A stretch of DNA of 64,000 nt. Origin: Methylocella sp. (GTDB taxonomy: Bacteria; Pseudomonadota; Alphaproteobacteria; Rhizobiales; Beijerinckiaceae). Each line of letters begins with the position of its first letter. The stretch's first letter is position 1. The stretch is taken from the NCBI GenBank assembly GCA_037200525.1, contig JBBCGG010000001.1, positions 2,708,501 through 2,772,500 of the forward strand, read 5' to 3'. The translations under genes were made by a program, and so were the position numbers. Of the stretch, positions 1 to 64,000 are shown in pieces. The notes beneath the pieces were generated by a model that saw only the letters and a program-made list of their open reading frames with translations, ran no database searches and was not told where the DNA came from.

Positions 1-43
1 CGTAGGCGGGGCGCTGGTTGCGACAAATCAGCGCGCGATGCCA

Positions 44-72
44 TTGACAAAAGAACTCGGCGCGCCAATAAT
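44..72 (+). promoter_or_regulatory. sigma70-type promoter of the gcv operon
   Basis: A consensus -35 hexamer TTGACA (44-49) is followed after exactly 17 bases by AATAAT (67-72), which matches the -10 consensus at 5 of 6 positions. Transcription would start near 79-80, about a dozen bases before the first glycine aptamer, so its placement fits a promoter driving the riboswitch-gcvT transcript. The hexamers and spacing are seen directly; promoter activity is inferred. Confidence 0.75.
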
Positions 73-90
73 TTAGGCGTCAAACAAGAT

Positions 91-306
91 CCCAGCGGAA
101 GAGTCCGCCTTGAGCCCTGCGCTCGAGTCGGCGCCGAAGGCGCAACCGCCCCGGAAACGCTCAGGCCCATGGACCGCTGGGAGATGACGCTCTGGAAAGC
201 GATTTGCCGCGCCTTGCGGTAAATCCACCGACGGAGGCAGCTTCGCGCCGAAGCAAGGTTCGCGCGAGGGAACACTCTCAGGTCACCGGACAGAGGGGGC
301 AAAGCG
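91..306 (+). promoter_or_regulatory. tandem glycine riboswitch (gcvT motif, two aptamers)
   Basis: Two copies of the glycine aptamer core lie in tandem. The first (about 91-180) has GCGGAAGAG, GCCGAAGGCGCAA, ACGCTCAGG and GGACCGCTGG. The second (about 181-306) has GCTCTGGAAAGC, CACCGACGGAGG, GCGCCGAAGCAA, ACTCTCAGG and GGACAGAGGGGGCAA. These are the conserved blocks and order of the tandem glycine riboswitch found upstream of glycine cleavage operons, where glycine binding normally turns expression on. It sits 60 bases before the gcvT start. The expression platform between about 306 and 367 shows no obvious terminator hairpin, so control may act on translation initiation; that part is inference. 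Confidence 0.93.
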
Positions 307-367
307 TTGCGTACGCAGCATTGGCTGGGTGCGCAGATCTTCTTTGCACCCGTCGACCGAGGATCCG

Positions 368-1507
368 ATGTCTGCCCATCAATCCGCCGCCGCGTCCGGT
401 TTAGCGCATACGCCGCTCCACGATCTGCATATCTCCCTCGAGGCCCGCATGACGGCCTTCGCTGGCTATGACATGCCGGCGCACTACCCGCCCGGCGTCA
501 TCCAGGAACATCTTCACACCCGCGTTCAAGCCGGGCTGTTCGACGTATCGCATATGGGGCAGGCGATTCTCTCCGGCTCGCACGCGGCGCAAAGCCTTGA
601 AACGCTTGTCCCCGGCGATATCGAAACGCTCGCCGCAGGGCGAATGCGCTACACGCAGCTGCTCGATGCGGATGGCCATATCCTCGATGATTTGATTGTT
701 ACGCGCCTTGATGACGAGGCAGGGCGGGAGCGTCTTTTCCTGGTCGTCAACGCCGCTGCGAGGACGGCGGATTTCGCTCTGATCGCCAAAGCTCTTCCCC
801 ATCTTGCCCTTACAAGTCTCGACGACAGCGCCCTGCTCGCCTTGCAGGGGCCGAAGGCGGCGGCGGTCTTGCGGCGGCTCGTTCCCGGCGTCGAAAGCAT
901 GTCCTTCATGACGTCGCGGCGCTTCGAGCGCCGCGGCTTATCCTTGCTGATATCGCGGTCCGGCTACACCGGCGAAGACGGGTTCGAGATTTCGCTGCCA
1001 GCCTCGGCGGCGACGGGTTTCGCCAAAGATCTGCTGGCTAACCCGGATGTGCGCCCAATAGGGCTCGGCGCCAGGGATTCGCTTCGACTTGAGGCCGGTC
1101 TCTGCCTTTACGGCCACGACATTGACGCGAGCGCCGATCCCGTCGAGGCGGGGCTGTCTTGGTCGATTTCCAGGCGCCGACGCGAACAAGGCGGATTCCC
1201 TGGCTTTGCGTCAATTGCGCGGGCTCTGGCTCATGGTCCCTCGCGCCGCCGCGTCGGGTTCCTGACGGAAGGCAAGATTCCGGCGCGCGAGGGAGCCGCG
1301 ATTCAAACGCCGGACGGGCGAGCCATTGGCCGCCTCACTTCGGGAGGTTTCGCGCCGAGTCTCGGGCGGCCGATCGGCATGGGCTATGTGGACGCCGCCT
1401 ATGCAAAAATTGGCGCGCCGGTCGAACTCATCGTGCGCGGAAAGCCGCTCGCGGCTAAAGTCGCAGCCATGCCTTTTATGGCGCATGCGTTTTATAGGGG
1501 AGCCTGA
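368..1507 (+). CDS. gcvT: aminomethyltransferase, T-protein of the glycine cleavage system
   Basis: The 379-residue product matches the T-protein, which takes the aminomethyl group from lipoylated H-protein and passes the methylene to tetrahydrofolate, releasing ammonia. Family landmarks are the N-terminal HTPLHDLH, GLFDVSHMGQ, the ALQGPKA segment, YTGEDGFEIS and the LRLEAGLCLYGHDID block. The ATG at 368 is chosen over an in-frame upstream start at 329 because the upstream residues are Arg/Ser-rich and unlike the family, and because it places the gene just after the riboswitch. The stop codon overlaps the gcvH start (TGATG), so translation is probably coupled. It is the first gene of gcvT-gcvH-gcvPA-gcvPB. 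Length is normal for the family. Confidence 0.95.
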   Translation: MSAHQSAAASGLAHTPLHDLHISLEARMTAFAGYDMPAHYPPGVIQEHLHTRVQAGLFDVSHMGQAILSGSHAAQSLETLVPGDIETLAAGRMRYTQLLDADGHILDDLIVTRLDDEAGRERLFLVVNAAARTADFALIAKALPHLALTSLDDSALLALQGPKAAAVLRRLVPGVESMSFMTSRRFERRGLSLLISRSGYTGEDGFEISLPASAATGFAKDLLANPDVRPIGLGARDSLRLEAGLCLYGHDIDASADPVEAGLSWSISRRRREQGGFPGFASIARALAHGPSRRRVGFLTEGKIPAREGAAIQTPDGRAIGRLTSGGFAPSLGRPIGMGYVDAAYAKIGAPVELIVRGKPLAAKVAAMPFMAHAFYRGA

Positions 1508-1881
1508 TGCCGACGTTCTACACTAAAGATCACGAATATATCCGCGTCGAAGGGGATGCGGGCGTCGTCGGCATTAGCGATTACGCGCAGTCGGAACTTG
1601 GCGATATCGTTTTCGTGGAGCTCCCTTTGATCGGCAAGAGTTTGACCAAGGGAAGCGAGGCCGCCGTCGTCGAAAGCGTCAAGGCGGCGAGCGGCGTCAG
1701 CGCACCGGCCTCAGGCGAAGTTGTCGAGATCAACCGTGCGCTGGAGGATGCGCCCGCCCTCGTCAACGAAGATTCGAGCGGAAAGGGCTGGTTCTTCAAA
1801 ATCATGCTCTCGGACCCCGCCGAACTCGAGGCCCTGATGGACGAGGCGGCCTACCAAAACTACCTCAAATCCATCGACTGA
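1507..1881 (+). CDS. gcvH: glycine cleavage system H protein (lipoyl carrier)
   Basis: The 124-residue protein is the lipoyl-carrying shuttle between the P, T and L proteins. The lipoylation site is visible as ESVKAASG with the acceptor lysine at residue 59, and YAQSELGDIVFVELP and EDAPALVNEDSSGKGWFFKI are standard H-protein blocks. Its ATG overlaps the gcvT stop by one base, and gcvPA begins 46 bases downstream. Length is typical and the frame is intact. Confidence 0.97.
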   Translation: MPTFYTKDHEYIRVEGDAGVVGISDYAQSELGDIVFVELPLIGKSLTKGSEAAVVESVKAASGVSAPASGEVVEINRALEDAPALVNEDSSGKGWFFKIMLSDPAELEALMDEAAYQNYLKSID

Positions 1882-1927
1882 ACGCCCTCTCGATCAAACG
1901 CGCGACCACCCAAGAGATTGGAACTCC

Positions 1928-3279
1928 ATGCGCTATCTTCCTTTGACCCCTGATGATCGCATAGACATGCTGGCGCGCATCGGCGTTGCCGATATTGACG
2001 AGTTGTTCGCCGCAATTCCCGCCGATAAGCGGCTCTCCACTGAGCTGGACCTGCCGCCGCGCAAGAGTGAAATGGAGGTGCAGCGGCTGCTTTCGGCGAT
2101 GGCGGCGAAGAATGTCGCGGCGGGGTCGGCGCCGTTTTTCGTCGGGGCAGGCGCCTTACAAGCATCACATTCCAGCCAGCGTCGATCATCTGATCCAGCG
2201 CTCCGAATTCATGACCAGCTACACGCCTTATCAGCCCGAGATTGCGCAGGGTACGCTGCAGGTGATTTTCGAGTTCCAGACTCAGGTTGCGGCGCTGACT
2301 GCGATGGATGTCTCCAACGCTTCGATGTATGACGGCTCGACTGCGACGATCGAGGCCGTTTTGATGGCCCATCGCATCGCCAAACGGCGCAAAGCCGTGC
2401 TCTCGGGAGGGCTGCATCCGCACTACGCCGATGTCGTCCGCACCGTCTCCCGCATGACGGGGGACAGCGTCGTCGCCGCCTCGCCCAATGTGTTTGCGCG
2501 CGACGAGGATCTCGGCGCGTTGATCGACGCGGAGACGTCCTGCGTTGTCGTGCGAAGCCCGGATTTCTTCGGCAATGTGCGGGATCTCTCGGCGCTGGCG
2601 GCAATCTGCGAGGCGAAGGGCGCGCTTCTGATCGCGGTCGTCACCGAGGCTGTCTCGCTCGGTCTCGTCAAACCGCCAGGGGACAATGGGCGCCGATATT
2701 GTGGTCGGAGAAGGCCAGTCGATCGGCAATGGCCTGAACTTCGGCGGCCCCTACGTCGGCCTCCTCGCGGCAAAGGCCAAATATCTGCGCCAGATCCCGG
2801 GGCGTCTCTGCGGCGAGACCATCGATGCGGAAGGGCGCCGCGGCTTCGTTCTGACGCTGTCGACGCGCGAACAACATATCAAGCGAGACAAGGCGACATC
2901 CAACATCTGCACCAACTCTGGTCTCTGCTGTCTCGCCTTCAGCATTCACCTCGCTCTGCTGGGCGAGGCCGGGCTGCGGCGGCTCGCGAGAGTCAATCAC
3001 GCCAATGCCGTCGATCTCGCCAATCGGCTCGGCGCAGTGAGCGGCGTTGAGGTTCTCAACCAGACCTTCTTCAATGAATTCACCATCCGCGTGCAGGGCG
3101 ATGGTGCACAGGTGATCGAGCATCTGGCCGAAAACGGAGTGCTCGGCGGCGTTCCTGTCTCGCGGCTGTTGCCCGGCCCGAGATTTGACGATCTCATTCT
3201 CGTCGCCTCGACCGAGATCAACACCGATGAGGACCGCGCGGCCTTCGCCGACGCGTTGCGGAGCGCGCTGTCATGCTGA
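1928..3279 (+). pseudogene. gcvPA: glycine dehydrogenase (decarboxylating) subunit 1, with two frameshifts
   Basis: This is the alpha half of the two-subunit, PLP-dependent P-protein that decarboxylates glycine. The coding signal runs in three successive frames. From ATG 1928 it reads [15 protein letters not shown] through FFVGAGA; it then continues in the next frame as [12 protein letters not shown] up to GLVKPPGD, and in a third frame from [11 protein letters not shown] to the stop at 3279. Removing one T at 2155-2156 and one A at 2685-2686 gives a continuous 449-residue protein, the usual GcvPA length, with every conserved block intact. The gene overlaps gcvPB by 7 bases (ATGCTGA). Two independent insertions in a gene whose partner genes are intact suggest sequence error more than decay, but real inactivation cannot be excluded here. 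Confidence 0.9.
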
Positions 3280-4883
3280 ACCGGCCGGAACACCCGACGC
3301 AAACAAACGATTCGGCGATCTTCGAGGCCAAGACCATCACATCCAATCGCGCTCTTGCGATGGAGGAGGGCTTGATCTTTGAGATCGGCCGCTTGGAGGT
3401 CAGCGGCGTCGATCTCGATGAGCCCACGCCTTTCAAATACAGGCTAGGCGGCCTTGAGCGCGCGGCGCCGATCGGCCTGCCGGGCTTGAGCGAGCCTGAG
3501 GCGATGCGCCATTACGTGCGTCTGTCGCAGAAGAATTATTCGATCGACGCGGGTCTCTATCCGCTTGGTTCCTGCACGATGAAACACAATCCGCGCCTCA
3601 ACGAAGCTATTGCGCGGCTGCCGGGCTTTGCCGACATCCATCCGCTGCAGCCGCAATCGACTGTTTCCGGCGCGCTGGAGTTGATGAACGAATTAGCCCG
3701 TTGGTTGATGACGATGACCGGCATGGCGGCGGTGGCCATGTCGCCCAAAGCCGGCGCGCATGGCGAGGCCTGCGGCATGATGGCGATCAAGGCCGCGATC
3801 GCCGCCAGGGGGGAGGGGGCGACGCGCAGGATCGTTCTCGCGCCGGAGTCGGCGCATGGCACCAATCCGGCGACCGCGACGCTTATTGGCTTTGAGGTCC
3901 GCACCATCCCCGCGCGCGGCGACGGGACTGTTGATCTGGCGGAGATCAAAAGCCGGTTGGGGCCGGATGTCGCCGCGATCATGCTGACCAATCCGAACAC
4001 ATGCGGCTTGTTCGAGACTGATGTGGTTGCAATCGCCGAGGCGATGCATGAGGCCGGAGCCTATTTCTATTGTGACGGCGCGAATTTCAACGCCCTTGTC
4101 GGCAAGGCGCGGCCGGGCGATCTCGGCGTCGACGCCATGCATATCAACCTGCACAAAACCTTCTCGACGCCGCATGGCGGCGGAGGGCCCGGCGCGGGAC
4201 CTGTGGTTTTGTCGGCGCGGCTCGCCGCTTTTGCCCCAGTGCCGTTTCTGCGAAGAGGCGAGCGCGGCCTGCGCCTTGTCGAGCAACAGTCGGAGGCGAC
4301 GCGATCATTCGGCCGCATCACCGCTTTCCATGGCCAGATGGGCATGTTTGCGCGGGCCTTGACCTATATGTTTTCGCACGGGGCCGATGGCTTGCGGCAG
4401 GCGTCGGAAGATGCGGTCCTGAGCGCGAATTACATTCGCGCCAGCCTCAAGGATCTGATGTCGCAGCCTTTCGGCGATAGGCCCTGCATGCATGAGGTTC
4501 TGTTCGACGACGCTTGGCTGAAGCCGACCGGCCTCACGACATTGGATTTCGCAAAGGCGATGATCGATGAAGGCTATCACCCGATGACGATTTATTTTCC
4601 GCTCGTCGCGCATGGAGCCATGCTGATCGAGCCGACAGAATCGGAATCAAAGGCTTCGCTCGATCTATTCATCGCAACATTGCGTGATTTGGCGATGGCG
4701 GCGCTTGCCGGCGAGGTGGAGCGGTTTATCGGCGCCCCATTTTACGCGCCGCGCCGACGTCTCGATGAAACCCGCGCGGCGCGAAGCCCAAGGCTTAAAT
4801 GGACGCGGCAGACCACGGAAAATTCTCTTGGCGATGGCTCCAATCAGCATCGCGAAGATAAAGTCGCGGAAAGCTCGGTTTGA
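3273..4883 (+). CDS. gcvPB: glycine dehydrogenase (decarboxylating) subunit 2
   Basis: The 536-residue beta half of the P-protein carries the PLP cofactor. The Schiff-base lysine lies in [16 protein letters not shown] at residue 295, and [25 protein letters not shown] and the HPMTIYFPL block are typical. The start overlaps the end of gcvPA. About 25 C-terminal residues after [14 protein letters not shown] look like a non-conserved extension compared with the usual 510-520 residues. It is the last gene of the gcv operon and converges on the atp operon, with a shared hairpin between them. Confidence 0.95.
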
Positions 4884-4916
4884 ACGTCGTCTCGAAGACG
4901 AGCAAGGGCGCAAAAA

Positions 4917-4948
4917 AGCATGACCGTCCAAGATCAAACGGTCATGCT
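4917..4948 (-). terminator. rho-independent terminator of the atp operon
   Basis: A perfect 11-bp stem, AGCATGACCGT (4917-4927) against ACGGTCATGCT (4938-4948), encloses a 10-base loop. On the minus strand it is followed by a run of six T (AAAAAA at 4911-4916 on the plus strand). It lies 39 bases beyond the atpF stop, so it should end the minus-strand F0 transcript; it may also stop the gcv transcript from the other side. Confidence 0.85.
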
Positions 4949-4987
4949 TCGTATCTCTCCGAAATGACTGATTCTCGGGATGAAGGC

Positions 4988-5467
4988 CTAATGAAGCAGC
5001 GAATTCAGTTCGCTGATTCCCTTGGTGATGAGCTGGTCCCCAAAGGAGCCTTTCGCCTCGGCTTTTAATACCGTTGCAGCGACTTTGGTTGCGAGGTCCG
5101 CCGCGGCTGCGCGCACGTCGGCGGCCGCCTGAGCTTCGGCCGAAGCAATTTTTTCTTCGGCTTGTTTGGTCCGGCGCGTGACGAACTCGGCTATGCGCTC
5201 GCTGGCTTCCTTGGCGAGACGTTCGGCTTCAGCGTGGGCCTGCGCGACGACGGCGGCGGCTTCGGCTTCCGCCTCGGCGCGGCGCCGCTCAAAAGAGGCG
5301 AGGACCGCTTCGGCTTCGGCGCGAAGCTTCGAGGCCTCGGCGAGTTCCTCTTTGATTCTCTCACCGCGCTTGTCGAGCGCCGCATTGATCTTGCCGTCCA
5401 CGCCAAGATAGGCGAGCAGGCCGATAAAGATCACGAATGCAAAGGAGACGAAAAATTCTTCATTCAT
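4988..5467 (-). CDS. atpF: F0F1 ATP synthase subunit b
   Basis: The 159-residue peripheral stalk subunit has one N-terminal membrane segment (about residues 5-22) followed by a long Ala/Glu/Arg-rich coiled coil that reaches the F1 sector. It lies directly downstream of a second, longer b-type gene, matching the alphaproteobacterial arrangement in which a b/b' heterodimer replaces the b2 homodimer. It is the last gene of atpI-atpB-atpE-atpF'-atpF and is followed by a strong terminator. The F1 genes are not in this window, as expected for alphaproteobacteria, where F0 and F1 form separate operons. Confidence 0.93.
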   Translation of the reverse strand: MNEEFFVSFAFVIFIGLLAYLGVDGKINAALDKRGERIKEELAEASKLRAEAEAVLASFERRRAEAEAEAAAVVAQAHAEAERLAKEASERIAEFVTRRTKQAEEKIASAEAQAAADVRAAAADLATKVAATVLKAEAKGSFGDQLITKGISELNSLLH

Positions 5468-5481
5468 CGAACGTCTCCGGC

Positions 5482-6045
5482 TCAGGCTTTAACTTCGGCT
5501 GCCGCCGCGGCAATGGCTTTTGGATTGGCGGGTTGGCCGGTGATGCGCTCGACGATTGCCGCAGCCGCGTCGCTGGCGATCCCCGCGACATTCGTCATGG
5601 CTTTGGCCTTCGTGTCTGCGATCTGCGCCTCGGACGCCATCAGCTTCGCGTTAAGCTCGCTCTCAAGCGCGCGGCGCTTCGCGTCAGTGTCGGCATTGAT
5701 CTTTGCCTGCTTGTCCTGAGCTAGAGCTTGCGCCTTGGCCCTGGCGTCGGCGATTGTCTTCTCATGAGCGGCGGCGGTCTTTTCCGATTGTTCGCGAAAG
5801 GCGTGCGCCTCGTCGAGGTCCTTGCTGATCTTTTCCGCGCGGGCCTTGAGGATATTCTCAACGCGCGGCAACGCGACCTTGGACATCAGGAGATAAAGCA
5901 GTCCGAAGCTCAGGGCGAGCCAGATGAGCAGCGGTGCGAAATTTGCGGCTTCGAAGGGCGGAAACGCGCTCGGCCCGTGGTCGATGTCGGGGGGCGCCAA
6001 GGCGCCATCGACGTATATTTCCGACTTACTGGTGGCCATCGTCAA
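5482..6045 (-). CDS. atpG: F0F1 ATP synthase subunit b'
   Basis: The 187-residue protein is the b' peripheral stalk subunit. An N-terminal tail of about 35 residues precedes a membrane segment (PLLIWLALSFGLLYLLM) and the conserved VALPRVENILKAR, followed by a charged Ala-rich coiled coil. Position immediately after atpE and the longer N-terminus distinguish it from b. In related genomes it is named atpF', atpF2 or atpG. It is separated from atpE by a 58-base gap that contains a strong hairpin. Confidence 0.9.
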   Translation of the reverse strand: MTMATSKSEIYVDGALAPPDIDHGPSAFPPFEAANFAPLLIWLALSFGLLYLLMSKVALPRVENILKARAEKISKDLDEAHAFREQSEKTAAAHEKTIADARAKAQALAQDKQAKINADTDAKRRALESELNAKLMASEAQIADTKAKAMTNVAGIASDAAAAIVERITGQPANPKAIAAAAAEVKA

Positions 6046-6070
6046 TTCCCGGGCGTTTATGAACTGAAAA

Positions 6071-6098
6071 ATGCGCCCGGATATCGCACCGGGCGCAT
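6071..6098 (-). terminator. intra-operon hairpin after atpE (attenuator or 3' stabiliser)
   Basis: A perfect 10-bp stem, ATGCGCCCGG (6071-6080) with CCGGGCGCAT (6089-6098), has an 8-base loop. On the minus strand it is followed by four T. It sits between atpE and the b' gene. The structure is seen directly; a role in partial termination or in protecting the atpE message, which would favour the many c subunits needed per enzyme, is inference. Confidence 0.7.
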
Positions 6099-6103
6099 CT
6101 ACT

Positions 6104-6334
6104 TTACTTGATAACGAAGAGCAGAAGAATCGCTACGAGAAACGCGAAGATGCCCAAGCCTTCCGCAAGCGCCGCGCCGATGAAGGCGCGTCCGAATTGT
6201 GCGTCGGACGCCGTTGGATTGCGCAGGGCGCCGGAGAGGAAGTTGCCGAAAATCAAACCGACGCCGATAGCGGCGGCTCCCATTCCGATGGCGGCGAGAC
6301 CTGCGCCAATAAATCTAGCTGCAGCGGGATCCAT
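6104..6334 (-). CDS. atpE: F0F1 ATP synthase subunit c
   Basis: The 76-residue proteolipid forms the rotor ring. It has two membrane helices joined by the polar loop GALRNPTA, and the proton-carrying glutamate is E58 in [12 protein letters not shown]. Length and helical-hairpin layout are typical of alphaproteobacterial c subunits. It lies 55 bases downstream of atpB. Confidence 0.96.
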
Positions 6335-6389
6335 TTTTTAAACTCCTGAGCTTGCGAAAGTGGGCACCGATCTGTTGTTCAATATTTAT

Positions 6390-7148
6390 TCAGTGGCCCG
6401 GATGAATTGCGTCGTTGAGATAGACGCAAGTGAGAATGGCGAAGACGTAGGCCTGAAGCACGGCCACAAACAACTCAAAGCCGGTCAGCAGGACAGTCGC
6501 CGCGAGAGGCACCGGCGCGATCAAGGCATAGGCTCCCGCGCCAAGCAGAGAGACGACGAAACCAGCCATCACCTTTAAGGTGATGTGACCGGCGAGTATG
6601 TTCGCGAACAAACGAACTGAAAGGCTGATCGGCCGCGACAGAAAGGAAATGACTTCGATCACCACCAGGAAGGGTAGCAGGGCCATCGAAACGCCTGATG
6701 GAACGAACAGCCCAAGGAAACGCGGTCCGTGCCGAATGACGCCATAGACGATGACCAAACCGATGATGAACGCGGCGAGCGCGAAGGTCACGATGATCTG
6801 GCTTGTCACCGAGAAGGTGTAGGGAATGAGTCCAATGACGTTCGAAAACAGGACGAACATGAAAAGCGTGAAGACGAAGGGAAAGAAACGCATCCCTTCT
6901 GATCCGGCCGACATGCGAACCGTGTTGGCCACGAACTCATAAGACATTTCGGCGGCCGATTGGAGCCTGCCGGGAACGATGGAGCGCGATGAGGTGCCAA
7001 GAATCATCAGCGCCGAAACAGCGAGAATGACGATCACCATGAAAAGCGCTGCATTGGTGAATGAGAAATCGATCCCAAACAAATGCAGGGGCACGATCCG
7101 CTCGACTTGGAACTGATGGATCGGATCCAATGCTTTTTCCACGCGCAA
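6390..7148 (-). CDS. atpB: F0F1 ATP synthase subunit a
   Basis: The 252-residue multi-spanning protein provides the proton half-channels next to the c ring. The conserved [21 protein letters not shown] block contains the essential arginine, and the C-terminal region has [23 protein letters not shown]. Length and hydrophobic profile fit. It follows atpI with a 145-base gap and precedes atpE. Confidence 0.96.
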
Positions 7149-7293
7149 ACCCCTCGACTGACCTGAACCTTAGGCCCCAATCCGCGATCAGCGCCTTGGG
7201 GCGTGACCGCCTCAAGATGAAGCGATCAGCCTTCCTTAATTGACTGCGTGGTCTTTTCCAAAAAGTCCGCAACTCTTCGGGAAAGACCATGCT

Positions 7294-7689
7294 TTAGCTG
7301 AGGCCGCCTTTCGAACCCGGGGTTTTGACGGCGATGCGATAAACATTCCAAAATCCCGCCGCCGTCCCCATCATGAGGAACACGAGAAGAAACAGCGGCG
7401 TCGTCCCCATCCACTTGTCGAACTGCCATCCGATGAGGGCGCCGACAACAACCGCCGCCACGAACTCGCTGAGCACGCGGAAGCCAAGGCTCATAGCGCT
7501 CCCAAGGGAGTTGGGCGAAAGATTTGAGGCCTGCTCGCCGCTTCCGGCGCTCTCGTCCTTGCGGGCGTCGAGCGCAGTCGAAAGCTTCTCGAGCCGGGCC
7601 CTCAAGCCCGCATCTTCACGCCGATCAGCCTCAATCCGGGCATCCTGGCGTTTCTGATCTTCGCTCCGCGGCTCGTCGCGCTCCGTCAC
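7294..7689 (-). CDS. atpI: AtpI family protein, ATP synthase assembly/ion homeostasis
   Basis: The 131-residue product has a charged N-terminal half (many Glu/Arg/Asp) and two hydrophobic segments, FVAAVVVGALIGWQFDKWM and PLFLLVFLMMGTAAGFWNVY, the typical two-helix AtpI core. The start chosen is GTG 7689, because GAGGGAG lies seven bases upstream; a longer frame reaching 7800 would add a non-conserved tail. Position at the head of the F0 operon fits. AtpI helps c-ring assembly in characterised species. Confidence 0.85.
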   Translation of the reverse strand: MTERDEPRSEDQKRQDARIEADRREDAGLRARLEKLSTALDARKDESAGSGEQASNLSPNSLGSAMSLGFRVLSEFVAAVVVGALIGWQFDKWMGTTPLFLLVFLMMGTAAGFWNVYRIAVKTPGSKGGLS

Positions 7690-7955
7690 TTGATCGCTCC
7701 CTCGTCCGACTTGCCTCGCACAAGTGCGTGAAGGCAATTTATAGGTCGCCCGGTCGCGGAAAGCGAGGAATGGCGGCCAATTTTGGGCGAGCGGCGACAA
7801 GAAATAAGGTCGTAGCGTGGCGAGCTTTGTAAGCCGGGCGCAACATATGGGCGCGCAAGGGGCCTGTCAAGACTTAGACTAGAACGCCTAAGTATATGAA
7901 CTGCCGACTTAAATTACGGCCGCGACAATCCGCGCGGAGTGTCGCGGCCCCGCGT

Positions 7956-10900
7956 TCACCCGGCGTCGAGGAGGCGTTCGGCATCCTCGAGATCGACGCT
8001 CACGAGCTGGCTGATGCCGCGTTCGGCCATGGTTACGCCGAACAGCCGGTTCATCCGCGCCATCGTGATCGGATTATGCGTAATCGTGATGAAGCGGGTC
8101 TCGGTTTTTTGCCGCATCTGCTCAAGCAGATCGCAGAAACGCTCCACATTGGCGTCGTCGAGCGGCGCGTCAACCTCATCGAGCACGCAGATCGGCGCGG
8201 GATTGGTGAGAAAGATCGCAAAAATCAGCGACATGGCGGTGAGCGCTTGTTCGCCGCCGGAGAGCAGCGTCATAACCTGCGGTCTTTTGCCGGGCGGCCG
8301 GGCGAGAATTTCGAGGCCGGCTTCCAGAGGGTCATCCGACTCGACGAGTTGAAGTTCAGCGGAGCCGCCGCCGAAGAGACTTGTGAATAGCCCCTGGAAG
8401 TGGCCGTTGACGACCTCAAACGCCGCGAGCAGGCGCTCGCGGCCTTCTTTGTTCAAACTTTGGATTGCTTGGCGCAAGCGCCGGATGGCTTCCGTCAAAT
8501 CGGCATGTTCAGTCGCAAGATTTCCCTTGGCGGCCAGAGCCTCGTCGAGCTCGGCCTCGGCGCGAAGATTGACGGCCCCCAGCCGTTCGCGGTCTTGTTT
8601 CAGCCCCTCGAGCCGCCTTTCCACGTCCTCCGCCGACGGGAGCGCATCGCTGGCGGAGACGCCGGCGAGCGTGGCGAGAGCGGCCGGCGCGCAATCAAGT
8701 TCCGTCGCGATGAGGCGCAAAACCTCGTCGCAACGCAGCCGCGCCGATTCGATTCGAGCTTCGCTGCGGGCTTTTTCCTCGCGCGCGGCGCTCATCGCCT
8801 CCAGCGCCGCGCGGGCTTTGCGATCCGCCTCAGTGAGGGCGGTTTCGGCTGCCGCGCGCTTGTCGGCGGCTTCCCTGCGCGCAGCTTCCGCAGCTTCGAT
8901 CTGATTCATCAGAACGCGCCGGGTAGCCAGGAAAGCATCCGGCGCCTCCGCGAGCTTTTCGTATTCTGCGGTTGCTTCCTCGATCCGCGCTTCGAACGCG
9001 CTGATTTGGCCGCCGGAGCCTTCGCTGCGGACCTGCCAGGATTTGCGCTCCTCGGTGATCGCCTGCAGCCGCTTTGTCCGGGTCTGCGCCTCGCGCGAAT
9101 GGGCTTGCAATTCAGTGCGAGCCTCGCCGACCATGGCGCGTTGTTGCGCGGCGGCGGCGCGGGCCAATTCCAGCCGCTCGGCCAAATCAATCGCCGCGTC
9201 CATTCCGTCGAGTGCGTCCTGCGCTGCGGCGAATTTCTCCCGGGTTTCGTCACGGTCGCGGGTGAGCCGCTCCGCAGCATCTTCGAGCGCCGAAAGACGC
9301 GCCGCCGCCGCCGACTGCGCACGCTCGGCGCTGGCGTCCCTAGCGCGCGCGGCCTCCACCTCGCGAAGGGCGTTCTTGTGATTGCGCCGCGCTTCGCTCT
9401 CGGCGGTCGCCGCCGCCGCCAGATCGGCCTCGGCCGCTTCGGCTTTGGCCTTCAATGCATCAGCGATTTCGCGCGCGGCCTCAGCCGCCAAAGTCAGATC
9501 GCCGAGGCGGTTCTTTTCGACGAGGCGGCGCGCGGCGGGCGTTGGCGCCTCGGCAGCCTGGGTGAAGCCGTCCCAACGCCACAAATCGCCTTCCGTCGAG
9601 ACAAGTCTCTGGCCGGGCTTCAGCAAAGCTCGCAAGGCCGGCCCTTCGCTGCGCGGTGCTATGCCGATCTGTTTCAGGCGGCGGCCGAGAGGGGGAGGGG
9701 CGGTGACGAGATCGGAGAGAGGCTGCGCGCCGGGCGGCAGCTCCGGATCGCCATGCCCGTCGCTTTGAGCCCAATGCGCGGGGGCCGCTGGATTGGTCGA
9801 CGCATCGAGATCATCGCCGAGAGCGGCGCCGAGAGCCGCCTCAAAGCCTTTGGCGACTTCGATCTCTTCGGTGACGGCGACCCAAGAGCCGCCGGTCTCT
9901 GCGGTCAGCAGCTTTGACAGCGTCTGAACTTCCGTGTCGAGCTTTTGCGCCTTGCGCTCGGCCTCAGTCAGCAGAGAGCGGGCGCCGGCCTCGACCCCGC
10001 GCGCCTCCGCGCAGCGCTGTTCGGCGCCGGCGATCTCGTCCTCCAGCGCCTCGGCGGTCTCCACCGCCTGCTCCAGCGCCGCCCGCAGGACGGCGCGGTC
10101 CTCGGCCCCGCCTAGCTCAATTAGCGCGCCGCGATCCTCGGCGACTTTGCCTAGCTCCGCTTCTAGCCGGGCCAGTCGCGAACGCTCCTCACGCAGCGTA
10201 GCCTCGGCTGCGGCGCGCCGAGCCTCCACGGCCGCGCGGACATCCTGCGCCTCGGTAAGCGCCTTCTCGGCGATTGCGAGGGCGGCTTCCGCCTCGGCCA
10301 GCCGAGTTCGGGCGGCCGTCTCAAGACCGCTTTCCAGACTTTCCGCCTCGGCAAGTTCGCCGGCTTCCTTGTCCAGACGCTCCAGCACGCCGGCGGCGTC
10401 GGCGATCAGCGCGGTCTCGCGAGAGAGATCGCTCGTCATCTGAGCGATTCGCTGCGCCAGTTCGGCGCTTCGCGTTTTGGCGCGCTTTTCCTCGCCATCG
10501 AGAGCTTCGCGGGCGAGAATGAGCCTTTGCAATTCGCCGCCGCTCGAAACCTCGGCGTCGCGCAGCGCCGGCAGGCTATGCGCGGCGATGGCCTGCTCCC
10601 GCGCCGTCTCGGCTTGTTGCTTTGTCCGCTCGATCACTTCGGCGGCGTCGTATGCGAGCTTTCGCTCGGCTTGCGCCAGCGTCTCCGTCGCCTCTTTATG
10701 ATTGATCAGGGCGAGCAAGGCCTCGGAACTGCGAATGCTTGCGGCCAGATCGCGGTAGCGCGCCGCTTGCTTTGCCTGCCGCTCGAGGCCTTTGGTCTGG
10801 GTCTCGATCTGCGAAAGTATGTCGTCGAGACGCGTGAGATTATCTTCGGCGGCCTTCAGCCGCAGCTCCGCCTCGCGCCGGCGGGAGTGCAGCCCGGCGA

Positions 10901-11408
10901 CGCCGGCGGCTTCCTCAAGGATGCGGCGGCGCTCCTGCGGTTTGGCGGAGATCATCTCGCCAATCTGGCCTTGGCGCACCATCGCTGGCGAGCGCGCGCC
11001 GGAGGAGGCGTCGGCGAACAGCAATTGCACGTCGCGGGCCCGCACCTCGCGTCCATTGACGCGATAAGTCGAGCCCGATTCGCGCTCGATGCGGCGCGAG
11101 ACTTCTATGATTTCGTGATCGTTAAAGGCGGCCGGGGCCGTGCGGGCGGCATTGTCGAGCACAAGGCCGACTTCGGCCATATTGCGCGCCGGACGGTTGC
11201 CGCCGCCGGAGAAAATCACGTCGTCCATGCCCGAGGCGCGCATGTTCTTGAATGAGCTTTCGCCCATCACCCAGCGCATCGCCTCGACGAGATTGGACTT
11301 GCCGCAGCCGTTTGGCCCGACAATGCCGGTCAGCCCTGGCTCGATCAGGAACTCCGTTGGCTCAACGAAGGTCTTGAAGCCCGCGATGCGCAGTTTCGTG
11401 AATTTCAT
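7956..11408 (-). CDS. smc: chromosome segregation protein SMC
   Basis: This 1150-residue SMC ATPase has the Walker A loop GPNGCGKSN at residues 31-39, two very long Ala/Glu/Arg-rich coiled-coil arms interrupted by a central hinge (near residues 520-640), and a C-terminal head with the ABC signature LLSGGEQALTAM followed by the Walker B CVLDEVDAPLDD. It acts with ScpA/ScpB to condense and organise the chromosome. The frame is open throughout. The long antiparallel frames seen on the plus strand across this gene are coding shadows caused by high GC and Ala/Glu/Arg codons. Confidence 0.96.
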   Translation of the reverse strand: MKFTKLRIAGFKTFVEPTEFLIEPGLTGIVGPNGCGKSNLVEAMRWVMGESSFKNMRASGMDDVIFSGGGNRPARNMAEVGLVLDNAARTAPAAFNDHEIIEVSRRIERESGSTYRVNGREVRARDVQLLFADASSGARSPAMVRQGQIGEMISAKPQERRRILEEAAGVAGLHSRRREAELRLKAAEDNLTRLDDILSQIETQTKGLERQAKQAARYRDLAASIRSSEALLALINHKEATETLAQAERKLAYDAAEVIERTKQQAETAREQAIAAHSLPALRDAEVSSGGELQRLILAREALDGEEKRAKTRSAELAQRIAQMTSDLSRETALIADAAGVLERLDKEAGELAEAESLESGLETAARTRLAEAEAALAIAEKALTEAQDVRAAVEARRAAAEATLREERSRLARLEAELGKVAEDRGALIELGGAEDRAVLRAALEQAVETAEALEDEIAGAEQRCAEARGVEAGARSLLTEAERKAQKLDTEVQTLSKLLTAETGGSWVAVTEEIEVAKGFEAALGAALGDDLDASTNPAAPAHWAQSDGHGDPELPPGAQPLSDLVTAPPPLGRRLKQIGIAPRSEGPALRALLKPGQRLVSTEGDLWRWDGFTQAAEAPTPAARRLVEKNRLGDLTLAAEAAREIADALKAKAEAAEADLAAAATAESEARRNHKNALREVEAARARDASAERAQSAAAARLSALEDAAERLTRDRDETREKFAAAQDALDGMDAAIDLAERLELARAAAAQQRAMVGEARTELQAHSREAQTRTKRLQAITEERKSWQVRSEGSGGQISAFEARIEEATAEYEKLAEAPDAFLATRRVLMNQIEAAEAARREAADKRAAAETALTEADRKARAALEAMSAAREEKARSEARIESARLRCDEVLRLIATELDCAPAALATLAGVSASDALPSAEDVERRLEGLKQDRERLGAVNLRAEAELDEALAAKGNLATEHADLTEAIRRLRQAIQSLNKEGRERLLAAFEVVNGHFQGLFTSLFGGGSAELQLVESDDPLEAGLEILARPPGKRPQVMTLLSGGEQALTAMSLIFAIFLTNPAPICVLDEVDAPLDDANVERFCDLLEQMRQKTETRFITITHNPITMARMNRLFGVTMAERGISQLVSVDLEDAERLLDAG

Positions 11409-11681
11409 ATGCCGGACATCATGGCGCGGCCTTTACGCCCGAGAAAGAATTCTGCAATATTTTCAATGTTTATTGAAGACGTTAACTTCTGGTTAACCGA
11501 AAATGGCGATCAACGCGACTCGCTGTAGGCCATTACGGGGCGAGCCATGTGGCGAGCGCAAGGCGGCGGCGGCATTTATCTGTGCACAATAGACTGCGGA
11601 GACGGCATTCGTAGCGGCGCAATGACCCGAGCGCGAAGCGCATAGCGGCGCGCTTCATAGCCAATAGAGCGGCTTCCGCGC

Positions 11682-12332
11682 TCACTCGTCCTCGATTGAG
11701 CCGAACAGCGCGTCCGCGATATCCTCGACGGGCTTGACGCCGACGAGAGTCTGCTTGCCTGCGAAGGTGAAACGCGGCGGGTGCAGCACCCCGGCGGCGC
11801 GGACGTCGGCAAGCTCCTGCTTGAGGGCTGCGACGCCGTCGTCTCCTTTCAGGAATGACGCGGCGAGAACCGCATCGACGCCCGACTGCTCCGCCAGCGC
11901 GGCGAGGACCTCTTGATCGCCAATGTCCAGGCCTTTGAGGAAAAACGCCTGGAACAAACTCTCGGCCATCTCGATCTCGCGCCCGAACGGAGACGCAAAT
12001 CGAATCAGCCGATGCGCCGCGAACGTATTAGGCTGGCGCTTGATGTTATCGAAAGTGAGTTCAATCCCAAATTGGCGCTTGATCTCGGCCAGACCCGCAA
12101 GCGTCGCGGCGATCTCCTCTGAGCCATGCGCAGCCTCCACATAGGCGGCGCGGTCCTGTCCTTCCGGCGGCATGTCGGGGTCGATCTGGAAGGGGCGCCA
12201 GCGAATGTCGACGGCAAGTCCCGGTACTGTGGCGACGACGGCCTTGACCCGCCGCAACATCATAAAGCAGTCGAGGCAGACGACGTCGCCGGCAAAATCG
12301 ACGGGGATCGGCAGAGGGGCGCCTTCAGTCAT
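11682..12332 (-). CDS. DsbA-family thioredoxin-fold oxidoreductase
   Basis: The 216-residue protein resembles the FrnE/DsbA-like thioredoxin-fold family. The redox motif CLDC occurs early, in FAGDVVCLDCFMML, and the C-terminal half contains the helical domain and HPPRFTFAGKQTLVGVKP, where the Pro lies near the cis-Pro loop. The start at 12332 (MTEGAPLP) is preferred over 12428, whose first 32 residues are not family-like. No signal peptide is evident, so it is probably cytoplasmic. It lies upstream of smc on the same strand with a 273-base gap. Its substrate is unknown. Confidence 0.75.
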   Translation of the reverse strand: MTEGAPLPIPVDFAGDVVCLDCFMMLRRVKAVVATVPGLAVDIRWRPFQIDPDMPPEGQDRAAYVEAAHGSEEIAATLAGLAEIKRQFGIELTFDNIKRQPNTFAAHRLIRFASPFGREIEMAESLFQAFFLKGLDIGDQEVLAALAEQSGVDAVLAASFLKGDDGVAALKQELADVRAAGVLHPPRFTFAGKQTLVGVKPVEDIADALFGSIEDE

Positions 12333-12526
12333 GCGAGGCTCTTTCCGCGTTGGCGGGCCATTGAAGGATGATTCCTCCAATGGCGAAAAAGAGCCGTCAG
12401 GTTGAGACGTCAGCTTTAGAAAGGTCAATTGAGACGCGACGACGCATGGTCTTTGCAGCTCGCATGACCGGCTGTTCTCTTTCAGCGAGGAGCCTAGCGC
12501 GATGGCTTCGCTGCTTGCATAGTCTG

Positions 12527-13291
12527 CTACGCGCCCTCCTTTTTCCCTTGCGAAAACGTCCGCGCCATTTCGACGAATTCGCTTGGCATCATGATGATCG
12601 TCATGGTGTTTTGCTCGGCGCCGACCTCTGTGATCATCTGCATCCGGCGCAGCTCCAGACCAGCGGGGCTATGCATGATGATCTGCGCCGCTTGCTGGAG
12701 CAGGGCGGCTGCTTCGACTTCGGCTTCCGCCTTGATTTTCCGGGCGCGTTTTTCGCGCAGGGCCTCGGCTTCCTGCGCCATCGCGCGCTGCATCGATTCG
12801 GGAATCTCCACATTCCTCATCTGCACCCGCTCGACCTTGACGCCCCAGGGTTCGGTGACCTGATCGATCGAGGCCTGCAGCGCCGCGGACAGCGTTTCCT
12901 GCTCTTTCAAAACATCATCGAGCGTGTGCTGGCCGATGACATTGCGCAAAGCCGTCACGGCGACCTGGACGACCGAATCGCCGACATTCACGACCTCGAT
13001 GACGGCTCGGCCGGGATCGAAGATGCGGCGCCAGATCACGGCGTTGATCTTGACCGGCACGTTATCCTTGGTGATCGCCTCCTGCTGCGCGACCTCTGTC
13101 GTCATCGTGCGCATGTCGATGGTCGATCGCCATTCGATGAACGGGATCAGATAATAAAGCCCCGGCCCCGCGGTGCGGACATATTTGCCGAGCTGGAAAA
13201 CCACCGCGCGCTGATATTGATTGGCGATCCGAAATCCCGAAAGCAGAATCAGGCCGAGGAATCCCAAAACGCCAATGAATGTATCGCTCAT
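12527..13291 (-). CDS. SPFH/stomatin-family membrane protein
   Basis: The 254-residue product has a short N-terminal membrane anchor (about residues 5-22) and an SPFH/band 7 domain: NQYQRAVVFQLGKYV, GPGLYYLIPFIEW, VQMRNVEIPESMQRAMAQEAEALREKRA. The Ala/Glu-rich helix after it is the usual oligomerisation region. Stomatin/prohibitin homologues form membrane scaffolds and often modulate proteases or transporters; a partner NfeD gene is not adjacent. ATG 13291 is chosen since upstream residues are Arg/Ser-rich and overlap the preceding gene. It lies 31 bases after a peptide-type solute-binding protein gene, suggesting co-transcription. Confidence 0.85.
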   Translation of the reverse strand: MSDTFIGVLGFLGLILLSGFRIANQYQRAVVFQLGKYVRTAGPGLYYLIPFIEWRSTIDMRTMTTEVAQQEAITKDNVPVKINAVIWRRIFDPGRAVIEVVNVGDSVVQVAVTALRNVIGQHTLDDVLKEQETLSAALQASIDQVTEPWGVKVERVQMRNVEIPESMQRAMAQEAEALREKRARKIKAEAEVEAAALLQQAAQIIMHSPAGLELRRMQMITEVGAEQNTMTIIMMPSEFVEMARTFSQGKKEGA

Positions 13292-13322
13292 GCTCGTTCT
13301 CGGCCTTTTTGGAGCAAGCGCG

Positions 13323-15203
13323 TCACGGGCTGTCGCGCCACCACGTATCCAGCGTCGAGCTGCCGATTGGAGAGCCGTAATGGGGCAAATCCTTCGGCCT
13401 CGCCAACGGCGCCGCCGCCGCGATCCATTGATCTGATGCGTGGAAGAGCGGCACGATATAGAAGCCAGAGAGCAACACGCGGTCATAGGCGCGGACGGCC
13501 GTGACGAACTCTTCGCGCGTTTTGGCGGCGAGAAGCGCGTCGATGAGAGCGTCGACCGCAGGCGATTTGACGCCCGCAAGATTGAACGAGGCTTCCTGAT
13601 CGGCGCTCTTTGAGCCCCATCGCGAGCGCTGCTCATTGCCCGGCGATGCCGAGGAGACCCAGGTTCCGATCATCATGTCGAAATCGAATTTCTGCCGCCG
13701 CCGCTGATATTGCACCTCATCGACGAGCCTGACTTTCGCGCCGACGCCAATGCGGGCGAGCGAATCGGAGTAATTGAGGGCGAGGCGCTCCTGGTTGCGA
13801 TCCTTCACCATGATCTCGAAGGATAAAGCCTCGCCATCTTTGGTCAGGCGACCATCCTGCAATGCATATCCGGCCTCGCGCAGCAGTTCGAGGGCGCGCT
13901 TTGGCGCCGTCCTGTCGTGACCGGAGCCATCGGTTGTCGCCGGCTGCCAGCGCCCTTCGAGAATGTCTTCGCGAACGGCCCCCGGAAACGGCTCGAGCAA
14001 AACGCGCTCGGCGGAGCTAGCGGGGCGTCCCGTCGAAGCCAGTTCCGATTCGTCGAAAAAACTCTTCGTTCGCTTATAAAGGCCATCATAGAGATTGGCG
14101 TTGATCCATTCGAAATCGAACATCAGTCCTAGCGCTTCGCGCACCCTTCTGTCGTCGAACAGCGGCCGGCGCATATTGAAGACGAAGCCTTCCATGCCTT
14201 TGGGGCCGCCGATTGGAAGCGCCTCCCGAACGTCGCGATGATCTCGCATGGCGGAGAAATCATAGCCGCTTGTCCAGCGCACCGGGCTCGTCTCTTCGCG
14301 AAAGTCGAGGAGGCCCGCGGCGAAGGCCTCGAACAAGCTGTTGGAGTCGCGAAAATACTCGATGTCGATTTCGTTGAAATTATAGAGGCCGCGGCGGACC
14401 GGCAAATCCTTGCCCCAATAATTGGGATCACGCGTCAAAATCAGACGCTGGCCCGGTTTGACCTCGGTGATCTTATAGGGTCCAGAGCCAGTCGGGATTT
14501 CAAGGGTGGCGTCGTCGAATTTGGCTATGTCGATCTTGTGTCGCGACAGCACCGGCATCAGCGCCAAGGTGAGGGGCATTTCCCGATCGACGCCGCTCCC
14601 GAGTTCATAGCGGACCGTCAACGGGTCCGGCGTCTCGATGGATTTGACGAGGGAATAGGCCGCGCGGTGCTGTGGCCGCCCTCTTGTCCTCAGCAGATCG
14701 AAGGTGAAGCGGACGTCATCCGAGGTGATCGGCGCGCCATCGGCAAAATGCGCCCGCGGATCAAGCCTAAAAACCACATAAGTGCGGGCGGCATCCGTCT
14801 CGATCGACTGCGCGATTAGGCCGTAAAGCGTGAAAGGCTCGTCAAGCGAGCGCGTCATCAGCGTTTCGAAAACATTGCCGTTGAGACCCTGCGCCGTCGA
14901 ACCGGCCTTCAGGTTGAATGGGTTGAGGCTGTCGAACGCTCCCAAAAATCCGATGGCGATGCGGCCGCCTTTGGCGGCTTTAGGGTTGGCGTAGGGCAGG
15001 TGGTCGAAGGCATCCGGCAGGGCCGGGTCGCCATGCATGGCGATGGCGGCCTTTGGCGGGGCCTCCGCCCTGGCGCCGGACGAGCTTCCGCCAAGCGCGC
15101 CAAGCGCGCCAACCACGCAAAGCGCGAGAGAGAAAGCGCGGGCGGCGGCGATGATCCGGGTCAACTGCTGCGTCATTGCCATCATTTTAGAGCATTTTTG
15201 CAT
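13323..15203 (-). CDS. ABC transporter substrate-binding protein, peptide/nickel type (family 5)
   Basis: The 626-residue protein has an N-terminal signal peptide (hydrophobic AFSLALCVVGALGALGG, then ARAEA as a likely cleavage region) and the SBP_bac_5 layout: AIAMHGDPALPDAFDHLPYANP, ARTYVVFRLDPRAHFADGAP with VRFTFDLLRT, YNFNEIDIEYFRDSN and the C-terminal VRAYDRVLLSGFYIVPLFH. It resembles YejA-type periplasmic oligopeptide-binding proteins. No permease or ATPase genes follow; an SPFH gene does, so it is an orphan binding component here. Start sites at 15203 or a few codons further in are possible. Confidence 0.88.
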   Translation of the reverse strand: MQKCSKMMAMTQQLTRIIAAARAFSLALCVVGALGALGGSSSGARAEAPPKAAIAMHGDPALPDAFDHLPYANPKAAKGGRIAIGFLGAFDSLNPFNLKAGSTAQGLNGNVFETLMTRSLDEPFTLYGLIAQSIETDAARTYVVFRLDPRAHFADGAPITSDDVRFTFDLLRTRGRPQHRAAYSLVKSIETPDPLTVRYELGSGVDREMPLTLALMPVLSRHKIDIAKFDDATLEIPTGSGPYKITEVKPGQRLILTRDPNYWGKDLPVRRGLYNFNEIDIEYFRDSNSLFEAFAAGLLDFREETSPVRWTSGYDFSAMRDHRDVREALPIGGPKGMEGFVFNMRRPLFDDRRVREALGLMFDFEWINANLYDGLYKRTKSFFDESELASTGRPASSAERVLLEPFPGAVREDILEGRWQPATTDGSGHDRTAPKRALELLREAGYALQDGRLTKDGEALSFEIMVKDRNQERLALNYSDSLARIGVGAKVRLVDEVQYQRRRQKFDFDMMIGTWVSSASPGNEQRSRWGSKSADQEASFNLAGVKSPAVDALIDALLAAKTREEFVTAVRAYDRVLLSGFYIVPLFHASDQWIAAAAPLARPKDLPHYGSPIGSSTLDTWWRDSP

Positions 15204-15495
15204 TTACTGCAGTTCCGGCGTCAAGGCATGCGCTCGCGCGCTTGCTGGCGCTGAGGCGGCGAACGAAGGGTGATTCAGGCGCCTAAATGCGATTTCCAGA
15301 TTAAACTTGCCTGCGAATCTGGAGCCGAGGTTCGAACTGGGCTTGCAAGCCGGCCTCATAATGCGTAACCGAAGCGGCAAAGTCGATTGGGCTCCGATCC
15401 TTGACGGCGTCCCCCAATGTCGGCTTTGTCTGCCGCTGGTTAATTTTTTGGTCTGTCGTCCGTCTCCAAAGACCGATCATTTGAAAGGAAATCTA

Positions 15496-16302
15496 ATGCC
15501 GTTCTCGTTGAGACGCTTCGGCGCGGCCGGGTTGGCTGGCTTTTTTCTATTTGCCGGGGCTGATGCTTTTGCGCAGTCGAAGAAGCCCGCAGCTCCCGCG
15601 ACTCGCGCCCAACCGGCGCCTGCGCAGGACGCGCCGGCCCAGCAACCTGCTCCTGGATCGCCGGCTCCGCAGCAGCCGCAGCAGCCGCAGGGCCCGGTCA
15701 GAGTCGACCTTTTGCCGACCCAAAACGACTGGACCAAGGTCTGCGGCAAGGATCAGGCCGCCGGCAAGGAAATTTGTTATACGACCCGCGATTTCAGCGC
15801 CCAAAAGGACCAGCCCCCCGTTTTGGCGGTGGCCGTTTATGACGTCAAAGGCGAAGACGTCCGCATTGTCCGCCTGCTGATGCCCGTTGGCCTGATGCTG
15901 CGGCCAGGCTTCCGCTTTGCTGTGGATAAAGGCGCAACGACGGACGGCACTTTCGAGATCTGCTTCCCGAACGGCTGTTTCGCTGAAGCCAGGGTCAAAG
16001 GCTCGTCGGTCGACGAGCTGAAAAAAGGCACGTTGATGCTGGTCGACGTCAAGAATCAGGTCAACAATCTCGTTACGTTCGGGGTCCCGCTAGCTGGATT
16101 CGGCAAAGCCTTTGACGGGCCTGCGGTGGATCCGAAGGTTCTCGAGGAACAGCAGAAGAAATTGCAGGAAGAACTGCAAAAACGCGCTGATGACGAGCGC
16201 AAGCGCCTTGAGGCCGCCAAGCCCGACGCGACAGGCGGCGCGGCGATGGCCCCCGCTGCGGCCGCCCCCGCTCCGGCGGCGCCAGCGGCCCCGGCCAAGT
16301 AA
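15496..16302 (+). CDS. invasion-associated locus B (IalB) family exported protein
   Basis: The 268-residue product has a signal peptide (AAGLAGFFLFAGADAFAQ), a Pro/Ala/Gln-rich spacer of about 45 residues, an IalB domain (TQNDWTKVCGKD, then EICYTTRDF, VRIVRLLMPVGLMLRPGFRF, FEICFPNGCFAEA with four cysteines), and a charged helical tail ending in an Ala/Pro-rich stretch. IalB proteins are widespread in Hyphomicrobiales, and outside Bartonella their role is not established. ATG 15496 follows AAAGGA; a longer in-frame start at 15307 would remove the signal peptide from the N-terminus. A bidirectional terminator lies downstream. Confidence 0.85.
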   Translation: MPFSLRRFGAAGLAGFFLFAGADAFAQSKKPAAPATRAQPAPAQDAPAQQPAPGSPAPQQPQQPQGPVRVDLLPTQNDWTKVCGKDQAAGKEICYTTRDFSAQKDQPPVLAVAVYDVKGEDVRIVRLLMPVGLMLRPGFRFAVDKGATTDGTFEICFPNGCFAEARVKGSSVDELKKGTLMLVDVKNQVNNLVTFGVPLAGFGKAFDGPAVDPKVLEEQQKKLQEELQKRADDERKRLEAAKPDATGGAAMAPAAAAPAPAAPAAPAK

Positions 16303-16392
16303 TAAAGGCCGAGTCACAAACGAAAATTCTTCCGGCGAGCGATTACAAACGCCTCGCCGGAGGCGATCAACGAGCGGCGAGAAAATTACATG

Positions 16393-16432
16393 AGCATGAC
16401 GGCTTCAATTAAAGCCGCCATGCTTTTTGTTT
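16393..16432. terminator. bidirectional terminator between the ialB-like gene and the two-component pair
   Basis: AGCATGACGGCTT (16393-16405) can pair with AAGCCGCCATGCT (about 16411-16423) with a single A/C mismatch, followed by TTTTTGTTTTT on the plus strand. It lies between two convergent genes, about 90 bases after one stop and 25 bases after the other. Confidence 0.75.
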
Positions 16433-16456
16433 TTGAATTCTGGCGCTGATTGTTCT

Positions 16457-17092
16457 TTAGACCTTGGCCCTTAATTCCACCGCGAATTTGATCAGGGCCG
16501 GACTGGTCGATATGCGTAGCTTCTGCTTAACGGCCGACACGACATTGGCCGCCGTTTTGTAACCTATGTCCAGGCTTGCAGAAATTTCAGAAAGGCTTTT
16601 GCCCTCGCCAAGCAAAGTGACGACTTGCCGCTCGCGATCGGTCAGAGCGCGCAGAGGCTTCTCTGCGGGCTCAAAATTAGCCAAAGCAAGATTCTGCGCG
16701 ACGGATTGGCCAAGGTAGACGGAGCCCGACAAAACCTTGTCGATTGCGTGGAGAATGGCGTTCGGATCGTCGTTCTTGGTCACATAACCGCGCGCGCCTT
16801 CATCGAGCGCGCGAGATACGAATGTCGCCGCTTCATACATGCTGAAGATGACGATGCGCGCGGCGGCGTTATCGCGCATGAGCTCCGGGATGATGTCGAG
16901 ACCGCCCATATCGGGCAATTCCACATCCAGGATGATGACAGCGGGCAAGAAACTCCGGTTCGCGGCGAGGCCGCCCTGCGCCGAGCTTGCCTCCATCGGC
17001 TCGAAATCAGGCCGCCGCGCGAGAATCCGCAGGCATCCGTCGCGAACGATCGGATGATCCTCGATCAGCAATATTTTGACGCGCTCGCTCAT
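16457..17092 (-). CDS. LuxR/NarL-family response regulator
   Basis: The 211-residue product has a receiver domain with the acidic pair ED at residues 11-12 and the phosphoacceptor D56 in ILDVELP, and a C-terminal LuxR-type helix-turn-helix (ALTDRERQVVTLLGEGKSLSEIS, then TAANVVSAVKQKL). It overlaps the 3' end of the kinase gene by four bases (ATGA), so the pair is co-translated. Signal and target genes cannot be told from the sequence. Confidence 0.9.
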   Translation of the reverse strand: MSERVKILLIEDHPIVRDGCLRILARRPDFEPMEASSAQGGLAANRSFLPAVIILDVELPDMGGLDIIPELMRDNAAARIVIFSMYEAATFVSRALDEGARGYVTKNDDPNAILHAIDKVLSGSVYLGQSVAQNLALANFEPAEKPLRALTDRERQVVTLLGEGKSLSEISASLDIGYKTAANVVSAVKQKLRISTSPALIKFAVELRAKV

Positions 17093-18570
17093 GCCTTGCG
17101 TATCCCTTCGACCTTGTCCGCCGGGTCAAACAACTTTGACTCGGAGCATGCCGCTTCGCCGATAGGAATCAATGCCTCGATCAAGGTTCCGGTCGCCGCC
17201 CTGCCGATATTGAGATGTCCGCCGAGTTTACGCACTCTTTCGCTCATGCCCAGAAATCCAAATCCATATCTGAAATCATCCGGCAGACCGACGCCGTCGT
17301 CCTCGATCGCCAGACGAATAGCGCGTCCCTCCGGTGAGGCGGAGGGACAGATATCCATGGTAATGCGGACGCTTCTTGCTTTCGAGTGACGAGCCGCATT
17401 GGTGAGGCATTCCTGGACGACGCGATAGCTGGTCAGGCTGATCTCTTCGCTGAAAGCGGGAGTTTTGGCGGGAATTTTAATCGCGCAAACGAAATCGCGA
17501 TGCTGGGCGCACCAGGCGTCGACAAGAGTTTTGAGCGCGTCGGGCAGGCCCATCTGATGCAGAATAACCGGCCGGATCCGGTCCAGAATGCGGTAGTTCT
17601 GCTTCTGGATCGCATCGGCAAGCGCTGAAGCATTTTCCGCGCGGTCCACGATCTCGCGTCTTAGTTCGGCATCCGGCAAGTTCGTCGCCGCCGCCTCGAT
17701 GATGCAGGAGGCCGCGGCCCTGATGCCGAACAGGGAGGCTCCGAATTCATCATGCAGCTCGCGCGCGAGTTCTTTTCGTTCGGCATCCTGAACTGATAGC
17801 AGGCGGTCGATCAGCAGATGATTATTCGCCTCGGAGCGCGCGAGAGTCAGCGCAAGCTTGTTGAAATGCTCGCCAACGCGGCGCAATTCCGCGATGCGGA
17901 TCTCGCCGACAGCCTCGAACTGGCCGCGTCCAAGCCGATCGAGCCCCTCGACCAATTGATGGATCGGCGCGAGCGTATGGCGAGCGGTGACAAGAATGAG
18001 CGTGACGATGGCTGCCGAAATCACGCCAAGAAGCGCAGTCAGGAAAACCAGACCGGCCCAGATTTCCGCGATCTCGTCGGAGGCCTCGCTGGTCATGATG
18101 ATTTTGCCCCGCTGGGCGCCGCCGATCACAACGGGGTAACTCTTTTCGATTTTCGGCGGCTTGAGCAAATTGAGAAACCACCCTGGTGCCGCGCCTCGGG
18201 CTTTGTGCGAGGCATCCCTCTTTGAAGGATCGGGGCTTTCGGGCGCGGCGTCTGGCAGATAGGATACCTTGATGTGGCGGACATGTTTGAGGCTTTGGCG
18301 CAGGCGCTGCAAGGCCGCGCTCTGGGCCGAGGCGTCCTGATCGGGCCGGGAGGCGAGGTCGTCGAGCGCGTAGCCGATCAGATGGTCGCCGAGAGTGAGG
18401 CCCGAGTCGATTTCGGAGACGATTCGGCTTTTCGCGCCATAAAGCGTCACCCCGATTGCTGCGATGATCCCCAAAGCGAGAATGATCGACGGAATGAGGA
18501 CCAGCCGCATCCGCATCGAGTTCTTTGCAGTCTGGTGCGACATCAAGGCGCTTTCTGACGCGAGATCCAA
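17089..18570 (-). CDS. membrane sensor histidine kinase, HisKA_3 type
   Basis: The 493-residue NarL-partner kinase has two membrane segments (about residues 22-46 and 172-196) flanking a periplasmic domain of about 125 residues, a HAMP linker (HTLAPIHQLVEGLDRLGRGQFE), the dimerisation/phosphoacceptor helix ELARELHDEFGASLFGIRA with H273, and an HATPase domain with IEDDGVGLPD and RYGFGFLGMSERVRKLGG. The periplasmic region resembles nothing I recognise. It is transcribed ahead of the response regulator gene, with overlapping ends. Confidence 0.9.
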   Translation of the reverse strand: MDLASESALMSHQTAKNSMRMRLVLIPSIILALGIIAAIGVTLYGAKSRIVSEIDSGLTLGDHLIGYALDDLASRPDQDASAQSAALQRLRQSLKHVRHIKVSYLPDAAPESPDPSKRDASHKARGAAPGWFLNLLKPPKIEKSYPVVIGGAQRGKIIMTSEASDEIAEIWAGLVFLTALLGVISAAIVTLILVTARHTLAPIHQLVEGLDRLGRGQFEAVGEIRIAELRRVGEHFNKLALTLARSEANNHLLIDRLLSVQDAERKELARELHDEFGASLFGIRAAASCIIEAAATNLPDAELRREIVDRAENASALADAIQKQNYRILDRIRPVILHQMGLPDALKTLVDAWCAQHRDFVCAIKIPAKTPAFSEEISLTSYRVVQECLTNAARHSKARSVRITMDICPSASPEGRAIRLAIEDDGVGLPDDFRYGFGFLGMSERVRKLGGHLNIGRAATGTLIEALIPIGEAACSESKLFDPADKVEGIRKA

Positions 18571-18776
18571 GCGAATAGGCTTCGTCCCGCTCTATTCTCC
18601 CTGCCCGTACCCGCTTCATGCTCTCGTCGCAATAAGGCGCGCAGGACTTGACGGCTCAAACTGGCATGGCCCATGTAGCGGGCGAGATGGTGCCGCCGCT
18701 TTTGCATTCTGGCGCGGCGTCGCCCGTCGTTTCAGCGGACCATTTCATTTCATAGGACAAGGACTGCAGGGCGCCA

Positions 18777-19511
18777 ATGACCGAACTCGGCCAAACCAAG
18801 CCTTCGCCATGGCGGCGCATCGTCGTCAAACTCTCCGGCGAGGCGCTAATGGGCCAGCAAAGCCACGGCCTTGACATGCCGACCTTAACGCGGATCGCCG
18901 CCGATCTCACCGGCGCCGCCGCGCTCGGAGTTGAGGTGGCCGTTGTCGTCGGCGGCGGCAATTTCTTTCGCGGCATCGCTGGCGCCGACAAGGGCATCGA
19001 ACGGGCGCGCGCGGATTCGATCGGGATGCTCGCCACGGTCATGAATGCGCTTGCCCTCGAATATGCCATTGAAAAACAAGGCAAGAGCGCGCGCGCGCTC
19101 TCCGCCGTGCCGATGCCTTCTCTGTGCGAGCCGTTCTCGCGCCAGGCGGCCCTGCATCATCTCGGCAAAGGCCGCGTCGTGGTTCTCGCCGGCGGCACGG
19201 GCAACCCGTTTTTCACTACCGACACCGGGGCGGCGCTGCGCGGGGCGGAGCTGTCTTGCGATCTCATCATGAAGGCGACGCAGGTCGATGGCGTCTATTC
19301 CGCCGACCCCAAGCGCGATCGAACGGCGACGCGCTATGAGCGGCTGACGCATGACGAAGCCATTGCGAAAAATCTCGCCGTGATGGATACCGCTGCGTTC
19401 GCGCTTGCGCTTGAGAATCGCATTCCAATAATCGTCTTTTCGATCCGCGAAGAGGGCGCGATTTGCAGCGCGCTCCGGGGCGAAGGCAAATACACTTTTG
19501 TTTCGCCCTGA
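18777..19511 (+). CDS. pyrH: uridylate kinase
   Basis: The 244-residue UMP kinase of the amino-acid-kinase fold makes UDP from UMP in pyrimidine nucleotide synthesis. Landmarks are RIVVKLSGEALMG, VVVGGGNFFRG, the ARALSA/CEPFSRQAALHHL region and GGTGNPFFTTDTGAALR, with the C-terminal GTR-like motif replaced by ALRGEGKYTFVSP. It opens the conserved pyrH-frr-uppS-cdsA-dxr cluster. A 107-base gap with a hairpin follows. Confidence 0.96.
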   Translation: MTELGQTKPSPWRRIVVKLSGEALMGQQSHGLDMPTLTRIAADLTGAAALGVEVAVVVGGGNFFRGIAGADKGIERARADSIGMLATVMNALALEYAIEKQGKSARALSAVPMPSLCEPFSRQAALHHLGKGRVVVLAGGTGNPFFTTDTGAALRGAELSCDLIMKATQVDGVYSADPKRDRTATRYERLTHDEAIAKNLAVMDTAAFALALENRIPIIVFSIREEGAICSALRGEGKYTFVSP

Positions 19512-19546
19512 GGAGAGTTTAGGCGATATTCTAAGGTAGGGGCATG

Positions 19547-19591
19547 ATGATGGCCGTCGCTGGGAGTGCGGCGGTTCGCTAGGGCCATCAT
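19547..19591 (+). terminator. hairpin between pyrH and frr
   Basis: ATGATGGCC (19547-19555) pairs with GGCCATCAT (19583-19591), enclosing 27 bases, followed by only a short T run. It may act as a weak attenuator or processing site within the pyrH-frr cluster. The long loop makes this uncertain. Confidence 0.4.
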
Positions 19592-19618
19592 TTAGGGCCA
19601 CGACATCAGGGTTGTGTA

Positions 19619-20179
19619 ATGAGCGCAGAATTCGACATTTCGGACCTCAAGCGGCGCATGCAAGCGACGATCGCGACGATGAAGCACGAGTTGGGGGGCC
19701 TGCGGACTGGACGCGCCTCCTCGAGCCTTATCGAACCTGTTCAGGTTGAGGCTTATGGGCAGTCGATGCCGCTCAACCAAGTCGCGACGATCAGCGTGCC
19801 CGAGCCGCGCATGATATCGGTTCAGGTTTGGGACAAAGGCATGGTCGGCGCGGTGGACAAAGCGATCCGCAGCTCCAATCTCGGCCTCTCGCCGACGGTC
19901 GAAGGCCAGGTTTTACGGATCCGCATCCCGGAGCTGAACGAGCAGCGGCGCAGGGAAATGGTGAAAGTGGCGCATAAATATGCCGAGGATGCGCGAGTAT
20001 CCGTCAGGCATGTGCGTCGCGACGGGCTGGATACATTAAAAAAACTGCTGAAAGACAAGGTCATCAGCGAGGACGACGAGAAAAGACACGAGAGCGAAGT
20101 GCAAAAACTCACTGATCAATTCGTCGGCGAGGTCGATCTTGCGCTTGCGACGAAAGAAAAAGAGATCATGCAGGTTTGA
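19619..20179 (+). CDS. frr: ribosome recycling factor
   Basis: The 186-residue protein splits post-termination ribosomes together with EF-G. Typical blocks are [60 protein letters not shown] and [14 protein letters not shown]. Length matches the family and it occupies its conserved place after pyrH. Confidence 0.97.
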
Positions 20180-20419
20180 GCGGGCGGATTGTGGCGGGTC
20201 GATTAATTTTTTCGGACGGGCAGGCTAGGTCGCAACGCCAGGCCGGCGAGCCGGCGATCGTCCGGGAAGGTCGGGCTCTGCGATTGACTGTCATCGCCGC
20301 ATACGTTTCGCTTTATCCGGCCAGACGCCATCGGGGTTGGAACTTTCCCTGAAATCCTGCTTAAAGAGATGGGGGCGCCGAAAAGGATGCCGTATGCGGT
20401 TGGCGACCAGGATACCATA

Positions 20420-21202
20420 ATGCCGAGCGTGATCGCGGAGAAGGCCGCGCTCGTGGCGCGCGAGCGCCCGTACGGCGTACCGGCGCATGTCGGCGTCATC
20501 ATGGATGGCAATGGCCGCTGGGCCGCCAGCCGCGGTCTGCCGCGGATCGAAGGGCACAGGCGGGGATTGGAAGCTTTGCGCGGTGCGGTTCGCGCGGCGA
20601 TCGACTTTCGTCTCGACTATCTGACCGTCTACAGCTTTTCGATGGAGAACTGGAGCCGCCCGGTCGAGGAGGTCAGGGACCTCATGGGGCTGCTCAAGCG
20701 CTTTGTCCGAACCGATCTCGCCGATTTGCACGAAGCTGGCGTCAAGGTCAAAGTGATCGGGCGGCGCGACAATCTGAAATCCGATATTCGCGACCTGCTT
20801 AGCGAGGCCGAAAAGCTGACGGAGCGCAATACCGGGCTCACTTTGGTGGTGGCCTTCAACTATGGCGCGCGCCAGGAGATCGCCGCGGCGGCGCGAGCGC
20901 TGGCGGAAGAGGTGGCCGCCGGGCGCCTCAAGCCCTCCGAGATCGACGATGCCTTATTCGCCCGCCATCTCGACACCGCGGGGATACCCGATCCCGATCT
21001 CATCATCCGCACCTCCGGCGAAAAGCGCCTGTCCAATTTCCTCATGTGGCAGGCGGCTTATTCCGAATTTGTATTCTTGCCGCAGCATTGGCCTGACTTC
21101 GACCGGCAGGCCTTCGCAGCCGCTTTGGCCGAATTCGGCGCGCGGGAGCGGCGCTTTGGCGGCGTGACCGCGCAGGTAGAGACTGGTAAAGCGAGGAAAT
21201 GA
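20420..21202 (+). CDS. uppS: undecaprenyl diphosphate synthase (cis-prenyltransferase)
   Basis: The 260-residue enzyme extends farnesyl diphosphate with isopentenyl units to the C55 carrier lipid used for peptidoglycan and LPS. The catalytic aspartate is D29 in [19 protein letters not shown] and [18 protein letters not shown] are the other signatures. The start at 20420 is chosen because AGGA lies eight bases upstream; a start at 20369 is also open. The stop overlaps the cdsA start (ATGA). Confidence 0.94.
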
Positions 21203-22137
21203 ATCGTTTTCTTGATGCGCCGGTCCTGGTTCCTATGCCCAATGAAAGCGCCGACAAAGCGCCGGATGACGCCATGCCGCCCCCGGCTGCGCGAGAAAGA
21301 CGCCGCTTGCGTGAGAAGCGGTTAACTGATCTCGCTCCGCGCGTCGTTTCTAGCTTCATCTTGGCGGCGGCGGCGCTCATCGCCGTCTGGCGAGGCGGAA
21401 CCGTTTTCTCCGTGATCTGGTTCATCGGCGCCTTGCCGGTGGGGTTGGAATGGCAAAATCTGATCGGGGCCCGACGCCTTCGCGCGCGCTTCGCGATCGT
21501 CGCGCTGGCCTTGGCGCTGGCTACGTTTTTCCTGCACATCAGTCAGTTCGGCTTGGCCTGCGCCGTCTTGGCCGCCGCCGGAGCCGCGCTAGCGTGGGCT
21601 GCCGGTCCGGCGCGGCGAATCTGGGCCGCCGCCGGGATCATCTATGCGGGCAGCCTCATCGTTTCAGTCAGCGCGTTATATGCCTCCCCGACATACGGCC
21701 AGAGAGCGATTTTCTGGCTCTTCGCAACGGTTTGGGGCACTGACGTTTTCGCCTATTTCGGGGGGCGCCTCCTTGGCGGGCCAAAGCTCTGGCCAAAAAT
21801 TTCTCCCTCGAAAACCTGGTCCGGCGCGTTCTGCGGCATATGCGCGGGAGCGCTGATTGGGGTGGCGATCGGCAGTTTTGGGCTCGGCGAGGCAAGGCTT
21901 GGCTTGCCGATTTTTGCCCTTGGCCTCGTCACCGCGCTGGTCTCCCAGGCCGGCGATATTTTTGAATCGATCGTCAAGCGGCGCTTCGGCGTTAAGGATT
22001 CAAGCGAATTGATTCCGGGTCACGGCGGGTTCATGGATCGAATGGATGGCTTTATTGCAGCCGCCGCCTTCGCCGCTTTGGTGGGCGCGGGCCACGGTCT
22101 TTCATCGCTGGCCGCCGGTCTATTCGATTGGCTTTAG
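21199..22137 (+). CDS. cdsA: phosphatidate cytidylyltransferase
   Basis: The 312-residue multi-spanning membrane enzyme makes CDP-diacylglycerol for phospholipid synthesis. The CDP-DAG synthase signature appears as [21 protein letters not shown] followed by [14 protein letters not shown], and [14 protein letters not shown] is the other conserved block. The first 45 residues are a polar Pro/Arg/Glu-rich extension before the membrane part. Its start overlaps the uppS stop by four bases. Confidence 0.93.
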
Positions 22138-22304
22138 ACGTTCCATGAAATGATGGGCGGCTTCAGGGCGTCGGTTCAACCGCTGTCTCAGCAAGAAGGG
22201 AAGCGCCTTCCTAAATTGGGAGTCTCCATTTGCTTCGACGCGAGACTTCTTCTTAACGAATTTGCATTTTGATCCTATTCCAGCACAAAGGCGAATGAGG
22301 CGGC

Positions 22305-23540
22305 ATGGAGAAAGTCATTCAATTGCGGCCAGCGCCGGCGTCTGAACGCCAACCCCGCAGCGTTGTGATTCTGGGCGCAACCGGCTCGATCGGCAAATCG
22401 ACGGCGGACATCATCGCCGGGTCCGATGGGGCTTTCACAGTTGAGGCCGTCGCCGGCGGCCGCGATCCTCAGGCGCTAGCTCGCGTTGCGCGCGAACTCG
22501 GCGCGAAATTCGCCGCGCTCGCCGATCCGGATGGTTACGCGGCGCTGAAAGAAGCCCTGGCCGGAACCTCAATCAAGGCGGCGGCGGGCGCTGAAGCCGT
22601 TATCGAGGCGGCTTTGCGTCCGGCGGATATCGTCATGGGAGCGATCGCCGGAACGGCCGGCGTTGCGCCCACCTTCGCCGCGCTTTCGGCCGGCCGGATC
22701 GTGGCGCTCGCCAACAAGGAATGTCTCGTCTGCGCCGGCGCCGCCTTTATGCGGCAGGCCGCGGCTTCGGGAACTCGCTTGCTGCCCGTCGACAGCGAGC
22801 ACAATGCTATTTTTCAGGCGATGGGCGAGGCCGAAGCCGAAACCATCGAGATGATCACCTTGACCGCTTCGGGCGGCCCGTTCCGGACCTGGAGCGCGGA
22901 GGCGATCGCCGACGCCACGCCGGAACAAGCGTTGAATCATCCAAATTGGTCGATGGGACCCAAAATCACGGTGGACTCCGCCGGCCTCATGAACAAAGGC
23001 CTCGAAGTCATTGAAGCGCATTATTTATTCGGCATCGAAGCCGCGCGGCTCGATGTTGTCGTCCACGCCCAATCGGTGGTGCATGGCCTCGTCGCCTTCA
23101 CCGATGGCTCCGTGACGGCGGGCCTCGCCGCGCCGGACATGAGGGTGCCGATCGCCCATTGCCTGTCTTATCCGAACCGGATCGCCACCAAGGCTCGCCG
23201 CCTGAATCTAGCTGCGGTTGGCCAACTGACTTTCGAGCGGCCGGATTTTAACAGATTCCCCGCTCTGCGGGTCGCCTTGGACGCCTTGCGAACCGGCTGC
23301 GGCCTTCCCACTGTCTTGAATGCGGCGAATGAAATCGCCGTCCAGGCATTTTTGGCGAGGCGCGTTTCGTTTCACGAGATCGCCAAGCTGGTTGAAGAGG
23401 CTTGCAATTCGGCGTTGGCCGACGGCGTCGCGCGTGAGCCTTTGTCCGTCGCGGACGCACTCGCCATAGATCAGAACGTGCGCGAAAAAGCCCGGTTCGC
23501 CCTGCGGCGGCAAAGCGCTGCGGGGGCGTCAGCGCATTGA
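22305..23540 (+). CDS. dxr: 1-deoxy-D-xylulose 5-phosphate reductoisomerase
   Basis: The 411-residue NADPH-dependent enzyme performs the first committed step of the non-mevalonate isoprenoid pathway. NADPH-binding GATGSIGKSTADII lies near residues 25-38, with LLPVDSEHNAIFQ, ASGGPFR and GPKITVDSAGLMNKGLE as active-site and metal-binding blocks. A GAGG Shine-Dalgarno precedes the ATG by a few bases. Placed upstream of uppS substrate use, it fits an isoprenoid/lipid cluster. Confidence 0.96.
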   Translation: MEKVIQLRPAPASERQPRSVVILGATGSIGKSTADIIAGSDGAFTVEAVAGGRDPQALARVARELGAKFAALADPDGYAALKEALAGTSIKAAAGAEAVIEAALRPADIVMGAIAGTAGVAPTFAALSAGRIVALANKECLVCAGAAFMRQAAASGTRLLPVDSEHNAIFQAMGEAEAETIEMITLTASGGPFRTWSAEAIADATPEQALNHPNWSMGPKITVDSAGLMNKGLEVIEAHYLFGIEAARLDVVVHAQSVVHGLVAFTDGSVTAGLAAPDMRVPIAHCLSYPNRIATKARRLNLAAVGQLTFERPDFNRFPALRVALDALRTGCGLPTVLNAANEIAVQAFLARRVSFHEIAKLVEEACNSALADGVAREPLSVADALAIDQNVREKARFALRRQSAAGASAH

Positions 23541-23704
23541 CTTGAGCTGTGGCGTTGCAAGTCCGCCCGACGCGCCTTGAAACGAACAGAAAGGAGCGTG
23601 ATTGCTATTGCTGAAGCGATCATGCTCTGATGCATCTGCCGCGGCGAACCGGATTGGTTTGCTTGGGATATGCGCCAGGAGCGGCCCCGGCCGCAGGAGT
23701 TGCA

Positions 23705-24850
23705 ATGACGATCTTCACGCATGTCTGGTCCGCGGTCGCTTACATCGCGCCTTTCGTTTTTGTGCTGAGCCTCGTGGTTTTCTTCCATGAGCTGGGGCAT
23801 TTTCTTGTCGGACGCTGGTGCGGCGTCAGGGTCGATGTTTTTTCGCTCGGCTTTGGTCCCGAGATTTTCGGTTTCGTCGATCGTCATGGCACGCGGTGGC
23901 GCCTCGCGGCCTTGCCGCTTGGCGGCTATGTCAAATTCCACGGCGACGCCAACGGCGCCTCGATGACCGATGAAAATGCTTCGGCTGTGATGTCGCCGGA
24001 GGAGCGATCAGTCACTTTCTTCGGTCAGAACGTCGGGAAACGCGCCGCAATCGTCGCCGCGGGGCCGATCGCCAATTTCATTCTGGCGATCGTCATTTTT
24101 ACAGGCATTTTTTTTGTCAACGGGCGCGGAATTCTTCTGCCGCTGGTGGACAATGTGACGGCTGGAAGCGCTGCGGAGGCCGCCGGTTTTCAGCCGGGCG
24201 ACCTGATCCTCTCCATCGACAACAAGAAAATCGACAGTTTCGAAGACATGCAGCGCGTGGTGCAGACCGCCGGCGACACGGCCTTGACTTTCGACGTCGA
24301 TCGCCAGGGCCAGACGGTCGAACTCGTCGCGACGCCGCGCCGGCGCGATGTCGTAACTCCGTTTGGAACCACCCGCGTCGGCGTCCTTGGCGTTGAGACG
24401 CATGGCAAGCCGGAGAATTTTCATATCCAGCATTACGGCCTTATCGAATCGGTTGGGCGGGCGACCTCCGAAACTTGGTTCATTGTCGCGCGAACCGGCT
24501 CTTACCTCGGCGGATTAGTGATGGGGAGAGAATCGACAGATCAGCTCTCCGGACCGATTCGCATCGCCGAGGTTTCAGGCGAGATGGCCAAAATCGGCTT
24601 TGCGGCTCTCCTCAATCTCGTCGCGGTCTTGTCGATTTCGGTCGGTCTTCTCAATCTTTTGCCGATACCGCTCCTCGATGGCGGACATCTTTTTTATTAT
24701 GCGGTGGAGGCGGCGCGGGGCAGGGCCATGAACGAAAAACTGCAGCAATTCGGCTTTAAGATCGGTCTGACTTTGGTCGCGAGTTTGATGATTTTTGCGA
24801 CATATAACGACATTATCCGCCTGACGCGGCAATTGATGCATTGGGGATAA
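23705..24850 (+). CDS. rseP: site-2 intramembrane zinc metalloprotease, RseP family
   Basis: The 381-residue M50 protease has the zinc motif HELGH at residues 28-32 in the first membrane helix, a PDZ domain (VTAGSAAEAAGFQPGDLILSI), and the third zinc ligand region NLLPIPLLDGGHLFYY near the C-terminus. RseP-type proteases cut anti-sigma factors and signal-peptide remnants in the membrane. ATG 23705 gives the usual start just before the first helix; an in-frame start at 23630 would add 25 non-family residues. It lies between dxr and bamA, its usual place. Confidence 0.94.
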   Translation: MTIFTHVWSAVAYIAPFVFVLSLVVFFHELGHFLVGRWCGVRVDVFSLGFGPEIFGFVDRHGTRWRLAALPLGGYVKFHGDANGASMTDENASAVMSPEERSVTFFGQNVGKRAAIVAAGPIANFILAIVIFTGIFFVNGRGILLPLVDNVTAGSAAEAAGFQPGDLILSIDNKKIDSFEDMQRVVQTAGDTALTFDVDRQGQTVELVATPRRRDVVTPFGTTRVGVLGVETHGKPENFHIQHYGLIESVGRATSETWFIVARTGSYLGGLVMGRESTDQLSGPIRIAEVSGEMAKIGFAALLNLVAVLSISVGLLNLLPIPLLDGGHLFYYAVEAARGRAMNEKLQQFGFKIGLTLVASLMIFATYNDIIRLTRQLMHWG

Positions 24851-25108
24851 AGAGAACTGCGTTACCTCGGCGCAAAACTGTTAACTTTGATGCTTTACAT
24901 TCTACTCACCGCCAAGCGTGTCTTGATCGCCACGCTGGATTCAAAACACTGCATTTGGGTAAAACTTGATTTGCAGGGCTGACCAAACCCTGTAGAAGCA
25001 GAGCTGAGGGTATGCGAGCGTTGGGCTTGCGCGCCATAAAGCCAGTTCAATCAATTCTCTGGCGTCCGGACAAGCGGCCGGCGGCAAGTACGTGGAGACC
25101 GGTCTTAC

Positions 25109-27556
25109 ATGCTGTTCATGCGTCGTCATCTGAACCGGTTCGCAGTAACGATCCTGGCTCTTGCGTGGCTTGTTGGCGCTGTCTCGGGAGCGTCCGCGGC
25201 GGGCGTCTCGGTCGAAGGCAACAAGCGGGTCGATACCGAGACCATTCAAGGCTATTTCAGCGGCCCCGATCAGGAGGCGGTCAACAAAGGGGTGAAAGAC
25301 CTTTACGCGACGGGATTGTTCTCCAACGTCAGCGTGAGTCGCGAAGGCGGTCGCGTCGTCATCAAGGTGACCGAAAACAACCTCATCAATCGCGTCGCTT
25401 TTGAAGGCAATTCCAAGGTCAAGACGGAAGTTCTGACGACGGAGATTCAGTCGAAGTCGCGCGGTCCCTTTAGTCAGGCTACGGTTGATGCGGACATCGA
25501 GCGGATCAAGGACGCCTACCGTCGCTCTGGCCGCGCTGCGGCCAAGGTCACGGCCCGCACCGTCGACCTACCCAATGGCAAAGTCGACGTCATCTTTACG
25601 GTCGACGAAGGCGATAAGACCGGCATCAAAACCATCAATTTCGTAGGCAATCTGGTTTTCTCATCGGGCAAGCTGCGCGATCTCATGCAAACGACGGAAA
25701 TGAATTTTCTGTCGTTCTTCAAAACTTCCGACGTCTATGATCCAGATAAGATCGCATCCGATCTCGAGTTGATTCGCCGCTTCTATCTGAAAAATGGTTA
25801 TGCCGATTTCCGCGTTACCGGCTCGGATGCGCAGTATAGCCCCGAGCAGGGCGGCTATATCATCACCATCACGGTGGAAGAGGGCGTCCAATACACAGTG
25901 GCGGCGGTTGACGTCGAATCGCACTTGCCGACGCTCGACGCAGCCTCGCTGCGCTCGTTTGTGCGTCTCTCCGCCGGGGAAATCTATGACGGCGATTTGG
26001 TTCAGAAGACCACGGACGCTTTGACCAAGGAAATCGCAAAGCAGGGTTACGCCTTCTCGCAGGTGCGTCCCCGCGGCGATCGCGATCCCGTCAGCCGCAC
26101 CGTCACCATCGTTTTCGTCATCGACGAAGGTCCGCGCGCTTATGTTGAACGCATCGTCATTCGCGGCAACACCAGGACGCGCGACTACGTGATTCGGCGC
26201 GAATTCGAACTCGGGGAAGGCGACGCCTACAATAAGGCTCTCGTCGATCGGGCCGAGCGGCGCCTCAACAATCTTGGCTATTTCAAGAAGGTGAAAATCA
26301 CCAACGAGCAGGGGTCCGCTCCCGATCGCGTGATCATAAATGTCGAAGTCGAGGATCAGCCGACCGGCTCGCTGTCGTTGTCTGGCGGTTATTCGACCTC
26401 GGCGGGTTTTATCGCCGAAGTAGCCGTCACCGAGACAAACTTCATGGGTCGCGGTCAGTATGTGCGGCTCTCGGTGTCCGAAGGCCAATACTCACGCGGA
26501 GTCGAGTTCAACTTCACCGAACCTTATTTTCTGGGTAACCGCTTGGCGGCGGGCTTCGATCTGTACGCCAAGCAGTCCAGCGTGAACCAGTTCTCATTTT
26601 ACAATAGCTTCGTCACCGGCGGCACGTTGCGTCTCGGCCTGCCCGTAACGGAACAGATTACGTTCTCGCCGCGCTATTCGATCTACAATACGTATCTGTC
26701 GATCCCGAACAACTCGACCTTTCCGTATAATGACTGTAACAACCCGATCAACGGCATCACGCCAGGACCTGCGAGTTTCACTACTCCAAACTTCTTCTTT
26801 AACTGTCTAACCAATGGCGAGGCCTCCTTGGCGCTGAAAGAAGCGCAGGGCAATACGCTGACCTCCGAGATCGGCTATACGCTGTCGTATAATTCGATCG
26901 ACAACAACAAGAACCCGACCAGCGGTTTCTTGGGAGAGCTGCGTCAGGACATCGCTGGTTTGGGTGGCGAGAAGTTCATACGCACGACAGCCGATTTGCG
27001 CTTCTACCATGAAATCTATGACCAAATCGTCGGCGTCATACACCTTCAGGGCGGCGAGATCTTCGGCTACGGCGGAAATCAGCTTCGCATCGTCGACAAC
27101 TTCAACTTGGGGCCGAGCTTGGTTCGCGGATTTGCTCCTAGCGGCATCGGGCCTCGTGACGTGTCCGATACGCAGATTTCTCAGGGCAACCCGCTTGGTG
27201 GAACCACTTATTTCGGCGCCAGCGTCGAAACGCAGTTCCCCATCTGGGGCTTGCCGAGGGATCTTGGCCTGAAGGGAGCGCTGTTCGCGGATGCCGGCAC
27301 TTTGTTCGGTTACACCGGCAAGACGAACTTCAGTCCGAATGGGCAGTGCACTCCTACCTTGCAACCGCCGTTGTTTACTCAGGGTAATTGCATCGCATTG
27401 GGCGGCGACTCGACGCAGATCCGCTCTTCAGTCGGCGTCTCGCTCATTTGGACGTCGCCGCTCGGACCGATCCGCTTCGACTTTGCCAAGGCCGTCACAA
27501 AGAACGAATTCGATCAGACCCAGTTCTTCCGCTTCTCGGGCGGCACTACTTTCTGA
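25109..27556 (+). CDS. bamA: outer membrane protein assembly factor BamA
   Basis: The 815-residue protein inserts beta-barrel proteins into the outer membrane. A signal peptide (about residues 1-31, ending GASAAG) is followed by five POTRA domains, for example VEGNKRVDTETI, VAFEGNSKVKTEV, INFVGNLVFSSGKL and IVIRGNTRTRDYVIRREFELGEGD. A 16-strand barrel follows, with LVRGFAPSGIGPRD and a terminal phenylalanine (GGTTF) as expected. Two barrel loops carry cysteine pairs (NDCNNP with FFNCLTN, and GQCTP with GNCIA). A 258-base gap upstream separates it from rseP. Confidence 0.96.
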   Translation: MLFMRRHLNRFAVTILALAWLVGAVSGASAAGVSVEGNKRVDTETIQGYFSGPDQEAVNKGVKDLYATGLFSNVSVSREGGRVVIKVTENNLINRVAFEGNSKVKTEVLTTEIQSKSRGPFSQATVDADIERIKDAYRRSGRAAAKVTARTVDLPNGKVDVIFTVDEGDKTGIKTINFVGNLVFSSGKLRDLMQTTEMNFLSFFKTSDVYDPDKIASDLELIRRFYLKNGYADFRVTGSDAQYSPEQGGYIITITVEEGVQYTVAAVDVESHLPTLDAASLRSFVRLSAGEIYDGDLVQKTTDALTKEIAKQGYAFSQVRPRGDRDPVSRTVTIVFVIDEGPRAYVERIVIRGNTRTRDYVIRREFELGEGDAYNKALVDRAERRLNNLGYFKKVKITNEQGSAPDRVIINVEVEDQPTGSLSLSGGYSTSAGFIAEVAVTETNFMGRGQYVRLSVSEGQYSRGVEFNFTEPYFLGNRLAAGFDLYAKQSSVNQFSFYNSFVTGGTLRLGLPVTEQITFSPRYSIYNTYLSIPNNSTFPYNDCNNPINGITPGPASFTTPNFFFNCLTNGEASLALKEAQGNTLTSEIGYTLSYNSIDNNKNPTSGFLGELRQDIAGLGGEKFIRTTADLRFYHEIYDQIVGVIHLQGGEIFGYGGNQLRIVDNFNLGPSLVRGFAPSGIGPRDVSDTQISQGNPLGGTTYFGASVETQFPIWGLPRDLGLKGALFADAGTLFGYTGKTNFSPNGQCTPTLQPPLFTQGNCIALGGDSTQIRSSVGVSLIWTSPLGPIRFDFAKAVTKNEFDQTQFFRFSGGTTF

Positions 27557-27652
27557 TCGGCCCGTGTCTGACCGCGGGCTGCGCGTGACGCATGCCGCGG
27601 AGCGGTGTGAGGCGTGTCCGGGTGAGAAATGGCGGCGCAGTTGTGATTGATG

Positions 27653-27681
27653 CTATCAGCGCCCATGAAGGGCGCTGATAG
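27653..27681 (+). terminator. strong hairpin downstream of bamA
   Basis: A perfect 12-bp stem, CTATCAGCGCCC (27653-27664) with GGGCGCTGATAG (27670-27681), has a five-base loop ATGAA. Only three T follow after CGC, so it is either an imperfect terminator or an mRNA 3'-end stabiliser separating bamA from lpxD. Confidence 0.6.
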
Positions 27682-27769
27682 CGCTTTGGCCAGCCTATCT
27701 GTGGCGTAGGTTAAGCTTGGCGCTTTCTATTTTCGATCGCCCGATGTCTAGAGTATACGCTGGCGCCGA

Positions 27770-28846
27770 ATGAACGATCCGATTTTCTTCTTGCGCGCCA
27801 TGCGGCTCTCGCTCGCGGATATTGTCGCGTGCACGGGCGCGAGCGTAGCTGCGGGAACTGATCTTTCGCTTCTCCTCGACGGCGCCGCGCCGCTCGATGA
27901 AGCGGGGCGCGGCGACTTCGCTTTTTTTGATAATTCAGAAAAAATTGACCTTCTCGAGTCGTCGCGCGCCGCCGCCTGCTTCGTGCAGCCGCGCCATGCT
28001 TCCCGCGTCCCCTCAAGCGTCTTGGCGCTCGTGACGGATGAACCGGCGCAGGCCTTTGCGATAGCGCTCGCCCGGATGTTTCCGACCGCCGACTGGCCTG
28101 GCTCCTCCTTCGCCACGGCGGGCGTTAATCCGGGCGCTTCGATCCATCCAGAGGCTCGGCTCGAACCGGGAGTGACCATCGATCCGGGCGTCGTCATCGG
28201 CCCGCGCGCCGAAATCGGCTCAGGCTCGATAATTGGGGCCAATAGCGTCATCGGACCTGATGTCCGGATCGGGCGTGATTGTTCGATCGGCGCACAAGTT
28301 ACGCTCGGCAATGCGCTGATCGGCAACCGCGTCGTCGTGCATTCCGGAGCCCGCATCGGCCAGGCTGGTTTGCGGCGGGATAGCTCTCGCCTCGGCGATA
28401 GGGCCGGCGCTTTGAGCGCGCGGATGCCCCAGATCGGCCGGGTCATCATCCAAGACGCTGTCGAAATCGGCGCAAACTCGACGGTCGATCGCGGCGGTTG
28501 CCGCGACACCGTGATCGGCGAGGGCTCCAGAATCGGCAATCTCGTGCAAATCGCCGCTGATGTAAGGATCGGGCGGCAATGCCATATTCTTCCGCAATCA
28601 TGCATCTGCGATTCGACTGAACTTGGGGACTTTGTCTTTGTGGAAGGGCAGGCGGGCCTAGCCGCGCGTTTGCGAATTGGCGCGCACGCCAAAATCTCGG
28701 CTCAATCCGGGGTCATCGAGGACATTCCGGCGCGGGCGCGTTTTGGCGGCTACCCGGCGCGTCCGCTGCGCGCGTGGCTGCGTTCGCTTGCCGTGATTGA
28801 GCGATTGACGCGAGGAAATGCGCCTACGGACGCCAGCGGCGATTAA
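27770..28846 (+). CDS. lpxD: UDP-3-O-(3-hydroxyacyl)glucosamine N-acyltransferase
   Basis: The 358-residue lipid A enzyme has an N-terminal uridine-binding domain ([14 protein letters not shown]) and a left-handed beta helix of hexapeptide repeats (about residues 120-290), for example [20 protein letters not shown] and [18 protein letters not shown]. It adds the second hydroxyacyl chain in lipid A synthesis. The stop overlaps the first possible fabZ start (TAATG). Confidence 0.94.
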
Positions 28847-28932
28847 TGGTTCTAGCTTTCAGAGAAACATGTGAGACAAGAAGAGAGGATATGATCCTGG
28901 GCGCCACGATGAAAGAGACAGAAAGCGACAAG

Positions 28933-29412
28933 ATGAGCGAAGCGGCGCCGACGACCATCGAATCTTTCGATATTCTTGAGATCCTGAAATTCTTGCCGCA
29001 CCGTTATCCGTTTTTGATGGTCGATCGGATCATCGAGGCGAGAGGCGATGCATTCGGGATAGGCATCAAAAACGTGAGCATAAACGAGCCGCAGTTTCAG
29101 GGCCATTTCCCAGGGCGTCCCGTCATGCCGGGCGTGCTTTTGATTGAAGGGATGGCCCAGACTGCCGGCGTGCTGTGCATCCGCGCCAATTCGACCGGGT
29201 CGAAAGCGCCGCTCGTCTACTTCATGAGCATCGATAAAGCGAAGTTCCGTAAACCGGTCCTGCCCGGCGATCGGGTCGAATTCCATATGACCAAAACAAA
29301 TAACCGCCGCAACATGTGGTGGTTTTCGGGGCGGGCTCTCGTCGATGGCGCGCTTGTTTGCGAGGCGGAGATCGCCGCCATGGTGGCCGAGGAAGAGGCC
29401 GCTAAGGCATGA
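28933..29412 (+). CDS. fabZ: 3-hydroxyacyl-[acyl-carrier-protein] dehydratase FabZ
   Basis: The 159-residue hot-dog-fold dehydratase removes water from 3-hydroxyacyl-ACP in fatty-acid elongation. The catalytic segment [20 protein letters not shown] holds the active-site His and Glu, and [13 protein letters not shown] is the conserved N-terminal strand. The frame is open back to ATG 28846, which overlaps the lpxD stop, and further starts exist at 28891 and 28909; 28933 gives the usual family length. The expected next genes, lpxA-lpxI-lpxB, are not present downstream. Confidence 0.93.
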
Positions 29413-29483
29413 TGCGCTTGCAATGAAGAGGCGGGCTAATAGCGCCGGATGATTGAGCGCGGAACCGCTTTATGAGGATAAAA

Positions 29484-30458
29484 ATGACGAAGGCTGTGCG
29501 CATTCACGAATATGGCGGCCCGGATGTGATGCGAATTGAGGACATCGAGTTGCCGCGGCCAGGGCGCGGCGAGGTTTTAGTTCGGAACCACGCTATCGGC
29601 GTCAATTTCATCGATACTTATTTCCGCAGCGGCGCCTATCGGGCTCCAGCGCTTCCATTCACGCCCGGCAATGAAGCGGCGGGCGAGGTTATCGCGCTTG
29701 GCGAGGACGTGGACGAGTTCAAGCTTGGCGACCGCGTCGCATATGAGGCGAGTCTTGGCGCCTATGCCGAGCAAAGGCTTGTCGCCGCCGGTCGGCTGAT
29801 CAATCTGCCTGACGACATTTCCTATGAAATCGCCGCCGCCATGATGCTGAAGGGGCTGACCGCCCAATATCTGCTCCACCGGACGTATAAGGTTCGCAAA
29901 GGGGATACGATCTTGGTGCATGCGGCTGCGGGTGGCGTCGGGCTCATCCTCTGCCAATGGGCGAAGGCCCTTGGCGCCCACGTCATCGGCACGGTCGGCT
30001 CGCCTGAAAAAGCCGAGCTAGCGAAAAAGGCTGGCGCCGAGCATACGATCCTTTATCGGGAAGAAGATTTCGTCGCGCGCGTAAAGGAGATCACCAAAGG
30101 GGAGCTCTGCGATGTGGTCTATGACAGCATCGGCAAAGCAACTTTTCCAGCGTCTCTCGATTGCATCAAACCCATCGGCACGTTCGTCAGCTTTGGCGCT
30201 TCCTCAGGTCCGATCGAGGCCTTCAACATTGGCCTCCTGGCCATCAAAGGATCGCTTTTTGCGACGCGCCCGTCGTTGGTCGCGTATAGCGCGAAGCGCG
30301 CGGATTTCGTCAATATGGCGGAGGATTTGTTCCGCGCAGTGGAAAGCGGCGATGTCGTCATTCCTTTGCACGGGACATTTCCGCTCGAAGACGTCGTCAA
30401 GGTTCATCGCGCGCTGGAAAGCCGCGAGACGACTGGCGCAAGCGTGCTCATTCCATAA
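29484..30458 (+). CDS. quinone oxidoreductase, zeta-crystallin/QOR type of the MDR superfamily
   Basis: The 324-residue zinc-independent medium-chain reductase resembles NADPH:quinone reductase. The start region KAVRIHEYGGPDVMRIE, the GVNFIDTYFRSG motif, the nucleotide-binding VHAAAGGVGLILCQWAKALGA and the C-terminal HRALESRETTGASVLIP are all QOR features. GAGGAT precedes the ATG at 29484 by six bases, so this start is chosen over 29472. It stands alone between the lipid A genes and recO. Confidence 0.92.
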   Translation: MTKAVRIHEYGGPDVMRIEDIELPRPGRGEVLVRNHAIGVNFIDTYFRSGAYRAPALPFTPGNEAAGEVIALGEDVDEFKLGDRVAYEASLGAYAEQRLVAAGRLINLPDDISYEIAAAMMLKGLTAQYLLHRTYKVRKGDTILVHAAAGGVGLILCQWAKALGAHVIGTVGSPEKAELAKKAGAEHTILYREEDFVARVKEITKGELCDVVYDSIGKATFPASLDCIKPIGTFVSFGASSGPIEAFNIGLLAIKGSLFATRPSLVAYSAKRADFVNMAEDLFRAVESGDVVIPLHGTFPLEDVVKVHRALESRETTGASVLIP

Positions 30459-30550
30459 TGATTTTGCGAGGAGATGAGGCCAAAGCTTGATTCAGCGGAT
30501 TGACCTTATGAAAAGGCTGCAATCTTCGGGATCATGTTTTACGATTGCGG

Positions 30551-31288
30551 ATGGAATGGCGCGACGACGGCCTCATTATCGGGGTTAAGAAATACGGCGA
30601 GACAAGCGTCATCGTCGAGGCGATGACAAGATTGCATGGTCGTCATCTCGGGCTCGTCAAAGGCGGCCGTTCGCGAAGAATGCAGCCATTTTTGCAGGCG
30701 GGCAATAATGCCGAACTGGTCTGGCGCGCCCGGCTCGACGAACATCTTGGATCTTTCGCGGTGGAGCCGACGCAACTGCGCACAGGCCGCCTGATGGCCA
30801 ATGCCGAGGCGCTGCATGCGATGGGCCTGACGGCGGCCTTGCTGCGCCTGATCGCCGAGCGCGAGCCACATCCAGAGCTTTATGATACGGCGATGCTGAT
30901 TGCCGATCACATTGAGGATGAACGGCTTCCGGCGATGCTTGTTCGGCTGGAAATGGAAATTCTCGCCGAGACCGGCTTCGGGCTTGACTTGTCGCGCTGC
31001 GCCGCGACGGGAGACGCGGAAAATCTAGCCTATGTATCGCCGAAGTCGGGCCGCGCCGTCTCTCAGGCTGCAGGCGAACCCTATCGCGGCCGGCTGCTGC
31101 CTCTGCCGGCCTTTTTGTTGCGCAACATAGCGCAGCAAAACCCGTTGCCCGGCGATATCCGAGACGGATTTAGGCTAACGGAATTTTTCCTGATGCGCGA
31201 TGTGTTCGGCCCGCGCGGGCAGGGGCTGCCGCCGGCGCGCAACGCTTATCTGGCTGAACTCGCCAAACGCTCGGGCTGGAGCGTTTGA
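30551..31288 (+). CDS. recO: DNA repair protein RecO
   Basis: The 245-residue recombination mediator loads RecA onto SSB-coated DNA with RecR. The OB-fold N-terminus (EWRDDGLIIGVKKYGETSVIVEAMTR) and the helical C-terminal domain (LAETGFGLDLSRCAATG) fit the family. The cysteine pattern of the zinc-binding types is absent. It converges tail to tail with rpmG with three bases between stop codons. Confidence 0.92.
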   Translation: MEWRDDGLIIGVKKYGETSVIVEAMTRLHGRHLGLVKGGRSRRMQPFLQAGNNAELVWRARLDEHLGSFAVEPTQLRTGRLMANAEALHAMGLTAALLRLIAEREPHPELYDTAMLIADHIEDERLPAMLVRLEMEILAETGFGLDLSRCAATGDAENLAYVSPKSGRAVSQAAGEPYRGRLLPLPAFLLRNIAQQNPLPGDIRDGFRLTEFFLMRDVFGPRGQGLPPARNAYLAELAKRSGWSV

Positions 31289-31291
31289 AAC

Positions 31292-31459
31292 CTATTTGAT
31301 CTTGGTTTCCTTGAACTCGACATGCTTACGCACGACCGGGTCATATTTCTTGAACGACAGCTTGTCGGTCTTGGTGCGCGCGTTCTTTTTGGTCACATAG
31401 AAATAGCCTGTGTCCGCCGAGGACAGAAGCTTGATCTTGATCATTGCGGCCTTGGCCAT
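31292..31459 (-). CDS. rpmG: 50S ribosomal protein L33
   Basis: The 55-residue basic protein matches bacterial L33 of the cysteine-free type: [20 protein letters not shown], then [13 protein letters not shown] and [18 protein letters not shown]. The four zinc-binding cysteines of C+ paralogues are absent. ATG 31459 is chosen over an in-frame codon at 31486 on family length. Confidence 0.96.
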
Positions 31460-31561
31460 CTCACAAATCCCTTGAATGCGGCGCAAAGCCCACTGCCCGA
31501 GCTTGAGACTCAGGGGGCGATGTCTCCGAAAGACGCGACCATAAGGATCGCGCCTCGCTTG

Positions 31562-32749
31562 TCAAGAAACCTCGCGCGAACCTCGCCATGCAACGACGCC
31601 AAGATAGAGCGTCAGCACGAAGGCGGTGCTGAAAAAGAATCCATTGGGCCCGAGCAGATCCATGCCAAGCCCCATGACCGGCGGCCCGGAAAGCATGCCG
31701 GCGGAATAAAGCATGACGAAAGCCGCATTGGCTCCGGCAAGGTTCGCTCCCTTGTAGCGCGATCCGAGATAGCCAAGCGCCACGGCGTAAAAGCTGCCGA
31801 CGACGCCACCCCAGATGAGGAGAAGCGCGCCGAATAGCGCGACGCCGCCGGGCTGCGCGAATGGCAGCGCGAGAGCGCCTAAAATGCTAAAAAACGCTAT
31901 CAATATCAGTAGTTTGCGCCGATCTATCAGGTCTGAAACATAGCCGATCGGAAGCTGAAACACGACATTGCCCAAGGCAAATAGCGTGACGAGCAGCGCG
32001 CCCGTCTCGGCGGTGAGGCCCGCGCGCAGGGCGTAGATGGGAAGAAGACCCATGCTCGCGGTCTCGATCGCGCCATGCAGCAGGCCGGCCAATGTGGCGA
32101 CGGGAGCGGCGAGCAGAAAGGCCAAAACTGGAATCGATGGAGCGGTCTCGATTTCGGGGGCCGAGCCGCTGCCGACAATGATCGGCAAGGCCGCCGCTAC
32201 AAAAAGTGCGGTGGCGACTATGAACCCGGCCGAACTTTCGGTGCCGACGAGAGCGAGAATAAAGGGTCCTGCGGCAAAGCCGAAAGCGACGCTCGCTGCG
32301 TAAAGCCCGATGACGAAACCGCGCCGTTCAGGCGGCGCGATGGCGTTTATCCAATATTCGCTCAGGACGAACAGCGTCGTCAGCGCCGCGCCGAAGGCGG
32401 CTCTGATGGAGAACCAAGCCCAGTAGCGGTCTGTGGCGGCCATGGCGACAAGACAGAGCACGCAGAGCGCAAGCGAAAGAAAAAGCAGCTGCCTGACGCC
32501 GATGAGGCGGGCCATGCGCGGAACGAAGCCGGCGACGACCAAAGTTGCGACGCCAGCCGCCGCTTGGTTGAAACCAATGGCGCGCGCGCTAAAACCCTGT
32601 TCGCCAAGACGCACTGAAATCAAGGTTATCGTCAGCGACAGGCCGATGCCGACGATCGATACGGCCGCGATGGCGCAGGCCAGCGCGCCGGCCGGTTTTG
32701 CGCCGGCGATGTCGCCGCCTTTATTTGAAGGGTCGAGCTTCGTCAGCAA
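31562..32749 (-). CDS. major facilitator superfamily transporter
   Basis: The 395-residue protein has about twelve hydrophobic segments and an MFS layout with the loop GYVSDLIDRRKLLILIAFF between helices 8 and 9 and GFVPRMARLIGVRQLLFLS between helices 2 and 3. It looks like the YcaD-like efflux branch, but the substrate cannot be read from the sequence. It is a single gene between rpmG and a DUF983 gene on the same strand. Confidence 0.85.
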   Translation of the reverse strand: MLTKLDPSNKGGDIAGAKPAGALACAIAAVSIVGIGLSLTITLISVRLGEQGFSARAIGFNQAAAGVATLVVAGFVPRMARLIGVRQLLFLSLALCVLCLVAMAATDRYWAWFSIRAAFGAALTTLFVLSEYWINAIAPPERRGFVIGLYAASVAFGFAAGPFILALVGTESSAGFIVATALFVAAALPIIVGSGSAPEIETAPSIPVLAFLLAAPVATLAGLLHGAIETASMGLLPIYALRAGLTAETGALLVTLFALGNVVFQLPIGYVSDLIDRRKLLILIAFFSILGALALPFAQPGGVALFGALLLIWGGVVGSFYAVALGYLGSRYKGANLAGANAAFVMLYSAGMLSGPPVMGLGMDLLGPNGFFFSTAFVLTLYLGVVAWRGSREVS

Positions 32750-32874
32750 TGGTTCATTCCAAATGCGCCGCGATCAGAACATGACCGCTCAGGGTTGAAT
32801 CGATTTTGCTCTATATCTCTGCGTTGCAACGCATGATATTCGCCGAAAAATTTGTAACTTTCCGGGATCCTGCT

Positions 32875-33321
32875 CTAGACGCCAGGGCTCGGCGGCCGGC
32901 CTTCGGAGCTTTCGAATCCATGCATGCGGAGGGCCCATTGATGCGCAATCAAAGCGCCCTTCATGCGCGGCAGAAACCAAAGCGAGAGCATCAGCGTGAG
33001 GGTTGGCCAGATCAAAGCGTGCAGCCAAATTGGCGCATCAGGCCAGAATTCTTCTGCCAGCAGCATCATGGAGCCGATGATGTGGCCGACGACAAAAATG
33101 GTCAAGTAAGGCGGCGCATCGTCGGCGCGATGATGGTGCAATTCCTCGCCGCAATGCGGGCAGGCGGCGTTCACCTTAAGGTAGCGGCCAAAGATCTTGC
33201 CTTCGCCGCAGGCGGGGCAACGGCACATAAAACCGCGGCGAATCGACCGCCAGACATCGCGCTTCGGAAGCGCGCCGCTTTTGGATGGAAAAGCTGGCAA
33301 ATCCAACGCGGGCGCCGACAT
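32875..33321 (-). CDS. DUF983 family zinc-ribbon membrane protein
   Basis: The 148-residue protein has an N-terminal zinc ribbon (CRCPACGEGKIFG and CPHCGEELHHH) followed by two membrane segments (IFVVGHIIGSMMLL and IWPTLTLMLSLWFLPRM). This is the DUF983 arrangement, common in alphaproteobacteria and of unknown function. Confidence 0.85.
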   Translation of the reverse strand: MSAPALDLPAFPSKSGALPKRDVWRSIRRGFMCRCPACGEGKIFGRYLKVNAACPHCGEELHHHRADDAPPYLTIFVVGHIIGSMMLLAEEFWPDAPIWLHALIWPTLTLMLSLWFLPRMKGALIAHQWALRMHGFESSEGRPPSPGV

Positions 33322-33437
33322 GCCGGTCTCCTTGGCCGATCGTTCAACATTGGCTCGGCCGCTTCAGCCTGGATCGGGACAGGCATTCGTCAGCGGTCAG
33401 CAAGTCATTTCAAAATAAGGCTCGATGTCGAGCCGCT

Positions 33438-33851
33438 TTAACCGCCGCACTCAAGCGCTTGCCGCATTCTGCGCAAGCGCGGCGACGGTCTGCCAAGCGC
33501 TGCGACAGCCTGATCGATGGAGGCCGCAAGGCCATGTCGGGCGGCAAGCCACGCCGGGTCATTATAGCTGAGCCAAACTTTGCCGTCGGCATCTTCCCAA
33601 ACCAGGGCCTTCAATGGAAGGTCGATGCCAATGCGCTGGTCCGCCTGCATCAGCGGAGTGCCGCCGCGAGCGCCACCGAAAATGAGCAATATTGTGGGCC
33701 GCAAAGGCATATTGGCCTTGGCGGCTCCCGCCGAATGATCGATCTTGGCGAAAACCGTTACGTCATGGGCTTTTAACGCAGCCTCAAATCGGCTGATCGT
33801 CTCCTCCGCCGAATGGGCGCTCGGCAGGGTGATTAATCCATTTTCCGCCAT
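33438..33851 (-). CDS. DUF302 family protein
   Basis: The 137-residue protein matches the DUF302 fold: an ETISRFEAALKAHDVTVFAKIDHSAGA segment, the LLIFGGARGGTPLMQADQRIGIDLPLKALVWED core and a C-terminal WLSYNDPAWLAARHGL. The function of this family is not established. The ATG at 33851 has GGAG six bases upstream; an alternative at 33863 does not. It sits just downstream of rnr. Confidence 0.82.
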   Translation of the reverse strand: MAENGLITLPSAHSAEETISRFEAALKAHDVTVFAKIDHSAGAAKANMPLRPTILLIFGGARGGTPLMQADQRIGIDLPLKALVWEDADGKVWLSYNDPAWLAARHGLAASIDQAVAALGRPSPRLRRMRQALECGG

Positions 33852-33873
33852 TTCGAACTCCATTTGGAGGCGT

Positions 33874-36210
33874 TTAGACCCTTGATCGAATATCGCGACG
33901 CGGCGGTTTTTTGACGCGATCCGATCCGGACCGCGATTTTATGCGGGGATGGCCTTCGCTCAAAAGCTCGAAGCGCAGCGCCCCGGCGAGCGGGGCCGCC
34001 TCCACGAGTTTAACAGTCACGACATCGCCAAGCCTATGCATTTTACCAGTGCGCGAGCCGACCAGCGCATGTAAAGCCTCATCGAGACGAAAATAATCAT
34101 CGCCGAGCATGGACGCCGGGATGAACCCATCGGCTCCGGTGTCGCTCAGCCTGATGAACAGGCCGGCGCGAGTAGCTCCCGAAATTCGACCCTCGAACGT
34201 CGCCCCAATCTTGTCGGCGAGATGGGCCGCGATCAGCCGCTCAATGGTCTCGCGTTCGGCGGCCATGGCGCGGCGTTCGGCGGCGGAAATCCGAGCCGCG
34301 ACCTCCGGCAATTCGTCTCGCGCGTTCGGCGGCAGGCCGTCGGGGCCGAACTGCAACGCAAAAATCAAAGCGCGATGGACGATGAGATCCGCATAGCGGC
34401 GGATCGGCGAGGTGAAATGAGCGTAGCGGCGCAGATTGAGGCCGAAATGGCCGTAGTTCTCGACCACATATTCAGCTTGGGCCTGCGTGCGCAGCACCAC
34501 CTCGTTGACGAGATGTTCATTGTCCGTGCCTTTGACGCGGGCGAGAATGCCGTTGAACTGCTCTGCCCGCATTACCTCTCCTTTGGCGAGCTTGATGCCG
34601 ATCGAAGCCAGGAATTGCGCGAAATTATTCAGCTTTTCGACCGATGGCTCATCATGCGCGCGATAGACGAAGACTTGATGTCTCGCCTCCAGCGTTTCCG
34701 CCGCCGCGACATTGGCGAGGATCATGAATTCCTCGATCAGGCGATGCGCGTCGAGACGGGCCGGGACAACCACGCGGTCAACCGCGCCCTCCATGTCGAG
34801 GATAATTTTGCGCTCCGGGAGATCAAGATCGAGCGGCCCGCGTTTGTCGCGCGCTATCTTCAAGGCCGCATAGGCGTGATAGAGCGGAACAAGGACATCC
34901 TGGAGCACGGCCGGGGTTACCGCGGGCTCCGGCATTCCGTCGATCGCGGCCTGCGCTTGCGTATAAGAGAGCTTCGCCGCCGAGCGCATCATGATCCGAT
35001 GGAAGCTATGCCTGAGCTTATGGCCGTCGGATGCGATGACCATCTCGACGGCCAGCGCCGGGCGATCTTCGTTGGGCCGCAGGGAGCATAGATCGTTGGA
35101 GATGCGCTCAGGCAGCATCGGGACGACGCGATCAGGGAAATAGACCGAATTGCCGCGATCGAGAGCCTCGCGGTCGAGCGGCGTTCCCGGCCGCACATAG
35201 GCCGCGACATCGGCGATGGCGACGCGCAGGATGAAGCCGCCGCGATTGTTGGGATCGGGGTCAGCCTCGGCGTGGACAGCGTCGTCATGATCCTTGGCGT
35301 CGGCCGGATCGATCGTCAGCAGCGGTATCGAGCGCCAATCCTCGCGATGATCAAGGGTAGCAGGGCGGGCGCGCTCCGCCTCGGCGATGACTTCCGGCCT
35401 GAAGACATTCGGGATCTGATGCGTATGAATGGCGATGAGGCTCACCGCCTTTTCGCTATTGAATGCGCCAAGCCGCTCCCGCACGCGGGCTGAGGGCAGA
35501 CCAAGCCGGCCGGTGCGCAGAATTTCGACAGCCACGAGGTCGCCGTCGCGCGCCTCGCCTTCCTGGCCGGGCAGCACATCGAGTTCACCGCGATTGATGT
35601 TTTTCTTGTCGATTGGGACAATTCTGCCGCCGCCAGCCGGATTGCCGCGGAAAATCCCCAGAACCTGAGATCTCGCTCGTTCCAGCAGCTTGACGACGCG
35701 TCCGCTGTAGCTCGGCTCGCCCGGCTTGGCGTCCGGCAAAGGCTCGACCCGGAGCAGGGCGCGATCGCCGACGCCCGGCGTCGGGGTCCCGGGTCTCTGC
35801 CGGCGCGGGATGCCGACGACGATTTTGGGGGCTTGGCCCTGGGCTGCATCCCACTCAACCGGCGCCGCGAGAAAATCGCCATCGCGGTCGCGGCTGAAGA
35901 AATCAGCGAGCACGACGCCCGCTAGCAGCCCCGGCCTGTGCAGATTTTTGCGCCGCCGCTCGACGGCTCCCTCCGCTTCAAGCTCTTTCAGCAGGCGTTT
36001 GAGGGCGATCCGATCGTCGCCTCTGATGTCGAAGGCGCGGGCGATTTCGCGCTTGCTGATTTTGGCCGCAGCCTTGCCGCCGGGGGCTTCCCGCTCCCGG
36101 GCGATGAAAGCCAGAATGTCCTCTCGCGAAGGCAGGGGTCTGCCCGCGTCTTGCTTTGACGCGGGGGTAGATTTTTGGCCGGACGTTCTCGTGCCGGCTG
36201 CTTTATTCAC
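33874..36210 (-). CDS. rnr: exoribonuclease R
   Basis: The 778-residue RNase II/R-family 3'-5' exonuclease has N-terminal winged-helix and cold-shock domains, the catalytic RNB domain beginning near TIDPADAKDHDDAVHAE (metal-binding aspartates) and including RYAHFTSPIRRYADLIVHR, then an S1 domain (GATFEGRISGATRAGLFIRL) and a short basic tail (KKPPRRDIRSRV). It overlaps the end of topA by four bases, the usual topA-rnr pairing. Confidence 0.95.
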   Translation of the reverse strand: MNKAAGTRTSGQKSTPASKQDAGRPLPSREDILAFIAREREAPGGKAAAKISKREIARAFDIRGDDRIALKRLLKELEAEGAVERRRKNLHRPGLLAGVVLADFFSRDRDGDFLAAPVEWDAAQGQAPKIVVGIPRRQRPGTPTPGVGDRALLRVEPLPDAKPGEPSYSGRVVKLLERARSQVLGIFRGNPAGGGRIVPIDKKNINRGELDVLPGQEGEARDGDLVAVEILRTGRLGLPSARVRERLGAFNSEKAVSLIAIHTHQIPNVFRPEVIAEAERARPATLDHREDWRSIPLLTIDPADAKDHDDAVHAEADPDPNNRGGFILRVAIADVAAYVRPGTPLDREALDRGNSVYFPDRVVPMLPERISNDLCSLRPNEDRPALAVEMVIASDGHKLRHSFHRIMMRSAAKLSYTQAQAAIDGMPEPAVTPAVLQDVLVPLYHAYAALKIARDKRGPLDLDLPERKIILDMEGAVDRVVVPARLDAHRLIEEFMILANVAAAETLEARHQVFVYRAHDEPSVEKLNNFAQFLASIGIKLAKGEVMRAEQFNGILARVKGTDNEHLVNEVVLRTQAQAEYVVENYGHFGLNLRRYAHFTSPIRRYADLIVHRALIFALQFGPDGLPPNARDELPEVAARISAAERRAMAAERETIERLIAAHLADKIGATFEGRISGATRAGLFIRLSDTGADGFIPASMLGDDYFRLDEALHALVGSRTGKMHRLGDVVTVKLVEAAPLAGALRFELLSEGHPRIKSRSGSDRVKKPPRRDIRSRV

Positions 36211-39134
36211 GCTTGCTTGGCCTTTTTCGGTTTCGCCGCCGCTGGTTTGGCGGAGGATTTCTTTGGCGCGGCGGGCTTTCGCGCTGACGCCGCAGTTTTG
36301 ATTTTGGCGGTCGGTTTGAACGGCGGTTTTTCGCCGTCGTCCGGAGCTTGCGGTTTAGCTTTCGCCTTGGCTACGCCGCCCTTTGCCGCGACTTTCTTGA
36401 CCGTGGCCGTCTTTTTGCGGCCGCCGCCCGCAGCCTCTTTATCCTCGATCAGGCGAATCGCCTCCTCAAGGGTAATCGATTCGGGCGATGCGTCCTTTTT
36501 CAGAGTCGCATTGATCTTGCCATGATTGACATAAGCGCCAAAGCGCCCGGCGCGCACCGTAATCGCGCCGCCCGAAGGGTGCTCGCCAAGCAAACGACCC
36601 TGCACGGGCCCGCCGCCAGCGGCCTTCGCGCTCAGAAGAGCGATGCCCTCTTCCAGCGTTAATGTGGTGGGGTCAGCGTCGCTCGGCAAGGTCGCGTTGA
36701 TTTTGCCGTGATTGACATAAGGGCCGAACCGTCCGGCTTTGATCGATACCTGCCCCCCCGAAGGATGCTCTCCGAGGATGCGCGCAGGAACGCTGTCCGC
36801 ATTGCCGAAGCGCCGGCCGGTCAGGCCGCTTTCCTTGGCGATGATGAGGTCAATGGCGCGATTGCCGCCGATGCTGAGAATATCCTCGTCTTTGCCAATA
36901 TTCGCATAAGACTTGCCGTGCTGGACGTAAGGGCCGTAACGGCCGATTCCAGCAAGAATTGGCTCTTTCGTCTCAGGATGTTTGGCGACTTCGCGGGGCA
37001 GCGACAGAAGGCCGATCGCCTGCTCCAGCGTGAGTTCGGAAGGAGAAATCGTCTTCGGCAGCGAAGAGCGCTTCGGTTTGTCGCCTTCGCCTTGCTGCAC
37101 ATAGGCGCCAAAACGCCCGTCCCGCAGCGAGATTTCCTCGCCCGTCAGAGGACTCTGGCCCAATACTTTGACGCCTGGCCGATCGCCTTCGGCGACCTCC
37201 GCAGCCTCTCCGTTCCCATTCGCCAGGGTCCGCGTGAATTTGCACTCGGGATAGTTTGAGCAGCCAATGAAAGCGCCAAACTTGCCGAGCTTTAGCGAGA
37301 GCTGGCCGTCGCCGCAGGAGGGGCAGGCGCGGGGATTTGATCCATCGGCCTTGGCCGGGAAAATATGCGGGCCAAGAATCTCGTTGAGGCTGTCCAGCAC
37401 CTGCGTCGTGCGCAAATCCTTGGTGCCGGCGATCGCGTCGGAAAAATCGGCCCAGAAATCGCGCAGGACATCTTTCCAGTCGATCTCATGATTCGAAACG
37501 CGGTCGAGCTTCTCCTCAAGATCCGCGGTGAAATCATAGCCGACGTAGCGGGCGAAAAAGCTCTCCAAGAAGGCCGTGACGAGACGCCCCTTGTCTTCGG
37601 GATAGAGCCGTTTCTTGTCGATCCGGACATAGTCGCGTTCGCGCAAAACGGCCAGCGTCGAGGCATAGGTGGAAGGGCGCCCGATGCCAAGCTCCTCCAT
37701 GCGCTTTACCAGAGTCGCCTCGGTGAAACGCGGCGGCGGCTCGGTGAAATGCTGCGCAGCATCGATGCGCTCTTTGGTCAGCGGCTCGCCTTTCGCCATT
37801 TCCGGCAGACGGCTGCTGTCCTCGTCTTCGTCGTCGTCGCGGCCCTCCTGATATAGCTTCAGAAAGCCATCGAAGCGAATGACCTGGCCGGTGGCGCGAA
37901 GATCGAGTTTGCGGGCGCCGACTTCGGCGAGGATATCGACCGTCGTGCGCTCCAGCTCGGCCGATTCCATCTGGCTCGCTATGGTGCGCGTCCAGATCAA
38001 TTCATAGAGCTTTGCCTGGTCCGGCTCCAACGCGCGCATGACTCGCTTGGGCAATCGCGTCAGATCGGTCGGGCGGATCGCTTCATGCGCTTCCTGCGCA
38101 TTTTTCGCCTTGACGGTATATTTGCGCGGAACTTTCGGGACATAGGCGTCGCCGAATTCGCGGCCGATCACGGATCTGGCGCTGGAAATGGCTTCGGGCG
38201 CAAGATCGACGCCGTCGGTTCGCATATAGGTAATAAGGCCGACCGTCTCGCCGTCGATTTCGGCGCCTTCATAGAGGCGCTGGGCGAGTTGCATGGTGCG
38301 CGCCGGAGCAAAGCCCAGCTTGCGCGAGGCCTCTTGTTGCAGCGTCGAAGTGGTGAACGGGGCGTAAGGGTGCCGCTTGGCGGGCTTTGCCTCAATATTC
38401 GCCACCGTGAACTTGGCGGTGTCGAGAGCCGCCTTGAAGGCTTCGGCTTCAGGCCCGGCGCCAATGTCAAGGCGAGTGATCTTTTTGCCGTCGGCTCCGA
38501 CCAGGCGGGCAGTGAATGGCGCTCCCGCCTTGGTCTTCAAATGCGCCAGAATCGACCAATATTCGCGCGGGACGAAGGCTTCGATCTCGAGTTCGCGCTC
38601 GCAAACGAGTCGCAGGGCGACGGATTGAACGCGGCCCGCCGAGCGCGCGCCAGGCAATTTGCGCCAGAGTACAGGAGACAAATTGAAGCCGACGAGATAA
38701 TCCAGCGCTCTGCGCGCCAGATAGGCGTCGACAAGCGAGGAGTCGATTTCGCGCGGATGCTGCATCGCATCAAGGACGGCGGATTTGGTGATGGCGTTGA
38801 AAACGACGCGCTCGACCTGCTTGTCCTTGAGGACGCGCTTGCCCTTTAAAACCTCCAGCACGTGCCAGGAAATCGCCTCGCCTTCGCGATCAGGATCGGT
38901 CGCAAGAATGACTTTGTCGGCGTCTTTGACGGCCTTGGCGATATCAGACAGGCGCTTGGCCGATTTGGTGTCGACATCCCACAGCATGGCGAAATCGGCG
39001 TCGGGATCGACCGAACCGTCTTTGGCCGGCAAATCGCGGACGTGCCCATAGGAAGCGTAGACTTGGTAGCCTGCGCCAAGATATTTGTTGATGGTCTTGG
39101 CCTTCGCCGGTGATTCGACGATGACGACATTCAT
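36207..39134 (-). CDS. topA: DNA topoisomerase I
   Basis: The 975-residue type IA enzyme relaxes negative supercoils. The Toprim domain reads MNVVIVESPAKAKTINKYLG with DPDREGEAISWH; the catalytic tyrosine lies in GLITYMRTDG. One four-cysteine zinc finger (CPSCGDGQLSLKLGKF, GCSNYPECKFTRT) is followed by about four topoisomerase C-terminal repeats of the form RFGxYVxHGK, and a Lys/Ala/Pro-rich tail of about 85 residues. ATG 39134 has GAGGA nine bases upstream; a TTG at 39143 is also in frame. It overlaps rnr. Confidence 0.96.
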   Translation of the reverse strand: MNVVIVESPAKAKTINKYLGAGYQVYASYGHVRDLPAKDGSVDPDADFAMLWDVDTKSAKRLSDIAKAVKDADKVILATDPDREGEAISWHVLEVLKGKRVLKDKQVERVVFNAITKSAVLDAMQHPREIDSSLVDAYLARRALDYLVGFNLSPVLWRKLPGARSAGRVQSVALRLVCERELEIEAFVPREYWSILAHLKTKAGAPFTARLVGADGKKITRLDIGAGPEAEAFKAALDTAKFTVANIEAKPAKRHPYAPFTTSTLQQEASRKLGFAPARTMQLAQRLYEGAEIDGETVGLITYMRTDGVDLAPEAISSARSVIGREFGDAYVPKVPRKYTVKAKNAQEAHEAIRPTDLTRLPKRVMRALEPDQAKLYELIWTRTIASQMESAELERTTVDILAEVGARKLDLRATGQVIRFDGFLKLYQEGRDDDEDEDSSRLPEMAKGEPLTKERIDAAQHFTEPPPRFTEATLVKRMEELGIGRPSTYASTLAVLRERDYVRIDKKRLYPEDKGRLVTAFLESFFARYVGYDFTADLEEKLDRVSNHEIDWKDVLRDFWADFSDAIAGTKDLRTTQVLDSLNEILGPHIFPAKADGSNPRACPSCGDGQLSLKLGKFGAFIGCSNYPECKFTRTLANGNGEAAEVAEGDRPGVKVLGQSPLTGEEISLRDGRFGAYVQQGEGDKPKRSSLPKTISPSELTLEQAIGLLSLPREVAKHPETKEPILAGIGRYGPYVQHGKSYANIGKDEDILSIGGNRAIDLIIAKESGLTGRRFGNADSVPARILGEHPSGGQVSIKAGRFGPYVNHGKINATLPSDADPTTLTLEEGIALLSAKAAGGGPVQGRLLGEHPSGGAITVRAGRFGAYVNHGKINATLKKDASPESITLEEAIRLIEDKEAAGGGRKKTATVKKVAAKGGVAKAKAKPQAPDDGEKPPFKPTAKIKTAASARKPAAPKKSSAKPAAAKPKKAKQA

Positions 39135-39460
39135 TGACAACAATCCTCGGTTCGCCCGGCAACCTCAACGGTTCACGGTCTCGTTCAAAGGTTCAGTTAG
39201 CGCTGGTTGCGCATGTGCGCCGCAATTCGCATCGGTTGCAGTGCGGCATGATTTTCGCCGCGAAGATGGGGGAGGGCGGGGCCTTAGTCAAATGGGACTG
39301 CCAAAAGCCAGCGCAAGGACGGCGCGAAAACCCTTGGCCTTCGCCGATTTGCGAATCGGCTCAATGAACTGTCGCACAATTGAGTAAAACTTGTGCGCTA
39401 TTTGAGACAAAGGCGCTAAACGCCTGTGACGGCGCCAGATTCGTCCTATATGAACGGCCC
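39135..39460. other. divergent intergenic region between topA and pyrB
   Basis: This 326-base stretch must carry promoters for topA (leftwards) and pyrB (rightwards). I see no coding frame that continues a family, no good -35/-10 pair and no repeat beyond a short AGGCG/CGCCT dyad near 39412-39426. Upstream extensions of the pyrB frame into it look non-coding. Confidence 0.5.
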
Positions 39461-40411
39461 ATGTCCAAGCTGCCTCCAGAGCTTAAATATCCGCACCGGC
39501 ATCTCCTCGGAATTGAGGGCCTGTCGCCGCAAGACATCGGAATTCTTCTCGATCTTGCTGAAAGCGCGATCGAAGTGTCGCGTCAGGTCGAGAAAAAGCG
39601 GTCGACTCTGCGCGGACGAACCTTGATCAACCTCTTTTTTGAGGCCTCAACCCGCACGCAGTCCTCCTTTGAGCTCGCAGGCAAGCGCCTCGGCGCCGAT
39701 GTCATGAATATGTCGGTTGCGACCTCCAGCGTCAAAAAAGGCGAGACGCTGGTCGATACTGCGATGACGCTCAACGCCATGCGCCCGGACATTATCGTCG
39801 TGCGCCACGCCCAGGCGGGCGCGGTGCATCTTCTGGCCAAAAAGGTCGATTGTTCCGTGGTCAACGCCGGCGACGGCGCGCATGAGCATCCGACCCAGGC
39901 TTTGCTCGATGCGCTGACGATCAAACGCAACAGGGGCCGGATCGCGGGCCTCACCGTGGCGATTTGCGGCGATATTTTGCACTCGCGCGTCGCCCGCTCC
40001 AATATTCTCCTGCTGTCAGCGCTTGGCGCCAGGCTGCGCGCGGTCGGCCCCTCAACCCTTCTGCCCGCCGGCATAGAGCGCATGGGGGTCGAGGTTTTCC
40101 GCGATATGAAAGCCGGGCTGAAGGACGCCGACGTTGTCATGATGCTGCGCTTGCAGCGCGAGCGGATGCAGAGCGGATTCGTACCCTCGCCGAAAGAATA
40201 TTTTCGCTTTTTTGGCCTCGATGAGGACAAGCTGAAGCTCGCCAGACCCGACGCGCTGGTGTTGCATCCAGGCCCGATGAATCGCGGCGTCGAAATCGAT
40301 TCAGCCGTTGCGGATGGAGCGCAAAGCCGCATCCGCGAGCAGGTCGAGATGGGCGTTGCCGTGCGCATGGCCGTGCTTGAAGCTCTCTCCGAGCATTTAC
40401 CTAATGGTTAG
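39461..40411 (+). CDS. pyrB: aspartate carbamoyltransferase catalytic subunit
   Basis: The 316-residue enzyme condenses carbamoyl phosphate with aspartate in pyrimidine synthesis. The carbamoyl-phosphate site is [31 protein letters not shown], and [11 protein letters not shown] near the C-terminus, complete the signature. ATG 39461 ([19 protein letters not shown]) is the family start. It is followed by a dihydroorotase-like gene, as in pyrB-pyrC operons that encode ATCase/DHOase-like complexes. Confidence 0.95.
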
Positions 40412-40507
40412 AGCTCGTTCTGCAGTTTGTCTCATGTATGCAATCATGTGGCGGCGCCCAAAAAATCCCCGCCTTTTCGACATCGTGCTTGAGCGGAGCG
40501 ACGCGCC

Positions 40508-41827
40508 GTGAAGATTCCCTCGTCCCGCTCCGTAGCGCATCAGCCGCTAGCCCTCGTGCATGGCCGCCTCGTTGATGGCGCGGATTTTCGGCAGGAGCCA
40601 GGCGGAGTGCTCATCATCGATGGCGCCATCCGTGATCTTGGCCCGGAAATCACGCCGGAAAATCTCCCCTCGCATGCCCGCATCATCGATTGCGGCGGCG
40701 ATATCGTATCGCCGGGTCTGATTGACATGCGCGCTTTCATCGGGGAGCCAGGCGGCGAACATCGCGAGACCATAGCCACTGCGACGGCGGCGGCGGCGGC
40801 GGGCGGCGTCACCACCATCTTGGCCCGGCCGGACACGTGTCCGCCGGTCGATGAGGCGGCGGTGGTTGATTTTCTGTTGCGCCGCGCCCGCGATACAGGC
40901 CGGGTGCGCGTCATCCCTTCGGCCGCGCTGACGCAAGGGCTGCGCGGCGAGGAAATCGCCGAGATCGGACTTTTGCAGCAGGCCGGCGCGCTCGCCTTTA
41001 CGGATGGCGCCCATTCCATCCGCAATGCGCGGGTGCTGCGCCGCGTCATGAGCTACGCCCGCGATTTTGACGCGCTCATCATCCATTATGCCGAGGACAG
41101 GGATCTTGCCGGCGAAGGCGTGATGAACGAAGGCGAGTTCGCCTCCCGCCTTGGCCTCGCCGGCATTCCCCGCGAGGCGGAAGCCATTATTTTGGATCGC
41201 GACATTCGCCTCGTGAACCTCACGGGCGCGCGCTACCATGCGGCTCTCGTCACCACGACTCTCTCGCTGGAGATCATCGCCCGAGCGAAGGCCGCTGGGC
41301 TGCCTGTGACCTGCGCGACCTCGATCAATCACCTGACCCTCAATGAAAGCGACATCGGCGACTACCGCACCTTTTTGAAGCTCGCGCCCCCGCTGCGGCG
41401 CGAGGATGAGCGCCGGGCGCTCGTTGAAGCGCTGGCCTCGGGCCTCATCGACGTCATTGTGTCGGACCATAATCCGCAGGACGTCGAGACAAAGCGCCTG
41501 CCTTTCGCCGAGGCGGAAGACGGCGCAATCGGGCTCGAAACCATGCTTTCCGCCGGTCTGCGCCTCGTTTCCTCCGGCGAGCTCTCGCTGGAGCGCCTGA
41601 TCGGCGCGATGACCTTGCGTCCCGCAGAAATTTTGGGCCTGCCGCAAGGGCGGCTCAAGATTGGCGCGCCAGCCGATCTCATTCGCTTCGACCCCGACGA
41701 GCCCTATGTCGTCGATCCGGCAAAGCTCCATTCGCGCTGCAAGAACACGCCTTTTGACGAGGCGCGAATGGAGGGCAGGGTGAAGCTGACTTTGGTCGCC
41801 GGGGATATTGTGTACGAGGGGGATTGA
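40508..41827 (+). CDS. pyrC: dihydroorotase-like protein, probably the non-catalytic PyrC' (PyrX) type
   Basis: The 439-residue protein has the amidohydrolase fold of class I dihydroorotases: SPGLIDMRAFIGEPGGEH, TTILARPDTCPPVDEAA, IHYAEDRDLAGEGVMNEG, LKLAPPLRREDERRALVEAL and VSDHNPQDVETKRLPF. The metal-binding HxH normally found in the DxHxHxR motif is replaced here (DMRAF), which is the pattern of pseudo-dihydroorotases that instead support ATCase assembly. It follows pyrB by 96 bases, starts with GTG after GAGCGGAG, and should leave the active dihydroorotase encoded elsewhere. The 3' end is duplicated downstream at 43623-43676. Confidence 0.88.
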   Translation: MKIPSSRSVAHQPLALVHGRLVDGADFRQEPGGVLIIDGAIRDLGPEITPENLPSHARIIDCGGDIVSPGLIDMRAFIGEPGGEHRETIATATAAAAAGGVTTILARPDTCPPVDEAAVVDFLLRRARDTGRVRVIPSAALTQGLRGEEIAEIGLLQQAGALAFTDGAHSIRNARVLRRVMSYARDFDALIIHYAEDRDLAGEGVMNEGEFASRLGLAGIPREAEAIILDRDIRLVNLTGARYHAALVTTTLSLEIIARAKAAGLPVTCATSINHLTLNESDIGDYRTFLKLAPPLRREDERRALVEALASGLIDVIVSDHNPQDVETKRLPFAEAEDGAIGLETMLSAGLRLVSSGELSLERLIGAMTLRPAEILGLPQGRLKIGAPADLIRFDPDEPYVVDPAKLHSRCKNTPFDEARMEGRVKLTLVAGDIVYEGD

Positions 41828-42021
41828 GAAAATGAAATTTTTGAACGAGCAAACAATTGTTCCACAGCTCAGAGAACTCACCAAATCTTCCAGCAGCATA
41901 AGAATAGCGGTTGCCTTTTGGGGAGCTGGCGCTTCAGAGCAGCTTGGGCTTGCCCCGCGAGCGGCAGACAGCAGGATAATTTGTAACCTTAAATCAGGAG
42001 GGACTAATCCGGACGAAATTA

Positions 42022-42859
42022 GGGCCCAGACCCATAAAATGGTTGGCGTGACAGGCGGATTGTGATTCACAGCTTCCGAAAGGAAGCGACTATGAATCGG
42101 GATCAATTCTGGCTGACGGACGCGCAGTTCGCGAAGATCGCGCCGCATCTTCCCACGGACACGCGCGGCAAGGCGCGCGTCGATGATCGCCGGGTGATCA
42201 GCGGGATCATTCATGTGCTGAAATCTGGCGGACGCTGGATTGACGCGCCGCTGGAGTACGGGCCAAAGAAGACTCTCTACAATCGCTACGTTCGCTGGGC
42301 TGCTAAGGGCGTTTGGATCGATCTGTTCCACGCGCTTGCGCAAGCAGGCGGGCCGCCGGCGCAGGTCCTCATCGACTCCTCGGCGGTCAAGGCGCATCGC
42401 TCGGCCAGTGGCGGCAAAGGGGGGAGAAGAATCAGGCCATCGGCCGTTCGCGCGGCGGGCGCACAACCAAAATCCACGCATTGACCGATGCGGACTGCCG
42501 CCCGCTGTCTTTCATGCTCACCGGCGGCCAAATCGCCGATTGCTCGGCGGGCGCGGAGCTTATCGCGCGACTTCCTCCTTGCGAAATCCTCCATGGCGAC
42601 AAGGGCTACGACGCAAATGCGATCCGTCGGCAGGTCGAGGAGCGCGGAGCTATGCCGAATATCCCGCCCAAGGCCAATCGCAGGTGGAAGAACTGCTTCT
42701 CGCCCTTCCTCTATCGAAACCGCAACGCCATCGAACGCATGTTCTGCCGCCTGAAAGACTTCAGGCGCGTGGCTACCCGCTACGACCGAAACGCATTAAA
42801 CTTCCTCGCCACAGTCTGCATCGCCGCTACCGTTTGCTACTGGTTGTGAGTCTGGACCC
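42022..42859 (+). mobile_element. IS5-family (IS427-group-like) insertion sequence, 838 bp
   Basis: Terminal inverted repeats are visible: left GGGCCCAGACCCA (42022-42034) and right, read inward, GGGTCCAGACTCA (42847-42859), 11 of 13 matching. The element is flanked by the dinucleotide TA on both sides (42020-42021 and 42860-42861), the target duplication used by this group. It carries one transposase in two overlapping frames and interrupts a phospholipase D-fold gene. All parts needed for movement appear present. Confidence 0.9.
42092..42849 (+). CDS. IS5-family transposase (two overlapping frames, -1 shift)
   Basis: The upstream frame (42092-42484, 130 residues) has the N-terminal domain and the first catalytic Asp in VLIDSSAVKAHR. 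The downstream frame, ending at 42849, continues KNQAIGRSRGGRTTKIHALTD, with the second Asp in HGDKGYDANAIRRQ and the catalytic Glu in NAIERMFCRLKDFRR. A -1 shift at A3G6 (42416-42424), where AAA-GGG-GGG can slip, joins them into about 252 residues. Such slippage is described for this IS group, so the break is probably programmed rather than damage; a missing G is the alternative. The stop overlaps the right inverted repeat. Confidence 0.85.
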
Positions 42860-43622
42860 TAGGAAATTGATGGATTCTGGAGTCAACGTATCGCAATGTG
42901 ATGGGTTACACAGCAAGGTATATTTGTTTGATAATGATTTAATTATTGGATCTTCGAATGCATCTTCGAATGGGCTTTCAATGGAAGGCTCGAAAATTAA
43001 AGGTTGGTATGAAGCGAATGTTCATACGAACGACGCTGAAATGCTCAAAAGGCTATCACGATGGTTTGAGAAACTGCCTTGTTATAAAATAACTGAAGCA
43101 GATCTGGTGTTGGCGAAAGAAGCGTGGTCGCACAGACGATATAATGGTCATCTAAATATCCCAGAAAACGGCTCTTTGCTTGCGGCATTGAAGGTAGATC
43201 CTTCTTCATTCAAAAACGTGCGGCTATATGTTTGTGCTTTTGCATCTTGGTTTGATAAGAAGGGTGATGAAGCACTTGAAAAGGCTCAATTGAAATTCCA
43301 ATCGGGACACCATCGCATTGATGCCTTTCAAGATTGGTCTGAGCTACCGAATTCTGCCAAATTGGTTTCTTTCTATGTAGGCGATCGAGGAGGTGTGGAA
43401 TTTGATAATTTTGTCGAAATGCCAAATGGACCATTAGAATTTGAGCATAATAAAACTAAACTAAAGCTTTGTTTTATTACGGGATGGATCTTGGTGATTT
43501 CGATGAATGGAAAGCGGCCTTGAAGAAATTCAAGATGGACAGAAATTGGCCCAGACACGGTGGAGGTATAGAAGATATTGGGGTCTTCGCGGAAAAATAT
43601 CTATGTGAGAAGCCAAACTGAT

Positions 43623-43676
43623 AGGGTCAAAGTGATGCTATCGGTTCCGGGCGAGAACGTCTACGAGGGGGAGTAG
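43623..43676 (+). pseudogene. second, divergent copy of the pyrC 3' end
   Basis: Directly after the phospholipase D gene, the frame RVKVMLSVPGENVYEGE-stop resembles the pyrC C-terminus RVKLTLVAGDIVYEGD-stop, about half the residues identical. The 11 bases TACGAGGGGGA occur in both (41813-41823 and 43662-43672). It has no start and is too short to be a gene. The best reading is a leftover pyrC tail marking the right edge of an inserted segment. Confidence 0.6.
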
Positions 43677-43679
43677 GCG

Positions 43680-44111
43680 CTAGCCCTCGCGGTTGGGCGT
43701 CCCGAGAACATGAACGTTCGGCGGCAACATCGCATTGTCGAACGTCTGCGTGAACATTGGCGCGGCGAAGAAAGCCACCGCCCGCAATGTTTCGGCGCCG
43801 GTGTTGACGAGATCGTGCCGGACAGGCGTCGGGAGCACGAAAACGCATCCTGGCCCAACCTTGTGAATGCTTCCGTCCTCCATGCGCAGCTCGCCGCTGC
43901 CCGCCAGGATGTATTGCGTCTCCTCGGTGGCGTCGCTGTGCCAGCCGAGCCGGTGGCCGGGCTCGATTTCATAGACGATGGTCGAAGACTGAGTCGTTCC
44001 ATGCCCGCCATATGCGGCGAACGCGCCGGCCCAACCAACGGTGGGGTCATCTACGCCCCCGACCTTTGCGCGCGGAAGATCTTTGGTTGCGACAACAAAG
44101 ACTGAGTTCAC
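43680..44111 (-). CDS. cupin-domain protein
   Basis: The 143-residue protein has a cupin beta-barrel: HRLGWHSDATEETQYILAGSGELRMEDG supplies the first motif, with metal-ligand His and Glu, and GPGCVFVLPTPVRHDLVNTGAETL the second. The GTG at 44111 has GAGGAGA eight bases upstream and is chosen over an ATG at 44174 that only adds a Pro/Arg-rich leader. The substrate is unknown. It lies on the opposite strand to its neighbours in the accessory block. Confidence 0.78.
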   Translation of the reverse strand: MNSVFVVATKDLPRAKVGGVDDPTVGWAGAFAAYGGHGTTQSSTIVYEIEPGHRLGWHSDATEETQYILAGSGELRMEDGSIHKVGPGCVFVLPTPVRHDLVNTGAETLRAVAFFAAPMFTQTFDNAMLPPNVHVLGTPNREG

Positions 44112-44708
44112 GGCTGTCTCCTCAGGTCGAATCGCCCGTTGGCGGGACGGTTTTGGGTGCGGCAATCGTCGCAATCATGAGCCGCCGGAGAAGGTCACGC
44201 AATGCCGCCGCCCCAAAATATGATGATTTTCATCAGAATTTACTAAACGGCATTCAGCAGGAGCGGCGGCGCGCAACAAAACCAATCGGAATTCAAGTTG
44301 CTAGGAAGGTTGCGCCAGAGTAGCTTTGTAAAGGCGCTTTTTTATCTTGCGGATCGCTAGCAGAGGCGAAGCTGATGCTTAGGCGTAGAAATAACGTCGC
44401 CGCGCTCTTCTTCGGTCCCGCCTCGCCGCCCGTCTATACATTTGGCGGCGCTAAGGCGGTCTATATCGCGCCGGAGCTCCCGCTTAAGGCGCTACCTGAT
44501 CGCTTCGGCCTAAGCGCATTGCGCGATCAGCATATTTCATACCTCTATGGCTCGGCAGTTCTCGGCAAAGCCAAAGCCAAAGCCGCAGCCCCGAAGTTCA
44601 ACCAGCAATGGAGGAATTGAGACGAGCGCGACGCCTCGCCGATGATCCGTTAGCGTAAGCATCTTCAAAAGGCGGTAGGGACTAACCACCCAAACATGGA
44701 GGAGACGC
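44112..44708. other. 597-base intergenic region with one doubtful small frame
   Basis: Between the divergent cupin and sulfatase genes I find a possible terminator (44312-44343) and an 81-codon plus-strand frame (44375-44620) starting MLRRRNNVAALFFGPASP. That frame lacks a clear ribosome-binding site and resembles no family I know, so it is not called as a gene. The last 30 bases hold the sulfatase ribosome-binding site GGAGGAG. Confidence 0.5.
44312..44343 (+). terminator. possible rho-independent terminator
   Basis: GCGCC (44312-44316) pairs with GGCGC (44333-44337) across a 16-base loop, followed by six T. The stem is short, so it is a weak call. Confidence 0.35.
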
Positions 44709-46385
44709 ATGAAAATCACGCCTCTAAGATCGGCGATGCTCGGCGCAATCGCGGGGCTCGCCATTTTGGCCCTGGCCGGTCCTACGGCGGCTCAGGAAAA
44801 GAAGCCCAATATCCTCATCATCATGGGCGATGACGTTGGATGGTTCAATATCGGCGCGTACCATCAGGGCATCATGTCGGGCAAGACGCCGAACCTCGAC
44901 AAGCTCGCCGCCGAAGGCATGCGATTCACCGATTATTACGCCGAAGCGAGCTGTACGGCGGGCCGCGCGAACTTTATAACCGGCGAGCTGCCGATCCGCA
45001 CCGGATTGACGACTGTCGGTCAGGCCGGGGCCGACGTTGGGCTCCCCGCCGAGGCCGTAACGCTCGCCACGGTGCTGAAGTCGCTGGGGTACGAGACCGG
45101 GCAATTCGGCAAAAACCATCTCGGAGATCTCAACAAATTCCTGCCGACGGTTCACGGCTTCGACGAATTTTTTGGGTATCTCTACCATCTCGATGCGATG
45201 TCGGACCCTTACTGGTTCGATTACCCGCAGGATTGGATCAATAAATACGGGCCGCGCGATCTGGTGCATTCCTGGGCGACAACCGAGGACGACGCCACCG
45301 AGATGCCGCGATGGGGCAAGGTCGGCAAGCAGAGAATTGTCGATGAAGGTCCGCTAGCCCCGTTCCCGAGCATGGCCGGCCGCCAGAACTGGCAGGAGAG
45401 CCGCAAAGCCAAATTTGACATGGAGACCTTCGACGAGGTGCTGGTTAGGGCCAGCGAAGGCTTCATGGACAAAGCCAAGCAGGACGGCAAGCCGTTCTTC
45501 ATCTGGCACAACACGACGCGCATGCACGTGTTCACCTACATCCCGCCAAAGTACCAGGCGCTGATGAACTACAAGAGCAATTACGGCCTTGAGGAAGCCG
45601 GCATGGCGCAGTTGGACGACAGCATCGGCGACTTGCTGAAGCATCTGCAGGATATCGGCGAGGCCGACAACACCATCGTCATATTCACCACTGACAACGG
45701 GGCCGAGGTGTTCACTTGGCCAGATGGCGGCATGACGCCGTTCCGGTCAACGAAGGGCACGGTATTTGAGGGCGGTTTTCGCGTGCCCGCGATCATTCGC
45801 TGGCCCGGCAAGATCAAGCCGCAAACAGTGGAGAACGGCATATTTTCCGGTCTCGACTGGCTCCCGACGCTCGCGGCCGCCGCAGGCAACCCCGACATCT
45901 CCAATCAGCTGCTGAAAGGCGTGAAGCTCGGCGATCAAACCTACAAGAATCACCTCGACGGCTACAATCAGATGGATCTCCTGCTCGGCAAGGGACCCTC
46001 CGCGCGTCACGAGCTTTTCTACTTTGGCGGTCCGCACCTCGGAGCGCTGCGAATCGATGACTTCAAGTTCCAGTTCTTTCAGCAACCTTATGGCTGGCCC
46101 GGGGAGAAGGTGACGACGGATATGCCGACTATCGTCAACCTCCGCCAAGATCCGTTTGAGCGGACGCCATCGATACGCGGTCAAACGCTCAATGACGCAG
46201 GTGGGGGGTATATGAATGATTTCATGGCGCGTGAGTTCTGGCGCTTCGTTCTCGTTCAGAAGCAAGTGGCGGCGCTTGCGGAAACAGCCATCGACTTTCC
46301 TCCGATGCAGGCTCCTGCAACTTTCAATCTCGAGGCGGTGAAGCGTTCGGTGGAGGAGATGATGAAGAGCCACGAAGGCCAATAG
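44709..46385 (+). CDS. secreted sulfatase (arylsulfatase family)
   Basis: The 558-residue protein has a signal peptide (residues 1-29, AGLAILALAGPTAAQ) and a type I sulfatase domain. Metal-binding IIMGDDVGW and the formylglycine motif CTAGR (C82, of the CxAxR type rather than CxPxR) are clear, as are GQFGKNHLGD, FFIWHNTTRMHVF and IVIFTTDNGAE. It should hydrolyse sulfate esters in the periplasm after the cysteine is oxidised to formylglycine. No sulfatase-maturing enzyme gene is adjacent. GGAGGAG precedes the ATG. It is part of the accessory block between pyrC and plsY and is followed by a strong hairpin. Confidence 0.93.
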   Translation: MKITPLRSAMLGAIAGLAILALAGPTAAQEKKPNILIIMGDDVGWFNIGAYHQGIMSGKTPNLDKLAAEGMRFTDYYAEASCTAGRANFITGELPIRTGLTTVGQAGADVGLPAEAVTLATVLKSLGYETGQFGKNHLGDLNKFLPTVHGFDEFFGYLYHLDAMSDPYWFDYPQDWINKYGPRDLVHSWATTEDDATEMPRWGKVGKQRIVDEGPLAPFPSMAGRQNWQESRKAKFDMETFDEVLVRASEGFMDKAKQDGKPFFIWHNTTRMHVFTYIPPKYQALMNYKSNYGLEEAGMAQLDDSIGDLLKHLQDIGEADNTIVIFTTDNGAEVFTWPDGGMTPFRSTKGTVFEGGFRVPAIIRWPGKIKPQTVENGIFSGLDWLPTLAAAAGNPDISNQLLKGVKLGDQTYKNHLDGYNQMDLLLGKGPSARHELFYFGGPHLGALRIDDFKFQFFQQPYGWPGEKVTTDMPTIVNLRQDPFERTPSIRGQTLNDAGGGYMNDFMAREFWRFVLVQKQVAALAETAIDFPPMQAPATFNLEAVKRSVEEMMKSHEGQ

Positions 46386-46390
46386 TCGTT

Positions 46391-46413
46391 CGGGCGGCGT
46401 TAGGCGCCGCCCG
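46391..46413 (+). terminator. hairpin downstream of the sulfatase gene
   Basis: A perfect 9-bp GC stem, CGGGCGGCG (46391-46399) with CGCCGCCCG (46405-46413) and loop TTAGG, begins six bases after the stop codon. No T run follows, so termination efficiency is uncertain. Confidence 0.55.
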
Positions 46414-46490
46414 CTCGTCCGCCCGCGCCGAGTTGCCACCCAAACTCCCGCAAGCTAGGTTGAGACCGCCTTCTCGCCACGGATTCCCAC

Positions 46491-47105
46491 GTGATCCTCA
46501 CCCTTGTCGCCCTCGTCTTCGGCTATCTTTGCGGTTCGATTCCGTTTGGGCTCATTCTCACGACCTTCGCCGGAACCACGGACCTGCGTTCGATTGGTTC
46601 GGGCAACATTGGCGCGACGAATGTTTTGCGCACGGGGCGGAAAGATTTAGCCGCTCTGACATTGCTGCTTGATCTCGCCAAAGGCGCGATCGCTGTTCTG
46701 ATCGTCGCTTATCTTGCGCAGCGCTGGCTTTCGCCGGATGGCTCCTCACCGCGGGGCCCTATGCTGGCGGCGGCGGCCGGCGCCTTTTTGGGCCATGTGT
46801 TTCCGGTCTGGCTCGGGTTCAAGGGCGGCAAGGGCGTTGCGACATTTTTGGGCTGCCTTCTCGCCATCGCGTGGCCGGCCGGGCTCGCCTTCATCGCGGT
46901 CTGGCTCGGCGTTGCGGGGATCACGCGCTTTTCGTCGCTTGCGGCGCTGCTGGCCAGCGCTCTCGCGCCCGCCTTTCTTTTCGCCTTGGGTCAGACCGAT
47001 TCGGCGATCGTTTTTGCCGCGTTGGCGGCGATTCTTTGGTACAAGCACCGGCCCAATATCGCGCGCCTTAGAGCCGGGACGGAATCCCGGATCGGCAAGT
47101 CTTGA
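46491..47105 (+). CDS. plsY: glycerol-3-phosphate acyltransferase PlsY
   Basis: The 204-residue membrane enzyme acylates glycerol 3-phosphate from acyl phosphate, the first step of phospholipid synthesis. Motifs are [24 protein letters not shown] and [12 protein letters not shown], within several hydrophobic segments. The start is GTG at 46491. In many relatives plsY directly follows pyrC; here it is separated from it by the accessory block. The dprA frame begins within its last codons. Confidence 0.93.
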
Positions 47106-48413
47106 CGCCGAAAGTCTTGACGCCGCAAACCTTGACGCAGAAAGCCTCGATGCTCCCGGCTTTCGCCGTGGAGGCCAAGAATCCGCTCACCGAGGCGGAG
47201 CGGTTCGACTGGCTGCGGCTGTCCCGCAGCGATAATGTCGGCCCGCGCACGTTTTCCGCTCTCCTGAGCCGTTATGGGAGCGCCGCCGCGGCGCTCGAGG
47301 CTTTGCCGGGGCTGATCGCCAGCGGCAAGCCGATTCGCATCGCGACTATCGCGGAAGTCGACCAGGAACTCGAGGAATTGCGCCGTTCAGGCGCGGTTCT
47401 GCTCGGAGTTTACGAGCCCGACTATCCCGCGCTGCTGCGACAAATCAATACGGCCCCGCCTCTCATTACCGTGCGCGGCGATCTTTCGTCGCTGCGCCGC
47501 TCCAAGGTTGCGATAGTCGGTTCGCGCAACGCCTCGGCGGCGGGGCTCGCTTTTACCGAGCAGATTTCGCGCGGCATTGCGCGGGCCGGGCATGTCATCG
47601 TTTCTGGACTGGCGCGAGGGATCGACGCGCGGGCGCACCAGGCGGCGCTGGAGACGGGGACGATCGCCGTGCTGGCCGGGCGGATTAGGCAATATTTATC
47701 CGGCCAATCACGCGGCTTTGCTGGAGCGCCTGCTGGAGCATGGCGCCGCGATCAGCGAAATGCCTTTTGCCTGGGAGGCGCGCGGCCGCGACTTTCCGCG
47801 ACGCAACCGCATTGTCGCCGGGCTCTCGCGCGGAATCGTAGTCGTTGAGGCGGCGCGCCGTTCGGGTTCGCTGATCACTGCGAGTTTTGCCGCCGAGCAG
47901 GGCCGCGAAATCTTCGCGGTTCCCGGCTCGGCGCTCGATCCGCGCGCGGAAGGCCCGAATGATCTGTTGCGCGATGGCGCGACTTTCTGCACCAAGGCGG
48001 AGGATGTGCTGGACGCCTTGGCCAATCAGAATCTCTCGCCGGACCATCGCCTTGGCTTTTCTGAACCGGATTTTTCGAACCAATCTTACGTCCCGCTGTG
48101 GGACGAACTCGATCTGCCCGAACTTGCTGGCGCCTCTCCCTCGGGCCCCTCGATCGATGACGGAGCCTTTTTGGCCGAAATCGACGCGATTGAGGAGGAG
48201 TTTGCGCCGCCGCTCGATGCGGCGCCGGCCATCCCAACGCGGGAAGAAGTCGCAATGCGCGTTATGGAATTGTTGGGGCCGACGCCGGTCTCCGTCGACG
48301 AATTGATCCGCGCATCGGAGGCCCCGGCGCGGGAGGTTCGAACTATTTTGTTCGAGCTTGAACTCGCCGGCCAAATCGAGCGCCATGGCGGCGATCTCGT
48401 TTCGCTGATTTAA
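47102..48413 (+). pseudogene. dprA: DNA processing protein DprA, with one frameshift
   Basis: DprA loads RecA onto incoming single-stranded DNA during transformation. The first frame has EAERFDWLRLSRSDNVGPRTF and the Rossmann fold start KVAIVGSRNASAAG and HVIVSGLARGIDARAHQ, up to IAVLAG. The next frame continues GLGNIYPANHAALLE and SEMPFAWEARGRDFPRRNRIVAGLS to a C-terminal winged-helix domain. Removing one G from the GGG at 47678-47680 restores a 436-codon frame (a start at 47150 would shorten it by 16). The initial TTG overlaps the plsY stop, and the first 15 codons are three copies of a 15-base repeat, so the later start may be the true one. Confidence 0.88.
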
Positions 48414-48421
48414 GCCGGGGC

Positions 48422-49783
48422 TTAGACTTCCTCGACATCCATGCCGCCGTTGGCGAGAAAATTTTCAAGCCAATGGATGTCATAGAGGCCGTTTTGGATG
48501 TCGGAGTTGCGAACCAGCGTCTGAAATAAAGGAATGGTCGTGTCTATGCCGTCGACGATGAATTCGTCGAGAGAACGCCGCAAGCGCATCAGCGCTTCGT
48601 TGCGGGTGCGCCCATGCACGATGAGTTTGCCTACCAGCGAATCATAGGTCGGCGGGATTTTGTAGCCGGCGTAGACCGCGCTATCGACTCGAACGCCAAG
48701 GCCGCCCGGCGGATGATAATAATTGATTGTGCCGGGCGAGGGCCGAAACGACGCCGGATGCTCGGCGTTGATCCGGCATTCGATCGCGTGGCCGCTGAAG
48801 ACGACTTCCTGCTGGGTTAGAGCCAAGGACGAACCGGCCGCGATCTTGATCTGCTCATTGACGAGATCAACGCCGGTGATCATCTCCGTAACCGGATGTT
48901 CCACCTGAATCCGCGTGTTCATCTCAATGAAGTAAAACTTGCCGTCTTCATAAAGGAATTCGACGGTGCCGACGCCCATGTAACCAAGCTCGCGCATGGC
49001 CTTGGCGCAGATTTCGCCGATTTCGAGCCGCTGCGAGCCATTGAGAGCGGGCGAGGGGCCTTCCTCCCAAACCTTTTGATGGCGGCGTTGCAGCGAACAA
49101 TCGCGCTCGCCAAGATGAATGGCTTTGCCGCGGCCATCGCCAAGGACCTGGATTTCGATGTGACGCGGCTTTTCGAGATATTTTTCAAGATAGACGGCAT
49201 CGTCGCCGAACGCCGCTTTGGCTTCTAGCCGCGCGGTCTCGAGCGCGGATGATAGCTCGTCGGCGCTGCGGGCGACCTTCATGCCGCGTCCGCCGCCGCC
49301 CGCGGCCGCTTTGACAAGGACTGGAAAGCCAAGCTCCTTGGCGATCGCCAGCGCCTCGACGTCGTCCGTGATCGCGCCAGGAGAGCCGGGGACGCAGGGG
49401 ATGCCAAGGCGTTCGGCCGTGCGCTTTGCTTCGATCTTATCGCCCATGATCCGGATATGCTCCGGCTTCGGGCCGACGAAAACGATGTGATGGTCGGCAA
49501 GGATTTCCGCGAAGCGCGCGTTTTCGGCAAGAAATCCATACCCTGGATGCAGCGCTTCGGCGCCGGTGATTTCGCAGGCCGCGAGCAGAGCCGGAATGTT
49601 GAGATAGGACAGCCGCGCGGCGGGCGGCCCGAGGCAGACAGATTCGTCAGCGAGCTTCACATGCATCGCGTCGGCGTCGGCGGTCGAATGGACCGCCACC
49701 GTGGCGATGCCAAGCTCTTTCGCGGCGCGGAGTATCCGCAACGCGATCTCTCCGCGGTTGGCTATGAGAATCTTTTCGAACAT
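48422..49783 (-). CDS. accC: acetyl-CoA carboxylase, biotin carboxylase subunit
   Basis: The 453-residue ATP-grasp enzyme carboxylates biotin on AccB. Landmarks are FEKILIANRGEIALRILRAA, the glycine-rich loop KAAAGGGGRGMK, LGERDCSLQRRHQKVWEE and IEMNTRIQVEHPVTEMITG. It lies 24 bases after accB on the same strand, in the standard aroQ-accB-accC order, and is intact. Confidence 0.97.
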   Translation of the reverse strand: MFEKILIANRGEIALRILRAAKELGIATVAVHSTADADAMHVKLADESVCLGPPAARLSYLNIPALLAACEITGAEALHPGYGFLAENARFAEILADHHIVFVGPKPEHIRIMGDKIEAKRTAERLGIPCVPGSPGAITDDVEALAIAKELGFPVLVKAAAGGGGRGMKVARSADELSSALETARLEAKAAFGDDAVYLEKYLEKPRHIEIQVLGDGRGKAIHLGERDCSLQRRHQKVWEEGPSPALNGSQRLEIGEICAKAMRELGYMGVGTVEFLYEDGKFYFIEMNTRIQVEHPVTEMITGVDLVNEQIKIAAGSSLALTQQEVVFSGHAIECRINAEHPASFRPSPGTINYYHPPGGLGVRVDSAVYAGYKIPPTYDSLVGKLIVHGRTRNEALMRLRRSLDEFIVDGIDTTIPLFQTLVRNSDIQNGLYDIHWLENFLANGGMDVEEV

Positions 49784-49807
49784 CTCAGTTCACCGGAAGC
49801 GCGGCTG

Positions 49808-50285
49808 TCATTCGATCACAAAGAGCGGTTGGCCGTATTCCACGGGCTGCCCATCCTCGACCAGAATGCTCGTCACCGTGCCGGGGCGCGGGCGCAACGA
49901 TTTCATTGAACGTCTTCATGGCCTCGACAAGAAGGAGTTTGTCCCCGGCCTTTACCTGCGAGCCGATTTCGACGAAAGGCGCCGCCTCGGGCGAAGCGCG
50001 GAGATAGGCCGTGCCGACCATCGGCGATTTGACGGCTCCAGGCGCGCTAACTTCGGCGGCGGCAGTCGCCCCCGCGGGCGCGACTGCCGGAGAGGCGGCG
50101 GCGGTAAGGGGCTGAGCTGCAGCGACCGTCAGCTGCCGCGCGACGCGAACTTTGAGGTCGCCATGCGCAACTTCGATCTCGGAAAGCCCAAGACGCGTAA
50201 TAATTTTAGCCAGCGTCTCGATAAGCTCGGTATCGATCGCGCTCGCAACAGAATTCCCGGCCGGTTTAGGCCCCGTATATTTCAT
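49808..50285 (-). pseudogene. accB: acetyl-CoA carboxylase biotin carboxyl carrier protein, with one frameshift
   Basis: The protein carries biotin between AccC and the carboxyltransferase. The N-terminal helix, a Pro/Ala-rich linker and the biotinyl site LLLVEAMKTFNEI (biotinylated Lys) are in one frame. Immediately after NEIVAPAP the frame is lost, and the expected C-terminus GTVTSILVEDGQPVEYGQPL is found in the next frame, ending at 49808. Deleting one G from the run at 49883-49886 (plus strand) restores 158 residues. Since AccB is essential, an error in the sequence is the simplest explanation. Confidence 0.92.
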
Positions 50286-50287
50286 TT

Positions 50288-50737
50288 TTATCGACTTTCG
50301 CTGGCCGTCGCGCTGGCGATGCAGGCTTGCAGCGCGAGATCGTAAGACAAAGCGCCAAAACCCAGAATCACGCCTTGTGCGACAGGAGAAATATAAGAAC
50401 GATGGCGAAAGCTCTCCCTGGCGTGGACATTGGAGAGATGCACCTCAATGACTTTGGCCCTTGAGCCCTTGATCGCGTCCTGGAGCGCGATTGATGTATG
50501 CGAATAGGCGCCGGCGTTTAAGATAATAGGCTCCCCGGCGAGACCTGCTTCCTGCACCCAGCTCACCAGATCGCCTTCGTGATTGCTTTGGCGAAAATGC
50601 AAAACGGTCCCGCGCGCCGCGCAAATGGCTGAAAGACGCGCCTCGATCGCTGCGAGCGTCTCGGAGCCATAAAGCTCTGGCTCCCTCGATCCGAGAAGAT
50701 TGAGGTTTGGCCCGTTCAGGACGTGGACGGCTTTCAT
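50288..50737 (-). CDS. aroQ: 3-dehydroquinate dehydratase, type II
   Basis: The 149-residue shikimate-pathway enzyme dehydrates 3-dehydroquinate. HVLNGPNLNLLGSREPELYG contains the catalytic Tyr region, with FRQSNHEGDLVSW, NAGAYSHTSIALQDAI and EVHLSNVHARESFRHRS as the remaining active-site blocks. ATG 50737 is the family start. It is first in aroQ-accB-accC, with two bases to accB. Confidence 0.96.
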   Translation of the reverse strand: MKAVHVLNGPNLNLLGSREPELYGSETLAAIEARLSAICAARGTVLHFRQSNHEGDLVSWVQEAGLAGEPIILNAGAYSHTSIALQDAIKGSRAKVIEVHLSNVHARESFRHRSYISPVAQGVILGFGALSYDLALQACIASATASESR

Positions 50738-51024
50738 GATGGACTCGGCGGCGGAAAACAAATTCGAGTCGCATCCATAGCCGGGATCAAATTGCAATGA
50801 AAGCCTAAGCGTTAGGGGAAAGTCCTGTCTATCCTCACAACAAATTTAGAGGTTTTGGCAGCAAAGCTAGGCTCAAGCCAACGGCGACGTTGGCCGGAGA
50901 GGCGCGGGAGTAAAATGGCCCGCGCCGCAGATCCTTTCATCAGCGCTTAAGCAAGAGACGCCGAATGTGGACCCTCGACGGATCTTGTACATCATCACCG
51001 ATTTAGACGGCGAATCGTCAAGCT

Positions 51025-53964
51025 TTAGAGGCCTGAAACCTTGGGCTTGGACAGAGCGTCATTCGCTGGCGAAGCGGCTGTCGGCCGTGGTTGCAGAATG
51101 AGCGTTTCGTTTGCCGCCGGGTCGAGAGGTCGCGGCCGGAACGCTTCGGCCACCGTTTTGGCCATCGCGAGATCCGCAGCAGACAATTTGAGCGCCACAT
51201 CGTCCCGCCTCCGTCCGGCTTCCGCATCGCCCTTTGCTGCTGCAATCGAGAACCATGCATAGGCTTGTTCATAATCCTGACGAAGCCCCAATCCGCGCTC
51301 CAGAAGAATCGCCAGATTGAACTGGCTGTCGCGAAGGCCAAACGCTGCGGCCTTGCTGAACCAGATCGCGGCGGCGGCGTAGTCTGGCTTTTCATCCACG
51401 CCATCGGCGGCCAAGACGCCGAGATTATGCATCGCGCGCGCGTTTCCATGTTCCGCCGCCTCAAGATGGAGGGCCTGCGCGCGGGCCGGATCGCGGTCGA
51501 CCCCGAGGCCCTTTTCGGTCAGCACGGCGAGCCGATATTGCGCCGCAGCAATGCCTTGCTCGGCTGCCTTGGCGTAATATTGCGCGGCGAGGGTTATGTC
51601 TCGCGCTCCGGTGCGGCCATCGGCCAAACGGCGGCCCAATTCGAATTGCGCCGCCGCGTCCCCGGCGTCCGCTTGATTGCGCAGATCCTCAACAGCCATT
51701 GCAGCGAGAGCCGGCGCCAAGAGAGGGGCGTTAAGCGCCGGCGCGGAAGAGGCGGCGTTGGTCCAGTTCGCTGCGCTGCGGCCGATGGCGCCAACGATGA
51801 TCGGGTCGCTCCCCGCGATGGCTCGCGTCGCGGGCGTCTCGCTGGGTTGCGAGGAATCCGGGGGACCAGCGAGCGGCGCAGGCGCAACCGGCGAAGGATC
51901 AAGCAGACCTGAATTGATCAGACTTTGCCGAGCGGAATTCCGCCGATCCGAAATTGGATGGGCAGGCGGAGCTGAATCCGGCGTCGCCCGTCGCGTTGCT
52001 GCTGCGGCCGGCGTGGGGCCAGGATCGGTAGAAACCGCCACCCCTCCGGCCGTGGAGGCGGTATCGCGCTCCGCGCTTCTGCCTAGAAGCTTTGTAAAAG
52101 ACGGCGCGGTTACTGTTCCATGGGAGACGGCTTTCGCCAGGGCATAAGCGCCCAAAGCAAGACACAACGCGGCCACGCTTAAGATAAGCGGGCGTTTATG
52201 AGCGCGAAAAAAGCCGTTCTGTCGCCCCGCGTCCTCGGCCGCTGCGACGGCGCGAGATGCGTTCGCCTCCATCTTCGCCGCCTTTGCAGCGCGTCGCGCG
52301 GCGGCGATGAAGTCAGCGCGGCCGGCTCCCCTTTCGCGCTCCTGCGCAACCGTCGTCCGCTCGTCAAAAACGCGAGCTCCGGCCGGGTCGCGCCGCCGCG
52401 AAAAACCGCTGCCCGGCTCGATCAGAAAATCGACCGAGTCGTTGGCTTTTGCGGCGGTTTCCACGCCATGTTCGGACTGTCGTGGGCCGGGGCCGTCGAA
52501 TAATCCCTGAGAAGCGCTCACTGGGCCGAAGCTTTCCCCGCCCCTGAAGGGAGCCGCCTCGCCAGCTCGTCCGTTTAAGGCGTCAGAATGAGGGGAGCCG
52601 TTTTGCCAGCCGTCATTTTGGGGGCGCTCCACGCGCGGCGCGAAAATCGGAGCCAAACTTGAGGCCAATAAAGGGCCGAAGTTATTCGGCCGCATCTCGC
52701 CAAGACCGGCTTCCATCTTGGTCAAACGTTCGGCGACTTTCCCGACGGTTTCCTGGACGGCGTTTAAGGCGAGGTGAATGCGCCGGTCTGCTTCATCCCG
52801 CTCGGCGCGGAGGTCGGCGATTTCGCGCGTCACCCGGTGATCATCGCGGACGCCAAGGTCATGCCGGTTCGCCCCGGCGTCGGGGTAGAGATCACGTCCG
52901 GCCTTGGCGCCCCCGGCCCCGCGTGAATCTTCAAGCTGCTGGAACAGAGACGCGATCAACTGCTCGAGGCTTGTTAACGACGCAAAACCCGCCTCGGCCC
53001 CATCGAGACGTTTGGCGATCTTCGTCATTTCCAGCTGTAGCGCTTCGATCGCGGGATCGCTCGCCTTCGGATCGCGCACGGCATCGATTTTTTCAGCGAG
53101 CGTTTGAACCAAATCTTTGATCCCGCCCGTCTCGGCGGAGGTCGCCGCCAAGCCGGCCTCGAACTTTGCGGTGAGGCGCCGATGCGCCGCCTCGATGTTT
53201 TGCGAAAGCGCGTCATAATCGCGAGGCTGGGCGGTGTTGGCGATCGCCTCCTCGGCCTTACGCGTCAAGTCGTCGAGCTGCGCTTCGAGCTTTCCCGTCG
53301 ACAGAGGGCGCGCGGCGATGTCCGTCAAGAGATCGCGGATTTCTTCGGTCTGCTTCTGCATCTGGGCAAACGCGGCTCCATCGACCAAAGGACTGCGGAG
53401 AGTTTCTAGCTTGCCGCCGATCGCCCTGATCTCGCGTTCAAGTCGTCCAATCGTTGCGGGCGCGTTTTGCAGGGGTAGATCGGGGCCGGGAGCGTCGCGG
53501 TTGGCCGGACTTTGGTCTGCATTCACGAACGCCGGAGCGCGCCCTGCCGCAGCCGGCGCGCGATGCCTAACGGAAATCTGGAGCTTAGCTTCGAGTTCCT
53601 TCAACGCCTCCTTTAGAAACCTGCTGCTGTCGTCGTCGGCGTCACGGCGCAGGCGCAACTCCAATTCGTCGAGCTTATGGCTCAACTCCGCGTAAGTCTC
53701 CCATTCGGCATCGCGTTGCATGTCGCTGGCGACAGCATCGGCGGCAGCGGTCTCCGCGCGCGGCCTTGCGACGGCGGTAAGGCTTTGCGCAACCTCGACG
53801 GAGGCTAGGTCAGCGCCGCTTCGAGTTGAAAGTTGGGCAGCTACGCGGCGCAGCCAATCGCGGGGCGCCGCTCCTGGCCGGTCGACTGCTCGACGGGCGA
53901 ACACGCCGCGATCGGCGCCATGGATTTCGATGCTGTCCGCGGCGCCCGCGTTCGGCTTGTTCAT
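51025..53964 (-). CDS. PodJ-like polarity protein with coiled coils and Sel1 repeats
   Basis: The 979-residue protein has a long Ala/Arg/Glu-rich coiled-coil region (about residues 85-440), a disordered stretch, a basic segment, one membrane helix (PLILSVAALCLALGAYALAKAV, about residues 590-613) and a Pro/Ala-rich linker. At the C-terminus are at least four Sel1/TPR-like repeats, for example AAQFELGRRLADGR, AAQYRLAVLTEKGLGV, RAMHNLGVLAADGV and DSQFNLAILLERGLGL. This layout is that of PodJ, which organises the new cell pole in Caulobacter and relatives. The peptidoglycan-binding domain of full-length PodJ is not evident. It is a single gene with an AT-rich region upstream. Confidence 0.85.
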   Translation of the reverse strand: MNKPNAGAADSIEIHGADRGVFARRAVDRPGAAPRDWLRRVAAQLSTRSGADLASVEVAQSLTAVARPRAETAAADAVASDMQRDAEWETYAELSHKLDELELRLRRDADDDSSRFLKEALKELEAKLQISVRHRAPAAAGRAPAFVNADQSPANRDAPGPDLPLQNAPATIGRLEREIRAIGGKLETLRSPLVDGAAFAQMQKQTEEIRDLLTDIAARPLSTGKLEAQLDDLTRKAEEAIANTAQPRDYDALSQNIEAAHRRLTAKFEAGLAATSAETGGIKDLVQTLAEKIDAVRDPKASDPAIEALQLEMTKIAKRLDGAEAGFASLTSLEQLIASLFQQLEDSRGAGGAKAGRDLYPDAGANRHDLGVRDDHRVTREIADLRAERDEADRRIHLALNAVQETVGKVAERLTKMEAGLGEMRPNNFGPLLASSLAPIFAPRVERPQNDGWQNGSPHSDALNGRAGEAAPFRGGESFGPVSASQGLFDGPGPRQSEHGVETAAKANDSVDFLIEPGSGFSRRRDPAGARVFDERTTVAQERERGAGRADFIAAARRAAKAAKMEANASRAVAAAEDAGRQNGFFRAHKRPLILSVAALCLALGAYALAKAVSHGTVTAPSFTKLLGRSAERDTASTAGGVAVSTDPGPTPAAAATRRATPDSAPPAHPISDRRNSARQSLINSGLLDPSPVAPAPLAGPPDSSQPSETPATRAIAGSDPIIVGAIGRSAANWTNAASSAPALNAPLLAPALAAMAVEDLRNQADAGDAAAQFELGRRLADGRTGARDITLAAQYYAKAAEQGIAAAQYRLAVLTEKGLGVDRDPARAQALHLEAAEHGNARAMHNLGVLAADGVDEKPDYAAAAIWFSKAAAFGLRDSQFNLAILLERGLGLRQDYEQAYAWFSIAAAKGDAEAGRRRDDVALKLSAADLAMAKTVAEAFRPRPLDPAANETLILQPRPTAASPANDALSKPKVSGL

Positions 53965-54274
53965 GACGTAGTCCGCTGCGATCGCTGACGTTCCAAGGCT
54001 GCCCCAACGCTAATCAGATTGCATTTTCCGGCGACGAATCGCAGTCGCGCGCATGGGTCAGCCGCGACTCCTTCCAGACATTCGAAGCCTTTGGTGAACA
54101 ATGCGTTAATTATTGCTCGGTCCGCCGCCACTACCGGTCTCCATCGCCGCGTCCTCATCCGAGTGCTCGCGGAACTAGTTGTATATTTTTATGATACACT
54201 TTTAAGTGGCAAAAGAAACTCAAGTTTGGTATTTTTTATCAATGCTTATTTATCAGTGATTAGAGGGGCATTCC
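53965..54274. other. AT-rich divergent intergenic region
   Basis: The 310 bases between the podJ-like gene and the MerR gene shift from GC-rich to AT-rich around 54175-54260. The dyad TGTAT-N9-ATACA (54180-54198) is the only structured element I see and could be an operator. No gene is apparent. Confidence 0.5.
54180..54198 (+). promoter_or_regulatory. possible MerR-type operator (TGTAT-N9-ATACA dyad)
   Basis: A 19-base imperfect palindrome, TGTATATTTTTATGATACA, lies about 80-95 bases before the MerR reading frame in an AT-rich patch. MerR-family regulators bind dyads of about this length in the promoter spacer. No clear -35/-10 pair is seen around it, so this is a suggestion only. Confidence 0.3.
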
Positions 54275-54407
54275 ATGGATACAAATCCCGCCTGGAGCAA
54301 TCAGCATCTTCCGGACCGGCCGCATCGCAAGCATCAGCCCTTGGCGCAAACGTCCCGTCCGGCGCGGCGCATCGCCACGGCGCCAAACGGTCAGCACCAT
54401 TCGCGAG

Positions 54408-54809
54408 ATGGCGGAAATTTTTGGCGTCAGCATCCGAGCCCTACGCTTTTATGAAGATCGCGGCCTGCTTCAACCAAGGCGGGAAGGAGCCGCGCGTTAC
54501 TACGGCGCGCGCGAAAAACTCCGCCTCAAAATGATCGTGAAGGGAAAACATCTTGGGTTCACGCTAGCTGAGATCCATGACATGCTGTCGTCGCGCAAAG
54601 GGGCGAGTTCAAAGCCGGCCGGGGCGCGCGATTTCGAGGGATGGAGCCGCGACGAGGCAAACCTGGAAATGGGTCTGGCGCCAGCGCAAATCATTGCCCA
54701 AATCGACCATCTCGAGCGGCAACGCAGGGAACTTGACGCCGCCATCATCGCTTTGCAGACCGCGCATCGACGCCTTCTCGAATCGCCGTATCGCGCCTCG
54801 ATCGCATAA
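54408..54809 (+). CDS. MerR-family transcriptional regulator, 5' end uncertain
   Basis: The frame from ATG 54408 encodes 133 residues with the MerR helix-turn-helix (FGVSIRALRFYEDRGLLQPRREGAARYYG), the RLKMIVKGKHLGFTLAEIHDML region and a C-terminal coiled coil. The expected helix start TIRE lies just upstream in the same frame, with no start codon before it. A well-placed ATG at 54275 with GAGGGG seven bases upstream opens another frame; one extra base between about 54300 and 54390 would join them, giving about 178 codons. It precedes a beta-oxidation operon and probably regulates it, as MerR genes beside fadE-type operons do. No N-terminal metal-binding features or C-terminal cysteine pair are seen. 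Confidence 0.78.
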   Translation: MAEIFGVSIRALRFYEDRGLLQPRREGAARYYGAREKLRLKMIVKGKHLGFTLAEIHDMLSSRKGASSKPAGARDFEGWSRDEANLEMGLAPAQIIAQIDHLERQRRELDAAIIALQTAHRRLLESPYRASIA

Positions 54810-54975
54810 ATCGGAGTCGCGGGCGGAAGCTCCATTCTGCTGCCGAAAAGGGCAAAGAGTTCGCTGGGAGGCCTTCCAAAAAGGCGCAGTAATGCTATCT
54901 GGAATTTAGCATAGGTTGCGCTCCAGCTCTCGCGAGCCGGCGCCCAGTCTGCGCATCCGCAAGCGGGGAAATTAT

Positions 54976-56769
54976 ATGTCGAGCTATAAAGCGCCGATTG
55001 GAGACGTTTTATTTCTCTTGCACGATGTTTTTGACATCGCCCGCTACGGTAATTTGCAAGGTTTCGCCGACCTGACGCCAGATGTGTCCGAGGCTGTCCT
55101 GTCCGAGGCGGGCAAACTCTGTGAAGGAGTGCTGCAGCCTCTTAATCAGATCGGCGATCGGGTGGGTTGCGCCCGGCAAGAGAATGGCGATGTGCTGACG
55201 CCGCCGGGCTTCAAATCGGCCTATCTCGCTTTCACAGGCGGCGGATGGGTCGGATTGTCGGCTCCCGAAAATTTTGGCGGCCAGGGGCTGCCATACACCC
55301 TGACAGCCATCGTCAATGAATTCGCCAGTTCCGCGAACATGGCTTTGGCGATGTATCCCGGCCTTAGCCAAGGCGCGTTGGCGACGTTGCTGGCCCATGG
55401 GACCGAGGCGCAAAAAGAGATGTTTGCGCCAAGACTGATCAGCGGCGCCTGGTCGGGCACCATGAATCTGACCGAACCCCATTGCGGCACGGATGTCGGC
55501 TTGCTGAGGACTAAGGCTACGCCGAACGACGATGGCTCTTACGCCATCACCGGGCAAAAGATCTTTATCTCATCGGGCGAGCATGACCTTGCCGAAAATA
55601 TCATCCACCTAGTGCTCGCCCGCATCGAGGGGGCGCCCTCCGGCGTCAAAGGCATTTCGCTGTTTGTCGCGCCGAAATTCCTGATCGAGACCGATGGCTC
55701 GCTCGGGGCTCGCAACGCCGTCGCCTGCGGCGCCATCGAGAAGAAGATGGGAATTCACGGCAACTCCACCTGCGTCATGAATTATGATGGAGCCACAGGC
55801 TGGTTGATCGGCGAGCCGCACAAGGGTCTCAACGCGATGTTCGTCATGATGAACGAGGCGCGGCTCGGGGTCGCAATTCAGGGCTTGGCGATTTCCGAAG
55901 TCGCCTATCAGAACGCAGTCGCCTACGCCAAGGATCGTCTGCAGGGCCGCTCAATGTCCGGGCCGAAAAATCCGGACAAGCTGGCCGATCCGATCATCGT
56001 GCACCCTGATATCCGTCGCAATCTGATGGAGATCCGCGCCTTCAACGAAGCCGCCCGCGCGCTCGTCATTTGGACGGCCCTGCGCAGCGACGTCGCGCAT
56101 CGCTCGGGGGATAAGGACGCGCAGGCTGCGGCGGTCGATCATCTGGGTCTGCTGACTCCGGTGCTGAAAGGCGTGCTTACCGATTTTGGTTTCGAAAATG
56201 CGGTCAAGGCGCAGCAGATTTTTGGCGGCCACGGCTATATTGCCGAATGGGGCGTGGAGCAGTTCGTCCGCGATGCGCGCATCGCCATGATCTACGAGGG
56301 CGCGAACGGCATCCAGGCGCTCGATCTCGTCGGCCGCAAACTCGCCAAGGACGGCGGCCGCACCGTAATGGCTTTTTTTGCCGAAATCAAATCCTTCATC
56401 GAAGATAATGAGGCGGACCTTGGCTTAAAGCTCTATCTCGATGGCCTGCGGCGGGGCTCGGGCCATCTCGAAAAGGCGACGCTCTGGTTCATGCAAAACG
56501 CAATGGCGAAACCTGAGAACGCCGGGGCTGGCTCCTATGACTATATGCGTCTCTTTGGGCTGGTCGCGCTCGGCTTCATGTGGGCCAAGATCGCCAAGGC
56601 GGCGCAGGCGAAACTGGCGCGAGGCGAGGGCGACGCCGCTGCTCTTGAAAGTAAATTGCTGACGGGGAGATTTTTCATGGAGCGCATGATGCCGGAAACG
56701 AGTGTGCGCCTCGCCCGCATAGAAGCCGGCGCCGACACGGTGATGGCGCTGGCACCAGAACAGTTCTAG
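54976..56769 (+). CDS. acyl-CoA dehydrogenase
   Basis: The 597-residue flavoenzyme catalyses the first step of beta-oxidation. It has the four-domain layout of the longer FadE/DmdC-like group: an N-terminal extension (SSYKAPIGDVLFLLHDVFD), MNLTEPHCGTDVG and the GQKIFISSGEHD beta domain, QIFGGHGYIAEWGVEQFVRDARIAMIYEGANGIQALDLVGRKL with the catalytic Glu region, and an extra helical C-terminal domain. ATG 54976 is chosen since the sixty bases before it are not family-like. It heads a gene set with thiolase and hydratase/dehydrogenase. Confidence 0.94.
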   Translation: MSSYKAPIGDVLFLLHDVFDIARYGNLQGFADLTPDVSEAVLSEAGKLCEGVLQPLNQIGDRVGCARQENGDVLTPPGFKSAYLAFTGGGWVGLSAPENFGGQGLPYTLTAIVNEFASSANMALAMYPGLSQGALATLLAHGTEAQKEMFAPRLISGAWSGTMNLTEPHCGTDVGLLRTKATPNDDGSYAITGQKIFISSGEHDLAENIIHLVLARIEGAPSGVKGISLFVAPKFLIETDGSLGARNAVACGAIEKKMGIHGNSTCVMNYDGATGWLIGEPHKGLNAMFVMMNEARLGVAIQGLAISEVAYQNAVAYAKDRLQGRSMSGPKNPDKLADPIIVHPDIRRNLMEIRAFNEAARALVIWTALRSDVAHRSGDKDAQAAAVDHLGLLTPVLKGVLTDFGFENAVKAQQIFGGHGYIAEWGVEQFVRDARIAMIYEGANGIQALDLVGRKLAKDGGRTVMAFFAEIKSFIEDNEADLGLKLYLDGLRRGSGHLEKATLWFMQNAMAKPENAGAGSYDYMRLFGLVALGFMWAKIAKAAQAKLARGEGDAAALESKLLTGRFFMERMMPETSVRLARIEAGADTVMALAPEQF

Positions 56770-56856
56770 GCTTATGCGCTGGGCCTGCGCTCTCCTCGAT
56801 GTCACAATATTGAAAGAGAGATGCGCTTTGTCTCGAGCGCGCGCGAAGAGGATAGC

Positions 56857-58066
56857 ATGACCGAAGCCTTCATCTATGACCACGTGCGCACGCCGCGCGG
56901 ACGCGGCAAGTCGGACGGCGCATTGCACGAAGTCTCGAGCCTTGCGCTAGCCGCCACGGTTCTCGGCGCGATCAAGGATCGCAACGCACTCGACGTCAGC
57001 TTCGTTGACGATGTGATTCTCGGCTGCGTCGATCCCGTCGGCGAGGCCGGCGGCAATATCGCCCGCGCTGCGGCGCTGACCGCGGATTATGGCGATGAGG
57101 TTCCCGGCGTTCAAATCAATCGCTTCTGCGCGTCGGGGCTCGATGCGGTTAATTTCGCGGCCGCCCAAGTCATGGCGGGGGCAGCATGATCTCGCCATCG
57201 GAGGCGGCGTCGAATCGATGAGCCGTGTCGGCCTTGGCGCCTCGGGCGGCGCGTGGCCTGTCGATCCATCGATCGCGATCAAATCCTATTTCATGCCGCA
57301 AGGCGTCTCCGCCGATCTCATCGCGACGAAATACGGCTTCTCCCGCGATGACGTCGATGAATATGCGGTAATGTCGCAACAACGCGCGGCAAGCGCCTGG
57401 ACTAACGGCCATTTCAAAAGGTCGATCGCGCCTGTGCGCGACGTGAATGGCATTACGCTGCTCGATCGCGATGAACATATGCGGCCATCAACCGATATGC
57501 AGTCTCTCGCCGCGCTAAAACCGTCGTTTACCTTGATGGGCGAACAAGGCGGCTTCGACGCCGTCGCGATCGATGCGCATCCCGAAGTTGAAAGAATCAT
57601 CCATGTCCACCACGCCGGCAATTCGTCCGGCATTGTCGATGGCGCCGCCGCTGTTTTGATAGGTTCCGCGAAGGCAGGGCAGGCGACTGGCCTAAAGCCC
57701 CGCGCCAAAATCAAGGCTTTCGCCAATATCGGCTCGGAGCCCGCGATGATGTTGACCGGCCCCGTCGACGTTACAAGAAAACTTCTGGCGCGCGCCGGAA
57801 TGAACCTTGGCGACATCGATCTCTTTGAGGTCAACGAGGCCTTCGCCGCTGTGGTGTTGCGCTACATGCAGGCTTTCGATCTCGATACGACGAAGCTCAA
57901 CGTCAATGGCGGCGCGATAGCGATGGGCCATCCGCTCGGTGCGACCGGGGCGATGCTGCTCGGGACGGCGCTTGATGAACTGGAGCGCAGCGGCAAAGCG
58001 ACGGCGCTTATTACACTGTGCATCGGCGCCGGCATGGGCACCGCGACGATCATTGAGCGGGTTTAA
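56857..58066 (+). pseudogene. acetyl-CoA C-acyltransferase (thiolase), with one frameshift
   Basis: Thiolase cleaves 3-ketoacyl-CoA. The first frame (ATG 56857) has IYDHVRTPRGRGKSDG and the nucleophile C91 in [12 protein letters not shown], up to AAAQVMAG. The rest runs in the next frame from [15 protein letters not shown] to the end, with [33 protein letters not shown] and [15 protein letters not shown] containing the catalytic His and Cys. Deleting one G of the G5 run at 57177-57181 restores 402 residues, the normal length. It is 87 bases after the acyl-CoA dehydrogenase. Confidence 0.92.
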
Positions 58067-58125
58067 AGCATGATCCCGAAAAGTTGCAGACTTTTCGGAT
58101 GAGGTCATGCGTGAAAACATGCTTT
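58065..58125. repeat. AGCATGATCC palindromic intergenic element
   Basis: An inner perfect 9-bp stem, CCGAAAAGT (58076-58084) with ACTTTTCGG (58090-58098), is enclosed by AAAGCATG (58065-58072) and CATGCTTT (58118-58125). This is the form of the intergenic palindrome widely dispersed in Hyphomicrobiales genomes. It lies in the gap between the thiolase and the fused hydratase/dehydrogenase genes and would fold in the mRNA. Confidence 0.75.
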
Positions 58126-58156
58126 AGAAATTCAAATTTTCGCCGGGGAGCGACAA

Positions 58157-60358
58157 ATGAATCTCGTGAACTTTCAATTCGAGATCGAGACGGACGGCGT
58201 CGCGCTTCTCACCTGGGACATGCCGGGACGGTCGATGAATGTGATCACCCCGGAGGTCATGAGCGAGGTCGAACAGGTCATCGACCATGTCGCTGCGGAG
58301 CCGTCGATCAAGGGCTGCGTTATAACTTCGGGCAAGGAGACTTTTTCCGGCGGCGCCGATCTTTCCATGCTCCAGAGCGCAGCGCAGGATTATAAAAAGG
58401 CGCTCGCGGAAAAGGGCGAAGAGGAAGCTACGAAGCTCTTTTATGAATCCGCGCGGAGTCTATCGCTGCTCTATCGCAAGCTCGAAACTTGCGGCAAGCC
58501 ATTCGCCATAGCGATCAATGGCCTCTGCCTTGGCGGCGCGTTCGAGCTGGCGCTCGCCTGCCATTACCGCGTCATCGGCGACGATGACAAAGTTCGGGTC
58601 GGGCTGCCGGAGATTAAGGTCGGCCTGTTTCCCGGCGCTGGCGGGACTCAACGCGTCGCCCGCCTGATGCAGACAGGCGATGCGCTGCAAATGTTGTTCA
58701 AAGGCGATCAGATTCGGCCGAAGGCCGCCAAGACCATGAACCTTGTGCATGAGGTTGCGCCAAAGCACGAGGTTGTCGCTAGAGCGAAGGCGTGGATCGC
58801 GGCGGGCGGATCAAGCGTCGCGCCGTGGGACGCCAAAGAATTTAGGCTTCCCTCGGGAAAGGTGTTCTCGCCGCAAGGCATGATGGTTTGGCCCGCCGCC
58901 AACGCGATCTATCGCCGCGAGACGCATGATAATTACCCGGCCGCCAAGGCGATCTTGCAAGCCGTCTATGAAGGGCTGCAACTGCCGATGGATTTGGCGC
59001 TGCGCGTCGAGGCGCGCTGGTTCGCGAAAATCCTGCGTTCGAAAGAAGCTGCGGCGATGATCCGCTCGCTGTTCATTTCCATGGGCGAATTGAACAAAGG
59101 CGCGCGGCGTCCCGCCGATCTTCCTCCGACCGTGATTCGGAAAGTCGGCGTTCTCGGAGCCGGTTTCATGGGAGCCGGGATCGCCTATGTAACGGCGGCG
59201 GCTGGGATGGATGTCGTGCTGATCGATCGCGATCAAGCCGCCGCCGACAAAGGCAAAGTCTTTTGCGAGCAGCTGATCTCTTCGCAAGTGCTGAAGGGCC
59301 GGGCCAAGGGCGCCGAGAAAGAGGCGCTTTTATCCCGCATCACGGCATCCGCCGACTATGGGGAGCTGGCGGGATCGGATCTTGTGATCGAGGCGGTCTT
59401 TGAAGATCGCGCGATCAAGGCCGAGGCGACGCGCAAGGTTCGCAAGGTGCTTGGTCCCGACGCCATCTTCGCCTCGAACACATCGACCTTGCCGATTACC
59501 TCGCTTGCCGAGGCCTACGCGGAGCCTGAAAATTTCATTGGGGTGCATTTTTTCTCGCCGGTCGAGAAAATGCTGCTCGTCGAAATCATTCTTGGCGAGA
59601 AAACCGGCGCGCGCGCTCTGGCTGCGGCGTTGGACTATGTGCGCGCGATCAAGAAAACGCCGATCGTCGTCAATGATGCGCGCGGGTTTTTCGCCAATCG
59701 TTGCGTCGGGGCTTATATCCGCGAAGGCCATATCATGCTGCGCGAGGGCGCGCCGCCCGCAATGATCGAGAACATCGCCAAGATGGCCGGAATGCCGGTG
59801 GGGCCGCTCGCTCTCAATGATGAAGTCGGGCTCGATCTCGCGCTCAGAATATTGGAGGCGACGAGGGAAGATCTTGGGGCCGAGGCCATAGACGCAGAGC
59901 AGGAAGCCTTGCTCAAAGCCTTGGTTGTCGACCACGGCCGCTTGGGCCGCAAAAACGGCAAGGGCTTTTACGACTATCCGGCGCACGGCGCGAAATCGCT
60001 ATGGCCCGGCCTTGCCGCGCTCCAGCCGACAAAGCTTGATCCAGACAGCGTAGATATTGCTTCGTTCAAGCAAAGATTTCTCGTCGCGCAGGCTCTCGAA
60101 GCCGCGCGAACGATCGAGGACGGCGTCGTGAGCGACCCGCGCGAGGCGGATGTCGGCTCGATCATCGGTTTCGGTTTTGCGCCATTTACGGGCGGCGTCT
60201 TGAGCTACATCGACGGAATCGGCTTGCCGCAATTCGTCGTGCTGTGTGACGAGCTGAGCCGTAAATACGGCCGGCGGTTTGCGCCGCCGCAGATTCTGAT
60301 CGACATGGCGAAAGCGCACGAGACATTTTACGGCCGCTTCGCAAAAAAAGCCGCCTGA
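58157..60358 (+). CDS. fused enoyl-CoA hydratase / 3-hydroxyacyl-CoA dehydrogenase
   Basis: The 733-residue FadB/FadJ-like multifunctional protein has an N-terminal crotonase domain (ETFSGGADLSML, INGLCLGGAFELALACHYRV, LPEIKVGLFPGAGGTQRVARL) and a 3-hydroxyacyl-CoA dehydrogenase domain with the NAD-binding VGVLGAGFMGAGIAYVTAAAG and HFFSPVEKMLLVEII, then two C-terminal helical domains (GFFANRCVGAYI, IIGFGFAPFTGGVLSY). It performs the second and third steps of beta-oxidation. It completes the operon with the dehydrogenase and thiolase genes. Confidence 0.95.
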   Translation: MNLVNFQFEIETDGVALLTWDMPGRSMNVITPEVMSEVEQVIDHVAAEPSIKGCVITSGKETFSGGADLSMLQSAAQDYKKALAEKGEEEATKLFYESARSLSLLYRKLETCGKPFAIAINGLCLGGAFELALACHYRVIGDDDKVRVGLPEIKVGLFPGAGGTQRVARLMQTGDALQMLFKGDQIRPKAAKTMNLVHEVAPKHEVVARAKAWIAAGGSSVAPWDAKEFRLPSGKVFSPQGMMVWPAANAIYRRETHDNYPAAKAILQAVYEGLQLPMDLALRVEARWFAKILRSKEAAAMIRSLFISMGELNKGARRPADLPPTVIRKVGVLGAGFMGAGIAYVTAAAGMDVVLIDRDQAAADKGKVFCEQLISSQVLKGRAKGAEKEALLSRITASADYGELAGSDLVIEAVFEDRAIKAEATRKVRKVLGPDAIFASNTSTLPITSLAEAYAEPENFIGVHFFSPVEKMLLVEIILGEKTGARALAAALDYVRAIKKTPIVVNDARGFFANRCVGAYIREGHIMLREGAPPAMIENIAKMAGMPVGPLALNDEVGLDLALRILEATREDLGAEAIDAEQEALLKALVVDHGRLGRKNGKGFYDYPAHGAKSLWPGLAALQPTKLDPDSVDIASFKQRFLVAQALEAARTIEDGVVSDPREADVGSIIGFGFAPFTGGVLSYIDGIGLPQFVVLCDELSRKYGRRFAPPQILIDMAKAHETFYGRFAKKAA

Positions 60359-60359
60359 C

Positions 60360-60381
60360 GTCGAGTCTGGCCAGACTCGAC
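60360..60381. terminator. 22-bp perfect palindrome after the beta-oxidation operon
   Basis: GTCGAGTCTGG (60360-60370) is followed at once by its complement CCAGACTCGAC (60371-60381). A hairpin would have almost no loop and no T run follows, so it may be a weak terminator or a binding site rather than a classical terminator. Confidence 0.45.
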
Positions 60382-60392
60382 GCCTGGACAAG

Positions 60393-60419
60393 AAAAAGGG
60401 CGCTCTTTTGGAGCGCCCT
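60393..60419 (-). terminator. rho-independent terminator of pnp
   Basis: AGGGCGCTC (60397-60405) pairs with GAGCGCCCT (60411-60419) across a five-base loop; AAAAA at 60393-60397 gives a T run on the minus strand. It lies 27 bases beyond the pnp stop codon. Confidence 0.85.
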
Positions 60420-60445
60420 CGATAGCATTCAAGCAAAGGCCGCGC

Positions 60446-62590
60446 TTATTCGCCGGCTGCCTGTTGCTCGAGTTTTTCCTTGCCTTCGAGGTCTTCGCCG
60501 GTCTCCTGATCGACGAGACGCATAGACAGGCGGACTTTGCCGCGTTCATCGAAGCCGAGCAGTTTCACTTTGACCTTGTCGCCTTCTTTGACGACATCGG
60601 AGGATTTCGCGACGCGCCCTTTGGCGAGCTGTGAAATATGAACAAGACCGTCCTTGGAGCCAAAGAAGTTCACGAAGGCGCCGAAATCGACCACCTTCAC
60701 GACCGTGCCTTCGTAAATATGGCCGATTTCCGGATCATTCGCGATCGACTTGATCCAGTTGATCGCGGCGCGGATCGAGTTGCCGTCGGATGACGCGACT
60801 TTCACCGTGCCATCATCTTCAATGTTGATCTTGGCGCCGGTTTTCTCGACGATTTCGCGGATCACCTTGCCGCCGGTGCCGATCACTTCGCGGATCTTGT
60901 CGGTCGGGATTTTCAACGTCTCGATGCGTGGCGCAAATTCCCCAAGCTCAGCGCGCGCTCCGGTGAGGGCCTTGGCCATTTCGCCCAATATGTGCAGCCG
61001 GCCGGTTTTGGCCTGCTCCAGAGCGACCCTCATGATCTCTTCGTTGATGCCGGTGATCTTGATGTCCATTTGCAGCGAGGTGATGCCGTCCTGGGTTCCG
61101 GCCACCTTGAAATCCATGTCGCCAAGATGATCCTCGTCGCCGAGAATATCGGACAGGACCGCGTAGCGTTCGCCCTCGAGGATGAGGCCCATGGCGATGC
61201 CGGCGGTCGGCCGCTTCAGCGGAACGCCGGCGTCCATCAGGGCCAGCGATGAGCCGCAGACCGTCGCCATTGATGACGAGCCATTCGACTCGGTGATCTC
61301 CGAAACGACGCGGATTGTATAAGGAAACTCAGCCGCGGTCGGCAGCATCGGGCGTATGGCGCGCCAGGCTAGCTTGCCATGGCCTATTTCGCGACGGCCG
61401 GGCGAGCCCATCCGTCCCGTTTCGCCAACCGAATAGGGAGGAAAGTTGTAGTGCAGCAGGAAGCGCTCTTTGTAGGTGCCTTCCAGGCTGTCAATGAACT
61501 GCTCGTCTTCTCCCGTGCCAAGCGTCGCGACCACAAGGGCTTGCGTCTCGCCGCGCGTGAATAGCGCTGAACCGTGGGTGCGCGGCAGAATGCCGACTTC
61601 CGCGAGGATCGGGCGAACCGTGCGGACGTCGCGTCCGTCGATGCGGATGCCGCTGTCGAGAATGTTCCAGCGCACGACCTTGGCTTGCAGATCGTGGAAC
61701 ACCTCGTTGACGAGTTCTTTCGAGAAGCGAGGCTCCGCTCCTTCTGGAAATAGCCCCGTCGCGACTTTCGCTTTCACTGCGTCAACGGCCTTATACCGAT
61801 CCTGCTTGGCGGTAATCTTATAGGCTTCGCGCAACTCGGCCTCGGCGATCTGGCGCACCGCCGTCTCGACTGCTTCCTTGTCGACGACGACAAGATCGCG
61901 CGGCTCTTTGGCAGCCTTTTCGGCAAGCTTGATGATCGCGTCGATCACCGGCTGGAAACCGCGATGGCCGGCCATGACGGCTTCGAGCAGAACCGCTTCG
62001 GACAGCTCCTTGGCTTCCGATTCGACCATCAGTACGGCGTCGCCCGTGCCGGCGACGACGAGATCGAGCGCTGAATCCTTCAGCTCCTCAATCGTCGGAT
62101 TGAGCTTGACCGCGCCATTGATGAAGCCCACGCGCGCCGCTCCGACCGGACCCATGAAAGGCACGCCCGACAAAGTCAGCGCCGCCGAAGCCGCGACCAT
62201 CGCCAGAATGTCGGGGTCATTTTCGAGGTCGTGGGAGAGCACGGTCACGACGACCTGCGTCTCATTGCGATAGCCTTCTGGAAACAACGGCCGAATCGGG
62301 CGATCGATCAGACGCGAGACAAGGGTCTCTTTTTCCGAGGGGCGCCCTTCGCGCTTGAAATAGCCGCCAGGAATCCGGCCGGCCGCGAAGGCTTTTTCCT
62401 GATAATTGACGGTAAGGGGAAAGAAATCGACGCCGGGCTTTGCGGATTTGGCGGAGACGATGGTGGCGAGGACGGTGGTTTCGCCATAGGTGGCGAGAAC
62501 GGCGCCGTCGGCCTGGCGGGCGATCTTGCCTGTCTCAAGCACAAGCTTCCGGCCGCCCCAATCGAGTTCTTCACGATGGATTTCAAACAT
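60446..62590 (-). CDS. pnp: polyribonucleotide nucleotidyltransferase (PNPase)
   Basis: The 714-residue phosphorolytic 3'-5' exoribonuclease has two RNase PH domains ([42 protein letters not shown]), a KH domain ([20 protein letters not shown]) and an S1 domain ([20 protein letters not shown]), ending in a short Glu/Gln-rich tail. It lies downstream of rpsO on the same strand in the conserved rpsO-pnp order, with a 296-base gap. Confidence 0.97.
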
Positions 62591-62886
62591 TTATTCGTCT
62601 TTCTTATAATGAAAGGCGAAGACTGGTGCCAGAGCAAGACGGCAAGAAGCTGTCGCGGGGAGAGCTCTTTGATGCGCCGCATGATAGAGGATCATGCCAA
62701 GAGCCGCCGCGTACAGCGCCTGGCGATCCTGCCATGGCGCATTTGTCTTCACCAGGTGTCGGGACGACGGCCCCATGCCGTCGCTTCCCGCAAAGGCGAG
62801 GCCTACGGCTCCGCCTTCGATAGTTTAATGCAAATCAGGCCTAGTCCGGCAGCGCTTACGCCAAGCGGAAGAGGCTCGGGAAAGAT
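62591..62886. other. intergenic region between rpsO and pnp
   Basis: The 296 bases between the rpsO stop and the pnp start hold no convincing gene. In other bacteria this interval carries a pnp leader hairpin cut by RNase III for autoregulation; I see no single strong long stem here. Confidence 0.45.
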
Positions 62887-63156
62887 CTAGCGCCGGATGC
62901 CCAGACGTTCAATCAAGGATTTGTACCGCGGCTCGTCTCTGGTCTTGACGTAATCAAGCAGCTGACGGCGCTGCGAGACCAGCTTCAGAAGGCCCCGGCG
63001 CGAATGGTTGTCTTTGACGTGGGTCTTGAAATGCTCGGTCAAATTGGTGATCCGCTCTGTCAGGATCGCAACCTGCACCTCGGGCGAACCAGTATCGCCG
63101 GCCTTCAAAGCGTAATCTTTAACGAGCGCCTGTTTGCGCTCCGCTGTAATCGACAT
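62887..63156 (-). CDS. rpsO: 30S ribosomal protein S15
   Basis: The 89-residue protein is intact and standard: [55 protein letters not shown] and ERLGIRR. It binds 16S rRNA in the central domain. GAAAGG lies eight bases before the ATG. Placed upstream of pnp as usual. Confidence 0.98.
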
Positions 63157-63576
63157 CGTGTGGACCTTTCACAAATAATAACCAGAGGCGTTGCTAACCC
63201 ACATGCATGGGGCGCAGGGCCGGACTGGAAGGGGATAACCAAAGCCGCAGCCCTGCCGGGATGTCGTCCAGCAGGGTAGGCGCCGATGGGTTGCGCGACG
63301 ATCGCGTAAGCCACTTATACAGAAAAGAAACGGCGGCGAAAGGGGCGCTCTGGCAAAATATGGCTGTGCGAGCGAAGGATTTCGGTCGCCCCAGAGTTCT
63401 GCAAATTATCCGCAAATAGAGCCGCACTCAGGAAGAAGTCATTCGCCGTCTTTTTTTACACGTTGCTTGGTCTGCTCCCGCGCTGCATAGGATTGCGGTA
63501 GGCGATTTGCGGGCGAGCCAAACGCGAGCTTAGGTATAATCAACGCAATATCTCAACAGCGCGCAATTTCGGAAAC
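63157..63576. other. intergenic region upstream of rpsO
   Basis: The 420 bases between the queC stop and the rpsO start on the minus strand should hold the rpsO promoter. I see no confident -35/-10 pair, no tRNA and no coding frame resembling a known family. Confidence 0.45.
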
Positions 63577-64000
63577 TCACGCGGCGCTAAATTCGCGCCA
63601 GCCTTTGGCGCGCAGAACGCAGGCCGGGCAGGCGCCGCAGCCGTAGCCCCACTCATGTTTGACGCCGCGCTCGCCGAGGTAGCAGGTGTGCGTCTCTTCA
63701 TTGATGATGTCGATCAGCGCTTTGCCGCCAAGGCGCGCCGCAAGGCGCCAGGTGTCGGCCTTGTCCAACCACATCAGAGGCGTCTCGACGTTGAACCTCG
63801 AGTCCATGCCAAGGTTCAAGGCGAGCTGCATAGCTTTGACGCTATCGTCTCGGCAATCGGGGTAGCCCGAAAAATCTGTCTCGCACATGCCGGCGACGAT
63901 ATGGGCGAGGCCGCGCCGATAGGCGAGCGCCCCCGCCAGAGTGAGGAACATCAGGTTACGGCCGGGGACGAATGTGTTCGGCAGGCCTCGCTCATCCATT
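63577..64000 (-). CDS. queC: 7-cyano-7-deazaguanine synthase, partial (N-terminus beyond the window)
   Basis: About 140 C-terminal residues of QueC are present. [19 protein letters not shown], the [20 protein letters not shown] block and the zinc site (CYLG, then [19 protein letters not shown]) are diagnostic. QueC makes preQ0 from CDG for queuosine in tRNA. The frame is open at the window edge, so the ATP-binding N-terminal part lies outside. Confidence 0.95.

Follow-up and report, generated by a model that had tools for sequence, protein, structure and literature searches.

In SauUSI, the type IV restriction enzyme of Staphylococcus (PDB 7clg), a phospholipase D (PLD) nuclease domain that dimerizes, an ATPase and an SRA domain follow one another in a single chain (PMC7913695). 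PLD nucleases with a single HKD motif dimerize and build their active site jointly (PMC7913695); nucleases of this type require no metal (PMC11037411). In many modification-dependent restriction enzymes the reader domain comes from the PUA superfamily, which includes SRA (PMC12707154, PMC11037411). Fusions of an EVE domain to a PLD nuclease (EVE-PLDc) have been predicted to be type IV enzymes (PMC7641849). In BfiI, the R protein of NgoAVII and NgoFVII, the PLD nuclease is followed by a B3-like DNA-recognition domain (PMC7913695 for NgoAVII/CglI), with no ATPase in the same chain. VcaM4I (EVE-HNH) and TagI (SRA-HNH) are stand-alone, ATP-independent nucleases in which a PUA reader is paired with an HNH nuclease, and DrmC of DISARM and DpdK are PLD-type defence proteins that work within multi-gene systems.

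The locus described here contains a broken gene whose family resembles each of these systems in part. SauUSI is nearest to its N-terminal PLD nuclease by both profile and fold, and both have a C-terminal domain of the PUA superfamily, predicted in the case of the present family; however, the SF2 ATPase and the coupler domain of SauUSI are missing from the family, and its C-terminal domain is not recognizable as SRA by sequence. At 297-423 aa the homologues are too short for the PLD-ATPase(SF2)-SRA architecture, and those members that were scanned with Pfam gave no helicase match. The combination of a PLD nuclease and a putative PUA-superfamily reader in one chain is shared with the predicted EVE-PLDc fusions (PMC7641849), although the Pfam EVE model misses the C-terminal domain of the present family. 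BfiI, NgoAVII and NgoFVII have the same arrangement of a PLD nuclease before a recognition domain without an ATPase in the chain, but that domain is B3-like in those enzymes and predicted to be PUA-like here, and no linked methyltransferase recurs beside the homologues. VcaM4I and TagI have the two-domain, stand-alone, ATP-independent layout of a nuclease and a PUA reader that is predicted here, but they differ in their nuclease (HNH instead of PLD) and in domain order. The PADLOC models of DrmC and DpdK match several family members weakly, whereas the family is without the conserved partner genes of such systems: drmA, drmB and the methyltransferase of DISARM were not found in the surroundings of the gene in the window, and no partner recurs in 84 homologue loci.

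The window is the whole 64,000-nucleotide stretch of Methylocella sp. DNA that was analyzed. The PLD-family gene begins in it with an ATG at 41832, 4 nt past the stop codon of pyrC, in a host locus whose gene order, pyrB-pyrC-plsY-dprA, is conserved in comparison with relatives, and it is interrupted by an insertion sequence (IS; Table 1). Excision of 840 nt joins its two reading frames into an ORF of 283 codons, and the junction is continuous with the homologues, as a single tblastn match (query residues 1-264) crosses it. A preliminary description of this DNA had proposed that an IS breaks a PLD-fold gene and that removal of 840 bases, an 838-bp element plus one TA, restores the frame; the element ends, the TA duplication and the joined frames all agree with this. 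The product length of 316 residues given in that description has to be corrected: the interval 41832-43621 less 840 is 950 nt, which is not a multiple of three, so position 43621 lies in another frame and the rejoined ORF ends at 43523 after 283 aa.

Table 1. Features of the interrupted PLD-family gene and its surroundings (window coordinates).
Feature	Coordinates	Strand	Remarks
pyrB			precedes pyrC; NCBIfam E 5e-124
pyrC (dihydroorotase)	40508-41827	+	NCBIfam PRK09059 E 6e-193; host gene directly upstream of the PLD-family gene
PLD-family gene, 5' part	41832-42021	+	ends with the TA target included; 52% identity to Methylosinus homologue residues 1-63
IS, IS5 family (IS427-like), 838 bp	42022-42859	+	43 genome matches; TA at 42020-42021 and 42860-42861
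Transposase ORF A (DUF4096) of the IS	42092-42484	+	Pfam PF13340 E 2e-21; NCBIfam IS5_3 E 3e-31
Transposase ORF B (DDE domain) of the IS	42313-42849	+	Pfam DDE_Tnp_1 E 8e-14; NCBIfam transpos_IS5_3 E 7e-48
PLD-family gene, 3' part	42862-43523	+	frame continues that of the 5' part; stop 43521-43523
Catalytic block LHSKVYLF...GSSNASSNG...GWYE	42906-43013	+	all six residues (H, K, S, N, S, E) intact here and unchanged across the 60 aligned sequences
Putative C-terminal PUA-like domain, in-frame part	43143-43520	+	phmmer and fold of homologue model
Remainder of C-terminal domain, other frame	43481-43621	+	beyond second frame break at ~43470-43490
Probable decayed second pyrC 3' end (...VYEGE stop)	43622-43676	+	11-bp exact core TACGAGGGGGA
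Cupin gene, next resident gene	43680-44174	-	several genomes of the genus likewise have it in the pyrC-plsY gap
dprA	47102-48413	+	split over two frames around 47690 in comparison with relatives
accB	49785-50285	-	split over two frames after ...MKTFNEIVAP

The element has the IS5-type DDE transposase, the length (~0.8 kb), the two ORFs, which overlap, the terminal inverted repeats and the TA duplication of an IS427-like member of the IS5 family. Its ends (GGGCCCAGACCC...GAGTCTGGACCC) form imperfect terminal inverted repeats, GGG(C/T)CCAGAC(C/T)C. All ten of the further copies inspected share these ends and are inserted at Y-TA-R, with the TA duplicated. The 5.24-Mb genome contains 43 copies, and since ~35 of these are near full length and 99-100% identical, the insertion in the PLD-family gene is recent. 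The gene is a real accessory gene inactivated by an IS, and it is not expected to work in this strain. The IS is its only certain lesion. No IS-free allele was found in the close relatives searched, because none of them carries the gene. For the genome as a whole, the ~35 nearly identical copies of the IS427-like element are a sign of a recent burst.

The PLD-family gene has a second frame break, evident from the other-frame stretch at 43481-43618, which is similar to the corresponding tail of the homologue from Methylosinus sporium (DSM 17706). The nearby accB and dprA genes are each split over two frames as well (Table 1), and accB has no second copy, being the sole fatty-acid-type biotin carboxyl carrier that the genome was found to encode. 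The breaks in accB and dprA are probably assembly indels. As two genes nearby are broken likewise, and a split sole accB would hardly be survivable for the cell, the second break in the PLD-family gene may be an assembly indel just as well as a true lesion.

The features of a PLD nuclease of the Nuc/SauUSI type, an HxK motif, a (G)SxN motif and a downstream glutamate in one copy per chain, together with the PLD nuclease fold, were all found in the family. His80, Lys82, Ser94, Asn96, Ser98 and Glu114 (H-x-K...S-x-N-x-S...E) are invariant in 60 aligned sequences, the window piece included. Pfam matches of the 3' part to PLDc_2 (E 6e-6) and RE_NgoFVII (E 1e-4) lay slightly under the cut-offs, and when the family profile was compared with the PDB, SauUSI (7clg) was the nearest solved structure by sequence (E 5e-7). 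Structure models were built on intact homologues, and the rejoined window protein served as a search query only. The model of the Methylosinus homologue had a mean pLDDT of 80, with most of the PLD domain above 90, and its N-terminal domain matched SauUSI (Z 15.9 over 141 residues, 2.5 Å), NucT (15.6), Nuc (15.5), BfiI (13.8) and the NgoAVII R protein (12.1). The assignment of a PLD-type nuclease fold to the N-terminal domain is firm on these models, and the invariant catalytic residues and the matches to SauUSI, Nuc, NucT and BfiI make the prediction that the PLD-family proteins are nucleases a well supported one.

The C-terminal region encoded in the window was matched by phmmer to the C-terminal domains of three homologues (L116, L101 and L091; E 7e-10 to 1e-7). 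When the C-terminal ~150 aa of a second homologue were modelled alone, a pLDDT of 94 was obtained, and ~45 of the best 50 Foldseek rows for this model were ASCH or SRA chains. In a second fold search nearly all rows belonged to ASCH, EVE, YTH and SRA domains and to nucleases that depend on modification, such as VcaM4I and an enzyme specific for 5hmC, and the full-length model of the Methylosinus homologue also matched EVE and YTH entries. The single matches are weak (best Foldseek E 0.014; Z no higher than 5.4 over 107-110 residues at ~4.5 Å rmsd), and models that have no clear match often reach a best Z above 5.4. The uniformity of the match list and the agreement between the models of two different proteins nevertheless suggest, at the level of fold, that the domain is PUA-like (ASCH/SRA/EVE/YTH superfamily). 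None of the Pfam EVE, ASCH, SRA and YTH models matched the domain by sequence, and a sequence search of Pfam and the PDB returned no PUA-type match, which does not speak against the fold. Among the fold-search rows there were no B3-like domains, an absence that does not amount to exclusion, and no modified-base pocket was identified in the domain. The preliminary description had noted one HKD motif and no recognizable partner domain; the single motif of this type (LHSKVYLFDNDLIIGSSNAS) is present, whereas the second statement gives way to the PUA-like domain found by the fold of the homologue models.

The family profile recovered 80 loci in bacterial genomes and four in viral contigs, and phage records gave no homologue match. 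The window piece used as a direct query against genome contigs gave no match, and the family profile was required. Homologues have a median length of 336 aa (10th-90th percentile, 297-423 aa) and occur on plasmids too, where they are annotated 'phospholipase D family protein'; Pseudomonas plasmid pQBR103 carries one. Among genomes of the same taxonomic family, searched with the window piece, 8 of 248 carry a homologue. With a strict profile cut-off, homologues were found in 5 of 397 genomes of the order sample and 2 of 385 of the class sample (own genome included), both lower bounds, as scoring was limited to the best candidates of each genome. The homologues are thus sporadic, accessory genes, present in ~1-3% of the genomes searched. 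No conserved partner gene was found: no neighbour family occurs in more than 4 of the 84 loci, and tight same-strand neighbours fall into groups no larger than three. A multi-gene system or a toxin-antitoxin pair was dropped as a candidate, given the lack of a conserved partner in the 84 loci. Some immediate neighbours, counted without a background control, are Gabija, type I restriction-modification, DRT-type and MADS-like proteins and integrases.

The reading we favor, with a probability of roughly 0.55, is that the gene is an inactivated copy from a family of stand-alone PLD plus PUA-like proteins that have no ATPase and are most likely modification-dependent (type IV) restriction nucleases. 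The intact protein would have ~320-410 residues in two domains. As each chain has one H-x-K...S-x-N motif, the N-terminal PLD domain, of the Nuc/SauUSI type, would be expected to dimerize, the two chains sharing one active site, and this dimer would cut without metal via a covalent phospho-histidine intermediate. The C-terminal PUA-like domain would be the target reader, flipping out and recognizing a modified base in the DNA of an invading phage or plasmid, and this recognition would license the PLD dimer to cut nearby. Base reading, dimerization and a role in defence are what we infer for the family. Type IV enzymes need no cognate methyltransferase, and none is recurrently linked to the homologues, no neighbour family being present in more than 4 of the 84 loci. 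The reading makes a specific prediction, namely the cutting of modified DNA.

A further step, which can be taken only tentatively, would be to see in the family a class of single-protein restriction enzymes not described before, independent of ATP, in which a new, highly divergent PUA-type reader of a DNA or RNA modification found in proteobacterial phages would steer a metal-independent PLD nuclease. PUA-superfamily domains read RNA as well as DNA, and YTH and ASCH entries are among the fold matches; single-HKD PLD nucleases can be non-specific, and some homologues adjoin defence genes. These observations would also be compatible with a non-specific or RNA-directed PLD nuclease that acts in abortive infection, the C-terminal domain sensing a sign of infection or else a modified RNA in the manner of YTH or EVE domains. 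However, no partner sensor gene accompanies the 84 loci and the closest relative by sequence is a DNA restriction enzyme, and we consider this explanation unlikely.

Slightly less probable again is a sequence-specific PLD restriction nuclease of the BfiI/NgoAVII kind, which would read unmodified DNA and be restrained by a methyltransferase or helicase encoded elsewhere in the genome. The order of domains, PLD and then reader, is identical, the 3' part matches RE_NgoFVII in Pfam, and the PLD domain is similar in fold to those of BfiI and the NgoAVII R protein. Against this, neither a methyltransferase nor a helicase is recurrently linked to the gene in the 84 loci, and the C-terminal domain matches ASCH, SRA, EVE and YTH folds.

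The PLD-family gene appears to have been acquired horizontally, to have landed behind pyrC and later to have been broken by the IS427-like element. Its right part has a GC content of 40.4%, the lowest of any 760-nt stretch in the window (mean 60.4%, sd 3.5), and in 58 of 75 loci the homologue has a lower GC content than the sequence flanking it (p ~1e-8). The gene is absent from 13 same-genus genomes, both anywhere and behind pyrC, two of the contigs in the latter check ending shortly after pyrC. Low GC, absence from the same-genus genomes searched and sporadic relatives bear out the preliminary description, which had called the gene AT-rich and transferred. That description had also suggested a possible nuclease or defence factor; the nuclease is upheld by the catalytic residues and the SauUSI, Nuc, NucT and BfiI matches, and defence is plausible on indirect grounds, some neighbours of homologues being the defence genes listed above without a background control. 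Of the two findings that it held would speak against it, homologues that are solely housekeeping phospholipases did not turn up, the homologues being accessory, and the absence of empty sites did not arise either, as gene-free sites exist in relatives; an IS-free allele of this gene, however, was not found in a close relative.

The gene probably sits between two pyrC tails, one a decayed copy, judging from the sequence at 43622-43676. This segment has the register and stop position of the pyrC 3' end, with a score matched by 8 of 19,348 random 61-mers from the window, and it scores 33 against the pyrC tail of a relative and 25 against the window's own. In Methylosinus sporium the homologue is a clean, solitary insertion exactly behind the stop codon of lhr; the sites in sister genomes are near-empty, and no flank duplication was found. 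In a Microvirga MAG it is a clean, solitary insertion between ureB and ureC. Such insertions, with the probable duplication of the pyrC tail, are what would be expected of a self-mobile gene that spreads like a free-standing homing endonuclease, its cuts falling at host-gene 3' ends. This is improbable, however, as the insertion sites are unrelated to one another, the lhr site has no flank duplication, and the ureB-ureC slot of a sister genome holds a different accessory pair, which argues that the slot and not the gene is permissive. That pair, in place of the PLD homologue (locus L077, G036), is an AbrB/VapC-like (VapBC-like) toxin-antitoxin pair. The pyrC-plsY stretch (41827-46491, compared with loci L037-L049) is a variable cargo space in the genus, its size and genes differing by genome; in other families pyrC and plsY adjoin each other.

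A housekeeping or lipid-acting enzyme of the phospholipase or cardiolipin synthase kind, to which the record annotation 'phospholipase D family protein' and the common fold would point, can be dismissed as highly improbable, as it is already contradicted by best matches that are nucleases and by a distribution of ~1-3% of the genomes searched, with absence from close relatives, and as each chain has a single HKD motif whose spacing is that of nucleases. The stand-alone genes of this name in many proteobacteria are annotated as if they acted on lipids, and Pfam and NCBIfam name the family no further than the PLD fold; the data presented here indicate nucleases with a likely base-reader domain. 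The copy in the window is such a gene in the course of being lost to an insertion element. A broken copy is ordinary in itself, and its interest is a moderate one, as a pointer to a widespread, misnamed family with a testable prediction.

Residues 315-408 of the Methylosinus protein match a fragment on Methylosinus trichosporium plasmids that is annotated 'recombinase', and several other homologues are likewise 410-430 aa long.
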